DNA of 64,000 nucleotides from positions 226,275-290,274 of IMG/VR virus record IMGVR_UViG_3300032287_004484. One strand, given 5' to 3'. This stretch comes from a virus. The notes beneath the pieces were generated by a model. The model saw only the letters and a list, made by a program, of their open reading frames with translations. It was not told where the DNA came from and did no database searches. This document shows positions 1-64,000 of this stretch, piece by piece. A program made the translations under genes and the position numbers. The number at the start of each line of letters is the position of its first letter. Within the stretch, counting starts at the first letter, position 1.

Positions 1-1262
1 TTATTAGCACCTTCTAAATGAAGGTGTGGATCTTTATTGTTCATGATATCATTAATTATAATTTCTTTAAAAGGTTTATCAATAGTTGAAAAAGAATTTT
101 TATCAAAAGATAATAATTTTTGGTCCAAAACTTCTTTTTCTTGATCCTTTTTATTTTTTATAAAAATATTACTTTTAACGTTTTTTCTTATTAAAACTAA
201 ATTTTCACGACTCTTATTTAATGAATAATTAAAAGAATCTAAAACATCTTTTCTGATTTTAATTTCTATATTTTTATCACAGTGAGAACACTTTTCAGTT
301 TTAATTTTACACGACTCATTAATTTTTTCAAGTATAGAAAAAATATCTTTTTTATTTCTTTTATACTGATCTAAATTATTATTTAATTCCATTTTATTTT
401 TTTTATTAGAGGACTCGTGTTCTGAAATAAACTTATTGAGTTTAACATATTCAATAAAATTATTGATAATTTCAATGTTACTATTTTTGAGCAGTAATTC
501 TAATTCAGATTCTGTTTTAGAAATCTCTAATTGATTATTTTTTATACTGTTTCTTTTATTTATAATTAAATTTTTAATTATCCCATTTAAGGATTTAATA
601 GTAGTATTATGAGCATATTTTTCTTTTTCTAAAAAATCTCTTTCTTTACGATTAGCTGATAATTTTTCTTTAACAATCTTTCCATAATCTCTTAATTTAT
701 CTAATCGTACAATATTTTCTAAAAATACTGATCTTTGATTCCAAGGCAATTCTATAAAATTAGAATTGGTTTCTTTAGTTAGTGTAACACTATGAAGAAG
801 AGTTTCGTGATTAAGAGATATTAAGTTATTAATTTTTTCTTGTGTTAATTTAATATCAGCAAAAGATTCATCAATCCAAACACCATTATCTAATCTAAAA
901 AGGTCTAATCCATTTCCTTTAGAACTTAATTTACGATATCTTTCAATTTTCCATTCATCGTTACCTAATTTAAAATTGACTTTAACTAAAAGATTTTTCT
1001 TATTCTTTTTATTGATTAATCCATCTGCTTTAATTTTCTTATCTGGATTTTCGCCAAATATAACCCAATTAAGAGCTTTAATAATAGAACTTTTACCACA
1101 ACCATTCATTTTTTTAATGTCATCGCTAAAAACATTCATTTGAAAATCATGGTTTTCACCTCTAATTAAAAAAAGTCCACTTTCTGGAAATTTAAAAATT
1201 TGATTATCAGTAAAAGAAAAGAAGTTTTGTATTTCGAGTGTTTTAAATTCTATCTTATTCAT
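1..1262 (-). CDS. gp46: gp46-like recombination endonuclease subunit (SbcC/Rad50 type), 3' part cut off by window edge
   Basis: About 420 residues are visible, reading leftward from ATG at 1262 with no stop before the window edge. The N-terminal ABC-ATPase half has a P-loop ending NGCGKSS at about residues 53-59, separated from the preceding RGEN by some 15 residues. A long charged coiled coil follows and carries a CSHC zinc hook at about residues 323-326. This is the large subunit of the T4 gp46/gp47 (Rad50/Mre11-like) complex, which resects DNA ends for recombination-dependent replication. The nuclease partner lies 1.6 kb upstream on the same strand (2843-3856). The C-terminal ATPase half should lie beyond the left edge. 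Confidence 0.9.
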   Translation of the reverse strand, partial: MNKIEFKTLEIQNFFSFTDNQIFKFPESGLFLIRGENHDFQMNVFSDDIKKMNGCGKSSIIKALNWVIFGENPDKKIKADGLINKKNKKNLLVKVNFKLGNDEWKIERYRKLSSKGNGLDLFRLDNGVWIDESFADIKLTQEKINNLISLNHETLLHSVTLTKETNSNFIELPWNQRSVFLENIVRLDKLRDYGKIVKEKLSANRKERDFLEKEKYAHNTTIKSLNGIIKNLIINKRNSIKNNQLEISKTESELELLLKNSNIEIINNFIEYVKLNKFISEHESSNKKNKMELNNNLDQYKRNKKDIFSILEKINESCKIKTEKCSHCDKNIEIKIRKDVLDSFNYSLNKSRENLVLIRKNVKSNIFIKNKKDQEKEVLDQKLLSFDKNSFSTIDKPFKEIIINDIMNNKDPHLHLEGAN

Positions 1263-1330
1263 TTCTATATTATTATATTAAAACATTTAATATATGTTTA
1301 TAAATATACTATAGAGGGAGAAAATAAAAT

Positions 1331-1486
1331 ATGTGGAGATTATGGTGTAAAGCATTAGGTGAAAAAGCAATTCCTAACGATAAAGAAGCTGATAAAGTTG
1401 CTTTTATCAGAACGATTTTAATTCTTCAAGCAATAATCACTAATTTTTTTATAATTTTAAATTTTTTTCTAACACATTTTAAGTGA
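1331..1486 (+). CDS. small conserved phage membrane protein, 51 aa
   Basis: A 51-residue protein starting MWRLWCKALGEKA with one hydrophobic segment at about residues 25-48. The start has a strong GAGGGAG Shine-Dalgarno. The N-terminus, an MW-x-LW-x-KALGEKA stretch followed by a D/E-rich patch and a transmembrane helix, resembles a small membrane protein I recall from many T4-like phages, function unknown. It is transcribed opposite to all its neighbours, and its 3' end overlaps the convergent gene by 8 nt. Confidence 0.75.
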   Translation: MWRLWCKALGEKAIPNDKEADKVAFIRTILILQAIITNFFIILNFFLTHFK

Positions 1487-2150
1487 CATTTAAAAAGTAT
1501 TTTTTAAATCCATTACATATTTTACTAACGTGTTTTTTATTATTTATCCAATTTCTTTTTAAATTTAATTCTTTATGACTATCAAAAGTATCAGATATTG
1601 AACATATAAAATCATCACGTTGTATTTGTTTTATAGATCCATCCTTTACTTCACAAGTATAAATAGGATAATAATCTTCTTCTGAATGTATCTCTTGACT
1701 TAGTAATTGTAAAGTGAAGTTTAAAAATGAAAATTCAAATGCTATTAATTTTAAATCTTCTTCAACCTCTTCAATTTTTGGCCATTTTCCAATGTTATAA
1801 TTATTACAAAAAATCTTTCCATCCCAATTACACCATCCATGTAATCCACCAACCCAAGACGAAGAAATTCTATCATTATGTAGATAACTTAATTCTAATC
1901 GTTGTATTTTATCTTCTATAATATCATAGTCTATAGGTATATGTGATATCCTATCTTCTATTGGAAATGAAGAAACATATATTTTATGTAATTCATCATA
2001 CAAGAGACTATTTTTTGATATATCATATTCTAATAAATACCAACGCTGTGTCCTTATTAAAATTTCAGATGCTTGTTCTTCTGAAATGCTTTCTCCAGTA
2101 ACTAATAGTCCTGGCCATTTTGGCCATCCTTCATTTTTTTGTTGAATCAT
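1479..2150 (-). CDS. conserved phage/bacterial protein of unknown function, 223 aa
   Basis: Begins MIQQKNEGWPKWPGLLVTGE and contains S-W-V-G-G-L-H-G-W-C-N-W-D-G and NYNIGKWP motifs. I recognise these as hallmarks of a widespread phage and bacterial family without assigned function. The protein is soluble, with no signal peptide. Its start lies inside the 3' end of the upstream membrane-protein gene (20-nt overlap), so translation is probably coupled. Confidence 0.75.
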   Translation of the reverse strand: MIQQKNEGWPKWPGLLVTGESISEEQASEILIRTQRWYLLEYDISKNSLLYDELHKIYVSSFPIEDRISHIPIDYDIIEDKIQRLELSYLHNDRISSSWVGGLHGWCNWDGKIFCNNYNIGKWPKIEEVEEDLKLIAFEFSFLNFTLQLLSQEIHSEEDYYPIYTCEVKDGSIKQIQRDDFICSISDTFDSHKELNLKRNWINNKKHVSKICNGFKKYFLNVT

Positions 2151-2394
2151 ATTTTTTTTCTTTTATTTTTTGAGAAATTTTTTTAAGAAATTTAAACCAT
2201 CTAAAAAAAAGATAACCAATAAGAAAAAATGGATAAAATAGTATAAAAAGCGGTATTTCATCTTCATGATATATTATGTTATATTTATTATCGTTTATAT
2301 TTTCATAAATATAAATTAAAGATGCAAATAAAAAACCAATAATTAGATATATGCCTAATCCTAATAAAAAACTTATTAAACTTTCTGAATTCAT
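2131..2394 (-). CDS. small membrane protein, 87 aa
   Basis: The start was placed at the internal ATG at 2394, because GGGAG lies 9 nt upstream and the stop of the preceding gene overlaps as TAATG. The protein has two hydrophobic segments (about residues 5-30 and 50-70) followed by a lysine-rich tail. It forms a coupled pair with the gene at 2394-2846. No recognised family. Confidence 0.7.
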   Translation of the reverse strand: MNSESLISFLLGLGIYLIIGFLFASLIYIYENINDNKYNIIYHEDEIPLFILFYPFFLIGYLFFRWFKFLKKISQKIKEKKYDSTKK

Positions 2395-2846
2395 TAAAAA
2401 ATTCTCCCTATTAATTTGATAAAGATTATTCCTGAACTTGTTCCAATACCAGCACCTAAACAATAAGAAATTCTTTCTCCCCAAGATGCTATTGTAATTC
2501 TTCTAATATTAAAAGTCCAAACTAAAGATAATAAAAAGCCACATACTCCAGCTTGAATCACCATTTCTTTAGAAATAAGAATTGTATTTACAGAAACAAA
2601 AAATATTTGTAATAATGATGATAAAAAAATACTAACTAAATGTTGTTTGTTTTTAATAAATCTAAATAATGCTATTAAAAAAAATAAAGGGTAAAGAAAA
2701 ACAATAATAAAAAAAAACATTACTTCAACAAATTTAAATTCATTTACTAAAGAATCATATTGTTGATTTTCTTTAGGTTTAAATATTAACCAAATGAAAT
2801 AAAATATTGCTCCTAGTGTAATGTAATAAATAAGGTATTCTTTCAT
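2394..2846 (-). CDS. multi-pass membrane protein, 150 aa
   Basis: About five hydrophobic segments. Near residues 115-137 it has RRITIASWGERISYCLGAGIG, a glycine-rich motif similar to ITI-x-SW-x-ER segments I have seen in phage membrane proteins of unknown role. Its ATG overlaps the stop of the gp47 gene (ATGA), so it belongs to the gp47 operon. What it does there is not apparent. Confidence 0.6.
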   Translation of the reverse strand: MKEYLIYYITLGAIFYFIWLIFKPKENQQYDSLVNEFKFVEVMFFFIIVFLYPLFFLIALFRFIKNKQHLVSIFLSSLLQIFFVSVNTILISKEMVIQAGVCGFLLSLVWTFNIRRITIASWGERISYCLGAGIGTSSGIIFIKLIGRIF

Positions 2847-3856
2847 AATTCTAAATATCCTAATAGTTCTTTTTTATCAATTTCAAAATTATTATCATTA
2901 ACATATGATTTTAATATATCTTCTGGATTAGAAGAAACTATTGTTTCCCAATCTTTTGCAACAGCTATTTTTTGATTACTTTTTGAAAGATCCCATTCAA
3001 AAAATACATCAAAATTATTTTTTAATAATTTCTCTCTATATTGTATTAATAATGAACTGTCTAGATTTTTTCTTATTATCAATTTTATAAAACTATTACT
3101 TAGTGAATTAATATATGTCATGTTAGAGTTTTTTAGTTCGACTGATATAAATTTAGGTGAATTAAGATTAGGTACAAATTCAATCTCATCTTTATCAGTA
3201 TTATAAAAAGTCCATCCATGATCTCCTTCGTCGCCAAAATGAGATTCATAAGGTGATGAAACATAAGTCATAGATCCTTTATTTTGAAAACTATGATAGT
3301 GTCCACTAAATACTTTATAAAAATCGTTCCCAAGACAATTAATATCTAACTCAGAATAAACATCTTCATGGCCATTATCTAAATTAAAGCCTTTTAAACC
3401 TAAATGAGTACAAAGAATATTCTTTTTATCTTTATCATAATTTACTTCCTTTAATTTATTAATAATTACTTCATCATTAAAGTAGGGTAAAAAATGAAAT
3501 CTAAAATCACTAGAATCAAAAAACCCGTAATCGTCAAAAAAATTACAGGAACTACTAAATATCGAAAGTCCATTAATCTTTGCATCTCCTTTGGAAAGTA
3601 TATCATGATTACCTGGAATCATATAAGTTGGAAACTTATTCATGATTTTTCTTAAAGAAAGAAGCGCTTCGTGTTGTGCCTCTATAGCAACGATATCTTT
3701 TAAATGAAATACATCACCTAAAATAAAAACATAATCAACTTTTCTTTCTATACAAATATCATAAAAATCATCTATAGATTTTATAATATGTTTTAAAAAA
3801 TTATTATTTTTTTTGTAAATCTTAATATGAAGATCACTAATAAATCCAATTACCAT
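2843..3856 (-). CDS. gp47: gp47-like recombination endonuclease subunit (SbcD/Mre11 type)
   Basis: This 337-residue calcineurin-like phosphoesterase is the nuclease partner of gp46. Metal-binding motifs are present in order: SDLHIK (residues 7-12), LGDVFH (about 46-51), GNHD (about 82-85), CTHLG, and GHYHS (about 186-190). A smaller C-terminal region follows. The start is ATG at 3856, only 6 nt after a perfect TATAAT with TTAAAC 18 bp further upstream, so the mRNA appears leaderless. Length fits T4 gp47. In T4, gp46/47 makes 3' single strands for UvsX, also encoded here. Confidence 0.93.
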   Translation of the reverse strand: MVIGFISDLHIKIYKKNNNFLKHIIKSIDDFYDICIERKVDYVFILGDVFHLKDIVAIEAQHEALLSLRKIMNKFPTYMIPGNHDILSKGDAKINGLSIFSSSCNFFDDYGFFDSSDFRFHFLPYFNDEVIINKLKEVNYDKDKKNILCTHLGLKGFNLDNGHEDVYSELDINCLGNDFYKVFSGHYHSFQNKGSMTYVSSPYESHFGDEGDHGWTFYNTDKDEIEFVPNLNSPKFISVELKNSNMTYINSLSNSFIKLIIRKNLDSSLLIQYREKLLKNNFDVFFEWDLSKSNQKIAVAKDWETIVSSNPEDILKSYVNDNNFEIDKKELLGYLEL

Positions 3857-3862
3857 ATATAA

Positions 3863-3892
3863 ATTATATAATATGAATTTATTAATGTTTAA
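3863..3892 (-). promoter_or_regulatory. promoter of the gp47 operon (leaderless)
   Basis: TTAAAC, 18-bp spacer, TATAAT on the minus strand; 6 nt separate the -10 from the gp47 ATG. Confidence 0.75.
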
Positions 3893-3914
3893 AAATTAAT
3901 TAATTTCAGTGTTA

Positions 3915-5033
3915 TTACTTATTTATTTTATTTATATAAACTTCATTTTTACCACTGCTCTTAATAAATGGAGCAACATATCTTAGGATTATTCTTTGTA
4001 CTGACTCAAATTTATTTATTTTATCATCATATTTAGGATACATTTTAGAAAGGTCTAATTGATTTTTTCTAGAAAATCCTGGTAAATTTTGCTGATCAGA
4101 ATACTTATAAAAGAAATCTTTTGAATTTTCATAAGCATCTTCGATTAATTCATCAATCATCCCTGGAAAATCAACATCTTTATTATCTGGAAAATTCTTC
4201 TTTGGAAATAATTTTAAAAAAGTATCGTATCCTTTAAAAGTATCTCTAAATTGTTTCCAAGTTATATCAGGATCTTTTTTTGTCCAATCATCTTTTTTTA
4301 ATCCATAAATAGATTTTTTTATATTATTTAAAATAACAGTTATATTTTTTTTATCACTATAACTTTTTGGTGTAGAAATAAAATTAGTTTGTATTGCTTG
4401 TAATTCTTTAAACATTTCAATTGGATCATATCCATAAGAATAATCAAAATCACCAAAAGTATCTTCATTGTCAAATTTATTAACTGAATTAATTTCAGAC
4501 ATAGCATGAAAAATATAATCGTGAAATAAACTATTAAATAAACCTTCTACGTTTTTATATGAATTTTGATATGTACTATATTTTTCAATAGTAAATTTTT
4601 CACTAATTTCAAAAGATAATTTTTCAAAACTCATTTTTTTTAAAATATCATTATCTTTAATAAAAGCAACAATTTTATTTTTTATTTCATCCCTAAATGA
4701 ATAATTTGGTTTTTTTAAAATATCATCTAAATTTATATTTAAATCTGATTTTAAAAAATGTTCAAATATAATTTGTAATTTTTGATATATTTTATACATT
4801 TCTTCATCTTTAGAAAAAACAAAAGCTTGCAATTGTAGATCATATATATTTTGATCAGAAATATTATTTTTTTTAAAAAACTCTTTAGCAATAGAAGTTA
4901 CATATTTAATTATACAAAAAAGATCAATATAATCAAATAAATTTTGTTTAATATCTAATTGTAAATCAAAATCATATAATTCTTTTATTTTTTCATCTAT
5001 TACTGCTTCAAAATAATTTATTAGTTTCATCAT
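3915..5033 (-). CDS. putative capsid-targeted internal protein, 372 aa, paralogue of the 510-aa protein at 60584
   Basis: The N-terminus MKLINYFEAVIDE fits the capsid-targeting-peptide pattern seen in eight other proteins here, with I-D-E a candidate prohead-protease site. The C-terminal third (T-W-K-x-F-R-x-x-F-x-x-Y, then F-x-K-K-x-x-x-D) matches the C-terminal part of the protein at 60584-62116, so the two are paralogues. The middle is helical and acidic. There are two consecutive ATGs; the second (5030) is better spaced from AGGA. An ATCATAAAAATA motif lies 14 nt upstream. Function unknown; likely a virion protein. Confidence 0.55.
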   Translation of the reverse strand: MMKLINYFEAVIDEKIKELYDFDLQLDIKQNLFDYIDLFCIIKYVTSIAKEFFKKNNISDQNIYDLQLQAFVFSKDEEMYKIYQKLQIIFEHFLKSDLNINLDDILKKPNYSFRDEIKNKIVAFIKDNDILKKMSFEKLSFEISEKFTIEKYSTYQNSYKNVEGLFNSLFHDYIFHAMSEINSVNKFDNEDTFGDFDYSYGYDPIEMFKELQAIQTNFISTPKSYSDKKNITVILNNIKKSIYGLKKDDWTKKDPDITWKQFRDTFKGYDTFLKLFPKKNFPDNKDVDFPGMIDELIEDAYENSKDFFYKYSDQQNLPGFSRKNQLDLSKMYPKYDDKINKFESVQRIILRYVAPFIKSSGKNEVYINKINK

Positions 5034-5046
5034 TATATCCTAATAA

Positions 5047-5058
5047 TATTTTTATGAT
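5047..5058 (-). promoter_or_regulatory. candidate late-type promoter motif ATCATAAAAATA
   Basis: The same motif precedes four other capsid-targeted-like genes (34118, 40857, 44887, 60584) and resembles the T4 late -10 TATAAATA. No -35 partner is seen. Confidence 0.4.
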
Positions 5059-5085
5059 CTTTTTTTATTACTATTTAAAAAAATC

Positions 5086-5114
5086 ATAAACATTGTATAA
5101 ACATCTTGTATAAA
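5086..5114 (+). promoter_or_regulatory. promoter with conserved leader (copy A)
   Basis: ATAAAC, 17-bp spacer, TATAAA. The promoter and about 45 nt of downstream leader are nearly repeated at 43647-43715 on the other strand (shared elements TAAACATCTTG, CTGAAGGT and TACTGATTA). Confidence 0.55.
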
Positions 5115-5179
5115 ATTACACTGAAGGTGAAGAAGAAAATTAGTACTGATTAGTTATATAAACCAAAAAATAAATTGAT

Positions 5180-5581
5180 ATGGAAAAAAAAGAAAAACAA
5201 AAAAAATTAAATATCTTAATCTTAAGTTTTTATAAAATTTTAAAACTTTCTTCTGATGATCAATTATTTTTACCATTAGAAGATGTTAAAGAAATTAATG
5301 ATGAAATGCGTGATAATTTAATGATGAAATTTTTAAATAATTATAACATAAATAAAAATTATTTATCAGATGATTTTTTTAAATATTTTATGAATAAAAA
5401 TTTATTAGATAATATTGATGATATGAATTATTTAGATTTTAATATTAAGGATAAAAGAATAGAAAAACTTTATAATAATTTTATACAGGATTTTAGTTTT
5501 TTTAAATATAAAAATAATGTTAAAGTATCAAATGATAAAAAGTTTTTAGCAGAATTAGAAAGAATAAGAAATTTACCTTAG
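5180..5581 (+). CDS. hypothetical protein, 133 aa
   Basis: A lysine- and asparagine-rich, probably helical protein with no signal peptide or membrane segment. No Shine-Dalgarno is evident before ATG 5180. The transcript should carry the roughly 60-nt conserved leader noted for the upstream promoter. No family recognised. It precedes the Cas4-like gene, which has its own promoter. Confidence 0.6.
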   Translation: MEKKEKQKKLNILILSFYKILKLSSDDQLFLPLEDVKEINDEMRDNLMMKFLNNYNINKNYLSDDFFKYFMNKNLLDNIDDMNYLDFNIKDKRIEKLYNNFIQDFSFFKYKNNVKVSNDKKFLAELERIRNLP

Positions 5582-5582
5582 A

Positions 5583-5612
5583 ATAGACACTTTTTTATTT
5601 TTCTAATACAAT
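5583..5612 (+). promoter_or_regulatory. promoter of the Cas4-like gene (leaderless)
   Basis: ATAGAC, 18-bp spacer, TACAAT; the -10 is followed after 5 nt by the GTG start at 5618. Confidence 0.65.
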
Positions 5613-5617
5613 AAAAA

Positions 5618-6412
5618 GTGGAAAAAATAAAATTCTCTAAGTCTAGGTATGGTTCTCAAAAAAATTGTTTAGGACAGTACTTTTATCAATATATTGAAAA
5701 GAGGTCTGTCCCTACTATTTTATGGCCAGGAACTTTAATAGGAACAGCTACTCACTTATTTATTGAGGAAAATTTAAATTCAATAGTTAAAGAAAAAGAT
5801 ATTAAAAAATTACCATTATTTGAAGAAACATTTTTTAAATGTAAAAAACAAGAAACATCTAATATCAAAGTTACTTACAGAACTCCAAAAAACTTTAATG
5901 AAAAAGAAGTTTTATCTAATAACAATAATTGGATAAAAGATATAATTAGATTTCTATTTTTATATTTACCTCCTGGTACAAAGATATTTGAAGAGGAAGT
6001 TGAGCAAGATATAGTAATAGATGATTTAATAATAAATGTTAAAGGTATTATTGATCTTCAAGTTAAAGATGAAGATAAATTATGGGTTTTTGATTTTAAA
6101 ACAACTAAAAATCCAAATTCTTGGATGTTTGTAAATTGGGAAAAAGACGCTCAAAGTCTTTCTTATTTGTGGTTAAAAAGAGAACAAAACCCATTAGGAT
6201 TTAATTATCTGATTTTTGATGCAGAAAATAAAATGATTTTTTCTAATAATATTGGATTTCAAGAAAATAGTAATGTAGAAAATAACTTAACTAATTTATT
6301 AAAAGATTTTATTAAAAATCATAAAGAATCTTTTGATAATAAAAATTGGAATCCAAGTCCAGATAATTGTAAATGGTGTCCATTTAAAGTTTTATGCCCA
6401 AGAAAACTTTAA
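5618..6412 (+). CDS. Cas4/RecB-type PD-(D/E)XK nuclease with Fe-S cysteines
   Basis: A 264-residue nuclease. The catalytic core is G-T-A-T-H-L-F-I-E-E (His about residue 47), V-K-G-I-I-D-L (Asp about 146), V-F-D-F-K-T-T-K (Asp and Lys about 158-160) and a downstream Q-S-L-S-Y helix. One early cysteine (N-C-L-G-Q-Y) plus three C-terminal cysteines in C-K-W-C-P-F-K-V-L-C form the Cas4/AddB-type iron-sulphur site. It probably resects or degrades DNA in replication and recombination; no cas genes are nearby. The start is GTG at 5618 without a Shine-Dalgarno, 5 nt after the -10. Confidence 0.85.
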   Translation: MEKIKFSKSRYGSQKNCLGQYFYQYIEKRSVPTILWPGTLIGTATHLFIEENLNSIVKEKDIKKLPLFEETFFKCKKQETSNIKVTYRTPKNFNEKEVLSNNNNWIKDIIRFLFLYLPPGTKIFEEEVEQDIVIDDLIINVKGIIDLQVKDEDKLWVFDFKTTKNPNSWMFVNWEKDAQSLSYLWLKREQNPLGFNYLIFDAENKMIFSNNIGFQENSNVENNLTNLLKDFIKNHKESFDNKNWNPSPDNCKWCPFKVLCPRKL

Positions 6413-6987
6413 AATCCTTCAATATCAAGTATTTGATATTTTTTATTTTTTTTAATTCGTTCTATTTCTGTTTTTAAATCATCAACAAAAATTATTTCAT
6501 ATCCTTGACTTTCCATAAATTTTATAGGATCATTTATTATTTCTTGACTTTTCCATTCAATTTTTTCTTTATCGTTTTTAAAATAAAAAAATTGATTAGA
6601 TTGTGTTAATTCTATAAATTTTTCTTTATCAAATTTAGTTAAATATGTTTCATGATTATTAATTTTTTTTTCATCTTCTTTATTAAAAACAATATAATCT
6701 TTTGTTTTTAAACGATATTTTAAAAATTGTAATCCCCTAGGTGCAGCATAAGGCGCTACCATTTTTTTTGTACCGACGAATAGACCTGTCGCCTTAGAAT
6801 AATCTTTTTCTGATTTTGATTTTGCTGAAATTGCATAAGAGTTAGTCCAATTACTATTATGGTAATATGTTTTCATTTTTTTATTAAAATCTATTATTCT
6901 TTTATCGTCTAATCTATAAACATATTTATTATCTTCATTCGATTCATTTATACATATTAAATCTTTTAATTCTTTTAAAAATTTCAA
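6409..6987 (-). CDS. putative capsid-targeted protein, ART-like fold possible, 192 aa (paralogue of next)
   Basis: The start was placed at TTG 6987 rather than TTG 6993, by alignment with the paralogue and because AGGT lies 8 nt upstream. The protein starts MKFLKELKDLICINES; I-N-E is a candidate head-protease site. A body shared with 7045-7614 follows: Y-V-Y-R-x-D-D, T-G-L-F-V-G, A-P-Y-A-x-P-R-G, F-V-D-D-L-K. VYR followed by G-L-F and a Y-A pair loosely resembles ADP-ribosyltransferase motifs, but I am not certain. The 3' end overlaps the convergent Cas4-like gene by 4 nt. Confidence 0.55.
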   Translation of the reverse strand: MKFLKELKDLICINESNEDNKYVYRLDDKRIIDFNKKMKTYYHNSNWTNSYAISAKSKSEKDYSKATGLFVGTKKMVAPYAAPRGLQFLKYRLKTKDYIVFNKEDEKKINNHETYLTKFDKEKFIELTQSNQFFYFKNDKEKIEWKSQEIINDPIKFMESQGYEIIFVDDLKTEIERIKKNKKYQILDIEGF

Positions 6988-7044
6988 AATCAATTACCTA
7001 TATTCTTTATTTTTATTAATAAATAAAAATCATATTTACAAAAA

Positions 7045-7614
7045 TTAAGGTTCCTCTTCCTCAACATTAATTCCACTTTCTTCAAGTCTATCTTTTTCAG
7101 TTTTTAAATCATCAACAAATTTAATTATATAACCTTGATTTTTCATAAATTCTATTGGATTAATTATTTTTTTTTGTTTCTCAAATTCTATTTTATTATT
7201 ATTTTTGTATGCAAAATATTCATTAGAAGTTTCTAATTTTTGAAAATTTTTTTTATTGAAAGCAGTTAAAAATGGTTGATGTGATTCAATCTTAGATTTA
7301 TCTTTTTTTCTAAAGATAATATAGTCTTTTTTATTATGATTATATTTAAGAAATGGAGTGCCTCTTGGAGAAGCATAAGGAGCAATGTCAAATAAATTTC
7401 CAGAAAATAAACCAGTGGATGTTTTAAAACCTTCTTTTGGTTTTGTATTATCTTGAAGAATTCCTGATTCTGTCCAATCATCTGTATGTTGATACGTATT
7501 TAAATTTAAATTGAAATTTTCTATTTTTTTATCATCAAATCTATAAACATATTTATTATCTTTATTTGATTCATTTATATATATTAAATCTTTTAATTTT
7601 TTTAAAAATTTCAA
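7045..7614 (-). CDS. putative capsid-targeted protein, paralogue of 6409-6987, 189 aa
   Basis: The TTG start at 7614 has AGGGA 7 nt upstream. The N-terminus MKFLKKLKDLIYINES is nearly identical to its neighbour, and so are the conserved APYASPRG and KFVDDLKTE segments, indicating a tandem duplication. The acidic tail (VEEEEP) is its own. The family is common in large phages without assigned function. The leading peptide suggests packaging in the head and cleavage after residue 15. Confidence 0.55.
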   Translation of the reverse strand: MKFLKKLKDLIYINESNKDNKYVYRFDDKKIENFNLNLNTYQHTDDWTESGILQDNTKPKEGFKTSTGLFSGNLFDIAPYASPRGTPFLKYNHNKKDYIIFRKKDKSKIESHQPFLTAFNKKNFQKLETSNEYFAYKNNNKIEFEKQKKIINPIEFMKNQGYIIKFVDDLKTEKDRLEESGINVEEEEP

Positions 7615-7742
7615 AATTAATCCCTTATGTTAATATAATATTTTTACGGGTTTATTATAAAAAATACTTAAAAATAAACATCTTATTATAGAATAATATT
7701 AATTGAAAAAATTAATCAAGCTAAAAATTAAATATTAGTACA

Positions 7743-7824
7743 GGATCTATGGTGAAATTGGTAGACACAAGAGACTTAAAATCTCTCGCATAAAAGCGTG
7801 CAAGTTCGATTCTTGCTAGATCCA
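7743..7824 (+). tRNA. tRNA-Leu (anticodon TAA)
   Basis: Acceptor GGATCTA pairs with TAGATCC; the anticodon arm AGAGA-CTTAAAA-TCTCT gives anticodon TAA. There is a class II variable arm and a GTTCGATTC T-loop. CCA is not encoded. It reads UUA codons, which should dominate leucine usage in this AT-rich genome. Confidence 0.93.
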
Positions 7825-7839
7825 TTATAAGGAGAAAAC

Positions 7840-8361
7840 ATGAGTCTTATAAAGTATGCTGAAGAAGAGATTAAGGCGGCTGGATTAAACGATCCAGACA
7901 GTGATTATAATGGCGATATTGGAAAAGCAGTATTAGAGTTAATACAAGTTTTTTCTAATCAAGGGCACTCTGGAATGAGTGCTTCTATTGTGAGAAATGT
8001 ATTTAATAAACTTGTAAAATACGAACCTTTGATTCCAATTACAGGTAATACAGAAGAGTGGATGGAAGTATCAGAAGGATTATTTCAAAATAAAAGACTA
8101 GGTGGTCTTTTTAAAGAAAATGGTAGAGTTTATTATTTAGATGCTATAATTTTTGTAGATGAGAATGGTAGTAGATTTTCTGGTATCTCTTATACTAAGA
8201 AAAAGAAAAAACAAATTACAAGTCGTCAGTTAGTTAAGACTTTTCCATTTATACCACAAACTTTTGAAATAGAAGTTTTTGATAAGAATGATGAGCGTTA
8301 TATAAAAAATAAAAAAGAACTAAAAAAAGTTTTTAAATACTATAACTACTATGAAACCTGA
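7840..8361 (+). CDS. conserved phage protein of unknown function, 173 aa
   Basis: ATG 7840 has an ATAAGGAGA Shine-Dalgarno. The N-terminal half (M-S-L-I-x-Y-A-x-x-E, S-D-Y-x-G, A-V-L-E-L, Q-G-H-S-G-M-S-A, V-F-N-K-L, P-L-x-P-I-T-G) matches a family I recall in many large phages. The middle FQNKR segment is also typical. It starts 15 nt after tRNA-Leu and is probably co-transcribed with it. Confidence 0.75.
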   Translation: MSLIKYAEEEIKAAGLNDPDSDYNGDIGKAVLELIQVFSNQGHSGMSASIVRNVFNKLVKYEPLIPITGNTEEWMEVSEGLFQNKRLGGLFKENGRVYYLDAIIFVDENGSRFSGISYTKKKKKQITSRQLVKTFPFIPQTFEIEVFDKNDERYIKNKKELKKVFKYYNYYET

Positions 8362-8575
8362 TTATCAAAGATTATTTCTTACTGAGTTTGTTGCTCTAAT
8401 ACAACAGAAATATAAAATTGAATTTACTAAATTTTTCTATGAGGGAAAAAGAGAATATACGATTATGAAGCCTGAGTTTTTAATTCAAACTTACTCTGAC
8501 CAAGAGGCAGAGAAATATAATTGCGTTTTTGTTATCAACTTTTTCTATTTTAAAATTATTAGAAAACTCTATTAA
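8351..8575 (+). CDS. small hypothetical protein, 74 aa
   Basis: Overlaps the end of the preceding gene by 11 nt, and the next gene by 1 nt (TAATG), so it is coupled on both sides. It ends in an aromatic-rich stretch (FVINFFYFKII). No family recognised. Confidence 0.5.
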   Translation: MKPDYQRLFLTEFVALIQQKYKIEFTKFFYEGKREYTIMKPEFLIQTYSDQEAEKYNCVFVINFFYFKIIRKLY

Positions 8576-8775
8576 TGAAAGTTTTAAAACTAAATGAATT
8601 AGACGATTCTTATTCTTTAGTAAAAGAAATATGTGATTATTGTAATGATGATATATTAACTGACAATATAAAAATTAATCATGTATTTACTCATAAGTCT
8701 ATTATTTCTCCAGGACAAAAAATAGAATTAGATATTTGTGAAAACTGCTTTCTCCAAAAATTTTTAAATTTCTAA
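8575..8775 (+). CDS. small protein with two CxxC pairs, 66 aa
   Basis: C-D-Y-C at about residues 21-24 and C-E-N-C at about 54-57 predict a treble-clef or zinc-ribbon site. It starts by TAATG overlap with the upstream gene and closes this small operon before the tRNA-Asn promoter. Confidence 0.6.
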   Translation: MKVLKLNELDDSYSLVKEICDYCNDDILTDNIKINHVFTHKSIISPGQKIELDICENCFLQKFLNF

Positions 8776-8778
8776 AAA

Positions 8779-8808
8779 ATAGACACTTAAAAAACTATTT
8801 AATATAAT
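8779..8808 (+). promoter_or_regulatory. promoter of tRNA-Asn
   Basis: ATAGAC, 18-bp spacer, TATAAT; the predicted +1 falls within 1-2 nt of the mature tRNA 5' end at 8817. Confidence 0.7.
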
Positions 8809-8816
8809 AAATAAAA

Positions 8817-8890
8817 TGGCAAGTAGCTCAGTAGGTAGTAGCAAAGCACTGTTAATGCTTGGGTCGTAGGTTCGAATCCTACCTTGCCAG
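8817..8890 (+). tRNA. tRNA-Asn (anticodon GTT)
   Basis: Acceptor TGGCAAG pairs with CTTGCCA. The anticodon arm AAGCA-CTGTTAA-TGCTT gives GTT. The T-arm is GTAGG-TTCGAAT-CCTAC and the discriminator base is G. CCA is not encoded. It has its own promoter immediately upstream. Confidence 0.93.
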
Positions 8891-8954
8891 ATATTTAAAA
8901 AAAAATAAAACATATTAGAGATAAAAAAAACTTAAGTAATTATTTTATAAAAGC

Positions 8955-9158
8955 ATGAATAATTATACTTATAAAATTGAATATAATCGTTATAATTTAG
9001 GTGATTTTTTAGTAGAATTTATAGATGGTAAAAAAAATAATGTTTGGATATTAGAAGATTTATTTAATTCAAGTGAAGTACTTGGTACAAAGCGTTATGA
9101 TGCAACTTTAAGAGCAAAGGAATATATAAGAAAAAATCATCCTGAATTATTACTATGA
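8955..9158 (+). CDS. small protein of the NHPELL family, 67 aa
   Basis: Ends I-R-K-N-H-P-E-L-L-L. The same C-terminal pattern is seen in 60015-60215 (KEHPELLI) and in the frameshifted neighbour at 9155-9360 (KNNPELII). The N-terminus Y-x-I-E-Y is also shared with 60015. Its stop overlaps the next ATG (ATGA). Function unknown. Confidence 0.55.
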   Translation: MNNYTYKIEYNRYNLGDFLVEFIDGKKNNVWILEDLFNSSEVLGTKRYDATLRAKEYIRKNHPELLL

Positions 9159-9360
9159 AATATATATATAAAATTGAAAGTGATGCTATTATTGAAATTG
9201 GGGAGATACAAATTCGTTGGCTTTTTAAAGAATTACAAAACAAATCATCATTAATAAAATTTAGAAAATTTTATTCTATTACAACAATAGAATCTTTTAA
9301 TAGAACACAGGATTTTTTTTAAATCATGTTATTAAAAATAATCCAGAATTAATCATATAA
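9155..9360 (+). pseudogene. frameshifted paralogue of the NHPELL family (T8 homopolymer)
   Basis: ATG 9155 opens a frame that stops at 9322, directly after a run of eight T (9313-9320). One extra T would continue it to TAA 9360 and give the family C-terminus H-V-I-K-N-N-P-E-L-I-I. Either the gene is broken, there is a homopolymer error, or ribosomes slip on T8. Paralogue identity is clear from the restored tail. Confidence 0.6.
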
Positions 9361-9404
9361 TATTTTTTATATACTGATTACTTTTTAGGTTTAATCGTTA
9401 GTTT
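9360..9404. repeat. 45-bp direct repeat, copy 1
   Basis: Identical to 10149-10193 except one base. It covers a poly-T stretch, TATACTGATTAC and the AGGTTTA promoter block, so the whole upstream promoter region was duplicated with the gene order. Confidence 0.85.
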
Positions 9405-9420
9405 GTATTTATTATATTAT
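9391..9420 (+). promoter_or_regulatory. AGG-box promoter
   Basis: CTTTTTAGGT precedes TTAATC, then an 18-bp spacer and TATTAT; drives the YA-repeat gene at 9454. Confidence 0.6.
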
Positions 9421-9453
9421 TAACTAAAATAGTAACAAATAAAGGAGACAACT

Positions 9454-10092
9454 ATGAATAAATTACAAATACTTACAATTAAAGATTTAAATAAACAAGA
9501 TCTAAAGAATAAAGATTTTGATCTTTTAGATATTAAAAAATCCATTAATTATGCAGCAGCTAGAAAAATAAGAATTAAAGAATTAGAACAAGAGGTTATT
9601 AAAGATGCAGACTTAGCGTTAAAATATGCTAGTTCAGTTATACGTGGAGAATGGTTAGAGGGCGAAGATATTATTAGTTCAAACATTAATGCTTCAACAC
9701 GTTACGCTAAACTTGTAATAAGTAAAAGATTTACAAAAGCTGAACCTTTAATTTTACAAGAATGTTATCCTACGTTATATTATGTAAGAACGATAATAAA
9801 ACAAAGATTTCCAGAAGGTGAACAAATAATAGCATCTAAACCAGATAGTGCTTATATATATGCTAAAGAATATATTTTTAGCAGATGGCCAGAAGCAGAA
9901 AAAACTATTAGTACAAATGCAGAGTATTCCTTTCTTTATGCTGAGTTTATTAATGATAAATTTCCAATGGCTCATAAGACAATTTTTACATCTTCTAATT
10001 CTGAATGGAGAAATAAATATCTTAATCTTCTTGAAAAGCTACGAATTAATACTCAAGAAATTAAAGATGAATATATTGAATTTTTATTATGA
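9454..10092 (+). CDS. YA-repeat protein, 212 aa (five repeats)
   Basis: AAAGGAGA precedes ATG 9454. After about 45 residues come five repeats of about 25 residues with consensus Y-A-x-x-(V/I)-I-x-x-R-(W/F)-x-(E/K)-(G/A)-E-x-x-I: K-Y-A-S-S-V-I-R-G-E-W, R-Y-A-K-L-V-I, Y-Y-V-R-T-I-I, I-Y-A-K-E-Y-I and L-Y-A-E-F-I. The last, with A-H-K-T-I-F, is a capping variant found at the end of all family members. It ends DEYIEFLL. Probably an alpha-helical repeat scaffold; function unknown. The family has at least eight members in this window. Confidence 0.65.
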   Translation: MNKLQILTIKDLNKQDLKNKDFDLLDIKKSINYAAARKIRIKELEQEVIKDADLALKYASSVIRGEWLEGEDIISSNINASTRYAKLVISKRFTKAEPLILQECYPTLYYVRTIIKQRFPEGEQIIASKPDSAYIYAKEYIFSRWPEAEKTISTNAEYSFLYAEFINDKFPMAHKTIFTSSNSEWRNKYLNLLEKLRINTQEIKDEYIEFLL

Positions 10093-10110
10093 ATTAAAAG
10101 AATTATTAGT

Positions 10111-10143
10111 AGGGATAATTATTCAATTATCCCTAAATTTTTA
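10111..10143 (+). terminator. terminator after the YA-repeat gene
   Basis: AGGGATAATT / AATTATCCCT, a 10-bp stem with a 4-nt loop, followed by AAATTTTT. Confidence 0.75.
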
Positions 10144-10148
10144 ATATG

Positions 10149-10193
10149 ATATTTTTTATATACTGATTACTTTTTAGGTTTAGTCGTTAGTTT
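10149..10193. repeat. 45-bp direct repeat, copy 2
   Basis: Second copy of 9360-9404 with one mismatch (TTTAG for TTTAA in the -35 region). Confidence 0.85.
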
Positions 10194-10209
10194 CTAATTA
10201 TTATACAAT
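10180..10209 (+). promoter_or_regulatory. AGG-box promoter
   Basis: TTTTTAGG then TTAGTC, 18-bp spacer, TACAAT, upstream of the gene at 10233. Confidence 0.6.
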
Positions 10210-10232
10210 TTAACTATAAGGAGAAAAAGTAT

Positions 10233-10463
10233 ATGATAAAACCAAAAGAAATTAGAAAAGAAGAAATAGACCTCAAGGGTTCTCAAGGTAATGCTTTTTA
10301 TATTATTGGAGCAGGAAAGAATCTTCATAGAGATCTTACAAGAGGAGGAATAGAGTTGCCTCCTTGGGAAGAAATAAGAAAAGACATGACGAGTTCAGAT
10401 TATAATCACTTAACACGAGTTTTTGATAAGTATTTTGGCGATTATGTTGATTTAGTTTATTAA
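10233..10463 (+). CDS. conserved phage protein, 76 aa
   Basis: Shine-Dalgarno AAGGAGA. Contains D-L-K-G-S-Q-G-N-A-F-Y and, at the end, Y-N-H-L-x-x-V-F-D-K-Y-F-G-D-Y-V. I recall this combination from a short protein widespread in large phages, function unknown. Monocistronic between its own promoter and a strong hairpin. Confidence 0.7.
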   Translation: MIKPKEIRKEEIDLKGSQGNAFYIIGAGKNLHRDLTRGGIELPPWEEIRKDMTSSDYNHLTRVFDKYFGDYVDLVY

Positions 10464-10473
10464 AAAATATAAA

Positions 10474-10517
10474 GTTTTAATGTTTGAGTAATTGAATTTT
10501 TACTTAAACATTAAAAC
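10474..10517. promoter_or_regulatory. 18-bp-stem hairpin overlapping a promoter -35
   Basis: Arms 10474-10491 and 10500-10517 pair over 18 positions (one G-U), with an 8-nt loop. The right arm contains the TTAAAC -35 of the next promoter. No T-run follows, so it may be an operator or an RNA-processing hairpin rather than a simple terminator. Confidence 0.6.
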
Positions 10518-10532
10518 AACTTGGTATATAAT
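10504..10532 (+). promoter_or_regulatory. promoter of the nucleotidyltransferase gene (leaderless)
   Basis: TTAAAC, 17-bp spacer, TATAAT; 6 nt separate the -10 from ATG 10539. Confidence 0.65.
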
Positions 10533-10538
10533 AATAAT

Positions 10539-11522
10539 ATGGGTGGAAAAGCTATTATTCCTATAATAGGGAAAGAAGCAAAAAGGTTTGATATAAATAT
10601 TAGAAATAATATAATATCAAACCTTTCAATTATTGACGATTTAGTTCCTGTAAGAGAAATTAAAGAGAAAAAAGATTTTGGAGACATAGATTTTTTATGT
10701 TATTCTGAATTAAAAAGAGAAGAAAAAAATAATCAAATAATCGTTGAAATTGAAAAAAATAATTATTCATTTCAAGGTAAAATTACTAACGATAATGTTT
10801 TTTCTTTAGCTTTTAGTGACTATCAAATAGATATTATTTTTATTTCAAAACAACATCTTAATACGAGTTATTATTATTTTGCTGATAACGATAGAGGAAA
10901 CCTAATAGGATCTATTTACCATGCTCTTAATTTTAATTATGGACATCAGGGTTTATATCTAAAATTAGATAATACTAAAATCCTTTTATCGAATGATACT
11001 GAATCTATTCTTAATTTCTTAGGTTGTGGTAATGTTTTTATTAAAAAGATTTTAAGTGACGGTTTTGATACTTTTGAAGAGATGTATAAACATATAACTG
11101 AAATACCCTATTTTAGTTCTCAATATTTTCAATTTGAAAACCTTAATAATAAGAATAGGTCACGTAATTCTAAAAGAAATACTTATAATAATTTTTTACA
11201 TTATTTAAAAGATAAAACTTTTAGTGATCCTACTCCTAATATTGAATACATGAAATATAAATCTTTATCATACTTTAATAAAGAAAAAGAGTATGTTTCT
11301 TTGTTAAAAGAACAAGAGAAAAATAAGATTATACGAAAAATGATTTCTGGTGATTTATTTTTTAATATCACTGGATTAAAAGAAAAAAAATTAGGTGAAT
11401 TTATTATTTTCTTTAAAGAGAGAAATAAATCAATAATTGAAAATATAGAAACTTATAATATAGAATATTTTGAGGAAAAAATAAAAAATGAATACGATAT
11501 TTTTATCAATAATCAAAGGTAA
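10539..11522 (+). CDS. nucleotidyltransferase-fold phage protein, 327 aa
   Basis: The start was placed at ATG 10539 (a TTG six codons earlier lies within the -10 region). Polymerase-beta-like NTase signatures: G-G-K-A near the N-terminus, D-F-G-D-I-D-F-L carrying the D-x-D metal ligands (about residues 46-50), and Q-I-D-I-I-F as the third acidic strand. The C-terminal segment I-T-G-L-K-x-K-x-L-G-E-F-I is typical of related phage proteins. A tRNA- or RNA-directed nucleotidyltransferase would fit the tRNAs and RNA-repair genes here, but the substrate is inference. Confidence 0.65.
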   Translation: MGGKAIIPIIGKEAKRFDINIRNNIISNLSIIDDLVPVREIKEKKDFGDIDFLCYSELKREEKNNQIIVEIEKNNYSFQGKITNDNVFSLAFSDYQIDIIFISKQHLNTSYYYFADNDRGNLIGSIYHALNFNYGHQGLYLKLDNTKILLSNDTESILNFLGCGNVFIKKILSDGFDTFEEMYKHITEIPYFSSQYFQFENLNNKNRSRNSKRNTYNNFLHYLKDKTFSDPTPNIEYMKYKSLSYFNKEKEYVSLLKEQEKNKIIRKMISGDLFFNITGLKEKKLGEFIIFFKERNKSIIENIETYNIEYFEEKIKNEYDIFINNQR

Positions 11523-11526
11523 ATTA

Positions 11527-11631
11527 ATGCTAAGCGATTTGTTTTCTTTTGTAACCTTTGCTTTAACAGCAACTTTACTTTTAACTTTTTTTTATTATGC
11601 TTTTATAAATAAAAACATTGAAGACGAATAG
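11527..11631 (+). CDS. small single-pass membrane protein, 34 aa
   Basis: MLSDLFSFVTFALTATLLLT... forms one transmembrane helix with an acidic end. It sits between the NTase and the next gene, whose ATG immediately follows its TAG. The CAAAGG upstream is a weak Shine-Dalgarno. Confidence 0.5.
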   Translation: MLSDLFSFVTFALTATLLLTFFYYAFINKNIEDE

Positions 11632-11985
11632 ATGAACTTATATGTTCAAAAACCATGTGAAGCAATTCAATTAAATAAAGAAACCGTTCAAAAAATCATA
11701 GAAATATTTCCAGAAGAAAAATTTGTGTTTTTTGGTATTGAAATAATTAATGGGATTCAACAAAAAGTGTTTGATGATAATTTATCTAAGTTTAATCACG
11801 TAGGTGGATTTTTTTATCATAAAAAAGAAGTTAAGGTAATTTTTGAAAGTGAATGGATAATTAAAAGAAAAGATATATTTGAAATAGTCAATGATAATTA
11901 TTTTAAAAGTAATTTTGTTCAAATACCATTTATTGATTTACCAGATAAGCTAAAGGAGGAAGTTAATAATGTCACTATTAGATAA
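11632..11985 (+). CDS. small phage protein of the G-D-W-I-V-K type, 117 aa
   Basis: The C-terminal part E-S-E-W-I-I-K-R-K-D-I-F-E-I-V-N-D-x-Y-F resembles a phage family whose members read roughly G-D-W-I-V-K...P-x-K-x-x-I-F-x-x-T-Y. The N-terminal Q-K-P-x-E-A-I-Q-L fits the same family. Function unknown. Immediately downstream of, and presumably co-translated with, the 34-aa membrane protein. Confidence 0.5.
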   Translation: MNLYVQKPCEAIQLNKETVQKIIEIFPEEKFVFFGIEIINGIQQKVFDDNLSKFNHVGGFFYHKKEVKVIFESEWIIKRKDIFEIVNDNYFKSNFVQIPFIDLPDKLKEEVNNVTIR

Positions 11986-12682
11986 AGAATACGAAGATAA
12001 TATTAATGATTTTAATAACAATGGTCTTTTTTTAAACGATGATTATTTAGATAAGTCGTTTAATTTCAAATCTGTTTTAGATGAGTTTTTACTTCTCAAT
12101 AAAATAACTGATTCGTTTTTTAATGAAGTATATAAAAATGGTTTTTCTGACATTTTATATTTTGAAACAGAAAATAATTTTAATTATTCTATTGATGAAA
12201 TAAACGATTTAGAAGAAAATTTAAAAGATATCGCAGAATTTAATTTTAATAAATATAATAAAATTTTAGATTACATGATTTTAAAAAGCACAGATGTAGA
12301 ATCTGAATTTTATGGTTCTATAATACATTTTACTTTTAATATTTTTGATCAAATAAAAAGAAGTTTATTATTATTTAAAAAAGTAAAAGAAAAATGGAAA
12401 AATGAATATAAGGCAACTTATAAAACTTTTAAAGATTTTAAAAATAGCAATGAATTTGAAAATATATTAATAAACATAGCAACAGAAGAACAGTTAAAAA
12501 CAAAAGAAGAAGATTTTCATAGTTTTTTAATATTTACATCAATTAATAGTGATTTCTTATTGAAAGAATTATATAATCGTGATGCAAATAAATTTTTATT
12601 TGACGATAACAAAGTTTTTTTTAAGAATAATGGTATTTCTTTATTGAAAGATATATCTAGTAGAATTATATCTTATAATTAA
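11969..12682 (+). CDS. hypothetical protein, 237 aa
   Basis: ATG 11969 has the excellent Shine-Dalgarno AAAGGAGGAAG inside the previous gene (17-nt overlap). The protein is Asn/Asp/Phe-rich and predicted helical, with no motif I recognise. Confidence 0.6.
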   Translation: MSLLDKEYEDNINDFNNNGLFLNDDYLDKSFNFKSVLDEFLLLNKITDSFFNEVYKNGFSDILYFETENNFNYSIDEINDLEENLKDIAEFNFNKYNKILDYMILKSTDVESEFYGSIIHFTFNIFDQIKRSLLLFKKVKEKWKNEYKATYKTFKDFKNSNEFENILINIATEEQLKTKEEDFHSFLIFTSINSDFLLKELYNRDANKFLFDDNKVFFKNNGISLLKDISSRIISYN

Positions 12683-12685
12683 ATT

Positions 12686-13018
12686 ATGGAAAATAATTAC
12701 AATGATAAAGCAAATTTTTTAATTGAAAAATTTGATGATTACCAAAAAAAATCAAATATTAATGAAATAAAAGACCAAAAAGTTAAATTAAGTTATTATA
12801 GTTTGTTTTTTGATTTATATCCAGAATTATTTAATCAAAATTTTAATTTTACATATTTAGATGAAATTAAAGTTTTAATAAATAAGGAAATAAATACTTT
12901 TATGGTTTATTTTTCTGACAAAGGAATAATTAAGAAGATTATTTTTGATACTCCACATTACAGTATTATCAATCATAATTTCCCGATTAATAACTGGGAA
13001 CTTCTAAAAATTAGATAA
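12686..13018 (+). CDS. hypothetical protein, 110 aa
   Basis: No Shine-Dalgarno. TATAAT at 12674-12679 is 6 nt before the ATG, so it may be separately transcribed as a leaderless mRNA, although no good -35 is visible. No family recognised. Confidence 0.5.
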   Translation: MENNYNDKANFLIEKFDDYQKKSNINEIKDQKVKLSYYSLFFDLYPELFNQNFNFTYLDEIKVLINKEINTFMVYFSDKGIIKKIIFDTPHYSIINHNFPINNWELLKIR

Positions 13019-13026
13019 AAAAATAT

Positions 13027-13518
13027 ATGGAAAGAATTTTAATCATATTGATACCCCTATTGCTAAATGTTTTTGCATTTTGTTATCACCCAGAAAAAAT
13101 AGAAAAAAGACAAGATAATATTTATCCAGTTCGTGATGTAAGAATATCTTCTGGTTTTGGAAAAAGAAAAGGTAATTTTCATTGGGGAATAGATTTTTCT
13201 GCTCCTTATGGAACACCAATAATTTCACCTATAGATATGAAAATATTTAAAGTAGGAAGAAATGAAAATCATGGTCTTTATATAATTGGAAAAGATTATG
13301 ATAATTTTTATTATCTTTTTGCTCACCTTAGTAAAGTTGATTTTAATGAATCTAAAGAAATTAAACAAGGTGAAATTATAGGTTACATTGGAAATACTGG
13401 ACTTTCTTTTGGACCTCATTTACATTATGAAATATCTTTTAATGGAGTTAATTTTAATCCTACTAATTTTACTAAAAAAAATTTTAAAATTAGACATTTA
13501 GAAGATGAATTTTATTAA
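13027..13518 (+). CDS. exported M23 (LytM) peptidoglycan endopeptidase, 163 aa
   Basis: An N-terminal signal peptide (M-E-R-I-L-I-I-L-I-P-L-L-L-N-V-F-A) is followed by an M23 domain. Metal ligands: H-W-G-I-D (His and Asp at about residues 58 and 62) and H-L-H-Y-E (about 137-141); G-x-G-K-R precedes them. It cleaves peptide cross-links in the host cell wall. A signal peptide suggests delivery to the periplasm or envelope during infection, as a lysis factor or for superinfection control. The cysteine after the hydrophobic stretch is not in a good lipobox. Confidence 0.85.
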   Translation: MERILIILIPLLLNVFAFCYHPEKIEKRQDNIYPVRDVRISSGFGKRKGNFHWGIDFSAPYGTPIISPIDMKIFKVGRNENHGLYIIGKDYDNFYYLFAHLSKVDFNESKEIKQGEIIGYIGNTGLSFGPHLHYEISFNGVNFNPTNFTKKNFKIRHLEDEFY

Positions 13519-13558
13519 TATTTCTTAAATATATTTTATATAAATTAAGGAATATAAG

Positions 13559-13897
13559 ATGACTAGAGATCACTCGTTTCAATCACAAATTGATTTAATT
13601 TTTGATTCTATGGATTGGAACAATATAGAAAAAATCTTTCATGTTTGTGATTATAAATATATGAAAAATTTACATGAAGAATATAATCCTGAAATAGAAG
13701 ATTTAAAAGAAATGAGTTATCATCTTTTAAAGGATTGCTATAATCTAGGTAAAAAGAAAAATATTAATATGATTATAGCAAGTGGAAGATTTGAAGCATC
13801 TTGGAATAATACAGATGAAACGTTGTGTTTGAAATTTATACCCGAAGAAAAAGAAATAATGTTAGATGAAAAAAATGAATCTATATATGTAACTTAA
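13559..13897 (+). CDS. conserved phage protein, 112 aa
   Basis: Shine-Dalgarno TAAGGAAT. The segment I-A-S-G-R-F-E-A-S-W...L-x-L-K-F-I-P-E-E resembles a small phage family with an SGGFEA...L-L-F core. Acidic; function unknown. Its 3' end meets the convergent operon ending at 13894. Confidence 0.5.
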   Translation: MTRDHSFQSQIDLIFDSMDWNNIEKIFHVCDYKYMKNLHEEYNPEIEDLKEMSYHLLKDCYNLGKKKNINMIIASGRFEASWNNTDETLCLKFIPEEKEIMLDEKNESIYVT

Positions 13898-14208
13898 ATT
13901 AAAGATTCTGATTTTATATTAATTGTAGGATATTTTAATTTAGAATTTATTTTAGATTCTAAAACAGATTTTTCTAAACACGTTCTTAAAGATAAAAGAT
14001 ATGTTATTTTATGGACTTCTAATTCAACGTATTCATCGTCGTGATTATAAAGATATTCTTCTATATCCATTTCAAGTTTTTCACAATAATTGATAGCATT
14101 TTTATGAATAAAATTAACTAACTGATCTTTATTAAGATCAGTTTTAATTTTATAAAAAATAACATCGTTTGAATTATCAAGTGAATCTATATAGTAGAAG
14201 TTTTTCAT
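13894..14208 (-). CDS. small accessory protein, 104 aa, paralogue of next
   Basis: N-terminus M-K-N-F-Y-Y-I-D-S...F-Y-K-I-K-T-D-L matches the gene immediately upstream. Last of five overlapping genes transcribed from 15467; coupled by ATGA. No known fold. Confidence 0.55.
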   Translation of the reverse strand: MKNFYYIDSLDNSNDVIFYKIKTDLNKDQLVNFIHKNAINYCEKLEMDIEEYLYNHDDEYVELEVHKITYLLSLRTCLEKSVLESKINSKLKYPTINIKSESLI

Positions 14209-14531
14209 TCTAAATCCTCTTTGTTTATTTCCATATTTATAAAATCAAGTTTAGAAGTTAAACGTTCTTCAGATCTAAATTTACTTAGAAAAGTTTGAAG
14301 TGAAAAAACATAATTAAAATTTCCAGCATCAACATCAAAAGTAAAATAATCTGGATTTTCACATTGACCTTCACTGAAATAAGATTCTTTAATTCCTAAT
14401 CTATTGGCTTCTATTTTTGCTTGCTTTTTTAAAAGTGATCTTAAACTTTTCAAAGATAAATCTGTTTCTATTTTATAAAAAACAGGTAACTCTCTTATTA
14501 CGTCTAAATAGTAAAAAGTATTTTTTTTCAT
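14205..14531 (-). CDS. small accessory protein, 108 aa, paralogue of 13894-14208
   Basis: The start was placed at ATG 14531 because AGAGGAT lies 8 nt upstream, instead of ATG 14561 inside the previous gene. Shares F-Y-Y-x-D...F-Y-K-I-x-T-D-L and a helical C-terminal half with its neighbour, so a tandem duplication. Function unknown. Confidence 0.55.
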   Translation of the reverse strand: MKKNTFYYLDVIRELPVFYKIETDLSLKSLRSLLKKQAKIEANRLGIKESYFSEGQCENPDYFTFDVDAGNFNYVFSLQTFLSKFRSEERLTSKLDFINMEINKEDLE

Positions 14532-14548
14532 AGTTTTATCCTCTTTTT

Positions 14549-14866
14549 TTAAATCATCCATTGTAATAATTTTTTTTCATCATACTTATTATTCTTTTTT
14601 AAAAATTCTATATAATCATCTTTATATTGAGATTTAAAAATAGTATGATGACCTTTTTCAAAAATATCTTCTAATATATTAATAGCATAAAAATAAGATA
14701 CGTATGCATCTTTAGAAATAACTTCTTCTCCTTCATCCCAAGCTCCTTTAATCATATACATAGCATAATAAAAAGATTGCTCAGCATCAGTAGCAATAAT
14801 TTTTTCTAGTTCTGTTATTCTTTTATCCATAGATAAACTTTTATGTAAAGCTTCAATAGGTGTCAT
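14549..14866 (-). CDS. YA-repeat protein, 105 aa (three repeats)
   Basis: Opens MTPIEALHKS, then L-E-K-I-I-A-T-D; repeats are F-Y-Y-A-M-Y-M-I-K-G-A-W-D-E-G-E and Y-F-Y-A-I-N-I-L, ending with the capping variant K-G-H-H-T-I-F. Tail LLQWMI. ATGA overlap with the upstream gene. Confidence 0.65.
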   Translation of the reverse strand: MTPIEALHKSLSMDKRITELEKIIATDAEQSFYYAMYMIKGAWDEGEEVISKDAYVSYFYAINILEDIFEKGHHTIFKSQYKDDYIEFLKKNNKYDEKKLLQWMI

Positions 14867-15156
14867 ATTAGGTGTTCTATTAATTTTAATTGATTTAAAA
14901 CACTTTTTAATCTTCTAAAGACAAGATTATTTTCTTTTATTATAAAATATTGTTCTTGATTGATTAATAATTTAAAATCCCAATTAATATCATTTAATAA
15001 TTTATGATTATTAGAAATGATATTTTGTCCATTCTCAAAATAAATTTCTGTTTCAGTATTTTCCTGATTTACAAGAACATAATTTTTTATTAAGCAATCT
15101 GAATCTAAATAACTTTTTGATGTTTTTATACAAAGAAAATAATTCATATCACCCAT
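14863..15156 (-). CDS. small protein with LIEHLI tail, 97 aa
   Basis: Member of the diverged family of small proteins that begin with a Y-x-L-x-I strand and end L-x-E-(W/H/Y)-(L/I)-I. The first residues MGDMNYF overlap the previous gene; the second ATG (15147) is an alternative start. The tail codons end ATATGA, supplying the next start. Confidence 0.55.
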   Translation of the reverse strand: MGDMNYFLCIKTSKSYLDSDCLIKNYVLVNQENTETEIYFENGQNIISNNHKLLNDINWDFKLLINQEQYFIIKENNLVFRRLKSVLNQLKLIEHLI

Positions 15157-15467
15157 TCATGTAGATTAAATTTACCTAAAAAATCAACTTTATTTTTATT
15201 TAAAACATCTTCTTTAAAATTTAGTTTTAAAAGTTCTTCAAAAAGATCTTTATTATTTATCTTTATAGAAAGATTAAATTTAATTTTCAATTCATATTTA
15301 AAATCATTTTGGTTCTTGGTTTTCTCTTGTTTAGAATCTGAAAAATAAGAATATCCATTATAAACTAGATAATTTTCTTTATCAACATAATGATATAAAA
15401 CGCAGGTAATAATTTTATCGTTAAATAAATTAAGACACAAATAAGCGTTTATTTTATTTTTATTCAT
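15144..15467 (-). CDS. small protein with LHEWVI tail, 107 aa (first gene of minus operon)
   Basis: ATG 15467 lies 6 nt after TATAAT, so the mRNA seems leaderless. N-terminus I-N-A-Y-L-C-L-N-L-F, end K-F-N-L-H-E-W-V-I. Heads a five-gene accessory operon divergent from the MoxR gene. Confidence 0.6.
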   Translation of the reverse strand: MNKNKINAYLCLNLFNDKIITCVLYHYVDKENYLVYNGYSYFSDSKQEKTKNQNDFKYELKIKFNLSIKINNKDLFEELLKLNFKEDVLNKNKVDFLGKFNLHEWVI

Positions 15468-15473
15468 ATTACA

Positions 15474-15503
15474 ATTATATATAAGAATAGTAATAGTGAC
15501 TAA
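15474..15503 (-). promoter_or_regulatory. AGG-box promoter (divergent pair, minus)
   Basis: TTTTTTAGG then TTAGTC, 18-bp spacer, TATAAT, 6 nt to the ATG. Back-to-back with the MoxR promoter. Confidence 0.7.
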
Positions 15504-15554
15504 ACCTAAAAAAAAGACATTTATAAACTACCCGTACTGGATATTTTTTTAGGT

Positions 15555-15584
15555 TTAAACACTAATAGAGTAAATAAGTATAGT
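15555..15584 (+). promoter_or_regulatory. AGG-box promoter of the MoxR gene
   Basis: TTTTTTTAGG then TTAAAC, 18-bp spacer, TATAGT; about 50-nt leader with AAGGAGA before ATG 15643. Confidence 0.7.
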
Positions 15585-15642
15585 ATTATATTAGAAATTT
15601 TTATTTATTAAGTAGAAATTTAATTTTAACAAGGAGAAAAAA

Positions 15643-16800
15643 ATGAGGAATTTAGAAAAAATATTAGACCTTTGTCAAAAATCCGACAATTCAGTCTTAT
15701 TAAAGGGACCTCACGGAATAGGGAAGAGTGAAAGAGTAGAAGCATTCGCAAAAGAAAAAGGTTATCATTGCGAAATTTTATTTCTTTCTCACCAAGAAAC
15801 TGGAGATTTAATTGGTATTCCATATTTAGAAAATGGAAATACCGTATGGAGTACACCAATCTGGTTACAAAGAATTTATGATGCTTCTAAGAATGGAAAA
15901 ACGTGTGTATTATTCTTAGATGAATTAAACAGAGCAAGATTAGATGTTAGACAATCTGCTTTACAGTTAGTATTATCTAAGCAAATTCACCAGCACGTAC
16001 TTCCAAAAGATTCTTTAGTAGTAGCAGCAGTTAATCCAGAAGATGATTACCAAGTGTCTGAATTAGATCCAGCACTTTTAGATAGATTTGAAGCTATTGA
16101 ATTGAAAGCAAACACTGAAGAGTGGATTGAATGGGCTAGAAAAAAGTCAGTCAATGAAACAGTAGTTTCTTTTGTAGCAGATAATCCAGATAAATTGTGG
16201 TTCAAAACTAACAATGAAAATGAAATCAACCATCCTACTCCAAGAAGCTGGGTAAAAGTATCTAATTTTCTAAAAGTTTTAGAACTTGAAAAAGAAGCAG
16301 ATGAGGAAAAATTCTTTTTACTTCAAACTTTTGTAAATGGAAAGATTGGTAGAAGCGTTGGTAATCAATTTTCTATTTATTGGAAAGAAAAACAAGCACT
16401 TTCTATGGAAAGTATTGAAAAAGCAATTAAGAAAATTAAGAATAGGAAGAAAGAAAACATGGACGAAGCTATGGAGATACTAAAACCAGTTCTCTCTACT
16501 ATCGAAGTCATAAAACTTTCTCTTATTGGAGAGGACTTACTTAAAAAGTATATTCCAAAAACAGCTACTATTGCAACAATAGATAAAGCATTTGAAACCG
16601 CTTTTCCAGTTATGGCTTTTTTCTATTCTTTAGAATTAGAAGTTTCACATTCTATTCTAAAAGGTCTTAAAGAAAAAGACGATGAAAATATGAAAGAATT
16701 ATACGCTGGTTTAGCTCGTTGTGATTCAGCAGCTGCTGGAAAATTTAGAGAAAAAGAAATTTTCCGAAGGATTATAGATAAATTCGACAACAAGAAATAA
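15643..16800 (+). CDS. MoxR-type AAA+ ATPase, 385 aa
   Basis: Walker A G-P-H-G-I-G-K-S (about residues 23-30), Walker B V-L-F-L-D-E-L-N-R-A (about 88-97), sensor A-A-V-N-P and arginine finger L-L-D-R-F. MoxR ATPases act as chaperones that remodel protein complexes together with VWA-domain partners; exactly such a partner follows at 16971. The C-terminal third is helical. The pair may act on a host or phage complex. Terminated by a hairpin at 16824. Confidence 0.88.
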   Translation: MRNLEKILDLCQKSDNSVLLKGPHGIGKSERVEAFAKEKGYHCEILFLSHQETGDLIGIPYLENGNTVWSTPIWLQRIYDASKNGKTCVLFLDELNRARLDVRQSALQLVLSKQIHQHVLPKDSLVVAAVNPEDDYQVSELDPALLDRFEAIELKANTEEWIEWARKKSVNETVVSFVADNPDKLWFKTNNENEINHPTPRSWVKVSNFLKVLELEKEADEEKFFLLQTFVNGKIGRSVGNQFSIYWKEKQALSMESIEKAIKKIKNRKKENMDEAMEILKPVLSTIEVIKLSLIGEDLLKKYIPKTATIATIDKAFETAFPVMAFFYSLELEVSHSILKGLKEKDDENMKELYAGLARCDSAAAGKFREKEIFRRIIDKFDNKK

Positions 16801-16823
16801 CTAATCCTTATTTCAATCTTCTT

Positions 16824-16862
16824 GGAAGCCACTACTTTTTTAGTGGCTCCTATTTTTTTTAT
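16824..16862 (+). terminator. terminator after the MoxR gene
   Basis: AGCCACTA / TAGTGGCT stem with a 6-nt loop, then a T-rich run. Confidence 0.8.
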
Positions 16863-16884
16863 TTTAAATGTTATTTTTTTAGGT

Positions 16885-16914
16885 TTAATCACTTGTAATT
16901 ATTATTAGTATAAT
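16885..16914 (+). promoter_or_regulatory. AGG-box promoter of the VWA gene
   Basis: TTTTTTTAGG then TTAATC, 18-bp spacer, TATAAT; 7 nt to the ATG of a short leader frame. Confidence 0.75.
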
Positions 16915-16921
16915 TTATATT

Positions 16922-16978
16922 ATGGAACAAAAAATAATTGAAAATAGAAAATATTTAATAGGAGGATACTATGGATAA
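16922..16978 (+). CDS. leaderless 18-codon upstream frame before the VWA gene
   Basis: ATG 16922 begins 7 nt after the -10. The frame contains the downstream gene's AGGAGG-type Shine-Dalgarno as I-G-G-Y and ends T-ATG-GA-TAA, so its stop straddles the VWA start at 16971. Translation of one would influence the other. A similar arrangement is at 45332-45367. Confidence 0.45.
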   Translation: MEQKIIENRKYLIGGYYG

Positions 16979-18230
16979 AATCAACAAAGAAGTCTATGAA
17001 GAAACAATGGCTAATACTCTTTGGGGACAAGAAAATCAATATGTATTTTATGGTCACATAATTGCAGCCACAAAAGTACATTTTGATAATACACTACCTG
17101 CACCTGCTGGGGTATATTTCGCAAAAAGTCAATTTAATTTAGTGATTAATTTAGAAAAGTTTTCTGAATACTCTCTAAAAGAAAGAAGATCAATATTAGT
17201 TCACGAAGCTTTACATATAATTCTTAATCATATAGGTAGAGCAAAGAATAAAAGAAGATTTTGCTGGAATATATCAACAGATACTGCTTTAAATCAATTT
17301 ATCAAGGATTTACCGCCAGACTGTATGTTACCAGAAAAATTTGGATTAGAACCAAAATTATCTGCGGAGAATTATTATTCTTTTCTTAGAAAGAAAATTG
17401 ACGATAAAGAAATTTCTTTCAAAGTAATTTATGAAGACGGTTCTTCTGACGATAACAACAATGGAAATCCGCAGCAAGGCAATGGAAAGAAAATATCGAA
17501 AGTTATTATGAGGGTTAAATCTAAAAGTGGTGTCAAAGAATATGAAATTGACCCTCACGTAGCAGACGATCGTAACGAAGGTGAAGTAAATGAAGAATTA
17601 GTAAATCTTATGAGGGAGAAATTAATTCAACATGCTGAGAATAAAAGTAGGGGATTGATACCATCTGATATTGCAGATGAAATTGAAAAACTTCGTTCTA
17701 AGAAAATTGATTGGAAAAAGCATATTCGTAATCAAGCTTCTAATTCTTCCATAGATGTAGAAGAGTCTATAAAAAGAAGAAATCGTAGATTTATGAATCG
17801 AGTAGAAATTAAAGGATTTATAAAAACTTATTCTTCTAAAGGAGTAGTAATATTAGATACTTCTGGATCAGTTAGTAATGAATTTATTTCTAAAACTTTA
17901 GGAGAAATTGATAACTTATGTAAATCAACTAATTCTGAAGTCGAACTAATTCAGGTAGATGCTCAAGTACATAGTATTAAAAAATATACTCCTTCTAATA
18001 AGAAAGTAGGTATTGTTGGTAGAGGTGGTACTTATCTTTATCCAGCAATTGAACATATTAAAAATAAAAAAATTCGTTGTGACTATATAATAGTATTAAC
18101 GGATGGAGAAATTGAAAATTCTTGGAAAGAAGTACCTCAACAAAATATATTCTTTCTTTTACCCAAAGATGGAAAATTAGCGTTAGATATTTCTAATTTC
18201 AAAAAAGCAAAAGTTTTTAATATAGATTAA
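16971..18230 (+). CDS. VWA / putative metallopeptidase-like protein, 419 aa (MoxR partner)
   Basis: The N-terminal part has V-H-E-A-L-H-I-I-L-N-H (HExxH...H, about residues 80-90), as in DUF2201-type domains. An acidic, charged linker follows, then a VWA-like domain with MIDAS D-T-S-G-S (about residues 296-300), Q-V-D-A and L-T-D-G-E. With the MoxR ATPase upstream it forms a typical MoxR-VWA pair. No other member of an extended MoxR system is visible. Cytoplasmic. Confidence 0.85.
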   Translation: MDKINKEVYEETMANTLWGQENQYVFYGHIIAATKVHFDNTLPAPAGVYFAKSQFNLVINLEKFSEYSLKERRSILVHEALHIILNHIGRAKNKRRFCWNISTDTALNQFIKDLPPDCMLPEKFGLEPKLSAENYYSFLRKKIDDKEISFKVIYEDGSSDDNNNGNPQQGNGKKISKVIMRVKSKSGVKEYEIDPHVADDRNEGEVNEELVNLMREKLIQHAENKSRGLIPSDIADEIEKLRSKKIDWKKHIRNQASNSSIDVEESIKRRNRRFMNRVEIKGFIKTYSSKGVVILDTSGSVSNEFISKTLGEIDNLCKSTNSEVELIQVDAQVHSIKKYTPSNKKVGIVGRGGTYLYPAIEHIKNKKIRCDYIIVLTDGEIENSWKEVPQQNIFFLLPKDGKLALDISNFKKAKVFNID

Positions 18231-18240
18231 AAAAATAATT

Positions 18241-18276
18241 AATCTCTTTCTTTTTTAAGAAAGAGATTTTTTTTAA
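18241..18276 (+). terminator. terminator after the VWA gene
   Basis: AATCTCTTTCTT / AAGAAAGAGATT, 12-bp stem with a 4-nt loop, then T8. Confidence 0.9.
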
Positions 18277-18317
18277 TTATTTTTGATGATTTATTAAAAA
18301 CAAAAAAGGATATAATA

Positions 18318-18608
18318 ATGAATCAAAAAGAATATACATTATCAATTAAAATAAATGATAATCAAAAAATAATAGGATTATCTGTATTTGACGCTAAAAA
18401 CAATTTAAAATATACAGGTGAAAAAATAATTAAAGATTATAGTTCAGACTTATCGTTTTATTTAGCAAATTTTCAAAGTGACCCACATCTAATTAATATA
18501 GATGAAAAAACTTTTAATCAATTTTTAAAAGCTGATTTTAGAGATATTAAAGATATGTTTTTAATTGATTTTTATAAAAAATATAATTTTGAAGAATTTA
18601 TTTTATAA
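18318..18608 (+). CDS. small protein with FEEFIL tail, 96 aa
   Basis: AAGGATATAATA precedes the ATG. N-terminal strand Y-T-L-S-I-K-I-N-D and I-I-G-L-S-V-F-D-A match the tail family. Ends N-F-E-E-F-I-L although no same-strand gene follows, so here the tail cannot be explained by a downstream ribosome-binding site. Confidence 0.6.
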   Translation: MNQKEYTLSIKINDNQKIIGLSVFDAKNNLKYTGEKIIKDYSSDLSFYLANFQSDPHLINIDEKTFNQFLKADFRDIKDMFLIDFYKKYNFEEFIL

Positions 18609-18881
18609 ACACCACTCCTCTAATCCATTATAAATTAAAAACGTTTTTAAATCTATTTTTCTATAATCTTTTCTTTTTAAATTTAGAACTTTAAAAAATA
18701 AAACTTTATTTATTGGAACAAAAAAATCTAAATTTAATTTAAAAAAAAGTAAATTTCCTTTCATTGAAAATTCGTTTGGATTATCTAAAAAAAAAATATC
18801 TCCTTTGTTTTTATCGTACACTCTAATGGATGATATTTTTTCATTTTTTAAAGTAAAACCAAGGTAATAATTTTCTTTCAT
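18603..18881 (-). CDS. small protein with LEEWCL tail, 92 aa
   Basis: The start was placed at ATG 18881; a GTG further upstream would read through promoter-like sequence. N-Y-Y-L-G-F-T-L and I-R-V-Y-D match the tail family; ends N-G-L-E-E-W-C-L. Convergent with and overlapping 18318-18608 by 6 nt. Confidence 0.55.
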   Translation of the reverse strand: MKENYYLGFTLKNEKISSIRVYDKNKGDIFFLDNPNEFSMKGNLLFFKLNLDFFVPINKVLFFKVLNLKRKDYRKIDLKTFLIYNGLEEWCL

Positions 18882-18915
18882 GTGTTTTAATATATTAAGT
18901 GTTTTATTTTTAGGT

Positions 18916-18945
18916 TTAAACACTTATTATATATTATAGTATATT
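18916..18945 (+). promoter_or_regulatory. AGG-box promoter
   Basis: TTTTTAGG then TTAAAC, 18-bp spacer, TATATT; upstream of 18982. Confidence 0.7.
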
Positions 18946-18981
18946 ATATTATTACAAATAATAAAATAAGGAGAAAGTAAT

Positions 18982-19413
18982 ATGGAAAGAAAAAAATTAT
19001 TAAAAACATCCGTTGAATTTTCAAATCTGCTTGGTATTGAACCGTTTAACTGTTCATGGGCTCAAAGATCAATAAACTTGATAAGTGAAAACTTTGATGA
19101 TTTTAAAGAATTAAAATTAAATTATGGCGTAGTTGACGTTGAAAATGATAAAGAAGTATTTTTTAAAATCTCAAATATTTCTTTTGAAGAAGAAATAAAC
19201 ATGGTCAGTTTCGTATATGGTAGCGAAGGTCACGATAGTTTAACTTTAAAAGATTTAATTGGTTTTATTGAGCACCTAAGAAAAGAAAAACCTAATAGTT
19301 GGGGTTCTATTATTCTTAATTGTGAAAACTTATTTGTTATCAATAATTGTGTTATTATTGGTGATAAACTTTGTTTTTCTTTTAAACCAAATAGTACAGG
19401 AGTTTCAGTTTGA
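18982..19413 (+). CDS. hypothetical protein, 143 aa, paralogue of 45671-46072
   Basis: AAGGAGA Shine-Dalgarno. Shares with 45671-46072 the order I-N-x-x-x-E-N-(F/Y)-D-x-(F/W)-K-(E/D)-(L/I)-K-L, a middle beta region, T-L-x-x-L and W-(G/S)-S-(I/V)-x-(L/I)-(N/S)-C-(E/D)-N. Not recognised outside this window. Confidence 0.55.
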   Translation: MERKKLLKTSVEFSNLLGIEPFNCSWAQRSINLISENFDDFKELKLNYGVVDVENDKEVFFKISNISFEEEINMVSFVYGSEGHDSLTLKDLIGFIEHLRKEKPNSWGSIILNCENLFVINNCVIIGDKLCFSFKPNSTGVSV

Positions 19414-19598
19414 AGATAAGAATAAATTTTGATTTTTTAAATGAAATGCTAAACAACGTAAAAAGTGTTTGGCATGAATTTAAAAAACTTGAAAAAGAAA
19501 ATAGCCCGTCTTCTTGGATTAAAGAAGTAAACTTTGAGGAGGGAGCAGATGGTAAAAAATCTAATAGTTCTAGCAGCAGTTCTAGTGTTACTGAATAA
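19410..19598 (+). CDS. small hypothetical protein, 62 aa
   Basis: TTG start overlapping the previous stop. Ends with a serine run (S-N-S-S-S-S-S-S-S) encoded where the next gene's signal sequence is read in another frame; the frames overlap by 50 nt. Confidence 0.4.
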   Translation: MKIRINFDFLNEMLNNVKSVWHEFKKLEKENSPSSWIKEVNFEEGADGKKSNSSSSSSSVTE

Positions 19599-19716
19599 TT
19601 TCATTAGTGATTCAGATGTTGCAATGACAGAATATAAAATAATTGAAAAAAATGCTAAAACAGAAATCAGATTTTACGATTCAGGTGAAAAATATCGTTG
19701 TACTCTAACAAAATAA
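19549..19716 (+). CDS. small secreted or membrane-anchored protein, 55 aa
   Basis: The start was placed at ATG 19549, 7 nt after GAGGAGGGAG. M-V-K-N-L-I-V-L-A-A-V-L-V-L-L-N-N-F forms a signal peptide or anchor. The remainder is hydrophilic. Confidence 0.55.
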   Translation: MVKNLIVLAAVLVLLNNFISDSDVAMTEYKIIEKNAKTEIRFYDSGEKYRCTLTK

Positions 19717-19746
19717 AAAAATAAAACCTAAAAGGGAAAGAAAACT

Positions 19747-20271
19747 ATGAAAACAGAACCATGGATTCAAAAACAATACTTCTCACAAGAAGAAGCATTT
19801 AAAATTGGGGAATCTGAATTTTTTAATTTTTTTGAAAGCAAAAAATTAAAATTTGGAGTAGCATTAACATCTGGAGTTGTTGGTACAATTAGTAATTATC
19901 ACGCAGTTAGACACCAAATATCTGAATCAAGGTTCGATATGATAGGCTCTCATTATGCTGATATATACGCTATTGGATTAACTGCTTTTTTAGATATGAT
20001 GATTATAGTTTTTTATCTTATGAGGGATAAAAAATTAATTAACATATCTACTTTTTCAACATTCACTATTTCTGTATATGCTAACTTGATGTTATCTCTT
20101 CACAGTGCTGGTGGATCAACTTTTAAAAATTTACTTCTTAGTTTTTTAGATCCTGGACAATTTTTTCATTTATTCGTATCTTTAACTATGGCGACACTTC
20201 CAATCTTTGTATTAAAACACTGTATGGGATTATTAGTTCAACAATTAGAAAGTGAAAAAACTAACGCTTAA
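19747..20271 (+). CDS. multi-pass membrane protein, 174 aa
   Basis: AAAGGGAAAG precedes the ATG. Four hydrophobic segments, with charged residues and an S-x-H-S-A-G-G motif in the third loop. Its last codons (T-N-A-stop) form part of a perfect terminator palindrome. Function unknown. Confidence 0.6.
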   Translation: MKTEPWIQKQYFSQEEAFKIGESEFFNFFESKKLKFGVALTSGVVGTISNYHAVRHQISESRFDMIGSHYADIYAIGLTAFLDMMIIVFYLMRDKKLINISTFSTFTISVYANLMLSLHSAGGSTFKNLLLSFLDPGQFFHLFVSLTMATLPIFVLKHCMGLLVQQLESEKTNA

Positions 20272-20286
20272 GCGTTAGTTTTTTGT
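20255..20286 (+). terminator. terminator overlapping the end of the membrane-protein gene
   Basis: A6-CTAACGC / GCGTTAG-T6 with TTAA loop; the stop codon lies in the loop. Confidence 0.9.
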
Positions 20287-20307
20287 TTAGATGTTAATAT
20301 TTTAGGA

Positions 20308-20337
20308 TTAATCATTGTATTAAAATGTAAGTATAAT
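20308..20337 (+). promoter_or_regulatory. AGG-box promoter
   Basis: ATTTTAGGA then TTAATC, 18-bp spacer, TATAAT; upstream of the winged-helix gene. Confidence 0.65.
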
Positions 20338-20356
20338 TATCTAGTAGGTAATAAAA

Positions 20357-20692
20357 TTGAAAGAAAATTCTATTGTTAGACAATTAGTAAAAGTTTTAGA
20401 AGAAAAAACTCTAAAAAGAAAACAAATGATTGAAGAAATTTGGAGAATCTCTGGAAGAAAAGATCCAATTAATTATTCATCTTGGTCAACAAACATTACT
20501 AAATTATATCAACTTGGTATTTTAAGAAAGCATAAGAAAATAGGATATTGGTGTGTACCTGGAACTTCTAAATTAAAATATTTTTATACTGGACCTTTTA
20601 ATTATATAAAAGAAGGTATTATAAATGAAGATGATCTTACACACCTTATGGTTAAAAAATTTGTAGAACAAAATGCTGATCAATTTATTTAA
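20357..20692 (+). CDS. winged-helix-like DNA-binding protein, 111 aa
   Basis: TTG start at 20357. Residues 15-75 look like a winged helix: L-K-R-K-Q-M-I-E-E-I-W, then S-S-W-S-T-N-I-T-K-L-Y-Q-L-G-I-L-R-K as a recognition helix, then K-K-I-G-Y-W-C-V-P as the wing. Candidate transcriptional regulator. It has its own promoter and is followed by another leaderless gene. Confidence 0.55.
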   Translation: MKENSIVRQLVKVLEEKTLKRKQMIEEIWRISGRKDPINYSSWSTNITKLYQLGILRKHKKIGYWCVPGTSKLKYFYTGPFNYIKEGIINEDDLTHLMVKKFVEQNADQFI

Positions 20693-20694
20693 AA

Positions 20695-20724
20695 ATAAAC
20701 ATTCATTTTATTAATAAATAAAAT
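20695..20724 (+). promoter_or_regulatory. promoter (leaderless gene)
   Basis: ATAAAC, 18-bp spacer, TAAAAT; 6 nt to ATG 20731. Confidence 0.6.
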
Positions 20725-20730
20725 GAGTTA

Positions 20731-21027
20731 ATGAATGATTATATTAGTGTCTCAAAATTTAACGATTCTGTTATTATTTACATTTATAGAAAAAATTATG
20801 TTTATTCAAATCTTATTATTACTTTTATGAATCCAACTAAATATTTAACTCTTAGAAGGAAATTAAAAAATAATTGGTTTGTATATTACACGACTATGCC
20901 TTTTACAAAAAATAAAAATCAACTTATAAATAAAGATAAACTTAGGTATTTATTATCTATTTCTTTTAATAAAGAAAACAATAGTAATTTTCATGTAGAA
21001 CATGGCTTTGAGGAGTATTTTATATAA
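20731..21027 (+). CDS. small protein with FEEYFI tail, 98 aa
   Basis: No Shine-Dalgarno; leaderless start 6 nt after the -10. Ends H-G-F-E-E-Y-F-I with no gene immediately downstream. N-terminal Y-I-S-V-S-K-F-N-D fits the tail family. Confidence 0.6.
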   Translation: MNDYISVSKFNDSVIIYIYRKNYVYSNLIITFMNPTKYLTLRRKLKNNWFVYYTTMPFTKNKNQLINKDKLRYLLSISFNKENNSNFHVEHGFEEYFI

Positions 21028-21123
21028 TGATATTTTCAAAATTTGAGATCAATTAATTGAAAAATATTTTAAATATTTAAAAACATTAAAAATAAGTGAT
21101 CAAAATTTAATCAGTTTTCAAGT

Positions 21124-21153
21124 TTAAACATTCAAATATATTTACTATATAAT
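21124..21153 (+). promoter_or_regulatory. promoter
   Basis: TTAAAC, 18-bp spacer, TATAAT; about 45-nt leader with AGAGGAAA before TTG 21203. Confidence 0.65.
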
Positions 21154-21202
21154 AATAATAGGGAATATTTTTATTATAAACACATAATAGAGGAAAATAT
21201 TT

Positions 21203-21307
21203 TTGAATAGCGATATAATAACACTTAAAGATATTTATGAAATTACTAAAAACACTGGAAAACTGAATGGCTTTTATGAACATGATTTATCAAACTTCTT
21301 ATGCTGA
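21203..21307 (+). CDS. short TTG frame before YA-repeat gene, 34 codons (possible frameshifted N-terminus)
   Basis: TTG 21203 follows AGAGGAAA. The peptide M-N-S-D-I-I-T-L-K-D-I resembles the N-terminus of the YA-repeat protein at 9454 (M-N-K-L-Q-I-L-T-I-K-D-L), but it is in a different frame from 21267. It may be a leader peptide or the detached start of that protein. Confidence 0.35.
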   Translation: MNSDIITLKDIYEITKNTGKLNGFYEHDLSNFLC

Positions 21308-21773
21308 AGCAAAAAAAATTCTTAAAGATTGTAAAAAGAGTAAAAAAAGGGATCTTGAGAACGAAAAAAGATTATTAAGATATAAAGAGTATGCAATTTA
21401 TTATGCTAGTAATATTATTAAAGGTAGATGGGAAGATTTAGAAAAAAATTTTTTAAGATCAAATGGAAGAGTTAATTCTAAAGAAATCGTTCTTTATTGT
21501 CGTAGAGTAATAAAAAAAAGATGGATAAAAAGTGAAAAAAAGATTTTATTATATTCTGATGCTTCTTATTATTATTCTCTTTATATAATAAAAGGTAGAT
21601 GGGAAAAAGGAGAAAAAAAAATATCTAATAGTCCATATTATTCTTTTTTATATGCTAAGCATGTTTTAAAAGATTATTTTGAATTAGGAAATGAAATTAT
21701 TTTAGATTCTGACTATGCTAACGATTATAGACAATTTTTAATTGATATAAATAAGGTAGAATATTTATTGTGA
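21267..21773 (+). CDS. YA-repeat protein, 168 aa (four repeats)
   Basis: Repeats I-Y-Y-A-S-N-I-I-K-G-R-W, a degenerate C-R-R-V-I-K-K-R-W, Y-Y-Y-S-L-Y-I-I-K-G-R-W-E-K-G-E and F-L-Y-A-K-H-V-L, then a N-D-Y-R-Q-F-L end and the tail VEYLL. More lysine-rich than other members. The true N-terminus may lie in the frame at 21203. Confidence 0.6.
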   Translation: MAFMNMIYQTSYAEAKKILKDCKKSKKRDLENEKRLLRYKEYAIYYASNIIKGRWEDLEKNFLRSNGRVNSKEIVLYCRRVIKKRWIKSEKKILLYSDASYYYSLYIIKGRWEKGEKKISNSPYYSFLYAKHVLKDYFELGNEIILDSDYANDYRQFLIDINKVEYLL

Positions 21774-22048
21774 ATTGTTATTTAGTGTATAGTTTATATA
21801 TAAATAAAATTGATGTATTTTACTTATATTTTAAAAAAGAAGAAAAAATAAAAATGTTTTCTTTTGCTGGGACTATATGTAACATTGATCCATTATCAAC
21901 AGAAGGTTTTAACGAAGTGTTTCCAACTAATAGCTGGAAAAGAATACCATTTAATGAGGATAATATATATGAGATAAAAAATGAAATAACAGCGTTATCT
22001 GAAAAACAATTTTTAGAAAAATTAAAACTACAAGAGTGGCAAATTTAA
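21770..22048 (+). CDS. small protein with LQEWQI tail, 92 aa
   Basis: GTG start overlapping the previous stop (GTGA). The last codons CAAGAGTGG...TTTAATG provide the Shine-Dalgarno and start of the next gene. Tail family. Confidence 0.55.
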   Translation: MNCYLVYSLYINKIDVFYLYFKKEEKIKMFSFAGTICNIDPLSTEGFNEVFPTNSWKRIPFNEDNIYEIKNEITALSEKQFLEKLKLQEWQI

Positions 22049-22326
22049 TGAAAAATAAAAAAAGATTATATATAGAAGATTCAAAGATAACAAATAAAAT
22101 ACTTAATATTTTAGTTATAGATACCGATAAAGATATAGTTATACATCAAAAAAAAGAATTTAAAATAAAAAAAATAGAAACATATTATAAAAATATTATT
22201 AAAGATTCAATACCAATATCAGATAAATATTATGAACTGTTTAGTAAAATAAATTTAATTCATTTTTGTTGTTTAAATAGACAAGAATTTTTACAAGCAT
22301 GTTTATTGGAGGAATGGACATTATGA
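22048..22326 (+). CDS. small protein with LEEWTL tail, 92 aa
   Basis: Start at ATG 22048 (TAATG overlap). The tail L-L-E-E-W-T-L is encoded by TTGGAGGAATGG, a full Shine-Dalgarno for the next ATG at 22323. Confidence 0.55.
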   Translation: MKNKKRLYIEDSKITNKILNILVIDTDKDIVIHQKKEFKIKKIETYYKNIIKDSIPISDKYYELFSKINLIHFCCLNRQEFLQACLLEEWTL

Positions 22327-22496
22327 ATAATACTTTTTATCAAGGATTAAAAGGTAAAAATATATATCAAATAATAGATCAATATCTTGATAATCGTAAT
22401 GAATTTAAAATTCTTTATAAGCAAAAAGATAAAGATAAATTTTTTGTTAAAAATGAAAAAGATTTTTTCAAAATCTTTAAAAAGACTTTTTTATGA
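22323..22496 (+). CDS. small hypothetical protein, 57 aa
   Basis: ATG 22323 follows GGAGGA by 9 nt. Basic, no hydrophobic segment. Overlaps the next gene (ATGA). Confidence 0.5.
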   Translation: MNNTFYQGLKGKNIYQIIDQYLDNRNEFKILYKQKDKDKFFVKNEKDFFKIFKKTFL

Positions 22497-22672
22497 AAAT
22501 AAAAATTCTTTTTTGTTATATAACGATAGGAACTATTTTAGGTTTAATTTTTTATTTCTTAGACGATTCTTATATTGAAGAACAAGATAAAATAAAGATG
22601 TTTGCTTTGTTTTCTCTTTTTTATCCAATAATGATAATTATAAGAATATTGTTATTTTTTAAGAAAAGATAA
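22493..22672 (+). CDS. two-span small membrane protein, 59 aa
   Basis: M-K-I-K-I-L-F-C-Y-I-T-I-G-T-I-L-G-L forms the first transmembrane helix; an acidic loop D-D-S-Y-I-E-E and a second helix follow, then a basic end. Last gene of the operon from 21203. Overlaps the convergent gene at 22652. Confidence 0.5.
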   Translation: MKIKILFCYITIGTILGLIFYFLDDSYIEEQDKIKMFALFSLFYPIMIIIRILLFFKKR

Positions 22673-22807
22673 AAAGTAATTAGTTTTTAATTTATCATCT
22701 ATATAATACTCATTTCTTTTATTAGAAGAAACATCCTCACAATGATGCTTCTTTCCATCTTTAATAACTTGCTTACATGTTCCACAAATTAAAACTTCTT
22801 TCTTCAT
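22652..22807 (-). CDS. small zinc-binding-like protein, 51 aa
   Basis: C-G-T-C at about residues 8-11 and H-H-C at about 20-22 suggest a zinc site. Starts by ATGA overlap with the gene at 22804. Confidence 0.5.
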   Translation of the reverse strand: MKKEVLICGTCKQVIKDGKKHHCEDVSSNKRNEYYIDDKLKTNYFLSFLKK

Positions 22808-23088
22808 TTTATCCATCCTTTATACCATTGTAAAATTACTATTTTTGCTTCACTTGATTTACGATTCATTTTTTTATATCTAGGTGCTAGAACTGGACAA
22901 TCTATTTTTTCTAAAGCTTTTTGAAGATCTTGAAATTCTTCAATATCAAACTGTTCAAAAATATTATTATCTCCAAAATTACACTTTTTATTAAAAATAC
23001 TAAAAGCTTCAAACTTTGAAAACTCGCCGCCAATTATTGCTCCAGAATAATCTTCAGAACCTTTTTTACTTATTTTATATATACTCAC
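22804..23088 (-). CDS. hypothetical protein, 94 aa
   Basis: AAGGAGAAA precedes ATG 23088. Basic C-terminal half. Ends W-Y-K-G-W-I-K, whose codons carry the next gene's AAGGA. First gene of a two-gene operon; no family recognised. Confidence 0.55.
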   Translation of the reverse strand: MSIYKISKKGSEDYSGAIIGGEFSKFEAFSIFNKKCNFGDNNIFEQFDIEEFQDLQKALEKIDCPVLAPRYKKMNRKSSEAKIVILQWYKGWIK

Positions 23089-23110
23089 GCTATTTCTCCT
23101 TCTAGTATAT

Positions 23111-23140
23111 AGAATACTAGAATTTTGAGTAGATGCATAA
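23111..23140 (-). promoter_or_regulatory. AGG-box promoter
   Basis: CTTTTAGG then TTATGC, 18-bp spacer, TATTCT on the minus strand; drives 23088. Confidence 0.65.
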
Positions 23141-23158
23141 ACCTAAAAGTATATCATA

Positions 23159-23494
23159 TTAAATTAGATATTCCTCTAATTTAAGAGTTGTAAAAAGATC
23201 CTCTAAACTTTGACTAAAAATTTGATTAGGATGAAGTCCTAATATATAATTTAATTGTTGAGGTGTCAAAACAAATACTTCATCCTCAGGATAACTAACT
23301 AAATACTCTTCATATAATTCATCGTTTAAAATAAAATCAACATAGTTATCACCTATTAAATCATTTTTTTTATCAAACTCATTAACGATTGATGGATCAT
23401 ATATTTTTTTATTTTCTAAATCAAATAAAACGCATTCAATTATTTGATGATTAATTTGATGGCAATTAAGATAAATATAATAACTGTTTTTCAT
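23159..23494 (-). CDS. small protein with LEEYLI tail, 111 aa
   Basis: Y-Y-I-Y-L-N and I-I-E-C-V-L-F-D-L match the tail family; acidic. Last of a three-gene overlapping series; ends L-K-L-E-E-Y-L-I with no same-strand gene immediately following. Confidence 0.55.
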   Translation of the reverse strand: MKNSYYIYLNCHQINHQIIECVLFDLENKKIYDPSIVNEFDKKNDLIGDNYVDFILNDELYEEYLVSYPEDEVFVLTPQQLNYILGLHPNQIFSQSLEDLFTTLKLEEYLI

Positions 23495-23883
23495 ATCACT
23501 AGCTCATATAATTTATTTTCAATAAAATATTCATTAATATATTCTGATTTCATAGATTTTGGTCTATTCCTTTTTAAGTTAAAAAAAGTTTTTAAATTTA
23601 AAGGATACATTTTTTTTATATTAACATCATATATATGATCATATTTAACATCCTTTAAAAGTAATCTTTCTAAATTAAAAGTTTTTTTGATATCATAACG
23701 TTTATCAAAATAACGAAATTCCATTAAAACGTTATCTTTAACGTCCACATAATGATATTCAGAAAAATAAGATATAAAATAATAATTATTAAAATTAATT
23801 AAATCTAATTTATATCCATATAAATTACCATTATTAACGTAATTATCATCAATAATATGAACGTAATATCCTTCAAATTTCAA
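23491..23883 (-). CDS. small protein with LYELVI tail, 130 aa, similar to 25314-25658
   Basis: Y-Y-V-H-I-I-D-D, D-L-I-N-F-N-N-Y-Y-F-I and the C-terminal P-K-x-x-x-x-E-x-(I/L)-N-(E/D)-(Y/F)-F align with the protein at 25314-25658. ATGA overlaps on both sides. Confidence 0.55.
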   Translation of the reverse strand: MKFEGYYVHIIDDNYVNNGNLYGYKLDLINFNNYYFISYFSEYHYVDVKDNVLMEFRYFDKRYDIKKTFNLERLLLKDVKYDHIYDVNIKKMYPLNLKTFFNLKRNRPKSMKSEYINEYFIENKLYELVI

Positions 23884-24200
23884 AGTAAATGTTCACTCAA
23901 ATTATTTTCTAATAAGATGTTACGATATTGATTAATAGATTCTTCTAACTGAAATACTTTAGACGATAGAGCGTCATTTTCTTCTTGTAAGGTATCAATT
24001 TCAACTCTGTACTCTGAATTTGCACCTAGAGAGTCTGATATATCATCTTCTAATCTTGAACACTCATTTATTTTTTCTACGTAATCATAAAAAACATTCT
24101 CAATTTTGTCTAGTAGAGTTCCTCCTCTAGAAACATTAAATTCATCTTTATATTTATATAATAAAGATTCTATATCATTATAAAATTTTTCATAATCCAT
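23880..24200 (-). CDS. coiled-coil small protein, LSEHLL tail, 106 aa
   Basis: Start at ATG 24200, preceded by GGTGGAGAT; an ATG seven codons earlier lacks a site. A heptad-like region at about residues 40-95 suggests a coiled coil. The end N-N-L-S-E-H-L-L joins it to the tail group though the body differs. Confidence 0.5.
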   Translation of the reverse strand: MDYEKFYNDIESLLYKYKDEFNVSRGGTLLDKIENVFYDYVEKINECSRLEDDISDSLGANSEYRVEIDTLQEENDALSSKVFQLEESINQYRNILLENNLSEHLL

Positions 24201-24221
24201 ATTATGATCTCCACCGCACAA

Positions 24222-24317
24222 ACCATTTTAAAGAGTGTGCACGCTCTGGCTTAAGGAACTATTTAAAGTCGCCAGGACGACTGCTAGGAAAAATTAAGGG
24301 ATATTGGTAATTCTTTT
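24222..24317 (-). ncRNA. GC-richer leader with two hairpins (candidate structured RNA)
   Basis: No gene here. Two short hairpins stand out from the AT-rich surroundings: AGAGTG-TGCA-CGCTCT (24232-24247) and AGTCG-CCAGGA-CGACT (24267-24282). They lie in what would be the 5' leader of the 24200 gene. Not a tRNA. Confidence 0.35.
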
Positions 24318-24626
24318 TTAAATATATGCCTCTAATAATCCTAATCTAAATATAAAATCTTTTACATCTATATTTTGAATTTCATAGTTAGTCATTTTTA
24401 ATATTTTTTTAAAGATATCATTATCAATAAAATATTTATAATAATTTTCTTTATTAAAAGATTTTATTATTTCTTGATTTTTAGATTTACTTACTTCTTG
24501 TCCTAACATATAAAAAGTCATTGTAAAAAAATTATTATCACTATGATAGTTATTACCTTTATTATCATATAATAATAACCCTTTTATAGAATCTCCTTCT
24601 AATCTTATATATAAAATATTATCCAT
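24318..24626 (-). CDS. small protein with LLEAYI tail, 102 aa
   Basis: Y-I-R-L-E-G and I-K-G-L-L-L-Y-D fit the tail family. ATG 24626 lies 8 nt after the -10, with no Shine-Dalgarno. Confidence 0.55.
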   Translation of the reverse strand: MDNILYIRLEGDSIKGLLLYDNKGNNYHSDNNFFTMTFYMLGQEVSKSKNQEIIKSFNKENYYKYFIDNDIFKKILKMTNYEIQNIDVKDFIFRLGLLEAYI

Positions 24627-24634
24627 TTGTAACT

Positions 24635-24664
24635 ATTATATAATTATTTTAGATAAGTGTTTAA
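24635..24664 (-). promoter_or_regulatory. AGG-box promoter (divergent pair, minus)
   Basis: TTTTAGG then TTAAAC, 18-bp spacer, TATAAT; 8 nt to ATG 24626. Confidence 0.7.
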
Positions 24665-24697
24665 ACCTAAAATTCTGTATAGGATATTCTTTTGGGT

Positions 24698-24727
24698 TTA
24701 GTCACTATTAAATTTTTAGTTTATTAT
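24698..24727 (+). promoter_or_regulatory. GGG-box promoter (divergent pair, plus)
   Basis: TTTTGGG then TTAGTC, 18-bp spacer, TATTAT; drives 24758. Confidence 0.65.
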
Positions 24728-24757
24728 TTAACTAGATAAATAAAAAGAGGCAAAATT

Positions 24758-25312
24758 ATGAAATTATAAATTAAAGAAATTTATACCTTCAATGGAAAAG
24801 AGTATGATTCTCTTGAACAATTAAAAGAAGCTAAAATCAAATATAATCAACAATTATTAGAGGAGTCACCTCAGAAAAAAAGTAATTTTTCTCTTATTCC
24901 AGTTTACGATGTTGATATTTCTAATTTAATTTTTCATCACGAAATTTATGATGAGGCTACTTTATTAGATTTAGTTGAAATGCGTCAAAAATTATCCAAC
25001 GAACAGTATCGTTATGTGCTACCTACTTATTCTGAAATAAAAAAATTACAAACTTTAAAACTTATTCCTGAATGGTTGCCTTTAAAAGAATTTTGGACTT
25101 CTACTAGATTTTTATATAACACTTATATTTCTTACGATAATGAAAGAAAAGTTTTTAATGATATTTATCCACAATATAAAAGAATGGCATTTCTTCTTAA
25201 AAAAGAAAATAAACAAGAATCTTGGTTTAGAGATCCTCCAATTCCAAATTCAATCGACGAAATGATTTATCTTGATGAGAAACAAAAAGGTAAAATTATT
25301 TATTCCTATTAA
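24758..25312 (+). pseudogene. KVY-domain + lectin-like protein interrupted by TAA at codon 4
   Basis: AAGAGGCAAA places translation at ATG 24758, but the frame reads M-K-L-stop, then continues open to 25312. The text after the stop (I-Y-T-F-N-G-K-E-Y-D-S-L-E-Q) matches the K-x-Y-x-V-x-G-x-E-Y family seen at 45004, 46104 and 54449. A second part (Y-V-L-P-T-Y-S-E-I, E-F-W-T-S-T-R) resembles DUF1566-like domains at 43113 and 54082. A shorter product could start at ATG 24980 (110 aa). Nonsense mutation, sequencing error or recoding. Confidence 0.6.
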
Positions 25313-25313
25313 T

Positions 25314-25658
25314 TCAAATAATCAATTCAAATAATTGATGCTTCTTAAAAAAATCGTTTAATGATTCTTCTGTTAAGTGTTTTGGTGTATCGTTAGATAA
25401 TTTTTGAAAATCTTTAAAAGATAACTCGTGCATTTTATTTATTTGACAATCATAATAACCATTAAAATAATGTTTAAAAACAATAAGATCTTCTTCTGTT
25501 TTAAAAAAATCAAAAATAACTTTTTGTTTATTAATTAATAAATTATCAACATTGTGAAAAATTATAACATAATAATTATTAAAATCAATTAAACATAATT
25601 CTTTATATTTTGTATGATCATAATCGTTTATACATAAATAATAATCAATAAATTTCAT
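25314..25658 (-). CDS. small protein with LFELII tail, 114 aa, paralogue of 23491-23883
   Basis: D-Y-Y-L-C-I-N-D-Y, D-F-N-N-Y-Y-V-I-I and P-K-H-L-T-E-E-S-L-N-D-F-F are shared with 23491-23883. Convergent with 24758; ATGA coupling to its upstream gene. Confidence 0.55.
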   Translation of the reverse strand: MKFIDYYLCINDYDHTKYKELCLIDFNNYYVIIFHNVDNLLINKQKVIFDFFKTEEDLIVFKHYFNGYYDCQINKMHELSFKDFQKLSNDTPKHLTEESLNDFFKKHQLFELII

Positions 25659-26023
25659 ATATAATCTTGCATGTTTAAAATGTATTCTTTTAAAAAGTCA
25701 TCTATTTTTTCTATTGCATATTCTAAAGTATCCTTGTAATTATAATATCGAAAATAAATTGAATACTTATGTTTTAATTCAAATTTAAAACTTTTTTTAG
25801 GGAAAACCCATTGTATTTTAGATATTGTTAGTGACCAATTTTGTTTTTTTAGTTTAAAGGAAATATAATTTTTATCCTTTTGTTTAAATGAAACTTCTGT
25901 ATTAGGATTTCTAAAATTAATTGGAATATTTGTATTGATTATAATAAATTTATCAGTTTCTTTAAAATTATTAATCATTGTATATTTTTGTAATTCTTTT
26001 TTTATTATTTGTAAATTATCCAT
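25655..26023 (-). CDS. hypothetical protein, 122 aa
   Basis: Basic, Tyr/Phe-rich, no motif recognised. ATG 26023 is 6 nt after TAAAAT with no Shine-Dalgarno, so leaderless. It heads a two-gene operon. Confidence 0.5.
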   Translation of the reverse strand: MDNLQIIKKELQKYTMINNFKETDKFIIINTNIPINFRNPNTEVSFKQKDKNYISFKLKKQNWSLTISKIQWVFPKKSFKFELKHKYSIYFRYYNYKDTLEYAIEKIDDFLKEYILNMQDYI

Positions 26024-26029
26024 AACTAT

Positions 26030-26059
26030 ATTTTATACTAATAGTAATTAGATGTTTAA
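26030..26059 (-). promoter_or_regulatory. AGG-box promoter (leaderless)
   Basis: TTTTTAGGA then TTAAAC, 18-bp spacer, TAAAAT; 6 nt to ATG 26023. Confidence 0.6.
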
Positions 26060-26132
26060 TCCTAAAAATTGAACAGTTAGAATTTTTATAAAAACTTTAA
26101 ATATGTTTTGATTAAATATATAATATAAATAT

Positions 26133-26330
26133 ATGAAACAGGAAATAATAGTTCTAGTGGTATATTTGATTGTAATAGTTTTAGTTATTGGACTTATAAC
26201 GCAAGTAGTATGGAACAGTCTTATATCAGATATATTTTCATTAAGACAAATTTCTTATTTAGAGTCAGTAGTTTTAAATATTTTTTTTAGAATATCTTTT
26301 CAAGGATTTGAATTTAACCCCAAGGAATAA
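26133..26330 (+). CDS. small membrane protein, 65 aa
   Basis: I-I-V-L-V-V-Y-L-I-V-I-V-L-V-I-G-L-I forms one transmembrane helix, with a second weaker hydrophobic stretch after it. ATG is 8 nt after TATAAT (26119-26124), probably leaderless; the -35 is poor. Followed by a terminator at 26372. Confidence 0.5.
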   Translation: MKQEIIVLVVYLIVIVLVIGLITQVVWNSLISDIFSLRQISYLESVVLNIFFRISFQGFEFNPKE

Positions 26331-26371
26331 TCAATTTTTATTCATAGTTTATCACCCCTTAAACAAACACT

Positions 26372-26398
26372 CGCCATCTTAGGATGGCATTTTTTTTT
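26372..26398 (+). terminator. terminator
   Basis: GCCATC-TTAG-GATGGC followed by ATTTTTTTTT. Confidence 0.8.
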
Positions 26399-26444
26399 AA
26401 ACATAAGTAATTTTAAATTCTATAATAAATAAAGGAATTTAAAA

Positions 26445-26648
26445 TTGAATAATAAGAAAATTTTAATGCATCTTATTTCAACTTATGGATCACTAAGTCA
26501 CAATCAAAATCAAAAAATAATAGATGGTTTTTTTAATCAATCAAAAGATATTTTTAAAATTAAAGATTTTATAGAATATTATAATTCTAACGCTAATAAA
26601 CCTATTAATGATTATGCTTTATCCATGTATTTTAGATATATGAAGTGA
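26445..26648 (+). CDS. small hypothetical protein, 67 aa
   Basis: TTG start 9 nt after AAAGGA. Polar, helical; no family recognised. Confidence 0.5.
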   Translation: MNNKKILMHLISTYGSLSHNQNQKIIDGFFNQSKDIFKIKDFIEYYNSNANKPINDYALSMYFRYMK

Positions 26649-26686
26649 ACATTTTAAATTTTTAAATAATTTTATACAGGTGACAA

Positions 26687-27124
26687 ATGATTGATATAGA
26701 GTGGAACGATAAATTTAATAGTTTTTATAATTGGTATGAAATAAATGATCTTATTGCTGAATCAGAATGGGATTTAGTTCCAGATGATTTATTAATTTTT
26801 TATGTTAATTCACATAAAGATAAAATTGATAATCATATATGGACTAACAAAGTTCATAATACATTAAAAAAAGCAAGTCAGACTTATAATTATAAATATG
26901 GTTTTTTTGATTTTAGAGATAAAAATCAAAAATGTAAAGTAGTGTTATATAAAAATCCAAATAAAATAGATGTTTCTAAAAATAAATTTTGGCTGATTTG
27001 TAATGAGAAAGTAGATTTTATTAAAAAATATAATTCTCTTGAAGATGCTCAAGACGATTTATTTATAACTTCTCAAAAAAGAGAAGACGATTTATTTCTC
27101 TTAGAAACAAAAAATTTTAGATAA
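26687..27124 (+). CDS. hypothetical protein, 145 aa
   Basis: CAGGTGA precedes ATG 26687. Contains S-E-W-D-L-V-P-D-D-L-L-I-F and W-L-I-C-N-E-K. Mixed alpha/beta and acidic; not recognised. Confidence 0.5.
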   Translation: MIDIEWNDKFNSFYNWYEINDLIAESEWDLVPDDLLIFYVNSHKDKIDNHIWTNKVHNTLKKASQTYNYKYGFFDFRDKNQKCKVVLYKNPNKIDVSKNKFWLICNEKVDFIKKYNSLEDAQDDLFITSQKREDDLFLLETKNFR

Positions 27125-27212
27125 AACATATTTTTAAATTTAATTTTATATAATATTTATAGAGTTAATCAAAGATTAATTCTACACACAACACACACAA
27201 GAGGTAGAAAAT

Positions 27213-27458
27213 ATGACAGCTTATGAAATTAGGCTAAAATTGCTAGAAATGGCACAAAGTTTATTGATTGAAAAGTACAATCAAGAAAATGAGATTGAAA
27301 GAATAAATTGGGAAAAAAAAGTAAATGATGCAGAGAGAACTGGCTCAGCATTACCAATTTATGAGAGAAAATCTTCCTTCCCCAGTGAAGATGACATTAT
27401 CAAAAAAGCTAAAGTTTTAAATCAATTTGTTTCATCTAAAGGTGGTTCTTATGAATGA
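27213..27458 (+). CDS. conserved T4-like phage protein, 81 aa, paralogue of next
   Basis: M-T-A-Y-E-I-R-L-K-L-L-E-M-A-Q followed by F-P-S-E-D-D-I-I-K-K-A-K-x-L resembles a short helical protein I recall from T4-related phages (E-x-R-L-x-L-L-x-M-A-Q...D-I-I-x-x-A). AGAGGT ribosome site. ATGA overlap with its paralogue. Confidence 0.65.
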   Translation: MTAYEIRLKLLEMAQSLLIEKYNQENEIERINWEKKVNDAERTGSALPIYERKSSFPSEDDIIKKAKVLNQFVSSKGGSYE

Positions 27459-27678
27459 GATGGAAATAAAATTGAATGTTTTAAAAATGGCTAAAGATAT
27501 AATTGTTGATAGATATTTTAATAAAAAAGAAGTTCTAATATGTAATTGGCAAGCAGGTTTGAACGTAGCCGAAAAAAGTGGTAAGGATTATCCAGATTGG
27601 AAATCAAATCTGGATTTTCCAGATGAAGATGAAGTTATTAAAATGGCAAAACTTTTTAATGATTTTATTTTTAATTAA
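27451..27678 (+). CDS. paralogue of 27213-27458, 75 aa
   Basis: Start at ATG 27451 overlapping the previous stop. M-E-I-K-L-N-V-L-K-M-A-K-D-I-I, then F-P-D-E-D-E-V-I-K-M-A-K-L-F, aligns along its whole length with its neighbour, so a tandem duplication. Confidence 0.65.
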   Translation: MNEMEIKLNVLKMAKDIIVDRYFNKKEVLICNWQAGLNVAEKSGKDYPDWKSNLDFPDEDEVIKMAKLFNDFIFN

Positions 27679-27688
27679 TTAAAAGCTT

Positions 27689-27718
27689 AACCTCTCTCTA
27701 TCATTGAGAGAGGTTTTA
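27689..27718 (+). terminator. terminator
   Basis: AACCTCTCTC / GAGAGAGGTT with a 7-nt loop, then TTTT. Confidence 0.85.
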
Positions 27719-27738
27719 ATAATGATTAATTTTTGGGT

Positions 27739-27768
27739 TTTATCACTCTATTAAGAATATATTACAAT
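27739..27768 (+). promoter_or_regulatory. GGG-box promoter
   Basis: TTTTTGGG then TTTATC, 18-bp spacer, TACAAT; drives the gene at 27797. Confidence 0.6.
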
Positions 27769-27796
27769 ATATTTATTAAGTTAATGGAGAATAAAA

Positions 27797-28228
27797 GTGT
27801 TAAAAATAGAAATAGTATATAAAGACAGTCAAGGGAATATTCTTAAAAAAGAAGATATTCAAAAACAAAAGATTTCAAAAATTAGAACAATTAACCCTAA
27901 TTTAGTTGATTCTTCTGGTTTTTATTATAAAACAAGAAAATCAAAAAACTCAGCAGTTAAGGTTTATTCAAAACAACCAGAAGTAATTCCTTCTTTTTGT
28001 TTCAAAGAAGATTCAGCTTCTATAAAAATTGAAAACCAAAAATTCTTTTTAAGTTATGATAAAAATAAAAATCAAGGTGAACTCTATCAAAAAATAGATC
28101 CAACTCTAGTGAAGAATTTTCTTAAAGATCAAAAAAGAATGATCAAACAAATCAGACTTGAAATTGAAAAAATTGAAGAAGCTAAAATTGACGAAGAATC
28201 ATTTTTAAAATTAGTAGAAACAGTATAA
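27797..28228 (+). CDS. hypothetical protein, 143 aa
   Basis: GTG start 7 nt after TGGAGA. N-terminal half basic and beta-like; C-terminal half a long charged helix (K-Q-I-R-L-E-I-E-K-I-E-E-A). Not recognised. Confidence 0.5.
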   Translation: MLKIEIVYKDSQGNILKKEDIQKQKISKIRTINPNLVDSSGFYYKTRKSKNSAVKVYSKQPEVIPSFCFKEDSASIKIENQKFFLSYDKNKNQGELYQKIDPTLVKNFLKDQKRMIKQIRLEIEKIEEAKIDEESFLKLVETV

Positions 28229-28241
28229 GGAGAATTAAAAA

Positions 28242-28352
28242 ATGTTAGAAACTTTTTCTTTTATAGCAGTATTAATAGTTGGTTTATTAGCTGTTATTTC
28301 ATCTTTAGCATGTGAAATCAATAACAAAAAATACACATCTAAAAAAAATTGA
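28242..28352 (+). CDS. small membrane protein, 36 aa
   Basis: AAGGAGAA site. F-S-F-I-A-V-L-I-V-G-L-L-A-V-I-S-S-L-A-C forms a single transmembrane helix, then a short basic tail. Terminator directly after. Confidence 0.5.
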   Translation: MLETFSFIAVLIVGLLAVISSLACEINNKKYTSKKN

Positions 28353-28362
28353 AATACAATAA

Positions 28363-28397
28363 AAATATCCACTTTTAAATAAGTGGATATTTATTTT
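28363..28397 (+). terminator. terminator
   Basis: AAATATCCACTT / AAGTGGATATTT, 12-bp stem with a 6-nt loop, then a T-rich stretch. Confidence 0.8.
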
Positions 28398-28411
28398 AAA
28401 AAGGAAGTTAA

Positions 28412-29341
28412 ATGAGAAATATATATATCCTTTATGGCCCACCTCTATCTGGTAAAACAACTTTTTCTAACCTTATAACTAAATACGATAAAGACATAAA
28501 AATTGTTTCAAGAGATGTTATTAGAGATAATTTAAACGATCACTCTAATTTACCTGAGATTGAAACCATAATAACTAAAATAGAGGAATCTTATTTTTCA
28601 TCTTTAATTACTCAATACGATATTATTTGTGATAATACTTTTTCTAAAGTTAAATACATTAAAGACTTCCTTAATTTAATAAAAAAAAGTAAAATAAAAA
28701 TTAAGGTTCGTCTTGTTGATTTTAGTGATATACCGTTTGATACACTATTAGAAAGATCTTTAAATCGTGATAGAAAAGTTGATCTGGTAGTAATTAAAAA
28801 ATTTTTTACAAGGTGTAAACAAAATTTAAAAAGTGTTATTGAATTAATTAATAATTTTAATAACGATTCTTCTTTTATTTCTGAATATAAACCAACAATC
28901 ATTAGTAAAATACCAATTATTAATAATAACGATAGGGCTATAATTGTTGATATAGATGGAACACTATCTCATAGTGGCGGATTAAGAAGTCCATTTGAAT
29001 ATGATAAAGTTATTAATGATGATATAGACGAAATTATTAGAGATATAGTTACTTCTTATAAAAATTCAAATCACAAAATAATAATTGTTTCAGGAAGGGA
29101 AGATTCTTGCTATAACATGACTTGTGATTGGTTAAATAAATATCGTGTTCCTTTTGATTTTTTATACATGAGAAAATATAAAGATTTTAGAAAAGATGCT
29201 ATTGTTAAAAAAGAAATATTTGATAAATATATTAAAGATAATTATAATGTTCTTTTTTGTTTAGATGATAGAAATCAAGTTGTAGAAATGTGGAGAAGCA
29301 TCGGAGTTAAATGTTTACAGGTTCAAGAAGGAAATTTTTAA
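28412..29341 (+). CDS. pnkP: T4-type polynucleotide 5'-kinase / 3'-phosphatase
   Basis: At 309 residues this is close to T4 Pnkp (301). Kinase domain: P-loop G-P-P-L-S-G-K-T-T (about 9-17) and S-R-D-V-I-R-D-N (about 35). Phosphatase domain: D-I-D-G-T-L-S (DxDxT, about 180), V-S-G-R-E-D and C-L-D-D-R-N-Q-V-V-E-M-W-R-S-I-G-V, which is almost the T4 sequence. It heals 2',3'-cyclic and 5'-OH RNA ends before ligation. Two RNA ligases lie at 30431 and 42106, so a tRNA repair pathway is encoded. Confidence 0.95.
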   Translation: MRNIYILYGPPLSGKTTFSNLITKYDKDIKIVSRDVIRDNLNDHSNLPEIETIITKIEESYFSSLITQYDIICDNTFSKVKYIKDFLNLIKKSKIKIKVRLVDFSDIPFDTLLERSLNRDRKVDLVVIKKFFTRCKQNLKSVIELINNFNNDSSFISEYKPTIISKIPIINNNDRAIIVDIDGTLSHSGGLRSPFEYDKVINDDIDEIIRDIVTSYKNSNHKIIIVSGREDSCYNMTCDWLNKYRVPFDFLYMRKYKDFRKDAIVKKEIFDKYIKDNYNVLFCLDDRNQVVEMWRSIGVKCLQVQEGNF

Positions 29342-29402
29342 ATAAAAACATTTATTTGATTAAAAATAAAATATATACTAATCTTAAAAATAAGGCAACA
29401 AG

Positions 29403-29870
29403 TTGAATCACTTTAAACAAAATAATCAATTATTTCAATATTTTAATAATGATAATAGATGCGAAATATTTAATTATATATCTTATAATAATGTTAATCA
29501 ACCCGATAAAAAATTACAAGCTTTATTAGGTTCAATAGAATTGATAACTTATCCTGGAAGGATACAAACTTGGCTAGGACTTAAAAGAAACTCTAGTACG
29601 ATTGATAATTTTATTTGGATTAAAATAACTAACTCATTTAGTGATAATGAAGACATGATAGATCCGCATTATTATAAAGGTTTTTATTTATCACTAATAG
29701 GTTCTGAAAATTCTCTTTTAATTCAATACAATTCTCCTTTAAAAAGTTTTGAAATAAATTCAATCATTAATTTTATTAATAAAATCACATATGTTAAAGA
29801 TAATGACTTTATCATCGATAACATTGAAAAAATTATTAAAAGAAAAGCAGACTTTATAGATAAAGTCTAA
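29403..29870 (+). CDS. hypothetical protein, 155 aa
   Basis: TTG start after AAGG. Contains I-T-Y-P-G-R-I-Q-T-W-L-G-L-K-R. Mixed secondary structure; not recognised. Preceded by a weak promoter-like AAAAAC...TAAAAT. Confidence 0.5.
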   Translation: MNHFKQNNQLFQYFNNDNRCEIFNYISYNNVNQPDKKLQALLGSIELITYPGRIQTWLGLKRNSSTIDNFIWIKITNSFSDNEDMIDPHYYKGFYLSLIGSENSLLIQYNSPLKSFEINSIINFINKITYVKDNDFIIDNIEKIIKRKADFIDKV

Positions 29871-29899
29871 TTTTTCGTTTCAAACACTAAATATATATA

Positions 29900-30040
29900 G
29901 TGGACAAAAAATTTATAAAATATAATCCGATAGATTATAGACACCTAGAATTTTTCCCAAGATTATCTTTAGTTATTGATAAGAATGATGTAAGTTTAAT
30001 TTTTGAATTTTTTTGGATAGGCTTTAAAATTCCTCTATAA
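29900..30040 (+). CDS. short GTG frame, 46 aa
   Basis: GTG 29900 opens D-K-K-F-I-K-Y-N-P-I-D-Y-R-H and runs to TAA 30040 in an otherwise empty gap between two genes. TATATA precedes the GTG, but no -35 at the usual spacing. Coding status uncertain. Confidence 0.3.
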   Translation: MDKKFIKYNPIDYRHLEFFPRLSLVIDKNDVSLIFEFFWIGFKIPL

Positions 30041-30049
30041 AATTTAGGT

Positions 30050-30079
30050 TTATACATTAAATTGAAAATTACTTATAAT
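30050..30079 (+). promoter_or_regulatory. AGG-box promoter
   Basis: AATTTAGG then TTATAC, 18-bp spacer, TATAAT; 6 nt to ATG 30086. Confidence 0.65.
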
Positions 30080-30113
30080 TCTATTATGAACAATAAAGCA
30101 AAAAAAAATTCTA

Positions 30114-30434
30114 ATGAAAGCAAAGAAAGGTTTAGTTCTATCAAAAGAAGATGAAGATATTCTTTTTAATCCTAATATTGTTAGTATTGGTTTATCAATC
30201 AAATATGTAAATGATGTTTCTAAAGTAAGAAATTTAAAGTTTGAAAAAATTTTAGAACAGTATTGTGAAGAATATGAATCTTTATGGGGAATAGATGAAA
30301 GTGAGATTTCTTTTTACATAAGAAAAATATTAAAAGGACCTTGGCCAAAAATGGAAAAATATTTGTCAGATCCTTTTTTACAGAAATATAAAATCTTCTT
30401 AGAAGAAAATAATTTTCAAGAACACTTGATTTAA
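30114..30434 (+). CDS. YA-repeat-related protein, FQEHLI tail, 106 aa (possible frameshift at A9 upstream)
   Basis: Contains F-Y-I-R-K-I-L-K-G-P-W-P-K-M-E-K-Y-L, a single YA-type repeat, and N-N-F-Q-E-H-L-I. The promoter points to ATG 30086 as a leaderless start, but that frame (M-N-N-K-A-K-K-N) ends after 23 codons. Removing one A from the nine-A run near 30100 would join it to this frame. ATG 30114 is used here. Confidence 0.5.
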   Translation: MKAKKGLVLSKEDEDILFNPNIVSIGLSIKYVNDVSKVRNLKFEKILEQYCEEYESLWGIDESEISFYIRKILKGPWPKMEKYLSDPFLQKYKIFLEENNFQEHLI

Positions 30435-31444
30435 TCTTCTTTTAAAAGAAATTTATTACTGATTGCTTTAAATGATGTTCGATTAAGAATTTTAGTTCTT
30501 AAAACAATCCCTTCTCTTTCTGTATCTTTATGTAATAAAGATTTACCTTCTGCATAAGTCAATAATTCTTTCATGTTAAAAGGTAATTTAAAATCTTCAT
30601 CAATCATTGGAACTGTCTCTAATCCTAGATTTTTAATGATCGTTTTAAAATCATTAAAGTTATAATATTTCATAGTGAATATATCGAAAACATTAAAGAA
30701 TTTAATTTGATGTCCAGATATTTTATACTTATTACCTTGAATACCTTCACCAATTAATTCACCTTGTAAAGCAATATTATCTATTGATTTACTTTTTAAA
30801 ATATTTTCAATATTTAATTTTCTAACAGTAGACCAAAAAGTATTTTTATCGTCTTCTAGTAAATCTAAATTCCTAGAACAAACTCCAAAGACACCGTCTT
30901 TTAAATAAATAGTTATCGAACTACCATCACATTTTTCTGTGACATAGTATTGATCATCAACTAATTTATTATAATCTAAATTTTGGATTCTTTCTTCATC
31001 AGTTTTTGGAATTTCAGATGGGAAATTTCCTCTTGCAACTCCACTTAATTGTGCTGGAATAGGAGGTTCGTATTTTTGAATTCCTAACTCTTCTGTTAAA
31101 TCTTCACTTACATAAAAGTTTCTTTCTTTTAATAAAGAAGAATCAATTAAAGTTTTTATTGGAACTATTAATCCTTGACTTATAGTTCCTCTTAACTTAA
31201 CTGTCTTTAGACGAAAGCCTTCTTGATCACCCATTTTTTTATAAGAACTTTTTCTTAAAAATTCAAACACTGGATGAATTGGTAAAAAAGAATCAATCTC
31301 AAAATAAACACACATTTGTCTAACTTCAAAATCACCTTTTTTAACAACACAGTTCCATCCGTCTACTACAGCAACCTCAATAAGATCAGCCCCTTCTATA
31401 GGAACTAATTCTTGAACATATCTAATAGTGGCTAATTTTCTCAT
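30431..31444 (-). CDS. RNA ligase, Rnl5/DRB0094-like with N-terminal OB-type domain
   Basis: A 337-residue protein. The N-terminal about 140 residues form a domain starting L-A-T-I-R-Y-V-Q-E-L-V-P-I-E-G-A-D. The nucleotidyltransferase domain has motif I T-E-K-C-D-G-S-S (lysine about 171), motif III L-Q-G-E-L-I-G-E-G-I-Q-G-N, motif IV R-E-G-I-V-L-R and motif V F-K-A-I-S-N-K-F-L. Seals nicked or broken RNA; partners Pnkp at 28412. ATG 31444 is 6 nt after TATATT, so leaderless. Confidence 0.9.
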   Translation of the reverse strand: MRKLATIRYVQELVPIEGADLIEVAVVDGWNCVVKKGDFEVRQMCVYFEIDSFLPIHPVFEFLRKSSYKKMGDQEGFRLKTVKLRGTISQGLIVPIKTLIDSSLLKERNFYVSEDLTEELGIQKYEPPIPAQLSGVARGNFPSEIPKTDEERIQNLDYNKLVDDQYYVTEKCDGSSITIYLKDGVFGVCSRNLDLLEDDKNTFWSTVRKLNIENILKSKSIDNIALQGELIGEGIQGNKYKISGHQIKFFNVFDIFTMKYYNFNDFKTIIKNLGLETVPMIDEDFKLPFNMKELLTYAEGKSLLHKDTEREGIVLRTKILNRTSFKAISNKFLLKED

Positions 31445-31450
31445 ATTTTA

Positions 31451-31480
31451 AATATATAAAAAAATTATTACGATGTTTAA
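31451..31480 (-). promoter_or_regulatory. promoter of the Rnl5-like ligase (leaderless)
   Basis: TTAAAC, 18-bp spacer, TATATT; 6 nt to ATG 31444. Overlaps the last codons of the gene upstream. Confidence 0.65.
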
Positions 31481-31782
31481 AAAAATTTAATTAATATAGT
31501 TGGATGTTTTTCATTAATATCTTCTATTAGAAAAAGAGTTAAACCAAGATCAATTGTTGTTACAGATTTATCATCTGGCGATTCTGTTGTTAAATATGAA
31601 ACACCAGGGCCAAAAGTCATATAATAATTATCAGCAATATAGTGACCTTCTTCGGGTGAAGGAATGTGAAAATCATTTAGGTTTGAATATTTTTTCATTG
31701 CATCTTTATATAGATGATCTTCTAAAACTTGCACTGATAATTTATCGTCAATTTGAATAATATTGTTTTTTAAAACTTTCAT
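31477..31782 (-). CDS. hypothetical protein, 101 aa
   Basis: Three bases after the W-x-x-G-x repeat gene and on the same strand, so likely co-transcribed with it. Contains I-P-S-P-E-E-G-H-Y-I-A-D-N-Y-Y-M-T-F-G-P-G. Acidic; unrecognised. Confidence 0.5.
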   Translation of the reverse strand: MKVLKNNIIQIDDKLSVQVLEDHLYKDAMKKYSNLNDFHIPSPEEGHYIADNYYMTFGPGVSYLTTESPDDKSVTTIDLGLTLFLIEDINEKHPTILIKFF

Positions 31783-31785
31783 TAT

Positions 31786-32955
31786 TTATTTCTTACTCCA
31801 TTTGTCAGGCGAATCACCTTCTGAGTGATAATCACCATATTTATCATATCCACCTCGCCAAGTACCATCTTTCCAAACACCATTCTTCCATGTTCCTTTA
31901 TACCAAAGACCGTTTTCCCAAATACCATCTTCCCAAATTCCTTTAAACCAAGTACCATACTCCCAAACACCATTCTTCCATGTTCCTTTATGCCAAGTAC
32001 CATCTTCCCAAGTACCACCCCACCAAATACCAACCCACCAAGTACCGTCTTTCCAAACACCATCCTTCCACGTTCCTTTATGCCAAGTACCATCTTCCCA
32101 TGTTCCTTTCCACCAAATGCCATTTTCCCATTGACCACCTTCCCAGGTGCCATTATACCAATCACCTTTTTCCCAATTTATTTTTATTTCGTGTTGATCA
32201 TGTAAATATGTTGTATAAACAGCATCTTTTGATATATTTTTTTTGATAAGTTCATCATAGTTTTTAATGTATAATGATAATTGTTCTTGTTTTGATGTGT
32301 CAGAGTTTTGAGAAAAAACTTTTTTAAGGTAATTTATATCTTTATTAGCTGACCTCCAAGATTTACCTTCATTATCACTATAAGAAAGAGGAATTATAAT
32401 ATCATTATTATATGATACTAAAACTAAACCATCATGTCTACCAGTAAAAACTATCCCATCAATTATTTTTATTAATAACTTTTTATATACATTATAAACA
32501 TAAGAAGCTATATCAGATGAATAATTTGATGTTTTCTGTAATTCTAATATTTTTTTTTCATCTATTTGTTTATACTTATCATATTTATCAAAATCAAAAT
32601 ATTTCATTTGATCTATAATAAACATATCTTTTGATGTTTTTATTTTTTTACTAACAGATGATTTTAAAAAATTATCATAATCAAAAAACATAAATCTATT
32701 TAAAGAATTAATCATAAACTTAACAATTATATCACCATAATTTGATTTCATTCTTTGTCTAAATTGAGATTCTAATTCATAGGTACTATAAAATCCTTTT
32801 CCATAAGTATCTCCAACACCTGTCCTAAAACCTGTATTATAAATTTTATTTATAAGATCTTCTGTTTTAGTTCTATGATAAACAGTAGCTTTATTACTAT
32901 AAATACTTTCAAAAATAATATTATTTAAGTTTTTAGTAAATTTTTTATTAGTCAT
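31786..32955 (-). CDS. putative capsid-targeted PARP-like ADP-ribosyltransferase with W-x-x-G-x repeats, 389 aa
   Basis: Start at ATG 32955 (AAGGAT upstream). Residues 1-16 (MTNKKFTKNLNNIIFE) form a candidate capsid-targeting peptide. T-V-Y-H-R-T (His27) followed by G-F-x-x-G and Y-G-K-G-F-Y-S-T-Y resembles the H and Y motifs of PARP/diphtheria-toxin-type transferases; the third acidic residue is not certain. From about residue 260 there are some 26 five-residue repeats of W-x-(D/N)-G-(T/I/V), a probable beta-structured fibre or solenoid, ending G-D-S-P-D-K-W. Paralogue of 32967. Confidence 0.55.
   Translation of the reverse strand: MTNKKFTKNLNNIIFESIYSNKATVYHRTKTEDLINKIYNTGFRTGVGDTYGKGFYSTYELESQFRQRMKSNYGDIIVKFMINSLNRFMFFDYDNFLKSSVSKKIKTSKDMFIIDQMKYFDFDKYDKYKQIDEKKILELQKTSNYSSDIASYVYNVYKKLLIKIIDGIVFTGRHDGLVLVSYNNDIIIPLSYSDNEGKSWRSANKDINYLKKVFSQNSDTSKQEQLSLYIKNYDELIKKNISKDAVYTTYLHDQHEIKINWEKGDWYNGTWEGGQWENGIWWKGTWEDGTWHKGTWKDGVWKDGTWWVGIWWGGTWEDGTWHKGTWKNGVWEYGTWFKGIWEDGIWENGLWYKGTWKNGVWKDGTWRGGYDKYGDYHSEGDSPDKWSKK
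31830..32170. repeat. 15-bp tandem coding repeat (W-x-x-G-x array)
   Basis: About 26 degenerate 15-bp units such as CCAAGTACCATCTTC on the plus strand; long repeat-derived open frames on both strands here are by-products. Confidence 0.85.
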
Positions 32956-32966
32956 TTTTTTAATCC

Positions 32967-34118
32967 TTATATATTCCATTTATCTGGTGAATCACCTTGT
33001 GGATGAAATCTTCCAAATTTATCTTTTCCTCCATGCCAAGTACCACCTAACCAAGTGCCACCTTTCCAAGTTCCATCTAACCAATCACCGTTTTTCCAAA
33101 TGGCGTTATTCCAAGTACCTTTTTCCCAAATGCCTTTTTCCCAAATTGGATTATCATCATCATTCCAAAATATACTTCCAAATGTTCCATCCTTCCATGT
33201 TCCATCTTCCCAAGTTCCACCTTCAAAATAACCTTTTAACCATGTTCCTTTTTTCCAAGTACCATTTTCCCATGTACCATTATACCAAACTCCACTATAC
33301 CAAATCCCATTTTCCCAAGTAAAATAATTTCTATATTTTATATCATAATTTTCTATATCGTCTATTTCGTAATCAGCATCACTAGATATTTTAGCATCCT
33401 CAATCCAATGTTTTATTTTAGTGTCTTTTTTATATTTAACTTTAACGTCGTCAGTATATTGAGAGAATACTTTTTTTAAATAGTTTATATCTTTATTTGG
33501 TTTAATCCAGTCTTTTCCATCATTTAAAGAAAAAGATAATGGGATAATTAAATCAGTATTATAACAAACAATGTTTTTGCCTTCATCATCAGATGTAAAA
33601 AATACTCCATCAATATATCTTTTAATTTTAAAATGACCACCAAAATAGCTTAATATTTGATTAAAAATATCAGAACTATATTTTGATTCTCGAAATTCAA
33701 AATCTTCTAATGATTGTTCTGGTTCTAAAAATTGAAAATTAAAGTGTTTTAATTGATCAATAATAAAATTTTTTTTCTTTGATTTTAATTTTTTAAAAAG
33801 ATTAGTTTTTTTAAATTCTTTATAATCTAAAACTAAAAAATTATTTATAGATTTAATCATCATTTTAACTATAATCGAACCATATTTGTGTTCCATATAA
33901 TCTTTATTTCGACCTATTTGATGTTTTAAATCGTATGTAGCATACATACCTATTCCATAATTAGATGTATCTTTAGGCTTGTATCCATCTTTAAAAATAA
34001 GATTTATTAAATCTTTTTCTTTTGTTCGATGATATACAGTAGCTTTTGCACCATAAATATCTTCTAAAAGAATTTCTTTTAAACTTTCACTAAATAATTT
34101 TTCTTTATATAAATCCAT
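32967..34118 (-). CDS. putative capsid-targeted PARP-like ADP-ribosyltransferase with W-x-x-G-x repeats, 383 aa
   Basis: Start at ATG 34118 (GAGAAG upstream; a GTG four codons earlier is less likely). N-terminal helix ends K-E-I-L-L-E, then T-V-Y-H-R-T (His30), D-G-Y-x-P, Y-G-I-G-M-Y-A-T-Y; same order as its tandem paralogue at 31786. The C-terminal array contains W-E-N-G-x-W, W-Y-N-G-T-W and so on, interrupted by an N-D-D-D-N-P insert, and ends G-D-S-P-D-K-W. An ATCATAAAAATAA motif sits about 20 nt upstream. Likely a head-packaged effector like T4 Alt, by analogy only. Confidence 0.55.
   Translation of the reverse strand: MDLYKEKLFSESLKEILLEDIYGAKATVYHRTKEKDLINLIFKDGYKPKDTSNYGIGMYATYDLKHQIGRNKDYMEHKYGSIIVKMMIKSINNFLVLDYKEFKKTNLFKKLKSKKKNFIIDQLKHFNFQFLEPEQSLEDFEFRESKYSSDIFNQILSYFGGHFKIKRYIDGVFFTSDDEGKNIVCYNTDLIIPLSFSLNDGKDWIKPNKDINYLKKVFSQYTDDVKVKYKKDTKIKHWIEDAKISSDADYEIDDIENYDIKYRNYFTWENGIWYSGVWYNGTWENGTWKKGTWLKGYFEGGTWEDGTWKDGTFGSIFWNDDDNPIWEKGIWEKGTWNNAIWKNGDWLDGTWKGGTWLGGTWHGGKDKFGRFHPQGDSPDKWNI
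33015..33330. repeat. 15-bp tandem coding repeat (second W-x-x-G-x array)
   Basis: About 20 degenerate 15-bp units, homologous to the array at 31830-32170. Confidence 0.8.
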
Positions 34119-34139
34119 TTTACTTCTCACTCAATTTAA

Positions 34140-34152
34140 TTATTTTTATGAT
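34140..34152 (-). promoter_or_regulatory. candidate late-type motif ATCATAAAAATAA
   Basis: Upstream of the tandem ART-like genes, minus strand. Confidence 0.4.
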
Positions 34153-34181
34153 TAAATGTTTTATGTATTAATATTTTAATT

Positions 34182-34212
34182 TTAGACACTTATTATTTTT
34201 AAATAATATAAT
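34182..34212 (+). promoter_or_regulatory. promoter of the dexA-like gene
   Basis: TTAGAC, 19-bp spacer, TATAAT; AAGGGAAAA before ATG 34231. Confidence 0.6.
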
Positions 34213-34230
34213 TAATTAAGGGAAAAATAT

Positions 34231-35517
34231 ATGTCACTACAAAGAGCTAAAAAACTAATATCTGATCCATTCAACAAAAGAGATAAAGATTCTAAAAATA
34301 TAGTACAATTATGTAACAAAATTAAAACAGATTTTTTATCTATTGATAATATTTTAAAATTTAGAAATAGAATGGACTATTTAGTTCCAGAAAAAAGATT
34401 ACCAGATGATTGTCTATTAATAGTGATTGATACAGAGACAACAGGTTTAATGCAACAAAATAAATTAGATGTTTTTACTGATAATCTTGGTAATAAACAC
34501 GAATATATTTCTTATCGTAATCAAATTAGAGAAATAGGAGCTGTTTCTTATAATTGGGATTTAAACTTTGAAGATAATAGTGATAAAACTTTTTTTCATG
34601 GAAAAATAAAAGATTCTGTTCTTGATGAATATAATTCTGTAGAAAAAATTGAAAACAATTTAATTTCTAAATTTCAAGAAACATATCTAGAAAATAAAGA
34701 AAATATCATAAGTGCTTTTTCTTTAGCACAAGCAAAAAGTGGAAAATTTAATCCAGATTATCAAGTTTTTAAAAGTAATTTTCCATCTATGTTTGAATCT
34801 TTAAATGAATTTAATAAAGAAACTTTAATTAAATATATCTTCAAATATAATCTATTACAAGCAATAAGTTTTATGAATCACTCAGATAAAGAAATTTATA
34901 AATATCCTTTTGACCATTCTAAAACTTATAAAATCAATAATAATTATAGTGATGAATTACATCTTATAGAATCACTTTTTGATTTTATTGAATCTAAAAA
35001 GAAATTATATTCTAATGTTATTATAGGAGCTCATAATTTGCCTTACGATGAAGGTATGATTAAAGGAGCAATAACATCTGCAATAGATTATTATACTTAT
35101 ATAGATGAAAATCCTTCTAAAAAAGAATATTATGGTTTTTTACTAGAAAGACATAAAAATATATTTTATAACAAACTAAATACTATTGATATTTTTAAAG
35201 ATATTTTAAATACTAAAAAATATGGTAATCGTTTAGTTAGTTTATATTCTCATAGGAACGATCTTAAAAAAGTAAAGATGTTAAAACATATTGTAAAATC
35301 ATTATCAAATAAAAAATATTCTAGTGGAAGTTTTAGTGTTGCACTAGGTAGTTTAGCACCTTTATCTTTAAATCAAGATTTTCATACAACAATTAACGAT
35401 ATTTATGTTACGGTAGAAACTCTTAAATATTATTTTTGTATTCCAATAATATTAGATTATAATCATAAATTAAAAGTAAGTGATGACTTACAAGAAACAA
35501 TAGGAAATATTTTATGA
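34231..35517 (+). CDS. dexA: DexA-like 3'-5' exonuclease (DnaQ fold), 428 aa
   Basis: DEDDh motifs in order: V-I-D-T-E-T-T-G (ExoI, about residues 69-76), A-H-N-L-P-Y-D-E-G-M (ExoII, about 270), and H-T-T-I-N-D (ExoIII, about 390). A long insert separates ExoI and ExoII. Length and layout suit the T4 DexA group, which degrades single-stranded DNA 3' to 5'. Its stop overlaps the next gene. Confidence 0.8.
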   Translation: MSLQRAKKLISDPFNKRDKDSKNIVQLCNKIKTDFLSIDNILKFRNRMDYLVPEKRLPDDCLLIVIDTETTGLMQQNKLDVFTDNLGNKHEYISYRNQIREIGAVSYNWDLNFEDNSDKTFFHGKIKDSVLDEYNSVEKIENNLISKFQETYLENKENIISAFSLAQAKSGKFNPDYQVFKSNFPSMFESLNEFNKETLIKYIFKYNLLQAISFMNHSDKEIYKYPFDHSKTYKINNNYSDELHLIESLFDFIESKKKLYSNVIIGAHNLPYDEGMIKGAITSAIDYYTYIDENPSKKEYYGFLLERHKNIFYNKLNTIDIFKDILNTKKYGNRLVSLYSHRNDLKKVKMLKHIVKSLSNKKYSSGSFSVALGSLAPLSLNQDFHTTINDIYVTVETLKYYFCIPIILDYNHKLKVSDDLQETIGNIL

Positions 35518-35744
35518 ATCAAAAAGTTACTGTTGCTGATGGTACTTGGACTAAAACTTTAGATAAATCTACTAGACCAGAGACTGGTGATTACACTTGG
35601 TTTTATGATAAATTTTATCGAGTCATAGTAAAAAATCTTTATAACAATGATAATTATATAGTTCTAAGAGCTAAAAATGGAGAAACAATATCTATTGATT
35701 CTTCTCTTTATCAAACTCTTGGAAGAGTAGATATAAATTCATAA
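35514..35744 (+). CDS. small beta-rich protein, 76 aa
   Basis: ATGA overlap with dexA. T-W-x-K-T-L...G-D-Y-T-W-F-Y-D-K-F-Y-R-V-I-V looks like a compact all-beta fold (SH3-like). Unrecognised. Confidence 0.5.
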   Translation: MNQKVTVADGTWTKTLDKSTRPETGDYTWFYDKFYRVIVKNLYNNDNYIVLRAKNGETISIDSSLYQTLGRVDINS

Positions 35745-36121
35745 TGTTAGAAAAACATTCTTTAACTTATCCGACAGAAGTTGGATCTATTAAAATTGAA
35801 ATTGAAAATGATCTTGACTTATATAAAGATTCTAAAAAATACGGAAGTGATTCTTATTACCTTACTAAAATTTTACAAATAAAAAATCAATTAATTTCTT
35901 TAAATGAAGAAAAGAAATGGAACGATATTATATGGGAAAACATAAAATTTAAAACTCATATTGGTATTAGAATTTATCTTTATTTAAAAGAAGAAAATAA
36001 ATATCTTTGTTCTATTATTTCTCCTGATGAATGGAAAAATAAATTTAACTTTATTGGGGATTTTATTTTAAATACAGATAGTATTTGGATAAAAAATAAT
36101 ACCTCTTTATCCAAATCTTAA
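35744..36121 (+). CDS. hypothetical protein, 125 aa
   Basis: TAATG overlap with the previous gene. Contains W-N-D-I-I-W-E-N-I-K-F-K. Convergent with the coiled-coil gene at 36123. Unrecognised. Confidence 0.5.
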   Translation: MLEKHSLTYPTEVGSIKIEIENDLDLYKDSKKYGSDSYYLTKILQIKNQLISLNEEKKWNDIIWENIKFKTHIGIRIYLYLKEENKYLCSIISPDEWKNKFNFIGDFILNTDSIWIKNNTSLSKS

Positions 36122-36122
36122 A

Positions 36123-37880
36123 TTATTTTTTTAAAAAATTTCTCGTTGATTCTATACTTGCTTTTATATCATCTAATCCAACGATGTCAGGATTTAATTC
36201 TTCTATTGATAATTCTAAGAAATCTAAATAATCTAATCTAGTTTTTACAGGTGTTTTTGAAACTTTTATTTTATTAATAAAACTTCTTAAATTATTAATT
36301 GTTTGATAAATAACATTCTGTGAAGTAGTTCCACTTTTTATGAAATCTATTTTTTTAATAAAATCACTAAATACATTAGATTCTCTATCTATTTCTTCTT
36401 GTTCTAATTCAATTAATTCATCTAATTTATCTTCATCTTCTTGTTCTTTTTTTAATAATTTATTAAAGATTTGTTCTTCTTCTTTTTCTTTAATTTTTGA
36501 TGGACTTAATACAGAAGTTTGAGTTTTACTAATATCTTTTTTTGCTTTTTCAATTTCATCTGGAACTAAAGTTCCTTTTTCTATTTGTGAAAGCACAGAA
36601 TTTATTTTTTGTAAAATTTTCTCTGGATTTTTAGATGTATTTTCTTTTTTTATTTTTGAGATAATAGAAGGAGGTAAAAGTGATAAAAAAGTTTTTGTAA
36701 GTATTTTTTCATAAGTTGCATCTGAGACGTCATTGTTATCAAGATTATTTTTTCTTTCTTTAAAGATAGAATAGAACATTTTATTTTCGTCACTTAAATT
36801 ATAGTATCCAGTATTTAAAGATGAACTTTTTATTGAATCAAATACACCTTTAACTTTATTCCATCCGTCAATAATTGCTGGTTTATATTCTTCCCATTTA
36901 TTAATTCTATCTTGTGGTTTAAGATTATCCCAACCTATACTTTTTTTATCAGCTAATGAAACTTTTATATTAGAACTAGGAATCGTCATGGTTGATGCAG
37001 TGCTTAAAGTTTTAGATTTGGTAATACCATAAGTAGATTGGAGTTTATCTTTTCTTTCTTGTTCTTTCGTATCTTTATCTATTTTTAATAAATATTCTTT
37101 TTGAGCATTTAATAATTTATTAAGTTGTTCATTTTCATTTTTTTTCTTTATAAGTTCGTTTAACATGTTAGACTTAAAAGCTGAAACGCTATATTTATTC
37201 CCGCCTGTTTTATCTTTTATTATTTCTCTAGCCATTTCAATCATAGATTGATTATTAAGCTTTTTTTCTAAAGAGCGAGCTTCTATAATATTTTCTCGTA
37301 TGTTTGTTATTGTTTGTCTTTCAAATTTTTTATTTTTTTCTAATTCTTCTCGTTTTTTATCTTCTGATAAATTACTTGATAAAATGTCTTTTTCTCTTTT
37401 ACTATATCTTTCTTTTTCAATTTCAATTTTATTTTCATATCGTTCAATTTCTTTTTCTTGAAATTCTAAATTTTCAAATTCTTTATCTTCTAAACGTTTC
37501 ATATAACTTTGTTTTTCTTTTTTTGTTAATATAGGGTTTCTTATAACCATATTAAAAAAAGCTGATGGAAAATCTTTTTCTCTTTTAGTCAATTCTTCTG
37601 CATCTAAAAGATTTTTTTCGTTTATAATAACGTCATTCTGTGCGAAAGACATGTTAAAAGTTTGAATATGAATTGCATCATTAAAATTTACTTGTTTATC
37701 ATCTAAAAACATCTTCTCGAAATCTTCTATTTCTTTTTTCGCTTTTTTACCATCGGTACTATTAGGTTCTTTTAAAAAAGAATTAAAATCAATTTCATTA
37801 AATTGATCAAATATTTTTTTTGCCTCATCTATTGATTCATATATGTATATAATGTTTTTTAGTAGCGATGAAAATTTCAT
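36123..37880 (-). CDS. putative capsid-targeted coiled-coil protein, 585 aa
   Basis: N-terminus MKFSSLLKNIIYIYES fits the capsid-targeting pattern, with I-Y-E15 a candidate cleavage point. Then long Glu/Lys-rich coiled coil (about residues 130-290), S-K-T-L-S-T-A-S-T-M-T-I-P-S and a second helical part. AGAGGAT precedes ATG 37880. No enzymatic motif. A scaffold-like or internal head protein is possible. Confidence 0.5.
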   Translation of the reverse strand: MKFSSLLKNIIYIYESIDEAKKIFDQFNEIDFNSFLKEPNSTDGKKAKKEIEDFEKMFLDDKQVNFNDAIHIQTFNMSFAQNDVIINEKNLLDAEELTKREKDFPSAFFNMVIRNPILTKKEKQSYMKRLEDKEFENLEFQEKEIERYENKIEIEKERYSKREKDILSSNLSEDKKREELEKNKKFERQTITNIRENIIEARSLEKKLNNQSMIEMAREIIKDKTGGNKYSVSAFKSNMLNELIKKKNENEQLNKLLNAQKEYLLKIDKDTKEQERKDKLQSTYGITKSKTLSTASTMTIPSSNIKVSLADKKSIGWDNLKPQDRINKWEEYKPAIIDGWNKVKGVFDSIKSSSLNTGYYNLSDENKMFYSIFKERKNNLDNNDVSDATYEKILTKTFLSLLPPSIISKIKKENTSKNPEKILQKINSVLSQIEKGTLVPDEIEKAKKDISKTQTSVLSPSKIKEKEEEQIFNKLLKKEQEDEDKLDELIELEQEEIDRESNVFSDFIKKIDFIKSGTTSQNVIYQTINNLRSFINKIKVSKTPVKTRLDYLDFLELSIEELNPDIVGLDDIKASIESTRNFLKK

Positions 37881-37945
37881 TGATAATGATCCTCTTGTTA
37901 TTTATTTTTAAGTGTTATTAGTAAATATATGATTTTTTTTTAGGT

Positions 37946-37975
37946 TTCAACACTAGAATAGTAATTTATTATAAT
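37946..37975 (+). promoter_or_regulatory. AGG-box promoter
   Basis: TTTTTTTAGG then TTCAAC, 18-bp spacer, TATAAT; upstream of 37999. Confidence 0.7.
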
Positions 37976-37998
37976 ATAGAAAAGTAAAAAAATAAATT

Positions 37999-38307
37999 AT
38001 GAATAATAAATATTTAGCAATAAATGTCTTTAAAGACTCCACAATAAAAAGTCTATATGTTATAGATTTTGATACTAAACTAATGTATTGCGGAGTTTCA
38101 AACATAGGAGGCGCTACAGAAGTTTTTAATTATAATATTAAAAAAATAAATTCTACTGAAAGAGGAAGTATTTATTTTGATTATTTTTTTTTAATAAACG
38201 ATAAAAACGTTCTATCTAAAATTTTAAATTCTTCTTACACTGAATTATCAGAAATGAGAATAGAGCAAGTTATCCAAAAATTTGGAATGATAGAATGGTC
38301 TATTTGA
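37999..38307 (+). CDS. small protein with MIEWSI tail, 102 aa
   Basis: Y-L-A-I-N-V-F-K-D, I-K-S-L-Y-V-I-D-F and the end F-G-M-I-E-W-S-I place it in the tail family. Monocistronic: a new promoter follows, so the tail does not serve a downstream start. Confidence 0.6.
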   Translation: MNNKYLAINVFKDSTIKSLYVIDFDTKLMYCGVSNIGGATEVFNYNIKKINSTERGSIYFDYFFLINDKNVLSKILNSSYTELSEMRIEQVIQKFGMIEWSI

Positions 38308-38337
38308 TTTTAAAAAATACATGCTATATTTTTAGGT

Positions 38338-38367
38338 TTAATCTTTTATTCAAAAATATTATATTAT
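38338..38367 (+). promoter_or_regulatory. AGG-box promoter
   Basis: TTTTTAGG then TTAATC, 18-bp spacer, TATTAT; drives 38390 onward. Confidence 0.65.
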
Positions 38368-38389
38368 ATATATAAGAGGTAAAAACAAT

Positions 38390-38578
38390 ATGATGAAAAT
38401 TTCAATATACTTATTTTTATTCATGATAGGTATAAATTTATATTTTGACAACTGTGAGCTTGCTAAACCTTATCCAGAGCCAAAAGCTAAGGTTAAAAGT
38501 AAATATAAAAACGCTGATGAAAGAACAACAGAAATTGTAGATAGTAATTATGACGTAAAATATCCAAAGAGAAATTAA
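38390..38578 (+). CDS. small secreted protein, 62 aa
   Basis: Tandem ATGs after AGAGGT. M-K-I-S-I-Y-L-F-L-F-M-I-G-I-N-L-Y-F forms a signal peptide or anchor, followed by a Lys/Glu-rich hydrophilic part. First of a five-gene operon. Confidence 0.5.
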   Translation: MMKISIYLFLFMIGINLYFDNCELAKPYPEPKAKVKSKYKNADERTTEIVDSNYDVKYPKRN

Positions 38579-38580
38579 TT

Positions 38581-38874
38581 ATGGATAAAAATGATATATA
38601 CAATGAAGACTTTAAAGATCAAATAAAAAAAGCAATAATGGAACAAATTGCTGATGAGAGTCAAAAAGTTAATCACGCTATATCAGAAATTAAATATAAA
38701 ATTCAAATGATAACTACTTCAAAATTAAGTAAGGATACAAAAAAAAGAAAGATTAAAGAAATTACTGATTATATAACTAAAAATTCAGCACAATGGATAG
38801 AACATTCAAACGATATTGCTTCTTCTTTTTTATATAATATAAAAAAAGGAGAATCAAATGCAAACATCAAGTGA
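38581..38874 (+). CDS. helical protein, 97 aa, paralogue of next
   Basis: D-E-S-Q-K-V...S-E-I-K-Y-K-I-Q...S-K-L-S-K-D-T-K-K and W-I at the end align with 38858-39088. Overlaps it by 17 nt; AAAGGAGA inside supplies the next start. Confidence 0.6.
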   Translation: MDKNDIYNEDFKDQIKKAIMEQIADESQKVNHAISEIKYKIQMITTSKLSKDTKKRKIKEITDYITKNSAQWIEHSNDIASSFLYNIKKGESNANIK

Positions 38875-39088
38875 AGATCAATTTAAAAGAGTAATGTTAG
38901 AAAGGCTATCAGAAGAAAATCAAAAAGTTAAAAAATTAAAATCAGAAATTAAATCTAAATTTCAAGAGATATGTGATTCTAAATTATCTAAAGAAACAAA
39001 AAGAGAAATAGTGATTGAATTGAAAAAATACCTAGAATATGGAGAACCCTGGATTAATAATTCCAGTGAAATAAAAGATCCAACATAA
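38858..39088 (+). CDS. helical protein, 76 aa, paralogue of previous
   Basis: E-E-N-Q-K-V-K-K-L-K-S-E-I-K-S-K-F-Q then S-K-L-S-K-E-T-K-R and P-W-I match the previous gene: tandem duplication. Unknown function. Confidence 0.6.
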   Translation: MQTSSEDQFKRVMLERLSEENQKVKKLKSEIKSKFQEICDSKLSKETKREIVIELKKYLEYGEPWINNSSEIKDPT

Positions 39089-39100
39089 AGGAGAAAAACA

Positions 39101-39559
39101 ATGGGGTTAGATATGTATGTGTATGCTACATCTAAAAAGAATCTAGTTAGTGATGAATTAAATCCTGTAATTAGATTAAAGAAAAATTCTAAGGAAGAAG
39201 AAGTTTTTTATTGGAGAAAACATCCTGCTCTTCATGGATGGATGTACAATAAATATTTAGATAAATTAAAAGAGAATGAAATTTCTCCAAGTGAAGATGA
39301 TTTAGATTTCAATGGTCCTTGTCTAAGACTAAATGAAAGTGATTTAGACGAACTTGAAAATGATTTAAATGATTTTAATCTACCTTGGGATACTACTGGA
39401 TTCTTTTTTGGCTCAGATAACCCTCAAAGTTTAGATATGGATAAAGAAGAAAAAGAAAAGTACTTTAAACAAATTATAGAAAATGATTTAGAATTTGTGT
39501 CTAAAAGTAGAACTTTCCTTAAAAAGGGTTTTATTGTTTTATATCATGCGAGTTATTAA
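39101..39559 (+). CDS. conserved phage/bacterial protein (MGLDMYVY family), 152 aa
   Basis: AAAGGAGAAAA site. Starts M-G-L-D-M-Y-V-Y, has Y-W-R-K-H-P-A-L-H-G-W-M and F-F-F-G-S, ending V-L-Y-H-A-S-Y. This order is typical of a widespread family of unknown function. Confidence 0.7.
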   Translation: MGLDMYVYATSKKNLVSDELNPVIRLKKNSKEEEVFYWRKHPALHGWMYNKYLDKLKENEISPSEDDLDFNGPCLRLNESDLDELENDLNDFNLPWDTTGFFFGSDNPQSLDMDKEEKEKYFKQIIENDLEFVSKSRTFLKKGFIVLYHASY

Positions 39560-39922
39560 ATGAATTACTTTGTATGTAAAACTTCTAAACTGCTTTCTCT
39601 TGAAACTGGTTGGGGTAATGGATATATTTCATTACCTCCATCACATCCATTATATGAAAAACATTATAATAATATAAATGATAACGATGAATATTTTATT
39701 CCTCATGGTCTATGGACTTACTCCAACTATTTTTCTAGTTTTAATAAAAATCATATTAGTCTAATTTATTTTAACGATATTGAAATAAACGATAAAGATT
39801 GGATTCTTGGTTTTGATACTTCACATTTAGGAGATAATCCTAAAAATTGGAATAAAAATAAAGTTATTAAAGAAACTCTAATAACTTTTGATTTTTATTC
39901 CAAAATTGAGAACTTTATTTAA
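39560..39922 (+). CDS. hypothetical protein, 120 aa
   Basis: Directly abuts the previous stop. Contains G-W-G-N-G-Y-I-S-L-P-x-x-H-P-L-Y and H-G-L-W-T-Y-S, resembling small phage proteins that keep a GYV-x-(L/I)-P...H-G-G-(L/I)-T/S-(Y/F) core. Convergent with 39919. Confidence 0.55.
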   Translation: MNYFVCKTSKLLSLETGWGNGYISLPPSHPLYEKHYNNINDNDEYFIPHGLWTYSNYFSSFNKNHISLIYFNDIEINDKDWILGFDTSHLGDNPKNWNKNKVIKETLITFDFYSKIENFI

Positions 39923-40857
39923 TCTTCTAATCCATAAAATGGAGCGTTATCTTGAAATATATCTTTAAACATTCCATATTCCATTTTCATTATTTCATCT
40001 TTATCATACATTTCACTTCCATCATCAGAATTATAAGATGAAGAGAAAGCATTATCAACAATTTCTTTTAATTTATCTTTACTAATGCCAGCAATTTGTA
40101 TTGCGTTATATTCTAAAGATTCTTTATCATCATACTCTTTTTTTGATATAATTATTATATCTTCTTTTTTATCTACATTATATCCATTAAAAGGATTAGA
40201 ATTTACTTCGTCTAAAAAATAACCTATTGACATAGTTCTAGCACGTATAGGAGAAATTTTATTTTGACTCATAATAGAAGATATTTTATCTTCTGAAAAT
40301 TTTAGTTTATCTTTTATTACTGATAAAAATTTATCGTTGATTGATGCTTCTATTTTTTTTACTTCTTTCTTATTTTTTTGTTTTTTTATTGAGCTTTCAC
40401 TTTCTAATCTTTTTAAAATATCATCTTTATAAAGTTTAACATATTTTTCTGGAGTAATTAAACGATAATTAAAAATAAATTCGATAGGATCTCCATTAAA
40501 AAATCCTGTAATTATCTTTCCAAGATTAACATCTTCGATAATTTTTTCTTGAAACTTTTTTAAACTTTCTTTATTAATCTTAAAAAGATTCATGATAGCA
40601 ATATCTGTTTTATTAAAATTTGCAATATTTTTCTTAGTATCATCATCTATGTTACTATTAGATTTTAATTTATTTAATAAATCTCCTAATTTTTGTTTTT
40701 TAGCATAATCATAACTTATTTCTTCAATTATATATTTTTCTTGATTTATTAAATAACAAAAAACATCAGGCTTCTTATAAGAATTTAAAATACTTCTTTT
40801 TTCAGAATCACTATATCCTTCTTGAATGATTGAAATGTATTTTTTAAACAGCGACAT
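39919..40857 (-). CDS. putative capsid-targeted protein, 312 aa
   Basis: MSLFKKYISIIQEGYSD matches the capsid-targeting pattern, with I-Q-E13 as the candidate cleavage point. The body is helical and highly charged, with no enzymatic motif. AGAGGT upstream of ATG 40857 and ATCATAAAAATA before that. Confidence 0.5.
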   Translation of the reverse strand: MSLFKKYISIIQEGYSDSEKRSILNSYKKPDVFCYLINQEKYIIEEISYDYAKKQKLGDLLNKLKSNSNIDDDTKKNIANFNKTDIAIMNLFKINKESLKKFQEKIIEDVNLGKIITGFFNGDPIEFIFNYRLITPEKYVKLYKDDILKRLESESSIKKQKNKKEVKKIEASINDKFLSVIKDKLKFSEDKISSIMSQNKISPIRARTMSIGYFLDEVNSNPFNGYNVDKKEDIIIISKKEYDDKESLEYNAIQIAGISKDKLKEIVDNAFSSSYNSDDGSEMYDKDEIMKMEYGMFKDIFQDNAPFYGLED

Positions 40858-40874
40858 ATTTACCTCTTTTTCTT

Positions 40875-40886
40875 TATTTTTATGAT
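40875..40886 (-). promoter_or_regulatory. candidate late-type motif ATCATAAAAATA
   Basis: 18 nt upstream of ATG 40857, minus strand. Confidence 0.4.
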
Positions 40887-40919
40887 AAAAAGATAAATAT
40901 GTAGTATTTTTTTAAAAAA

Positions 40920-41264
40920 TTATAATTTTTTAAAGTTTAAATGATTTTGATAATATAACCATTCTTCATTAATCCAAACATAGTTATATTCTTGTCTAAA
41001 ATCAAGTAACTGCTTTTGAGTTTTTAAAATTTCTGATTTTTGATCTTTTTCTTGACGATCACGTTCATAAAAAAGACTAGAATTAATATCCTCTCCAAGA
41101 GAAGATATATTTCCGAAAGATAATAACTGTCTAATTTTATCTTCAGAATTATAATTTTCTTTTAGAGTTTTTCCAACTCCTCCTAAATAACCATCCCAGT
41201 GACAATAAACTGATTCTATTGTCTCATCATCGTTTTGAATTCCTATTGTACTTCTTGTTGCCAT
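40920..41264 (-). CDS. conserved phage protein (YCHWDGY family), 114 aa
   Basis: M-A-T-R-S-T-I, Y-C-H-W-D-G-Y and I-S-S-L-G mark a family common in phages; 56811-57182 is a paralogue. Function unknown. AAAGGAGAAAACC before the ATG. Confidence 0.75.
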   Translation of the reverse strand: MATRSTIGIQNDDETIESVYCHWDGYLGGVGKTLKENYNSEDKIRQLLSFGNISSLGEDINSSLFYERDRQEKDQKSEILKTQKQLLDFRQEYNYVWINEEWLYYQNHLNFKKL

Positions 41265-41279
41265 GGTTTTCTCCTTTTT

Positions 41280-41615
41280 TTAAATAATCCATTCTTCAAA
41301 TGAAAATTTCTTGCTAAATGTTATTGAATCCATTCTATGAATATCTATCATTTTTAATTTTTTAATTTTTTCAAAATTTTCAAAACTGATTGGTATTTTA
41401 GATGAATTATTATAATAAATTTTAAAAAGCAATAAATCTTTACTAATTTTAGTGTACAAAATTCTATCATTAGAAATATCTTCTTTATCTGTAAAAAAAG
41501 TAACTTTTTTTTGTCCATCAATTAATAAAAGACTGTCAATTTCATTTCTATTTGATTTTTTAGAATAATAATCATCAAATTGATATAGACTGGTTAAAAT
41601 TAAAAAATAATTCAT
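41280..41615 (-). CDS. small protein with FEEWII tail, 111 aa
   Basis: N-Y-F-L-I-L-T and D-S-L-L-L-I-D fit the tail family; ends F-S-F-E-E-W-I-I. A separate AAGGAGA for the next gene lies outside the tail, so the tail is not needed for it. ATGA overlap with 41612. Confidence 0.6.
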   Translation of the reverse strand: MNYFLILTSLYQFDDYYSKKSNRNEIDSLLLIDGQKKVTFFTDKEDISNDRILYTKISKDLLLFKIYYNNSSKIPISFENFEKIKKLKMIDIHRMDSITFSKKFSFEEWII

Positions 41616-41980
41616 ATTAATAATTCAGCTTTTTCATTAATTATTTTTTCTGCTTTTTCTAAAGACTCTATTTGTTTAAAACTAAGTGCTTTTCCCCATT
41701 CATTACAAGAAGAATAAATCTGATTACTAACAAATTGTATTGAGCGTAGAAACATTCCCATTTTTGTTCTTTCTTCTTTAGGTACTGGTTTATTCATAAT
41801 AGATAAGTAGATTTCACGAACTCTAAGGAGGCGATTCCAATTCTTTTTATCTTCATCAGCCCATTTAGAAATAGATTCTTGACGATATCTTTCTTTTCCT
41901 TTGTCCATATTTTGCTGATAAAGTCTTGCTTTTTTTACTTTATCAGAATTTATACCACCTCTAAAATTCGTATATATCAT
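41612..41980 (-). CDS. hypothetical helical protein, 122 aa
   Basis: TAGGAGAAG before ATG 41980. Arg/Lys-rich helical protein with W-A-D-E-D-K-K-N-W-N-R-L-L-R-V-R-E. Ends K-A-E-L-L-I. Unrecognised. Confidence 0.5.
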   Translation of the reverse strand: MIYTNFRGGINSDKVKKARLYQQNMDKGKERYRQESISKWADEDKKNWNRLLRVREIYLSIMNKPVPKEERTKMGMFLRSIQFVSNQIYSSCNEWGKALSFKQIESLEKAEKIINEKAELLI

Positions 41981-42004
41981 ACTATTCTTCTCCTATATAT
42001 TAAT

Positions 42005-42035
42005 ATAATAACTATTTTTCTAATATGATGTCTAA
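42005..42035 (-). promoter_or_regulatory. AGG-box promoter (divergent pair, minus)
   Basis: TTTTTTAGG then TTAGAC, 19-bp spacer, TATTAT; drives 41980. Confidence 0.55.
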
Positions 42036-42066
42036 ACCTAAAAAAGAAACAATAGAACTATTAGGT

Positions 42067-42096
42067 TTAAACACTTAACTCTATTGCTAATATAAT
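42067..42096 (+). promoter_or_regulatory. AGG-box promoter of the Rnl1-like gene
   Basis: ATTAGG then TTAAAC, 18-bp spacer, TATAAT; 9 nt to ATG 42106. Confidence 0.75.
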
Positions 42097-42105
42097 AATT
42101 TTACT

Positions 42106-43116
42106 ATGGTTAATATAAATTTACTTGAAAAAATGGTTGAAGAAGATTTAGTCAATGCTACTGATCACCCTACTCTTCCAATTACGATCTTTAATTATTC
42201 TAAATTTTGTCAATTCAAAAAGGAATGGAATGAAATAACTCTTCAATGTAGAGGATTAATCTTAGACGATAATTATAATGTTATCGCTAAACCTTTTCCT
42301 AAGTTTTTTAATTTAGAAGAAGAAAAAAGTATTCCTAACGAACCTTATACGATTTATGAAAAATTAGATGGATCACTAGGTATTCTTTTCTTTTATGAAG
42401 GTTGGCATATGGCAACTAGAGGATCCTTCATTTCTGAACAGTCTGTTAAAGCTAAACAAATATTAATCCAAAAATATTCTCATCTTTTAGATTCTTTAAA
42501 TCGTGATTGGACTTATCTATTTGAAATAATTTATCCTGAGAATCGTATTGTATTAAACTACGGTGATCAAGAAGATATTATAATGCTTGGCATTTTTGAT
42601 CGCAATTCCTTACAAGAAATAGAATTAAAAGATTATGGTTTTCCATATTTAAAACCTAGCCAATACAATTCACTATCTTTTAAAGAACTTAAAAATCTTA
42701 ACATCAAAAATCACGAAGGTTTTGTAATTAAGTTTGAAAATGGAAAAAGAATTAAAATTAAATTTGAAGACTATGTTCAATTACATGGAATCGTTACTGA
42801 ATTTAGCAATAAAAAAGTATGGGAGATGTTAAGCACTGGAGCAAATTTTAATGATCTTCTAGAAGTTGTTCCAGATGAATTCTTTCAAAAAGTTAAAGAT
42901 GTTAAAGAAGAATTAGAAAATCAATTTTCTTCTATTAAACAAAAATCAATTTCTATTGCTAATGATGTTAAAAATTTTCCTGATCGTAAATCAATAGCAG
43001 TTCACTTACTTAATAATCACAAAGATGTAATGTCTGTTGTATTTGGATTATTAGATAATAAAGATGTAGATAAAATAATTTGGAAAATGATTCAGCCAGA
43101 TTTTGAAAAAATTTAA
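42106..43116 (+). CDS. rnlA: T4 Rnl1-like RNA ligase, 336 aa
   Basis: Motif I Y-E-K-L-D-G-S-L-G (catalytic lysine about residue 85), upstream R-G-L-I-L-D, motif III Y-L-F-E-I-I, motif IV H-E-G-F-V-I-K-F and motif V I-K-I-K-F-E-D-Y. Close in size to T4 RnlA (374). In T4 it reseals tRNA cut by anticodon nucleases after Pnkp heals the ends; Pnkp, a second ligase and two tRNAs are in this window. No Shine-Dalgarno: start 9 nt from the -10. Confidence 0.92.
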   Translation: MVNINLLEKMVEEDLVNATDHPTLPITIFNYSKFCQFKKEWNEITLQCRGLILDDNYNVIAKPFPKFFNLEEEKSIPNEPYTIYEKLDGSLGILFFYEGWHMATRGSFISEQSVKAKQILIQKYSHLLDSLNRDWTYLFEIIYPENRIVLNYGDQEDIIMLGIFDRNSLQEIELKDYGFPYLKPSQYNSLSFKELKNLNIKNHEGFVIKFENGKRIKIKFEDYVQLHGIVTEFSNKKVWEMLSTGANFNDLLEVVPDEFFQKVKDVKEELENQFSSIKQKSISIANDVKNFPDRKSIAVHLLNNHKDVMSVVFGLLDNKDVDKIIWKMIQPDFEKI

Positions 43117-43646
43117 ACTGATTTCTTTAAAAGAACATAACAGTACATATTAATATTCACTATAACTTTCTTATTATTTTTAAAAGAAAATGCCCAATAA
43201 TTTTGATGATCATATGGTGTTGAACTCCAATAAAAATCATCATCAAAATTTTTCTTTATACTGTTAGGTAAACTAATAAAATCATCTATCGTTAAAAGAC
43301 TCCAGTTACTACCTCTATTATAAAGATAATGTGATAATTTAGAATATGGCAAACAAGGATGTTTATAAGTCTCTTCTAGTTCTATTTCTTCTTTGACCTC
43401 TTGAATATGAACGTTTTTTTTAACGCTAAAAAATCCTTTTAAGTAATCTTCAATTCTATTAAAAAGCAAACCCTCATTTATTTGAGAGGTTTGTTCTTGA
43501 TTATCAATAAAAACTTCTTCATAAAAAATATCTTTTATGTTTTCTATTATAAGATCTACATCATTACTATTAATCATATCTATCTTATCTTTGTTAATAT
43601 CTTGATTTAAAATTTCTTTTTTGTTGTTTATTTCTTCTTGTTTCAT
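43113..43646 (-). CDS. acidic protein with C-terminal DUF1566-like domain, 177 aa
   Basis: The first 100 residues are acidic and low complexity. The C-terminal part L-T-I-D-D-F-I-S-L-P, D-F-Y-W-S-S-T-P-Y and W-A-F-S-F resembles the W-S-S-bearing DUF1566/lectin-like fold also seen at 54082. Overlaps the ligase gene end by 4 nt. Transcribed from a promoter whose leader is repeated at 5.1 kb. Confidence 0.5.
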   Translation of the reverse strand: MKQEEINNKKEILNQDINKDKIDMINSNDVDLIIENIKDIFYEEVFIDNQEQTSQINEGLLFNRIEDYLKGFFSVKKNVHIQEVKEEIELEETYKHPCLPYSKLSHYLYNRGSNWSLLTIDDFISLPNSIKKNFDDDFYWSSTPYDHQNYWAFSFKNNKKVIVNINMYCYVLLKKSV

Positions 43647-43686
43647 TTCTTAATCAGTAGTATTATTTTCTCTACCTTCAGAGAAT

Positions 43687-43715
43687 TTTATACAAGATGT
43701 TTATTATATGTTTAT
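43687..43715 (-). promoter_or_regulatory. promoter with conserved leader (copy B)
   Basis: ATAAAC, 17-bp spacer, TATAAA on the minus strand; leader 43647-43686 shares CTGAAGGT and TACTGATTA with copy A at 5086. Confidence 0.55.
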
Positions 43716-43771
43716 GTTTTTTTTATTTTATGATAAAAAATTTTTAACAGTTGATGTTATATAATATCTAT

Positions 43772-44335
43772 ATGAAACATAAAAAAACTATAAAAACAGA
43801 AACGATGGATTTTAAATTTATAAGTTTATTTGGCGATATTACTGACGAATCTTCTAAAGATGTTATTATACCGATACTTAAAGAAAGAAATAAAAATTTG
43901 ATTTTATTAATTAATTCTATGGGTGGAAGTGTTAGTGCTGGTAATGCTATTATTGATGCTATGCTTTGGTCTAAGGTTCCAGTGTACACAGTAGTAATAG
44001 GAGCAGCTTATTCTATGGCTTTTAATATCTCTATTATGGGAGAAAAAAGATTTTGTACTCCTCTTTCAACTTTTATGGTTCATGATAGTCAATATGATTT
44101 TGGTGTTTATAATCATCCATTAGATATAAAAGATGTAGTTGATTTTCAATTAAAAGTTGATAGTATTCTTAATAAATTTATAACTACTAAAACAAAAATA
44201 ACTCCTCAAGAACTTGAAAAGATGTTAACATCTAGAAGAGATAATTATTTTATGGCTGATGCTGCACTAAAGAAAAAGATTGTAGATTATGTTATAAAAG
44301 ATGAAGATGAATTATTAAAAAATATTGTTGATTGA
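43772..44335 (+). CDS. clpP: ClpP-like serine protease, 187 aa
   Basis: The start was placed at ATG 43772, 6 nt after TATAAT; an earlier ATG lies inside the -10 region. ClpP signatures: I-N-S-M-G-G-S-V-S-A-G (about residues 47-57), G-A-A-Y-S-M-A with the catalytic serine (about 79), and F-M-V-H-D-S with the catalytic histidine (about 104). No Clp ATPase gene is seen. It may pair with a host ClpX/A, or act as a head-maturation protease as some phage ClpP-fold proteins do. Confidence 0.88.
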   Translation: MKHKKTIKTETMDFKFISLFGDITDESSKDVIIPILKERNKNLILLINSMGGSVSAGNAIIDAMLWSKVPVYTVVIGAAYSMAFNISIMGEKRFCTPLSTFMVHDSQYDFGVYNHPLDIKDVVDFQLKVDSILNKFITTKTKITPQELEKMLTSRRDNYFMADAALKKKIVDYVIKDEDELLKNIVD

Positions 44336-44887
44336 TTATTTAGTTTCTTCTGGAGGAGTCTCTTCAGCAGGTGTAGATTCAACCTTTTCTTCTGGAGCCA
44401 TTTCAGATGCAAAATCATCAGATCCAGATTGTCCATCCTTTTTACCAGCAATAACATATGCTCCTCGAATTGTTTTAGAATCAAGATAATATTTTTGATT
44501 ATTAAAAGTTAAACTTTTTTTATCATCGCTAATATTAATCTCTTTTTTATTGTTTTTTTGATAAATTACATTATTTATAATTGGGTAATAAGAATTATTA
44601 ACCTCAAGATATAATTTTTCTTCATCTTTTGGAAGATCTTCTAAAGTAGATTCTTTAATTTTTCTTGAATAAAAAAATATTTTAATTGGTTTATTTAAAG
44701 CTTTTGGTTCTATATATCCAATATCTTTAATATTAGGAAAAAGACCTTTATTAATAAATGATTTATATTGACCATTGATACGAATACTATTTATAGGATA
44801 AAATGTATTTTCTTTTTTATCGTAAAAAACTTTTTCTAAAAATTCAAACAATAAAATTTTGTTTTCAAAGTATTTTATTAAATTCAT
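44336..44887 (-). CDS. putative capsid-targeted protein with acidic Pro-rich tail, 183 aa
   Basis: MNLIKYFENKILLFEF has the targeting pattern (L-F-E15). The middle is beta-rich; the C-terminal 30 residues are Glu/Pro/Thr-rich, low complexity. Ends adjacent to the ClpP stop, convergent. Confidence 0.45.
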   Translation of the reverse strand: MNLIKYFENKILLFEFLEKVFYDKKENTFYPINSIRINGQYKSFINKGLFPNIKDIGYIEPKALNKPIKIFFYSRKIKESTLEDLPKDEEKLYLEVNNSYYPIINNVIYQKNNKKEINISDDKKSLTFNNQKYYLDSKTIRGAYVIAGKKDGQSGSDDFASEMAPEEKVESTPAEETPPEETK

Positions 44888-44933
44888 GTTAAAGATTACT
44901 TAATATATATTTTATAATTTTATAACATTTTTA

Positions 44934-44948
44934 TTTATTTTTTATGAT
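44934..44948 (-). promoter_or_regulatory. candidate late-type motif ATCATAAAAAATAAA
   Basis: About 46 nt upstream of ATG 44887; one A longer than the other copies. Confidence 0.35.
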
Positions 44949-44963
44949 TTTATTTTTAGACAT

Positions 44964-44999
44964 AAAAAAAAGTGGGAATTTTATATCCCACCTTTTTTA
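44964..44999 (-). terminator. bidirectional-looking terminator
   Basis: A-run GTGGGA / TCCCAC T-run, directly after the small gene at 45004. The same design follows its paralogue at 54449. Confidence 0.85.
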
Positions 45000-45003
45000 T
45001 TTT

Positions 45004-45189
45004 TTAAGAACTTTTGTTTACTACATTGAGTGCTTTGATAATATCGTTTGCTTTCGCAACTACGTTATCTAAGCCTTTTGGTATTTCCTCATAAAGAAGC
45101 TCCATAGCAGCTGCCTTTGTTGCTTCTTCTAACGTTGAAAACTCTCTGTCCCCTACTTTATAAGTCTTGGATATTTCTATTCCTTCCAT
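45004..45189 (-). CDS. KVY-family small protein, 61 aa
   Basis: I-S-K-T-Y-K-V-G-D-R-E-F-S-T-L-E-E-A, then a helix ending A-N-D-I-I-K-A-L. Paralogues: 46104-46280, 54449-54625 and the interrupted gene at 24758. AGAGGT before the ATG. Shares promoter and terminator design with 54449. Confidence 0.65.
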   Translation of the reverse strand: MEGIEISKTYKVGDREFSTLEEATKAAAMELLYEEIPKGLDNVVAKANDIIKALNVVNKSS

Positions 45190-45224
45190 ATTTAATTTAC
45201 CTCTTTTATTTTAGTTATATAAAT

Positions 45225-45254
45225 AGAATAATACTATTTTGAATTAATGCAAAA
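45225..45254 (-). promoter_or_regulatory. GGG-box promoter (divergent pair, minus)
   Basis: TTTTTGGG then TTTTGC, 18-bp spacer, TATTCT; drives 45189. Confidence 0.6.
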
Positions 45255-45296
45255 ACCCAAAAAGTATATCCAGTAATATAGGATATATTTTTAGGT

Positions 45297-45326
45297 TTAA
45301 TCACTTACTAGAATAAATAGTATAAA
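45297..45326 (+). promoter_or_regulatory. AGG-box promoter (divergent pair, plus)
   Basis: TTTTTAGG then TTAATC, 18-bp spacer, TATAAA; 5 nt to ATG 45332 of an 11-codon leader frame. Confidence 0.7.
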
Positions 45327-45331
45327 TTAGT

Positions 45332-45367
45332 ATGGCAAGAAATAAAAGTATGGTACAATATGGTTAA
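45332..45367 (+). CDS. leaderless 11-codon upstream frame
   Basis: ATG 45332 reads M-A-R-N-K-S-M-V-Q-Y-G-stop; the stop straddles the ATG of the next gene (T-ATG-GT-TAA), exactly as at 16922-16978. Confidence 0.45.
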   Translation: MARNKSMVQYG

Positions 45368-45653
45368 TAAAAAATTAATTCTAACTGTTTTTCTAATCTC
45401 AAAATCAATATTTAGCACTCCTGAAATAGGTGATATAATTGAAGATCCATTATCTTTTTCTGAGTGGGATTATTGTTTTATTCTTAAAAAGAATAAAACA
45501 GATAAGGAACATTTTGCGAAAGTAGAAAATGGTGAAAAAATCAAGAATATCATGATTCAAGAGAATTTAAAAAGTATCTACTTTAGGGATTGCCGATTAG
45601 AAAAAAAATGGAGGAAAATATTGAGGAAGATTCAAATTGAAAATAAAATTTAA
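45360..45653 (+). CDS. secreted small protein, 97 aa
   Basis: M-V-N-K-K-L-I-L-T-V-F-L-I-S-K-S-I-F-S is a signal peptide. The mature part is basic with two cysteines (D-Y-C-F and R-D-C-R), perhaps disulphide-bonded in the periplasm. No Shine-Dalgarno, so it probably depends on the 11-codon frame. Confidence 0.5.
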   Translation: MVNKKLILTVFLISKSIFSTPEIGDIIEDPLSFSEWDYCFILKKNKTDKEHFAKVENGEKIKNIMIQENLKSIYFRDCRLEKKWRKILRKIQIENKI

Positions 45654-45670
45654 AATAAAAGGTGAGTAAA

Positions 45671-46072
45671 ATGGATGAGCACATGATAGATGATTTATTA
45701 GATGAATCAAGCAATGAAGGTTTGTGTTCAATGAATTGTTCTGATATACAGAGCATAATAAATTTCTGTAAAGAAAATTATGATTCTTGGAAGGATATTA
45801 AACTAGGATATGTAATGACTTTTTCTAGCGATAAAAAATTACCTTTAGAAGTAAATGATTTTGAATTAGATAGAGGACGAAGAAATTTAGTTTTCAAATC
45901 TAAGGATAATATATCTGAGATAGTTACTTTATCACAATTAGAAAAATATTTAGATTTCTTAAAGTTTGATATAGATGATTGGTCTAGCGTTAGAATTTCT
46001 TGTGATAACTATTCATATGCTAATGGTAGTTATATGAATGATTCTAATGATACTTATTATTTTCTTTCTTAG
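45671..46072 (+). CDS. hypothetical protein, 133 aa, paralogue of 18982-19413
   Basis: Start at ATG 45671 (AAAAGGTGAG upstream; a GTG three codons earlier lies in that site). Acidic N-terminus, then the I-I-N-F-C-K-E-N-Y-D-S-W-K-D-I-K-L...W-S-S-V-R-I-S-C-D-N core shared with 18982-19413. Confidence 0.55.
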   Translation: MDEHMIDDLLDESSNEGLCSMNCSDIQSIINFCKENYDSWKDIKLGYVMTFSSDKKLPLEVNDFELDRGRRNLVFKSKDNISEIVTLSQLEKYLDFLKFDIDDWSSVRISCDNYSYANGSYMNDSNDTYYFLS

Positions 46073-46103
46073 GTCAACAAAAAAATAAAAAGGAGGTTTC
46101 TGA

Positions 46104-46280
46104 ATGAAACTCGAAAGTAAAAAAGTGTATAAGGTAGATGGTATGGATTATGAAACGAAAAAAGAGGCTAATTTAGCTTTATCTAAAAAATCTCTTCAAG
46201 AGTACCTAGATAAAGGTATTGATGAGATTGTTGCTAATTCCTCTGAAGTTATCAGACTTCTCCGACCATTTAAAAAATAA
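46104..46280 (+). CDS. KVY-family small protein, 58 aa
   Basis: AAAAAGGAGG site. V-Y-K-V-D-G-M-D-Y-E-T-K-K-E-A-N-L-A-L and G-I-D-E-I-V-A align with 45004 and 54449. Terminator follows. Confidence 0.65.
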   Translation: MKLESKKVYKVDGMDYETKKEANLALSKKSLQEYLDKGIDEIVANSSEVIRLLRPFKK

Positions 46281-46293
46281 AATAGGAGCCTAA

Positions 46294-46327
46294 TTATAGG
46301 GAGTACAAAACTCCCTATTTTTTTTTA
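46294..46327 (+). terminator. terminator
   Basis: ATAGGGAG / CTCCCTAT with a 7-nt loop, then T9. Confidence 0.9.
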
Positions 46328-46331
46328 AACT

Positions 46332-47108
46332 ATGAATCAACTAACAATAAATAAAGAAATATGGGGATATAATTTTGAATCTTTTTTAGACCAAGAAATT
46401 CCACAAAATATTTTTCAAGATGATCTTAAGATTTTAAATTCTGAAAAATTTGATTTCAATGAAAAAGAATTAAGTGATTTTTTATTCTTTCTAAAATTAG
46501 ACTCATTAAATACTATCTATAAAGAAGTCCATGTCGCTAGAAAAAGAACAATAAATAGAGAAACAGTTTATAATGATACTCCATTTCAATCAGCAAGGAT
46601 CAGAGTTATTAAAGACTATATCTATAAAAAACAAATGTTCTTTAACTTATTTAATTTTTATTTAGAATCTAATTTTTCTAATGATAATCCAACTTCACAT
46701 AAACAACTGACTGTTGAAGTATTAGAAAAAATGGTTTTAAGTTTAAGTTATATGTCTGGATCTGGATTCAATAAATCTTTAACTGAGATGCTAAGAAAAT
46801 CACAAAGTAAAAATTATTCATTTCAATTAAAAGATATTGTTTGGATTAAAGAAACTGAAAACTTTAAGGATTGTATGTTAGTCGAATTGGACTTAGATTT
46901 ACCTCCTGATTCTAATGTATTTTTTAATTCTTTTATGAATAATAAAAGTTTTGAAGATACTTTTAATTCTCTTGGAGATGATAAATTTAAGTATGCTAAA
47001 CATATCAACCTTGATAACAAACTATACCACTTCTCTAAAAAATCCCTTCAAAAAGACAATCAAAAGGTTATCTTCTTTTTAGATAAACTTTTTGAATTAA
47101 AAAAATAA
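46332..47108 (+). CDS. hypothetical protein, 258 aa
   Basis: Begins just after the terminator with no Shine-Dalgarno, so its expression route is unclear. Contains V-H-V-A-R-K-R-T-I-N-R-E-T-V-Y-N-D-T-P-F-Q-S and an S-L-S-Y-M-S-G-S-G-F motif. Soluble. Unrecognised. Confidence 0.5.
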   Translation: MNQLTINKEIWGYNFESFLDQEIPQNIFQDDLKILNSEKFDFNEKELSDFLFFLKLDSLNTIYKEVHVARKRTINRETVYNDTPFQSARIRVIKDYIYKKQMFFNLFNFYLESNFSNDNPTSHKQLTVEVLEKMVLSLSYMSGSGFNKSLTEMLRKSQSKNYSFQLKDIVWIKETENFKDCMLVELDLDLPPDSNVFFNSFMNNKSFEDTFNSLGDDKFKYAKHINLDNKLYHFSKKSLQKDNQKVIFFLDKLFELKK

Positions 47109-47149
47109 AAAATTAGTTCATCTTATATACCTAACTATATAATTAATAT

Positions 47150-47728
47150 ATGGTATATAAGATGAACTTCTTCTATTTAAAAAGAAAAATTAAAGTTAAA
47201 AGTTTTTTTCTTCGTCAAGATTTTAAATATTTTTTTAGTGATATTCATGATAAAATAGATAAGATTTTTATTTCTAATCCAAGATGGTTTTTTAAAAGAA
47301 TAAAATATCTCATTTACTGGATTCCTATAATTTGGAAAGATTATTGGTTTGATGATTATTATATTTTAATTATTTTAAAACATAAATTAAAAGATATGGC
47401 AATTAATTTTAAAGAAAATGGGATGACTGTCGAATCAGCTACAATAGCTAAAGAAATAGATGAATTAATAAGATTAATTGATTTATATCATTATGAAGAT
47501 AACGAGATATATGGTAATGAAGTAGAAAAAATTTACGGTAAAGATATAGATCCGTTTTCTACTAAAAGAGTTAAACAAGGTTATAGATGGTTAGTTTCTA
47601 AAAATAGAAATGAAAAATATTTTGAAGATTTAAGAAATTTTATGGATTTAAATGAAAAAAGAAAAAAGATTTTAATAGATAAAATATATAAAACTCTAGC
47701 GGAGAATAATGGTTATTGGTGGGATTAA
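47150..47728 (+). CDS. conserved T4-like phage protein, 192 aa
   Basis: R-I-K-Y-L-I-Y-W-I-P-I-I-W-K-D-Y-W-F-D-D-Y-Y followed by L-K-H-K-L-K-D-M-A and ending Y-W-W-D is a pattern I know from T4-like phages (W-x-P-x-I-W-x-D...L-x-x-K-L-x-x-M...W-W-D); function unknown. ATG 47150 is 6 nt after TATAAT; a second ATG at 47162 is an alternative. Confidence 0.7.
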   Translation: MVYKMNFFYLKRKIKVKSFFLRQDFKYFFSDIHDKIDKIFISNPRWFFKRIKYLIYWIPIIWKDYWFDDYYILIILKHKLKDMAINFKENGMTVESATIAKEIDELIRLIDLYHYEDNEIYGNEVEKIYGKDIDPFSTKRVKQGYRWLVSKNRNEKYFEDLRNFMDLNEKRKKILIDKIYKTLAENNGYWWD

Positions 47729-47747
47729 TTTTCAAAATATATATTTG

Positions 47748-47858
47748 ATGATTAAAAAAAACAAAGATAAAATAAAGCCAATCAATACCATTAATTGTTC
47801 TAATAACTTAAAAAAAAATAAAGAAGGTGAAAATAAAAACATTGAATTTTATGTTTAA
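47748..47858 (+). CDS. possible short gene, 36 aa
   Basis: Lys/Asn-rich frame in the gap before 47940 with no clear ribosome site. The rest of the gap holds TATAAT at 47883 and a CTGATAT-TTA-ATATCAG hairpin (47897-47913). Confidence 0.25.
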   Translation: MIKKNKDKIKPINTINCSNNLKKNKEGENKNIEFYV

Positions 47859-47939
47859 TATGTTTTTTCGTTTCTGATTTAATATAATTTAAATAGCTGA
47901 TATTTAATATCAGAGATCACTATAAGGAGACCATAAAAC

Positions 47940-48188
47940 ATGGCAAAACTCAGAACAAAAAAAACTAAAACAATTTCTAAAATTTCTAAAACACCTAAAA
48001 TAGCAACTGCATCTGCAAAAGATTTAGGATTAGAAAAAGTACAAGTTAACTCCATCAAGACTCTTTACACAAAAGAAAAACTAGGCGCTAAAAAGATTTC
48101 TGATACCATAGGTATTCCAAGAAGAAAAGTAATGAGAGTTCTAGAACTCGAAGGACTTTGTTCTTTCGCAACCGGTTCTTACAAATAA
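47940..48188 (+). CDS. helix-turn-helix protein, 82 aa
   Basis: AAGGAGA site. Basic N-terminus, then I-K-T-L-Y-T-K-E-K-L-G-A-K-K-I-S-D-T-I-G-I-P-R-R-K-V-M-R-V-L, a classic helix-turn-helix of the resolvase/sigma-like kind (about residues 40-72). Candidate phage regulator. A 7-bp inverted repeat (47897-47913) in its leader could be an autoregulatory site. Confidence 0.7.
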   Translation: MAKLRTKKTKTISKISKTPKIATASAKDLGLEKVQVNSIKTLYTKEKLGAKKISDTIGIPRRKVMRVLELEGLCSFATGSYK

Positions 48189-48207
48189 TTTTTAATAGGA
48201 TTAAATA

Positions 48208-48879
48208 GTGAAAAAAATAATTTTCCTCGAAAAAGAATTAAAAATAGACGACTTCTCAGCGAGTAAAATGGGATCTTTCTCTGGAACACTAGATGAAAAT
48301 GGTTATTCTATTTTAAGAGAAGAGAAAAAAATAAGATATTTTTTAAATCAATCTTTAAAATATTCTAATCCAGTTCTTTTAGATATTGGATCTAATTTTG
48401 GTTCTTATTCTTATTTATCACTATTTAATCCTAACCTAGTAGTACACTCTTTTGAACCAGTTCCAATAGTATATCAATCTTTTTTAGAAAACATAAAATT
48501 AAACGATATTCCTAATATCAATATTTATAATTATGGATTATCTTCTTATAATGGAAACGCTAAAATTAGAATACCAAAAAGTAACAACATTGGCATGTCT
48601 AAAATATCTAAAAAAGGTGATTTAGATATTGAATTAAGAACTTTAGATTCTCATATAGATAGCATTAAAGAATGTCACCTTATTAAAATAGACGTTGAAG
48701 GACACGAGTTAGAAGTTCTAAAAGGATCAGTAGAGTTTTTTAAACTTCGTAATCCAAAATATATTCAAATAGAAATCTGGAAAGATTCACCTACAAAAGA
48801 AGAAACGATTAATTGGTTTTTAGATAGAGGATATCAGTATAAAAAAAATAGAACTGATTATATATTTTTTCCAAAATAA
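48208..48879 (+). CDS. FkbM-family SAM-dependent methyltransferase, 223 aa
   Basis: GTG start at 48208 after AGGA. Motif I L-L-D-I-G-S-N-F-G-S-Y-S (about residues 57-67), H-S-F-E-P-V-P, and I-K-I-D-V-E-G-H-E-L-E-V-L-K-G, diagnostic of FkbM O-methyltransferases. The substrate is not visible: sugar or surface-polysaccharide modification is usual for the family. Confidence 0.9.
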   Translation: MKKIIFLEKELKIDDFSASKMGSFSGTLDENGYSILREEKKIRYFLNQSLKYSNPVLLDIGSNFGSYSYLSLFNPNLVVHSFEPVPIVYQSFLENIKLNDIPNINIYNYGLSSYNGNAKIRIPKSNNIGMSKISKKGDLDIELRTLDSHIDSIKECHLIKIDVEGHELEVLKGSVEFFKLRNPKYIQIEIWKDSPTKEETINWFLDRGYQYKKNRTDYIFFPK

Positions 48880-48906
48880 TCATTGTCTTAATATAAAAAA
48901 TAAATT

Positions 48907-49071
48907 ATGAAAAATAAAACATATGAATTAATAAAGGTATTATTAGCAATAGTTTTATTACCTGTTTTTATTATAATTTTTGTTGTTTCATTAATCATAA
49001 CTTCATTAGTTACTTTTTACTCTTATTTTTTTGAAATAAACAATGAAGATAAAAAAGGAGAATCAAAATGA
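48907..49071 (+). CDS. small membrane protein, 54 aa
   Basis: ATG 48907 follows TATAAAAAATAAATT directly, similar to the late-type motif. One long hydrophobic stretch (about residues 8-40). AAAGGAGAA in its end serves the next gene (ATGA overlap). Confidence 0.5.
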   Translation: MKNKTYELIKVLLAIVLLPVFIIIFVVSLIITSLVTFYSYFFEINNEDKKGESK

Positions 49072-49382
49072 AAAAAATTATTTTTATTTTATTATTATGT
49101 ATTTTACCTCTTAAAGCTGAATCAGAGAACGAACTTTTATTTTCTGTTTTAGTTGAAAGTTCTATAACACCGGCACAAAAAACAATTATGAGTAATTATT
49201 TTAAATCTTTAATTTCTAAAAAAGAAAATGAAATTAAAAAACTTGAAGATAAAATTTTATTATCTTATGGCGGTAAATATCAAAGAGATAAAATCATTAA
49301 ACAAAACATAAAAAACGAAATGATATCTCTTGAAAAAGAAATTGAAACTTATAAATACACATCTAATCAACTAGGAAAATAA
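49068..49382 (+). CDS. secreted coiled-coil protein, 104 aa
   Basis: Signal peptide M-K-K-I-I-F-I-L-L-L-C-I-L-P-L-K-A; the rest is a charged coiled coil (K-K-E-N-E-I-K-K-L-E-D-K). Overlap with a preceding membrane-protein gene recalls spanin gene pairs, but no lipobox is present, so this is only a suggestion. Confidence 0.5.
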   Translation: MKKIIFILLLCILPLKAESENELLFSVLVESSITPAQKTIMSNYFKSLISKKENEIKKLEDKILLSYGGKYQRDKIIKQNIKNEMISLEKEIETYKYTSNQLGK

Positions 49383-49742
49383 ATGGAAGAATTTAATAAA
49401 ATAGAATTGCCCGAAGGATTAACTTCTACAGGACTTAAAGCTCCTAGAGGAATCTCTGTATCTAGGGAAAGAGCGGGTAATTATTATGATGCTGAGGAAT
49501 TTGCTAAAACAGATCCTAATCATCATATTCCTGTGATAGAAGAGTTACATGTTATTGCTGATGTTGCTCCATTTATGTTACCACAAATGGTAAGATTAGT
49601 TTCTAACACTGAGACTCCCGAATTTAATTCTGTTATGGGGTTCCTTTTAGAAAAAATCGGTAATGATCGTTATCGTTCAGAACTTTCTCCAATAAGTAAA
49701 ACTAAAAAGTGTTCTTTTGTATTAGTGAGGATTGATTATTAA
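49383..49742 (+). CDS. small protein ending VRIDY, 119 aa, paralogue of next
   Basis: ATG immediately after the previous stop. N-Y-Y-D-A-E-E-F...H-I-P-V-I-E-E-L-H-V-I-A-D-V-A-P-F and V-L-V-R-I-D-Y align with the next gene. Lectin-like or DUF1566-like structure is possible. Confidence 0.5.
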   Translation: MEEFNKIELPEGLTSTGLKAPRGISVSRERAGNYYDAEEFAKTDPNHHIPVIEELHVIADVAPFMLPQMVRLVSNTETPEFNSVMGFLLEKIGNDRYRSELSPISKTKKCSFVLVRIDY

Positions 49743-50055
49743 AATTCGTATTCCTTCAAATTTAACTATAAATCAAATAAAAAAAGGCACTTATTATGAT
49801 GCTATTAATGATAAGAGTTATGATGATACTTTTCATGTTCCTTCTATTGAAGAAATAAGAATAGCAATTAAATATGCTGATATACCTTTTATTCAAAATA
49901 AACCTTATATTTCTAATGAATTAGTTAAAGATTCAGAAAATGAGATTAAGTGTTTAGTTTTTGTAAATTATTATAATAAATATGATTTCAAAGAAATAAC
50001 AATGGATAAGAATTCTAAGAGTACCTATTATTTTTTAATTAAAATTGATTACTGA
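49732..50055 (+). CDS. small protein ending IKIDY, 107 aa
   Basis: T-Y-Y-D-A-I-N-D...H-V-P-S-I-E-E-I-R-I-A-I-K-Y-A-D-I-P-F and F-L-I-K-I-D-Y match the previous gene. The start is doubtful: TTG 49732 abuts GAGGA without spacing; ATT at 49735 or 49738 would be better placed. Confidence 0.5.
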   Translation: MIIKIRIPSNLTINQIKKGTYYDAINDKSYDDTFHVPSIEEIRIAIKYADIPFIQNKPYISNELVKDSENEIKCLVFVNYYNKYDFKEITMDKNSKSTYYFLIKIDY

Positions 50056-50064
50056 TGAGGTTAT

Positions 50065-50688
50065 ATGAGTTTTATAAACGCTAACATACCATTGATAGAG
50101 TGTTACATAAGAAAAGAATTTCTTTTTAATGGTGAAGAACAAAATGAACAGTTTGAAGAAGTTATAATTTTTGGCGTTACATCTTTAAGGTTCAGAACAT
50201 TGATGTTTAATGTTATGACTAAAGGCGGTGGACATTTTTGTAGAATGCCAATACACGCTTTTTGCCATAAAAAAAACGCTCCTAAACAAAAACTTGAAGA
50301 TTTAGTTATTTGGAATAATTTCTCATATGATATTGATGTTATCAGATATGATTATTTAGCTGATTGTAAACCTAAAGTTTTTTTAAGAGATAATAACCCT
50401 TATTTTGGTGATTATCTATTTACTATTGACTACGCTCATCCACAAAAAAACAATTTAGATTTTGATTACTCAGAAGATCCTGATGATCATAAAAGTGCTA
50501 ACTTAATAAAACTAGATAATGGAAATTTTGCTATTATGCCTAATAATAGAATTTTATGGAGTGATACATCTTTTATAGATCCTTATAAAGAAACTCCGAA
50601 ATGGAAAGCTAACACAAAAATATGGGAAATACCAAAGAGTGGTTGGAAAGCTGAAGGTGAATATTTTTATAACATTGAATCTAAATAA
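50065..50688 (+). CDS. conserved large-phage protein, 207 aa
   Basis: C-Y-I-R-K-E-F-L-F, M-P-I-H-A-F-C-H-K, W-N-N-F-S-Y-D-I-D-V-I-R-Y-D-Y, Y-F-G-D-Y-L-F-T-I-D-Y, H-K-S-A-N-L-I-K-L-D-N-G-N-F and P-N-N-R-I-L-W follow the pattern of a well-conserved protein of large myoviruses with no known function. TGAGGT site. Confidence 0.75.
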   Translation: MSFINANIPLIECYIRKEFLFNGEEQNEQFEEVIIFGVTSLRFRTLMFNVMTKGGGHFCRMPIHAFCHKKNAPKQKLEDLVIWNNFSYDIDVIRYDYLADCKPKVFLRDNNPYFGDYLFTIDYAHPQKNNLDFDYSEDPDDHKSANLIKLDNGNFAIMPNNRILWSDTSFIDPYKETPKWKANTKIWEIPKSGWKAEGEYFYNIESK

Positions 50689-50691
50689 AAA

Positions 50692-50722
50692 ATAAACATT
50701 TACAAATAGGACTAAATATAAT
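50692..50722 (+). promoter_or_regulatory. promoter of gp32-uvsX
   Basis: ATAAAC, 19-bp spacer, TATAAT; about 45-nt leader and AAAGGAAAA before ATG 50775. Confidence 0.65.
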
Positions 50723-50774
50723 AATACAAAGTGGTTTACAAAGAACTACAAAATTTAACAAAAGGAAAACAAAA

Positions 50775-51701
50775 ATGAGTGCAAATGACTATTTAGAAAA
50801 ACTCCGACAACAAGCGATGGCAGCTTTAGACGGTGGTCCAAAAAAGTATATAAATGAAAATGAGTGGGCTCCAACAGATGTTCCAACAAAAGTAAGATTT
50901 TTACCTTTACCTGAAAAAGAAGGTAAGTTAAATTTCCCTTACATGACTCATACTTATCACTATATTCAAGGTGGTAGAGATGATGGAAAAGACATTAAAC
51001 TCTTCGTACCAAAGAAAGTAAATAAAGATGGAGCACTAGTTGAAGATCCAATAGATGTATTTGTAAGAAAACTTTACGATACAAAAATTGATAGTGAAAT
51101 TAAGATTGCAGCTTCTTTAAAAAGAAAAAGAGCTTTTTATTTTAATGCTCTTGTATATGAAGATGGTGTTACTCCAACTCTTAAAGTTATAGTTGATACA
51201 TCTGGAGAAGGAAAATTAGCAAGAAGAATCTGTTCTGTAATGGGAATACCATTTTGTAAAGATATTGATGACAAATGGTTTCCTGATAAAGATTTTGCTT
51301 ATGATCCAGATAAACCATATTTTAATCTTGTCGACACTACCTCTGGATATGATTTTAAAATTAAAAAAAGCATAACTGGAAAAGATCCATGGAATTTTGA
51401 TTACAATGAATCTTTCCCAATTACTAATAAAGGACTTAGACCTCTAACTGATACTGAACAGTCGATGTTAAAGAGTGCTCCTGATCTTTATAATTATGTA
51501 AATTATGAATCTGACTTTAATAAAATTGAAGAATATTTAAATAGGGCTATTAGCCATTTAAGTATTAATAAATCAAGTGGAAGTACTGCTTCTCCAAAAG
51601 CACCGTTTACTTCTAAAACAACAGCTGCTCCATATGTTCAATCAGCTACTGTTGAAGATGATTTATCAGAAGAAGATCTTAGAGCTCAATTATTAGATTA
51701 A
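50775..51701 (+). CDS. gp32: gp32-like single-stranded DNA-binding protein, 308 aa
   Basis: Basic N-terminus with Y-L-E-K-L-R-Q-Q-A for cooperative binding, central OB-fold region with K-R-K-R-A-F-Y-F-N-A-L-V-Y, and an acidic C-terminal tail D-D-L-S-E-E-D-L-R-A-Q-L-L-D like T4 gp32 (301 aa). The gp32 zinc cysteines are not obvious. Coats ssDNA and coordinates replication and recombination with UvsX directly downstream. Confidence 0.88.
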   Translation: MSANDYLEKLRQQAMAALDGGPKKYINENEWAPTDVPTKVRFLPLPEKEGKLNFPYMTHTYHYIQGGRDDGKDIKLFVPKKVNKDGALVEDPIDVFVRKLYDTKIDSEIKIAASLKRKRAFYFNALVYEDGVTPTLKVIVDTSGEGKLARRICSVMGIPFCKDIDDKWFPDKDFAYDPDKPYFNLVDTTSGYDFKIKKSITGKDPWNFDYNESFPITNKGLRPLTDTEQSMLKSAPDLYNYVNYESDFNKIEEYLNRAISHLSINKSSGSTASPKAPFTSKTTAAPYVQSATVEDDLSEEDLRAQLLD

Positions 51702-51710
51702 TTTTAAAAC

Positions 51711-51733
51711 AAGCCACTTATTAAAAGTGGCTT
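51711..51733 (+). promoter_or_regulatory. hairpin between gp32 and uvsX
   Basis: AAGCCACTT / AAGTGGCTT, 9-bp stem and 5-nt loop, no T-run. Perhaps an attenuator or mRNA-processing hairpin that sets the gp32:UvsX ratio. Confidence 0.55.
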
Positions 51734-51753
51734 CATATGACTATGAGGTTAAA

Positions 51754-52908
51754 ATGGCTAAAAAAGAAAAAGGTGAAGTGACAGAATTAGATCTTCTCCA
51801 AAAAGAAATAAATTCATTTATTAAAACTAATTCTAAAATAGAAGTCGAGAGTTTAGAGGACCATGATTTTTTCCCTGAATTTTTAGACACTGGTAATTTT
51901 GCACTCAACTGGGCAATCTGTGGTAAATTCAAAGGCGGATTCCCTGCTACAAAATGTGTAGAAATGTTTGGTGCAGAAGGAAGTGGTAAATCTTTAATGC
52001 TAATAAAATTAGCAGGTGAAAATATTAAAAAAGGCGGTCTTTCTTATGTCGTTGATACAGAAGACGCTGTTAATCCTAATTTTGCACGAATTATTATGAA
52101 TGATCCTGAAGGAAAGATAATTAATAAAATCCAAAGAATTGATACTATTGATACAATAGAACAATTAAAAGGTTTTTTAATTAATCTTGCTGAAAAGAAA
52201 ATTGCTATGAAAACAGAGATCCCTATTTTTGTGGGGATAGATTCTATTTCTCAATTAAGTTCTGATAAAGAAATGGAAGATTCTAGGACTGGTAATAGTG
52301 CTCGTGATATGACTAAACAGCAAGCAATGAGAGCGCTCTTTCGAGTTGTTAATCGTTACTTACGGGCTGCTAATATGACTCTTGTTGTTCTAAGTCATAC
52401 GAGTGCTGCTATTGGAGCTTTTGGTAATCCTGTAACAGCTGCTAATCACGGAGGTGGAGTTAAATTTGCTTCATCTGTTAGGGCTTGGATTACTTCGTCT
52501 AAAGAGGTTTCTGATTCTGCTGGGATACCACTAGGAGTTAGAATTAATTTTAAAATAGAAAAGAATCGTCTTGTTTTTAAAGGTAGAAAAGCAAGTGTTA
52601 ATCTTTCATTTAAAAAAGGAATTCAAAAGTATAGTGGATTACTAGAGCTTCTCGCTGATAATGATGTAATTAAATTAAGCACCAAAGATATTAAAAAGAC
52701 AACTAAAGTTGTTTTTGAAGGTGAAGAATTTAGTGCTTCTAAGTTAGAGGAATGGATAGCACAAAGTGGTGGCGAAGAAAAAGTTTTAGAAAGATGGCAA
52801 AAACATTTAGATGATATTTATGGAAACCAAAACATCGAAGAATCTTTTGAAGAAGAAGGAGACGATGAAGAAGATGTTTTGGTTCCATTAATGGAAGTTG
52901 CTGATTGA
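51754..52908 (+). CDS. uvsX: UvsX recombinase (RecA-like), 384 aa
   Basis: Start at ATG 51754 (TGAGGT upstream); an upstream in-frame ATG lies in the hairpin. Walker A M-F-G-A-E-G-S-G-K-S (about residues 71-80), V-V-D-T-E-D, F-V-G-I-D-S-I-S-Q-L as Walker B, and V-V-L-S-H-T. Ends with the acidic tail E-E-E-G-D-D-E-E-D. Length fits T4 UvsX (391). Catalyses strand exchange with gp32 and gp46/47. Confidence 0.95.
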   Translation: MAKKEKGEVTELDLLQKEINSFIKTNSKIEVESLEDHDFFPEFLDTGNFALNWAICGKFKGGFPATKCVEMFGAEGSGKSLMLIKLAGENIKKGGLSYVVDTEDAVNPNFARIIMNDPEGKIINKIQRIDTIDTIEQLKGFLINLAEKKIAMKTEIPIFVGIDSISQLSSDKEMEDSRTGNSARDMTKQQAMRALFRVVNRYLRAANMTLVVLSHTSAAIGAFGNPVTAANHGGGVKFASSVRAWITSSKEVSDSAGIPLGVRINFKIEKNRLVFKGRKASVNLSFKKGIQKYSGLLELLADNDVIKLSTKDIKKTTKVVFEGEEFSASKLEEWIAQSGGEEKVLERWQKHLDDIYGNQNIEESFEEEGDDEEDVLVPLMEVAD

Positions 52909-53321
52909 TAGTTAATCTTTATCGTGAAATAAAAAAAGAGGGGTCTCTAATTATAGAGACCTTTTCTATTTCGCCTAGAAAAAAAGAATTAATATCTACT
53001 TCTACAAGAGTTACCGATTTTATAGTTTTATTGACCCAATTACATTCTATTAGAGAAGATTATCCATTAATCAAAATAGAGTTTTTTGATTATATCATTA
53101 GACGAACTTATAATTATATAGAAAATAAACCAATACCTGAAAGAGGTCTTAATTTTCAATTTAACTATATTCCATTTAAGGGTGAAAAAAAATGTAAGAA
53201 ATGTTTTCATTATAGAAAAAAAGGTAAAGTAGAATACTGTTCTGGTAGGCTTAAAAAACTAAAATGGGATGTATGGAAAGATTGTCTTTATTGGAAAGAA
53301 AATTCAATAATTAAACTTTAA
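52905..53321 (+). CDS. hypothetical protein with C-terminal cysteine motif, 138 aa
   Basis: TTG start overlapping the UvsX stop. C-K-K-C-F-H-Y (about residues 103-109), Y-C-S-G and D-C-L-Y suggest a small zinc or Fe-S site, as in rubredoxin-like or HNH-associated modules. A terminator-like hairpin lies within its codons 13-22, so most transcripts may end before it. Confidence 0.5.
   Translation: MIVNLYREIKKEGSLIIETFSISPRKKELISTSTRVTDFIVLLTQLHSIREDYPLIKIEFFDYIIRRTYNYIENKPIPERGLNFQFNYIPFKGEKKCKKCFHYRKKGKVEYCSGRLKKLKWDVWKDCLYWKENSIIKL
52942..52971 (+). terminator. terminator-like hairpin inside the 5' end of the gene after uvsX
   Basis: GGTCTCTA / TAGAGACC, 8-bp stem, ATTA loop, then TTTTCTATTT. 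Confidence 0.6.
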
Positions 53322-53408
53322 CGTGCAAAGTGCCAATTATTTCTATCGTTAAAAACTTTTAATTTATTTTAAATGTTTTTAATCTACAACATAAAATTAT
53401 TTTTGGGT

Positions 53409-53438
53409 TTATACATCTATTTCTTTTTATATTAGAAT
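53409..53438 (+). promoter_or_regulatory. GGG-box promoter
   Basis: TTTTTGGG then TTATAC, 18-bp spacer, TAGAAT; upstream of 53462. Confidence 0.6.
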
Positions 53439-53461
53439 TAATATATGGAGAATAAAACACT

Positions 53462-53842
53462 ATGAGAAAGTCAACAAGAAATAAAACAACTTATTCAAGA
53501 GCTCAAAGGGCTTTAGAAATATGTCGTGAGTATAACAAAAGAATCCATAAACTTGAAAAAATAATTGCATCTGAAGAAGATACCGCTTATGTTTATGCTT
53601 TAGACGTAGTAGGAGGATCTTTTCCAGAGGGAGAAGCAATTATTCTTAAAAATCCACAACTTGCAACAGAGTATGCTTTTTATGTTTTAGATGCACCCTT
53701 TGAAAAAGGACATCCAGTTATTTTTAATTCAAAAAATGATCAAGACTGTATAGATGATTATGTGGATTTCTTAATTGAAAAAGGATATAGTAAGGAAAAA
53801 ATTGATTCGCTTTTAATTCAATATTCTCATCAATTAATATGA
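53462..53842 (+). CDS. YA-repeat protein, 126 aa
   Basis: TGGAGAA site. K-L-E-K-I-I-A-S, then Y-V-Y-A-L-D-V-V-G-G-S-F-P-E-G-E-A-I-I and E-Y-A-F-Y-V-L, capped by K-G-H-P-V-I-F and D-D-Y-V-D-F-L. ATGA overlap with the next gene. Ends S-H-Q-L-I. Confidence 0.6.
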   Translation: MRKSTRNKTTYSRAQRALEICREYNKRIHKLEKIIASEEDTAYVYALDVVGGSFPEGEAIILKNPQLATEYAFYVLDAPFEKGHPVIFNSKNDQDCIDDYVDFLIEKGYSKEKIDSLLIQYSHQLI

Positions 53843-54015
53843 ATAAAAGTGATTTTTCTTTAAAAGAAAATAAATATATTGATGATAATCTGACTTCAAT
53901 AAGAGCATCAATAGATTTTTTAATAGAAGAAAGATTTATTTACTATGATAATTCTTATGTATATAAAGATATGTTAAAGTGGTTAAAAAAATATCATTCT
54001 GAATTAATTATTTAA
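53839..54015 (+). CDS. small protein with SELII tail, 58 aa
   Basis: ATGA-coupled to the YA-repeat gene. M-N-K-S-D-F-S-L-K-E-N..., ending W-L-K-K-Y-H-S-E-L-I-I. Unrecognised. Confidence 0.5.
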   Translation: MNKSDFSLKENKYIDDNLTSIRASIDFLIEERFIYYDNSYVYKDMLKWLKKYHSELII

Positions 54016-54024
54016 TTTCATTTT

Positions 54025-54054
54025 TTATACCTTTTGTCCTTTTCTTAATATAAT
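54025..54054 (+). promoter_or_regulatory. promoter embedded in a palindrome
   Basis: TTATAC, 18-bp spacer, TATAAT. The -10 lies inside the 28-bp perfect palindrome at 54040-54067. Confidence 0.6.
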
Positions 54055-54067
54055 TATATTAAGAAAA
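54040..54067. promoter_or_regulatory. 28-bp perfect palindrome over -10/+1 (operator candidate)
   Basis: Half-site TTTTCTTAATATAA followed by its exact complement, covering the -10 and predicted start of the 54082 transcript. Position suits a dimeric repressor; it could also fold as a hairpin. Confidence 0.55.
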
Positions 54068-54081
54068 CATAAAAATAAAAA

Positions 54082-54360
54082 ATGGAACTAGAATGGGAAA
54101 AATTTCATTGCACAGAAAAATTAAATTATAAAGATGCTATGGACTATTTAAAAACTGTATCTGAAGATGGTTGGAGATTACCTTCTATTGATGAATTACT
54201 GTATGCTTGTAAAAATTATGAAGAAGGTTTTCAGAGATGGGGTTATTGGAGTTGTGATACAGAAGATCAATATAAATTAATTGTTTATTTTTATACTGCT
54301 AATATTTGGAAAATGGATTTAGATTCAAGAATGTATGTTCGTTTTGTAAGAGATATTTAA
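54082..54360 (+). CDS. DUF1566-like small protein, 92 aa
   Basis: W-R-L-P-S-I-D-E-L-L-Y-A (about residues 32-43), G-Y-W-S-C and the end R-F-V-R-D-I match the W-R-L-P-(S/T)-x-x-E-L...Y-W-S-S...R-(P/C)-V-R pattern of DUF1566 domains. The only gene under the palindromic promoter. Confidence 0.65.
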   Translation: MELEWEKFHCTEKLNYKDAMDYLKTVSEDGWRLPSIDELLYACKNYEEGFQRWGYWSCDTEDQYKLIVYFYTANIWKMDLDSRMYVRFVRDI

Positions 54361-54411
54361 TATAAAACATAATTAACAAATTTTATTAAATGATAAAAAA
54401 TAAATAAACAT

Positions 54412-54445
54412 AAAAAAAGTGGGATTTTTCAACCCCACTTTTTTC
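54412..54445 (-). terminator. bidirectional-looking terminator
   Basis: A7-GTGGG / CCCAC-T6 with a 10-nt loop, after the minus-strand gene at 54449. Confidence 0.85.
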
Positions 54446-54448
54446 TTC

Positions 54449-54625
54449 TTACTTAGAAAGAATGTTTAAAGCCTTTCGTACTTCTTCAGCATTCTCAATA
54501 AGAGCCTCTAACCCATTCTCGAAGTGTTTTTCAAGAATTTCTCTTGCGGTTGCTTTGACTGCTTCTTCTTTAGAATTGTATTCAACCCCGTTTACTCTGT
54601 AAACTTTACTTACTTTAATTTCCAT
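54449..54625 (-). CDS. KVY-family small protein, 58 aa
   Basis: CCGGAGAAA site. V-S-K-V-Y-R-V-N-G-V-E-Y-N-S-K-E-E-A-V and R-K-A-L-N-I-L-S-K align with 45004. Same promoter variant (TATTCT) and terminator as that copy. Confidence 0.65.
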   Translation of the reverse strand: MEIKVSKVYRVNGVEYNSKEEAVKATAREILEKHFENGLEALIENAEEVRKALNILSK

Positions 54626-54658
54626 GGTTTTTTCTCCGGTTTTAAAATTTATACTAAT

Positions 54659-54688
54659 AGAATAATATTTTTTGTAAGTATTTTATAA
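54659..54688 (-). promoter_or_regulatory. GGG-box promoter (divergent pair, minus)
   Basis: TTTTTGGG then TTATAA, 18-bp spacer, TATTCT; drives 54625. Confidence 0.6.
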
Positions 54689-54728
54689 ACCCAAAAAATT
54701 ACTATTAAAATACGCTATTTTTTTAGGT

Positions 54729-54758
54729 TTAAACATTTATTTTATATTTGTATATAAT
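54729..54758 (+). promoter_or_regulatory. AGG-box promoter (divergent pair, plus)
   Basis: TTTTTTTAGG then TTAAAC, 18-bp spacer, TATAAT; drives the operon 54786-57182. Confidence 0.75.
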
Positions 54759-54785
54759 TTAATTAGAAATTTTATATATAAATAT

Positions 54786-54992
54786 ATGGATATTAAAAAA
54801 AGAAAAATCATATGGGAATCACTAGTAGTAGACATAAACAAGAAAAGAATTTTTTATAAAACTGAAGATCACTATCATCATTTCTTAAATGTTGCGTTTA
54901 AAGATTTGTTGATACTAGAGAAAGATGCTCCAGAACATTATAAAATTTTTCAAGAAATTTTATATCGTAATTATGGGGAGTGGATAATATGA
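54786..54992 (+). CDS. small protein with GEWII tail, 68 aa
   Basis: Short helical protein opening the operon, ending N-Y-G-E-W-I-I, encoded by GGGGAGTGGATAATATGA which contains the next gene's Shine-Dalgarno and start. Confidence 0.55.
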   Translation: MDIKKRKIIWESLVVDINKKRIFYKTEDHYHHFLNVAFKDLLILEKDAPEHYKIFQEILYRNYGEWII

Positions 54993-55378
54993 CCCCTAGA
55001 CAAGCACTTGATAAAATTATTAAAAACAATAAAAGATCTTGTAGATTAGAAAAAATAATTGCACAAGATCCAGAATCTTCTTTTCTTTATGCTTGTCATT
55101 TAAACGAAAGATTCGTTCAAGGAGAAGAAGCGATAATCATTAGTGTATATCATACTCATCACTATATTGAAGAAATAGTAAGGGCTCCTTTTCCAAAAGG
55201 AGAAAAGATTATTTCCACAGAACCATTTTATTCTTATCGTTATGCAAAAAATATATTAAAAAATGTATTTCATCTCGCTCATCCAGTTATTTTTAAATCT
55301 TCATTTAAAAATGATTATATAAATTTCTTAAAATCTATTAATTATGATCTTAATGAAATAGGAGAATGGTTAATATGA
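54989..55378 (+). CDS. YA-repeat protein, 129 aa
   Basis: Start at ATG 54989. L-E-K-I-I-A-Q-D; F-L-Y-A-C-H-L-N-E-R-F-V-Q-G-E, Y-I-E-E-I-V-R-A-P-F-P-K-G-E, Y-R-Y-A-K-N-I-L, capped L-A-H-P-V-I-F. The last about 23 residues (N-D-Y-I-N-F-L-K-S-I-N-Y-D...G-E-W-L-I) are identical to the next gene. Confidence 0.65.
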   Translation: MTPRQALDKIIKNNKRSCRLEKIIAQDPESSFLYACHLNERFVQGEEAIIISVYHTHHYIEEIVRAPFPKGEKIISTEPFYSYRYAKNILKNVFHLAHPVIFKSSFKNDYINFLKSINYDLNEIGEWLI

Positions 55379-55379
55379 C
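55311..55379. repeat. 69-bp direct repeat, copy 1 (3' ends of YA-repeat genes)
   Basis: About 95% identical to 55622-55690, including stop, Shine-Dalgarno and next start. Confidence 0.85.
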
Positions 55380-55689
55380 TCCTAAAGAAGCCTATATTAA
55401 ATGTTATAATGAAAATCGTAGAATACCTGAATTAGAAAATATTATTGCTACTGATTCATATTATTCTTATCGTTATGCTAGTGATGTAATTAGAGGAAGA
55501 TGGGAAAGCCGTGAAAAAAATATTGCTACACATTCAGAATATTCTTATTATTATGCTCATTATGTAATTAAAGGTCCATTCAATTTATGTCATCCAATTA
55601 TTTTTAGTTCTATTTATAAAAACGATTATATAAACTTTTTAAAATCTATCAATTATGATCTTAATGAAATAGGAGAATGGTTAATATGA
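55375..55689 (+). CDS. YA-repeat protein, 104 aa
   Basis: Start at ATG 55375. L-E-N-I-I-A-T-D; Y-R-Y-A-S-D-V-I-R-G-R-W-E-S-R-E, Y-Y-Y-A-H-Y-V-I-K-G-P-F, capped C-H-P-I-I-F. Its GEWLI tail overlaps an ATG (55686) that opens only 13 codons, a relic of a lost next gene. Confidence 0.65.
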   Translation: MTPKEAYIKCYNENRRIPELENIIATDSYYSYRYASDVIRGRWESREKNIATHSEYSYYYAHYVIKGPFNLCHPIIFSSIYKNDYINFLKSINYDLNEIGEWLI

Positions 55690-55690
55690 C
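55622..55690. repeat. 69-bp direct repeat, copy 2
   Basis: See 55311-55379; evidence for recent duplication of the YA-repeat gene 3' end. Confidence 0.85.
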
Positions 55691-55731
55691 TATTTATAAT
55701 TTTTATAAAAACATGAGGATTATTTAGTATA

Positions 55732-56049
55732 ATGAATTATAAGATCAAAAAGATAAATAAAAAAATAATGTTAAATACTCCTTACTATTTAGAAATAACT
55801 TCTGATAGTCTTAATAAAATTGATAGTTTTATTTTATATGATTTCAATGAAAAACTTTGTTTTTTTGGAACATATGAAATTAAAAATTATTATGATAGTT
55901 TTGATGAATCTCAAAAAACAAAACAATATAAAATTCCAATTTCAAAAAGACTGTTTAATGATTTTTTAAAATTATCAATACATAATTTACGAGAAACTAA
56001 TAAAAACATTTTTCTTGCTCTAAATGGATTAGAAGAGTGGATCATATGA
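55732..56049 (+). CDS. small protein with LEEWII tail, 105 aa
   Basis: Y-Y-L-E-I-T-S, I-D-S-F-I-L-Y-D-F and N-G-L-E-E-W-I-I: tail family. Start coupled weakly to GAGGATT in the 13-codon relic frame. Confidence 0.55.
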   Translation: MNYKIKKINKKIMLNTPYYLEITSDSLNKIDSFILYDFNEKLCFFGTYEIKNYYDSFDESQKTKQYKIPISKRLFNDFLKLSIHNLRETNKNIFLALNGLEEWII

Positions 56050-56333
56050 GAAAATTGTTTATTGTAACAATTAATGATATGTATAAGAAAATTAGTCAAG
56101 ATGAAAAATTTTTTAATGGCAATTTAATTCATACGATATATACATATGATGATTATAATATTAATGAAGTAGCATCTTATTTATCATTATCAATTGATTT
56201 TATTAAAAAGCATACAATCTTTATTGATGAAAATGTTTTTACTAAAATAAATACTTATGGAATTATGAAAAAACACCATATTAATATTAAGGATTTTTTT
56301 GAAAAAATATCTTTAGAAGAACACTTAATATGA
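56046..56333 (+). CDS. small protein with LEEHLI tail, 95 aa
   Basis: Start at ATG 56046, after GAAGAGTGG in the previous tail. K-L-F-I-V-T-I-N-D strand then helical half; ends S-L-E-E-H-L-I. Confidence 0.55.
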   Translation: MRKLFIVTINDMYKKISQDEKFFNGNLIHTIYTYDDYNINEVASYLSLSIDFIKKHTIFIDENVFTKINTYGIMKKHHINIKDFFEKISLEEHLI

Positions 56334-56800
56334 CTCCTAAAATAGCTTTTTTTATTTCTTCATACGAAAATAAGAGATCTCCTAAATTAGAAAATATTAT
56401 TTCTACTGACGCTAATTATTCTTATCAGTATGCTCTTCACGTTGTTAAAGGTAAATGGAGAAAAGGAGAAAATATAATTATTACAAGTCCTTATTATTCT
56501 TACTTATATGCCCTTCATATTGTTAAAGGTAAATGGATAAAAGGAGAAGAAGTAATTTCTAATGATTCAGAGTGTTCTTATCATTATGCCAAAGATATAA
56601 AAATAGGAAGATTTAAAAAAGGAGAAAAAAGTATTATTAAAAATCCAAAATATTCTTACTGGTATATAAAGTACGTTGTCAAAAAACCATTGCCACAATT
56701 TAATAAAATAATTTTTAATTCTAAATTTTTACAAGACTATATACAATTTTTACAAAACAACAATTACAACATTAACAAATTTTCTGAATATATGATATAA
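56330..56800 (+). CDS. YA-repeat protein, 156 aa (five repeats)
   Basis: Very regular repeats: Y-Q-Y-A-L-H-V-V-K-G-K-W-R-K-G-E, Y-L-Y-A-L-H-I-V-K-G-K-W-I-K-G-E, Y-H-Y-A-K-D-I-K-I-G-R-F-K-K-G-E, Y-W-Y-I-K-Y-V-V, capped K-I-I-F and D-Y-I-Q-F-L. Ends F-S-E-Y-M-I. The tight repeat identity suggests internal duplication. Confidence 0.65.
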   Translation: MTPKIAFFISSYENKRSPKLENIISTDANYSYQYALHVVKGKWRKGENIIITSPYYSYLYALHIVKGKWIKGEEVISNDSECSYHYAKDIKIGRFKKGEKSIIKNPKYSYWYIKYVVKKPLPQFNKIIFNSKFLQDYIQFLQNNNYNINKFSEYMI

Positions 56801-56810
56801 GGAGATACAA

Positions 56811-57182
56811 ATGGCTACAAGATCAACAATTTCAATTTTAAAAAAATATGGAACATTAAAATCAATCTATTGTCACTGGGATGGGTATTTAGAAGGAGTA
56901 GGAGAAACGTTAATTGTAAACTATAAAACGCCTCAACAAGTAGATGAACTTATTGAAAATGGCGATGTTTCTTGTTTAGGATCAACGATAAATGAAACAG
57001 ATTTTTATCATGAAAAAGATAGTCGTATTGCTTATTTAGAATATAAAAGTTTAGATGAACCAGGATATTTTCATTCTTTACAAGATTATAATTACATTTA
57101 TAAGGAACAAGAACAAAGATGGGAATATTTTCGTTGGTACGAAATAAATAAAATGACTTGTTTCTTACACCATTTGATTTAA
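56811..57182 (+). CDS. conserved phage protein (YCHWDGY family), 123 aa
   Basis: AAGGAGATAC site. M-A-T-R-S-T-I-S-I, I-Y-C-H-W-D-G-Y, C-L-G-S-T: same family as 40920-41264. Ends F-L-H-H-L-I, close to the shared tail. Confidence 0.75.
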   Translation: MATRSTISILKKYGTLKSIYCHWDGYLEGVGETLIVNYKTPQQVDELIENGDVSCLGSTINETDFYHEKDSRIAYLEYKSLDEPGYFHSLQDYNYIYKEQEQRWEYFRWYEINKMTCFLHHLI

Positions 57183-57229
57183 AAAGATTTTTTAAAAGAT
57201 TAACTAATTAGACTGTTTACTTTTTAGGT

Positions 57230-57259
57230 TTAAACACTTATTATAAATTGAATTATAAT
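57230..57259 (+). promoter_or_regulatory. AGG-box promoter
   Basis: CTTTTTAGG then TTAAAC, 18-bp spacer, TATAAT; the upstream ACTTTTTAGG context matches the 45-bp repeats at 9.4 and 10.1 kb. Confidence 0.75.
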
Positions 57260-57281
57260 ATAATATATAGGATAAAATAAT

Positions 57282-58175
57282 ATGAATAAATATAACTATA
57301 AATACGATCACATAATAAAAATTGATGACCAAATTTTAAAAGAAGATTTTTACGAAATTGTAAGAAAGCATAAAGTTAATAGAAAAAGAGATTTAAATTT
57401 AGAGGAAAGAATTTTAAAGAGTCAAAATCCTTTATTAGCTGTTTTCTATGCTAGAGAAGTTGTAATGGATAGATGGATAGAAGGCGAAGATATAATTTTT
57501 AACTTTCCTTCTGATCAATCTATTTATTTTTATTTAACTTTTTTGATAGAAAATAAAGTTAGAGATCTTGAAGATTTATTTCCAAAATTAGAAAAATGTA
57601 TGGTAGAGTTTAAGGATTTTATGGCTATTAGATATTATATCTCTAGTGTAATTAAAAGAAGATGGAAAGAAGGTGAAGACGCTATTATTGAATGTAAATC
57701 TCTTAACGATATTAATTGGTATTCTAAATATTATATTAAAGGTAGATGGAAAGAGGGAGAACAAGTTTTTTTAGAAGAAATAACAAATATAAACTTTTCT
57801 AGCCATTTGCACTTCCACCTTGTTTACCAATTATCTTATTATATAGATAAAATCGCTAAATGTAAAATTGACGATATTGATAAAGAGATTATTAAAAATA
57901 TGAAATATTTTTGCGAGAAATATCCTCATGTAAATATTTTTAGATATATAAATGGAGCACATCCAAAAGGTTGGGAAGAAGCAGAAGAGTTTATTGTTCT
58001 TGATGCTAACCTTAGTGTTATGTATGCAATGAAAATTATAAAAAGACCTTTTGTAAAAGCACATCAAAATATCTTTAGTTCTAAAACAGATAAAAGAATT
58101 ATAAATCGCTATACAAATTTTCTCAATAAATTAAGTAAAAAGAAAACAGTAAACTTCTCAGAGTTCTTAATTTAA
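57282..58175 (+). CDS. largest YA-repeat protein, 297 aa
   Basis: No strong Shine-Dalgarno (ATAGGATAAA). Six or seven repeats, among them F-Y-A-R-E-V-V-M-D-R-W-I-E-G-E-D, Y-Y-I-S-S-V-I-K-R-R-W-K-E-G-E-D and W-Y-S-K-Y-Y-I-K-G-R-W-K-E-G-E; capped V-K-A-H-Q-N-I-F. Ends F-S-E-F-L-I. Some repeats are degenerate (residues 170-220). Confidence 0.65.
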   Translation: MNKYNYKYDHIIKIDDQILKEDFYEIVRKHKVNRKRDLNLEERILKSQNPLLAVFYAREVVMDRWIEGEDIIFNFPSDQSIYFYLTFLIENKVRDLEDLFPKLEKCMVEFKDFMAIRYYISSVIKRRWKEGEDAIIECKSLNDINWYSKYYIKGRWKEGEQVFLEEITNINFSSHLHFHLVYQLSYYIDKIAKCKIDDIDKEIIKNMKYFCEKYPHVNIFRYINGAHPKGWEEAEEFIVLDANLSVMYAMKIIKRPFVKAHQNIFSSKTDKRIINRYTNFLNKLSKKKTVNFSEFLI

Positions 58176-58177
58176 AA

Positions 58178-58708
58178 ATGAAAACTTTATATTTATTAGA
58201 AAATAAAAAGATAAAAGAGAAATATAATAATTTTCTAATTAAAAATAATGTTTTTTATTCTTATCAATATTATCTTGGATCAGGAGATGAAGGAGACGCT
58301 TTTATGGTTTCTGATTCTGAAATAAGAGGAGTTATAAAATTAACAACTAGAAGATTAGAATATAAGATTTCTAAAAAATTAATTAAGAATCAATATCTTA
58401 ATCTTTGTACAGTATATGATTGTAATATTTTAAGTCCTAATGAATTATATGTTATTTATAAAAAGTTTTATTTTGTTAATTCTATAACATCTGATTTAGT
58501 TGATTTTGCTTTAAAAAATAAAGATTTAAATAATTTTGGACTTATTGGTTTTGAATTAAAAAAGATTAAAAGTCAATTAAAAGAATTTGGATTAAGTGAT
58601 GGAGGTGATTTATGGGGTGGTAATGTAGGATGGGATAAAAATAAATTAGTTCACTTTGATATAGATGAAACTGTTTATGGAACGTATAAAGAAAGTTTTT
58701 TAGAATAA
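58178..58708 (+). CDS. protein-kinase-fold-like protein, 176 aa
   Basis: L-G-S-G-D-E-G-D-A-F (about residues 33-42) resembles a kinase glycine loop, followed by G-V-I-K-L-T (ATP lysine about 58). Near the C-terminus G-D-L-W-G-G-N-V-G has the D-x4-N of a kinase/APH catalytic loop, and H-F-D-I-D stands where DFG/DFD would be. Short for a kinase, so a minimal or degenerate one; activity is inference. No ribosome site; 2 nt after the YA-repeat gene. Confidence 0.55.
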   Translation: MKTLYLLENKKIKEKYNNFLIKNNVFYSYQYYLGSGDEGDAFMVSDSEIRGVIKLTTRRLEYKISKKLIKNQYLNLCTVYDCNILSPNELYVIYKKFYFVNSITSDLVDFALKNKDLNNFGLIGFELKKIKSQLKEFGLSDGGDLWGGNVGWDKNKLVHFDIDETVYGTYKESFLE

Positions 58709-58734
58709 ACACTTTTATATTTTGTATATATATT
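58705..58734 (+). promoter_or_regulatory. promoter
   Basis: ATAAAC, 18-bp spacer, TATATT; AAAGGAAT before ATG 58754. Confidence 0.6.
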
Positions 58735-58753
58735 ATATATAAAGGAATATTAA

Positions 58754-58945
58754 ATGACAAAAAAAGAAGCAACTAGAATTTTAAACATTAGATTAGAAGC
58801 TCTTAATGAAGCAATTAAAAGAAAGGCAATTAAAACTGATATTACTGGTAAAATAATTGATCAATCAGTTTTTGATTACCTTAATGAATTAGAGGAAAGA
58901 AGAAAAGCACCTCCAATAAATTGGATTAAAAGAAATGAATTTTAA
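58754..58945 (+). CDS. small excisionase/MerR-like HTH protein, 63 aa
   Basis: T-K-K-E-A-T-R-I-L-N-I-R-L-E-A-L-N-E-A-I-K-R-K-A-I is a winged-helix opening, then a wing and E-L-E-E-R-R-K. Tandem paralogue of 58962. Candidate regulator of the downstream operon, which includes the split helicase. Confidence 0.6.
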   Translation: MTKKEATRILNIRLEALNEAIKRKAIKTDITGKIIDQSVFDYLNELEERRKAPPINWIKRNEF

Positions 58946-58961
58946 AAGGATAAAAAAATAA

Positions 58962-59180
58962 ATGGAAACAACAATAGAAAAACAAACAATAACTAAAAAA
59001 GAGGCATGTGATATTTTACAAATTAAAAAACACACATTAAATAATCTTATTAAAAGTAAAATAATATCTTCTTTTAACGAAGAAGTTATTTTTTCTTCTG
59101 TTTTTAAATATAAAAAAGAATTAGAAGAAAGAAGATCAATTAACAAACCAATGTGGATAAATAGAGGCGGATATGGTTGA
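58962..59180 (+). CDS. small excisionase/MerR-like HTH protein, 72 aa
   Basis: I-T-K-K-E-A-C-D-I-L-Q-I-K-K-H-T-L-N-N-L-I is the HTH; E-L-E-E-R-R and a W-I-N-R end align with 58754. Overlaps the next gene by 8 nt. Confidence 0.6.
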   Translation: METTIEKQTITKKEACDILQIKKHTLNNLIKSKIISSFNEEVIFSSVFKYKKELEERRSINKPMWINRGGYG

Positions 59181-59508
59181 ATCTAAAAAAGAAACTTACT
59201 TATATATGGGAATATCGTTAGATAAATTTTCTAATGATCCAACAGATAAAATTTCCATGATAGACTTTTATAATTCTTTTAATCAACAAATATATTCTCA
59301 TTGTTCTACAAGTTTTAAAAATAAAGAAAGATTCACGTTTCAAAAACTTGGAGATAACTTTACTTTTGAAGAATGGAGAACTGGACATGATATTATTATT
59401 CCTATTACAAAAGAAAAATTTGATATGATAAAACAGATTAACATTCTTAATCATAAAAGTTTAAAAAAGTTTTTAAGATCGTTTAGTTTTGAGGAGTACA
59501 TTATATAA
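59173..59508 (+). CDS. small protein with FEEYII tail, 111 aa
   Basis: GAGGCGGAT before the ATG. Y-L-Y-M-G-I-S strand, internal F-E-E-W-R and end F-S-F-E-E-Y-I-I encoded by GAGGAG, which serves the helicase start one base after its stop. Confidence 0.55.
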   Translation: MVESKKETYLYMGISLDKFSNDPTDKISMIDFYNSFNQQIYSHCSTSFKNKERFTFQKLGDNFTFEEWRTGHDIIIPITKEKFDMIKQINILNHKSLKKFLRSFSFEEYII

Positions 59509-60018
59509 ATGATAAAAATATTAATTGCTAATACACATTCTAAAATAGATTTTGAATCAGTCGATAAATCAGAAAAGAAAGAATTTATTAAAATGCTGAA
59601 AGAAAAATTTACAGTTAGAAATCCATCGCTAGAAAGAAACCCTATGGTAATAAGAGGACTAATGAGTGCTGATCATTGTTTTTACGACGTTGAAAACTCT
59701 ATTCTTCCAACTGGTTTAGTTCCACATCTTAGAATTTATTCTAAACAAAATAATTTTCAAATTGAAATTAAAGACTTTAGAAAATTTCCAAAACAAAACC
59801 AAAACATATTAGATGGGATCAACGATAAACAAATTAAAATGGGAATTCACGAAGCAAGGGATTACCAAATAGATGCTCTAGCTGATTTAGTTAAATATCG
59901 TGGAGGAATAATGGAGGGAGGAACTGGAATGGGTAAATGTCTTGGTAAATCAACAGAGATTGAAATAGAAGTTGATGATGACTTTTATTCATTTCTAATA
60001 AAACATAATTTTATATGA
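59509..60018 (+). CDS. uvsW-N: UvsW helicase N-terminal part fused to a 26-residue N-intein
   Basis: Residues 1-143 are the UvsW N-terminal domain plus the start of the helicase core: H-E-A-R-D-Y-Q-I-D-A (Q-like motif, about 114-123) and Walker A G-G-T-G-M-G-K, ending at K143. C144 then begins C-L-G-K-S-T-E-I-E-I, an intein block A, and the gene stops 26 residues later. The rest of helicase and intein is encoded at 62158. Protein trans-splicing would restore G-T-G-M-G-K-T. GAGGAG start site; the stop overlaps the next ATG. Confidence 0.88.
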   Translation: MIKILIANTHSKIDFESVDKSEKKEFIKMLKEKFTVRNPSLERNPMVIRGLMSADHCFYDVENSILPTGLVPHLRIYSKQNNFQIEIKDFRKFPKQNQNILDGINDKQIKMGIHEARDYQIDALADLVKYRGGIMEGGTGMGKCLGKSTEIEIEVDDDFYSFLIKHNFI

Positions 60019-60215
60019 AAAATCAATATACAATAGAATATGATAAGATGATTAAAAATTACCAAGTCAGTTGTGTAGGAAAATTTAACTTTAGTGCATC
60101 GCTAGGATATTTAAAAAATCTTGATAACCAAAGCATGTGGAAAGAAAAAAAATTAGAATATTATTTTGAACTTCTTGATTGGGTAGAAAAAGAACACCCA
60201 GAGTTATTAATATGA
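60015..60215 (+). CDS. NHPELL-family small protein, 66 aa (between the helicase halves)
   Basis: Y-T-I-E-Y-D start and K-E-H-P-E-L-L-I end match 8955-9158. ATGA-coupled to the N-intein gene. No nuclease motif. Confidence 0.55.
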   Translation: MKNQYTIEYDKMIKNYQVSCVGKFNFSASLGYLKNLDNQSMWKEKKLEYYFELLDWVEKEHPELLI

Positions 60216-60550
60216 ATGATTCAGAATGGGATGAAATGATTGCTTGGTGTCCAACACAATTAAGTAAAAGAGTTTATGTCGAAGGAATAGAGTTAATTCT
60301 TTATTTAAGATGGAGATGGAATGATCCGTTCACTTATAACATTTATATTGAAGAAGATAAAAAAGAATTAGAAGAACTTCTAAAAATAGGGATGTTTCAT
60401 TATGATTTATTTAATAAGTATAATCGTTGGTATTCACAAAAAGATTTTGATAAAGATAAAATAGAAAGGGATGCAGAAGATATTTGGTATAACTTCGAGA
60501 AGTCAAGGATAGAAAAAATTTTAAAAGATAATCCGCATTTAATAATTTAA
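60212..60550 (+). CDS. hypothetical protein, 112 aa (between the helicase halves)
   Basis: Start at ATG 60212 (ATGA overlap). W-D-E-M-I-A-W-C-P-T-Q-L, L-R-W-R-W-N-D-P; ends D-N-P-H-L-I-I. Acidic, helical; not a homing endonuclease. Confidence 0.55.
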   Translation: MNDSEWDEMIAWCPTQLSKRVYVEGIELILYLRWRWNDPFTYNIYIEEDKKELEELLKIGMFHYDLFNKYNRWYSQKDFDKDKIERDAEDIWYNFEKSRIEKILKDNPHLII

Positions 60551-60567
60551 AGAATTTTTATTTTTAA

Positions 60568-60580
60568 ATCATAAAAATAA
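60568..60580 (+). promoter_or_regulatory. candidate late-type motif ATCATAAAAATAA
   Basis: Ends 3 nt before ATG 60584; if it acts as a -10, transcription would start about at the ATG. Confidence 0.45.
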
Positions 60581-60583
60581 ATT

Positions 60584-62116
60584 ATGAAATTTATTGAAAA
60601 ATTAAATCTTCTTGTTGAAGGTATAGGTTCAACGATTAATTTTAATTCCACTCAAATTGGTCTTAATATAGGAAAAGATGATTCATTTTTAAATTTTATT
60701 GATAATGCTTATTTAATGAAACAGATAAAATTTTTTATTAACGAAGAGATAGATAGATTTAATAAAATTTTTCCTAACAATAAAAAACAAAAAATTAAAA
60801 TTGAATTTAATCAAACGAAGGAAAAAAATGAATCGTTAGAAATGGTTGAAAAATTTATAGAAGACGATAAAAATGATAAAGCAGCGCTTCACAATTTTAA
60901 AATAAAATATATTAATCATATAGTAGAATGGTTTAAGGATGATAAAAATTTAAATAAAGATTATAAAAAGCATTTTGAAAAAGAATTACAAAATTCTAAT
61001 TTTTGGGCCTTTTTTAAAAGTGAAAGAGGCGAACTTTATTTAAGCGATGTAACTACGCTTAATAATATCAATGCAGAAATAATTCATGATTTAGTTTTAC
61101 ATCTTTTTGCTAATCAAGAAGATATGTTTTATTTTTCAATAAGTGATAATGGATATGGATTTAATGATCCTAGCGGTTATTCACCAGAAAGTTTATTAAA
61201 TGAACTATATGCTTTACAGTCTGATCATATGATTTTTTATTATAGTTATGAAGTTCAAAAACCTTTTATAGACGTTTTTTATAAAGATCTTTCTGAGATT
61301 CAATCAAAAAATCAATTAGAAACAGTTCTTAATTTCTTTAAAGATGAAAAAATAAAATATTTAATACAAAGACAGTTATTTAATGAAAAAGTTGTTTACG
61401 GAAAACTCTTAATTGATATTTTTTCAGTTGTTGAAAAACATAAACAATATTTTCAAAACTCATATTCTTTTTTACAAAAACATAAAGATTCTCAAGGTAA
61501 AATAGTTAATTTTAAAAGATATAGTTATCCATTTATTCAAAACGTTATTTCTTCAATTCAAAAACGTCAAAGTAAAATTCCAACGTGGAAAGATTTTAGA
61601 ACATACTTTAACGATTACCCAGCAATACAAATATTATTTAAAAAAGATAAATATCTAGATGATAAAAAAATTAGTGATCATCCTGAACTTAATGATATTA
61701 ATCAAATATTTTATAAAGCATTAGATTCTGGTCAAAGCTTAATGAAAACAAGTTCTACATCTGGTAATACTAAAAGAAAAGAAGAGATAGTAGAACTTCC
61801 TAATTTTTTAAAGAGGATGAGAGGTAAAAGTAAAAACGACATTGAAGCAGCTATGTTGAAAATACCAGATAAAGAAAAAAGAGAAAGATTATTTAAAAAA
61901 TATATTCAATTTCAAAAATATACTAATCAATATGAAATAGGTCAAATAGGAAAACAATTAGTTGGTAAAAAAGAAGTTTATAATTTTCAAAATACAATAG
62001 ATGTTATATTAGATAAAATTTTTAAATTAGTTAGAAGCAATAAATTTACTAATAATAAAATTTATTATGATATGATAGAGAAAAAAATAAAAATAGAAAA
62101 GGAAAATAATCCTTAA
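60584..62116 (+). CDS. putative capsid-targeted protein, 510 aa (between the helicase halves)
   Basis: MKFIEKLNLLVEGIG carries the targeting pattern with L-V-E12. The C-terminal half (T-W-K-D-F-R-T-Y-F-N-D-Y...F-K-K-D-K) is homologous to 3915-5033. No Shine-Dalgarno; preceded by the late-type motif. A probable late virion gene inserted between two early helicase gene parts. Confidence 0.55.
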   Translation: MKFIEKLNLLVEGIGSTINFNSTQIGLNIGKDDSFLNFIDNAYLMKQIKFFINEEIDRFNKIFPNNKKQKIKIEFNQTKEKNESLEMVEKFIEDDKNDKAALHNFKIKYINHIVEWFKDDKNLNKDYKKHFEKELQNSNFWAFFKSERGELYLSDVTTLNNINAEIIHDLVLHLFANQEDMFYFSISDNGYGFNDPSGYSPESLLNELYALQSDHMIFYYSYEVQKPFIDVFYKDLSEIQSKNQLETVLNFFKDEKIKYLIQRQLFNEKVVYGKLLIDIFSVVEKHKQYFQNSYSFLQKHKDSQGKIVNFKRYSYPFIQNVISSIQKRQSKIPTWKDFRTYFNDYPAIQILFKKDKYLDDKKISDHPELNDINQIFYKALDSGQSLMKTSSTSGNTKRKEEIVELPNFLKRMRGKSKNDIEAAMLKIPDKEKRERLFKKYIQFQKYTNQYEIGQIGKQLVGKKEVYNFQNTIDVILDKIFKLVRSNKFTNNKIYYDMIEKKIKIEKENNP

Positions 62117-62122
62117 TATTGT

Positions 62123-62152
62123 TTAAACATATAGTTATAGTTGAAATATAAT
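62123..62152 (+). promoter_or_regulatory. promoter of the C-intein/UvsW gene (leaderless)
   Basis: TTAAAC, 18-bp spacer, TATAAT; 5 nt to ATG 62158. Confidence 0.75.
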
Positions 62153-62157
62153 TATAT

Positions 62158-63675
62158 ATGAAAAAGGTAAAAATTAAAATAGGTAAACTATTTGAAGCTA
62201 TTGAAAAATATGAAAAACATAACTTTTATACAGATGAAGAATATTATCCAAAAACAGAAATTAAATTAAAAGATAAAAATGGTGATTTTCAAAAAGTTCC
62301 AGCACTAATAAAAAAACGAGATCAAATCTTAAAAATTGTATTACAAAATAAAGATCTTCTTAAGGTAGGTACAAATCATATTATTTGTACCCAAAATTGG
62401 GAAGAAAAAAAATGTAAAGATTTAAACCTAAAAGATAAACTCATTAAAAACAATGCAAGTCTAGTTGGCATAGAAAGCATAAAACTAGAAGATGAAGAAG
62501 ATGTATTTGATCTTCAAATAGATAGTGAGGATCACTTATATTCTGATGCCAAAGGATATGTTCACCACAATACTTTTATTATGTCTATGGCGTGTAGTCT
62601 TTATAATACATCTAAAATTTTAGTTCTTTTTAATCGTACAGAACTTCTTTTTCAAACACGAGAAAAATTTGTTAAAGAGTATGGATTCAAAGAAGATGAA
62701 GTTGGTATAATTGGTGGCGGATCTTATGATGATTCGTGTAGAATAACACTTCTAACAACACAAAGTTATCAAAATATCTTTCATCTTTTTCCAGATATAA
62801 AAGTTATTATTACTGATGAGTGTCACGAAACTGGTAGAACGTCAACAGCAGAGAAGATTATTTATTCTTGTCAAAGCGCTTCTATTAAAATAGGTTTGTC
62901 AGCAACTGTATCAGTAATTGAAAATCCTTACGAAAAAATGAAATTACATGGTAACATAGGTCCAATCATACATAAGGTACCATACGATAAATTACGTGAT
63001 ATGGGAACACTAGCAACAGTATCAGTAACTATGTATAAAATAGGTGTTATAAATTCTATACCAATAATTGGATCTTGGAATGATGTTTATGAAACAATAA
63101 AAATTAAAAAACCAGAAGATATAGAGATTTATGAAAAATTAAATTATGAAATCGTTAAAGAAGGTAATAACATAAGTGCTAGAAAATTTATTTGTTATGG
63201 TGATGAAAGCAATTTATATATTTATAATTCCACTAGAAATGAACTCATTGCTAAAATAGCATCGCAAAAAGAAAGAGTTCTTATCCTATTCACTAAGTTA
63301 GCACATGGAAGAGAATTATTAAAACTTATTCCACATGGCATTTTAATTAGTGGTGATGATGATCGTTACGCTCGTGAACAAGCTAAACAAAAAATAAAAG
63401 ATGATCTAAACACAGTAATTATTGCGAGTTCTATTTTTGATGTCGGAGTAGATATACCAGCAATTAAAACACTTATCCTAGCTGGTAGTTCTGTAAGTAA
63501 TGTTAGAGTCATGCAAAAGATAGGTAGAGCAACTAGAAAAGATTTAAACACTCTTAAAGAAGACGCTGAAATAATTGATTTCATGCAATATGATAATCCT
63601 TTATCTTTAAAGCAAAGTAAAAAAAGAAAGAAGATATACGAAAATTTATTAAAGGTTCCTGTAACTTTAATATAA
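62158..63675 (+). CDS. uvsW-C: 138-residue C-intein fused to UvsW helicase C-terminal part
   Basis: Residues 1-138 are a C-intein: block B-like G-T-N-H-I-I-C-T (71-78), block F V-F-D-L-Q-I...H-L-Y-S-D, block G Y-V-H-H-N (134-138), then T139 as the +1 nucleophile. The C-extein (367 aa) has V-L-F-N-R-T, D-E-C-H-E-T (motif II), G-L-S-A-T (III) and Q-K-I-G-R-A-T-R (VI). 143 + 367 = 510 residues, against 503 in T4 UvsW. UvsW remodels forks and R-loops. Leaderless start under its own promoter. Confidence 0.92.
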   Translation: MKKVKIKIGKLFEAIEKYEKHNFYTDEEYYPKTEIKLKDKNGDFQKVPALIKKRDQILKIVLQNKDLLKVGTNHIICTQNWEEKKCKDLNLKDKLIKNNASLVGIESIKLEDEEDVFDLQIDSEDHLYSDAKGYVHHNTFIMSMACSLYNTSKILVLFNRTELLFQTREKFVKEYGFKEDEVGIIGGGSYDDSCRITLLTTQSYQNIFHLFPDIKVIITDECHETGRTSTAEKIIYSCQSASIKIGLSATVSVIENPYEKMKLHGNIGPIIHKVPYDKLRDMGTLATVSVTMYKIGVINSIPIIGSWNDVYETIKIKKPEDIEIYEKLNYEIVKEGNNISARKFICYGDESNLYIYNSTRNELIAKIASQKERVLILFTKLAHGRELLKLIPHGILISGDDDRYAREQAKQKIKDDLNTVIIASSIFDVGVDIPAIKTLILAGSSVSNVRVMQKIGRATRKDLNTLKEDAEIIDFMQYDNPLSLKQSKKRKKIYENLLKVPVTLI

Positions 63676-63691
63676 GGTTTAATTTTTGGGT

Positions 63692-63721
63692 TAATACATC
63701 TAATTAATTCTATATTACAAT
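63692..63721 (+). promoter_or_regulatory. GGG-box promoter
   Basis: TTTTTGGG then TAATAC, 18-bp spacer, TACAAT; drives 63755. Confidence 0.55.
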
Positions 63722-63754
63722 ACTATTATAGAAATTTAATTAGGAGCAGATACT

Positions 63755-64000
63755 ATGTTCGATACAAAAGAATATAAAAAACAATACTATGAAGAAAATA
63801 AGGATAACTTAAAAAAATATCAAAAACAATATTATAAAAAAAATAAAGAACAAAGTAAACAATACTATGAAGAAAATAAGGATAAGATTAAAAAATACTA
63901 TGAAGAAAACAAGGATAAGATTAAAATTTTCTATGAAGAAAATAAGGATAACTTAAAAAAATATCAAAAACAATATCGTGAAGAAAATAAGGATAAAATA
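63755..64000 (+). CDS. repetitive Tyr/Glu/Lys/Asn protein, 5' part only
   Basis: TAGGAGCAG before ATG 63755. Repeats of Y-Y-E-E-N-K-D-K-I-K-K run to the window edge (82 codons visible), with matching DNA repeats of AAGAAAATAAGGATAA. I recall such Y-Y-E-x-N-K-E repeats as N-terminal parts of phage proteins, some with an HNH domain behind; the rest is out of view. Confidence 0.6.
   Translation, partial: MFDTKEYKKQYYEENKDNLKKYQKQYYKKNKEQSKQYYEENKDKIKKYYEENKDKIKIFYEENKDNLKKYQKQYREENKDKI

Follow-up and report, generated by a model that had tools for sequence, protein, structure and literature searches.

A bacterial virus UvsW-type helicase encoded in two genes, with pieces of a short-N split intein at its ATP-binding loop

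How could a bacterial virus obtain a working helicase when the gene for it has been cut exactly through the ATP-binding loop? This question is raised by a UvsW-type DNA helicase that is encoded as two separate genes in the window, the whole analysed stretch of 64,000 bases from IMG/VR record IMGVR_UViG_3300032287_004484. As read from the sequence, the answer is very probably trans-splicing: a short-N intein placed between the Walker A Lys and Thr of this fractured UvsW/XPB-type helicase would restore the P-loop.

Two genes for one helicase

Both halves lie on the + strand and are separated by 2139 bases, a gap of 2.1 kb that contains three ORFs. The features of the locus, in window coordinates, are listed below; relatives-only profiles are described in the following section, and a slash in a motif marks a splice junction or insertion point.

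59509..60018, + strand: helicase N-half gene, 169 aa (143 helicase + 26 intein); phrog_16 DNA helicase, E = 6.5e-13
59509..59937, + strand: N-extein, 143 codons, ending in the Walker A residues G-T-G-M-G-K; gapless alignment to phage UvsW through GKT
59938..60015, + strand: N-intein, 26 codons, CLGKSTEIEIEVDDDFYSFLIKHNFI, with Cys1, strands and an extra helix; relatives-only N-intein profile
60015..60215, + strand: first gap ORF, 66 aa; no significant match to a Pfam, PHROGs or NCBIfam family
60212..60550, + strand: second gap ORF, 112 aa, with a TTG at 60179 as alternative start; no significant match to a Pfam, PHROGs or NCBIfam family
60584..62116, + strand: ORF of 510 aa between the halves, not recognisable as a homing endonuclease; no family in Pfam, PHROGs or NCBIfam
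62158..63675, + strand: helicase C-half gene, 505 aa (138 intein + 367 helicase)
62158..62571, + strand: C-intein, 138 codons, ending V-H-H-N; relatives-only profile, PF14890, AlphaFold2 (AF2), Foldseek
62368..62379, + strand: block B (N3) G-T-N-H, its His being C-intein residue 74, family-invariant in the alignments
62563..62574, + strand: C-splice junction H-H-N/T, with penultimate His, terminal Asn and nucleophile Thr+1
62572..63672, + strand: C-extein, 367 codons, the remainder of helicase domain 1 (DECH box) and helicase domain 2; ResIII 3.5e-13, Helicase_C 2.3e-7, phrog_16 9.5e-45

The preliminary description of this DNA had stated that the first gene ends in GTGMGK followed by a 26-residue intein piece and a stop, and that the second opens with a 138-residue C-intein ending in VHHN and resumes with TFIMSM. 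Both statements can be read directly in the sequence. The first codon of the N-intein is TGT at 59938-59940 and the stop of the N-half gene occupies 60016-60018; the C-extein starts with ACT at 62572-62574, and the Thr+1 nucleophile thus encoded doubles as the Walker A Thr. The rejoined helicase has the claimed length of 510 aa (143 + 367).

When the halves were rejoined, the E-value for ResIII improved from 3.5e-13 to 6.7e-21 and that for phrog_16 (DNA helicase) from 9.5e-45 to 4.2e-59. The junction GTGMGK/TFIM aligned without gaps with uninterrupted phage helicases, inside the GxGK[TS] motif, so that precise removal of the intein restores a conserved host protein. The two-domain SF2 core is present, with Walker A, DECH box and Helicase_C, and the rejoined protein matched the DNA helicases phrog_16, phrog_14619 and phrog_16259. 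Its earlier designation as T4 UvsW-like holds in that the protein groups with phage UvsW proteins, including in the N-terminal region, but among solved structures the sequence match to XPBII (2e-20) was ahead of that to T4 UvsW (2.8e-15), and the exact wording is therefore UvsW/XPB-type SF2 helicase. In the helicase tree, the window protein was placed with phage G gp400, BUCTxx99 and a Staphylococcus phage (97/97), apart from the intein-bearing UvsW clade (98/97), which tentatively suggests, on long branches, that it comes from a different UvsW lineage than that clade.

A complete uvsW elsewhere in the genome, which would have refuted the preliminary description by its own terms, was not found across the 290,274-base record, itself possibly incomplete. 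A block-A/block-G motif scan over the same record found no second intein; we discarded a weak PF14890 match at record positions 187478-187927, which falls within an unrelated K-rich ORF. Among viral contigs, no close relative of the window's uvsW was found by searches with the C-half and the rejoined helicase or with the pattern HHNTFIM, whose eight matches were all judged to be chance. Beyond the C-half gene, the window contains the start of an ORF rich in lysine and glutamate, with a tandem repeat of 33 bases (63755-64000); this ORF runs off the contig end.

None of the three ORFs in the gap was related to a helicase, an intein or a known nuclease, which bears out the earlier statement that unrelated genes lie between the halves. 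The ATG of the 66-aa ORF overlaps the N-half stop as ATGA, and this ORF has two weak paralogues within the same genome; the 510-aa ORF had zero matches among 50,697 phage records. A Vsr-like endonuclease profile made from related fractures had no match in the window's gap. Dassa et al. 2009 reportedly described fractured genes in which split inteins are accompanied by free-standing homing endonucleases. Like these, the window has two co-directional halves carrying split-intein pieces, but it lacks a recognisable endonuclease gene between them: its gap holds the three unrelated ORFs, whereas the relatives described below have a Vsr-like gene. Elsewhere in the record (G000:C1:94788-95321, - strand), a 177-aa Vsr-like nuclease ORF shows weak likeness (4e-5) to the relatives' endonucleases.

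Intein evidence and split position

Relatives-only profiles were built from related inteins without the window sequences and searched against 1349 ORFs. With the C-intein profile, the window C-intein was recovered over its full length as the best of the 1349 (E = 7.7e-24; next, 0.25), and the window N-intein was likewise the best match to the N-intein profile (E = 7.6e-5; next, 0.018). Because both ORFs rank first in this way, scores rise on rejoining and the junction is gapless, the two halves are not a chance pairing. The search against public intein profiles, proposed at the outset, gave a divided result: Pfam PF14890 (Intein_splicing) matched the C-fragment with an E-value of 2e-4, but its 21.6 bits fell below the curated cut-off of 35.8, as did those of NCBIfam TIGR01445 (11.6 against 24.5). 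These scores look like a limit of the models, since PF14890 gives only weak matches to the family members too (10 of 11, best 1.1e-6); a curated Pfam or NCBIfam cut-off is a convenience and not a biological requirement for an intein.

The catalytic set is intact in the window and comprises Cys1, block-B His74, block-F Asp118 and His126, His137, Asn138 and Thr+1. The same residues are conserved across an alignment of 18 sequences, with a Tyr at the block-F His of L099 as the one exception; overall identity of the window intein to its relatives is only 21-33%. AF2 modelled the window C-intein alone with a pLDDT of 92.0 and a pTM of 0.80, and the 50 PDB matches listed by Foldseek for this model were inteins and intein-like domains, with inteins on top; a Hint fold is predicted. 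For the contiguous intein of the relative L083, the AF2 model had a pLDDT of 93.6 and a target-normalised TM of 0.81 to VidaL, and VidaL was also the best PDB match of the family profile (5.2e-12), followed by gp41-1. Simple charge complementarity between N- and C-inteins was not seen, both being near neutral or negative. The relatives-only profiles, the residue conservation over 18 sequences, the fold prediction with its Foldseek matches and the same-site fractures found elsewhere uphold the initial proposal of a short-N split intein exactly at GK/T.

Natural short-N split inteins have N-inteins of 15-37 aa and are split either after beta2 (S1; VidaL, 16 aa, and PolB16, 15 aa) or after alpha1 (S2; AceL-TerL, 25 aa, and GOS-TerL) (PMC13014065). 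The window N-intein, with 26 aa and its own stop in a separate gene, falls within this range. In the AF2 model, alpha1 (H8-19) is part of the window C-intein, and the split therefore lies before alpha1 and is not S2. In the L083 model, the early strands are separated from the next strand by an additional helix (17-29) and a loop (30-38) of poor order; by alignment, the split alleles break within this loop. The window split is on the S1 side, not directly after beta2, with the extra helix (H17-29 in the L083 model; DDDFYSFLIKHN in the window N-intein) following that strand. On these models, the window N-intein is S1-like with a helical extension.

The two likenesses drawn in the preliminary description fared differently. 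That to VidaL (PDB 6vgv; 16-aa N-intein, S1) stands: like the window intein, VidaL is split on the N side of alpha1 and is cysteine-dependent, and it is the best PDB match of the family profile in sequence. It differs in that the window N-intein reaches 26 aa owing to the extra helix after beta2 and in that the window host is a UvsW-type helicase. The likeness to AceL-TerL extends, as for GOS-TerL, to the short N-intein, the long C-intein and the phage gene, but these two inteins are split after alpha1 and hosted by the terminase large subunit (PMC13014065), whereas in the window alpha1 belongs to the C-intein and the host is a helicase.

Related fractures in viral contigs

Relatives were found in viral contigs via degenerate DNA patterns for a P-loop followed by Cys-Leu. 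Sixteen other UvsW-type N-halves end in a short N-intein of 25-49 aa at the same GK/T site (L084, L090, L099, L104, L110, L120, L123, L126, L128, L129, L135, L137, L143, L146, L148 and L150). A C-half was seen for 15 of the 16, those of L090 and L104 being taken from the longer stretches L177 and L176, respectively; the exception, L129, is located at a contig end. The near-duplicates L120/L128 and L090/L110, and the one contiguous intein shared by L083 and L094, leave fewer independent lineages than these counts. The window intein is thus one of a recurring short-N UvsW split type and not a singleton. The same type was found in five TerL genes, with the full arrangement in L052 and L074 and N-halves also in L108, L112 and L138. 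The major capsid gene of L074 (415-5268), intact in L052, is in three pieces with two ORF-bearing insertions, perhaps introns.

In most relatives, a gene of ~335 aa with a Vsr-like nuclease motif (PF18741, 4e-4, below cut-off) lies between the halves and overlaps or abuts both. Other contents were a different ORF in L126, HNH-like by eye, and a short remnant in L148; in L110 and L177, the uvsW halves overlap and the endonuclease gene is absent between them. At this UvsW site, L083 and L094 have a contiguous mini-intein of 171 aa, which is nested among the split alleles (99/94) and apparently represents a split intein that closed again after loss of the endonuclease gene. Contiguous inteins also occur in the helicases of L065 (UvsW-like) and L039 (RadD-like), where they look full-size with an endonuclease domain. 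The insertion point of all three kinds (L083, L065 and L039) is identical to that of the window, where the intein is split.

In the intein tree, the window intein grouped with UvsW inteins and not with those of TerL or clamp-loader genes (92/82, support not strong). Identity to the window is mostly 28-31% for the inteins and 22-27% for the host helicases. Because the inteins are slightly more alike than their hosts and the host tree is discordant, past horizontal spread of the intein is suggested, although not proved.

Several further arrangements were observed. In L176 (2217-5633, reverse-strand coordinates), L150 and L084, uvsW is in three pieces, the C-part being broken again at the DE/CH box, apparently by a split intein of the conventional type (in L176, with an N-part of about 110 aa and a C-part of about 35 aa, ...VVSN/CHMAKAD); these genes look as if they held two different split inteins within one uvsW. 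In the cultured, T4-like Vibrio phage vB_VmeM-32 (L188; KU160494.1), a short-N split intein apparently fractures a gp41-type helicase (region 2047-5122), whose halves are separated by an endonuclease-like gene of 378 aa and whose C-half (...VIHHN/TGKSLGL) is unannotated; the UvsX gene, too, is split, its parts flanking a SegG-like gene (region 1-1712). This phage is a possible laboratory system. In the 484-kb uncultured phage L015 (LR756508.1), a clamp-loader-type ATPase carries a contiguous mini-intein at GK/T and a DNA polymerase-like ORF carries another intein (regions 3824-5218 and 568-2433), and a RecA/UvsX-like ORF of Salicola phage SCTP-2 (L189, 3186-5171) has two contiguous inteins, the first VidaL-like by eye.

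Splicing, alternatives and meaning

In the proposed mechanism, the 26-aa N-intein (beta1-beta2 and the extra helix) would dock on the 138-aa C-intein to complete the Hint fold. Cys1 would attack at the N-junction, Thr+1 would accept the N-extein, and Asn138 of the C-intein would cyclise, joining the exteins as GTGMGK-T with the P-loop restored. From these features we infer both trans-splicing and a dependence of helicase activity on it. A working helicase would most likely exist only once both proteins have been made and joined, and it is reasonable to suppose that neither half binds ATP alone. The locus may descend from an old event of homing that targeted the conserved P-loop; this old fracture would since have lost the endonuclease gene usual between the halves, and other phage ORFs would now occupy the gap.

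The undetectable endonuclease would also suit a decayed intein, in which the halves no longer splice after a long-past fracture and the helicase is either lost or functions through non-covalent pairing of two subunits. Phage enzymes that function in two unspliced pieces are known (PMC2988022), and the split NrdA of Aeh1 works in this non-covalent way. For the window, we consider decay quite unlikely: all catalytic residues are intact and both reading frames are open despite the age of the lineage, and if the fragments associated without being ligated, the P-loop would stay broken between Lys and Thr and the fragments would keep tails of 26 and 138 residues.

An error of assembly, with two genomes or rearranged pieces joined and a true locus that is contiguous or has the usual endonuclease gene, could be suspected, as about 325 bases separate the C-half from the contig end, a tandem repeat (63824-63960) lies beside it and the gap genes differ from those of the relatives. 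It is highly improbable in view of the matching split-intein pieces in which both halves end, whose own start and stop codons fall where they do in independent relatives; all genes moreover run in one direction, and the N-half stop is overlapped by the first ORF of the gap (ATGA). An interruption at the RNA level, such as a group I intron with ORFs, is scarcely credible here. Introns and homing endonucleases are frequent in T4-like phages (PMC2988022), but no Rfam match was obtained in 58000-64000, and this reading is contradicted by the protein-level evidence, with Hint features on both sides of the gap and a fold that is an intein fold. Trans-splicing remains the preferred reading. A further proposal is that the fracture outlived its endonuclease and was kept, its halves now sharing a block with other phage genes. 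P-loop trans-splicing, at an uncharacterised split position on the S1 side with an N-intein helix, would then form a two-gene switch on a helicase that remodels DNA, one that might depend on redox state or timing; we regard this proposal as rather doubtful.

Short-N split inteins and fractured phage genes are already known kinds; no UvsW fracture was described in the parts of the open-access literature covered by our search. Short-N split inteins are rare and are valued in protein semisynthesis, since chemical synthesis of a ~25-aa peptide is feasible, and the window intein looks like a new member of this technologically useful kind. UvsW-type helicases in such phages are at risk of being mis-annotated as truncated proteins. 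Together with its relatives, the window locus forms a family with N-inteins of 25-49 aa, one host gene and one site, which covers split, gene-overlapping, apparently re-fused and three-piece forms. With this range of forms, the origin of gene fractures, the loss of their endonuclease and their occasional re-closure become testable.
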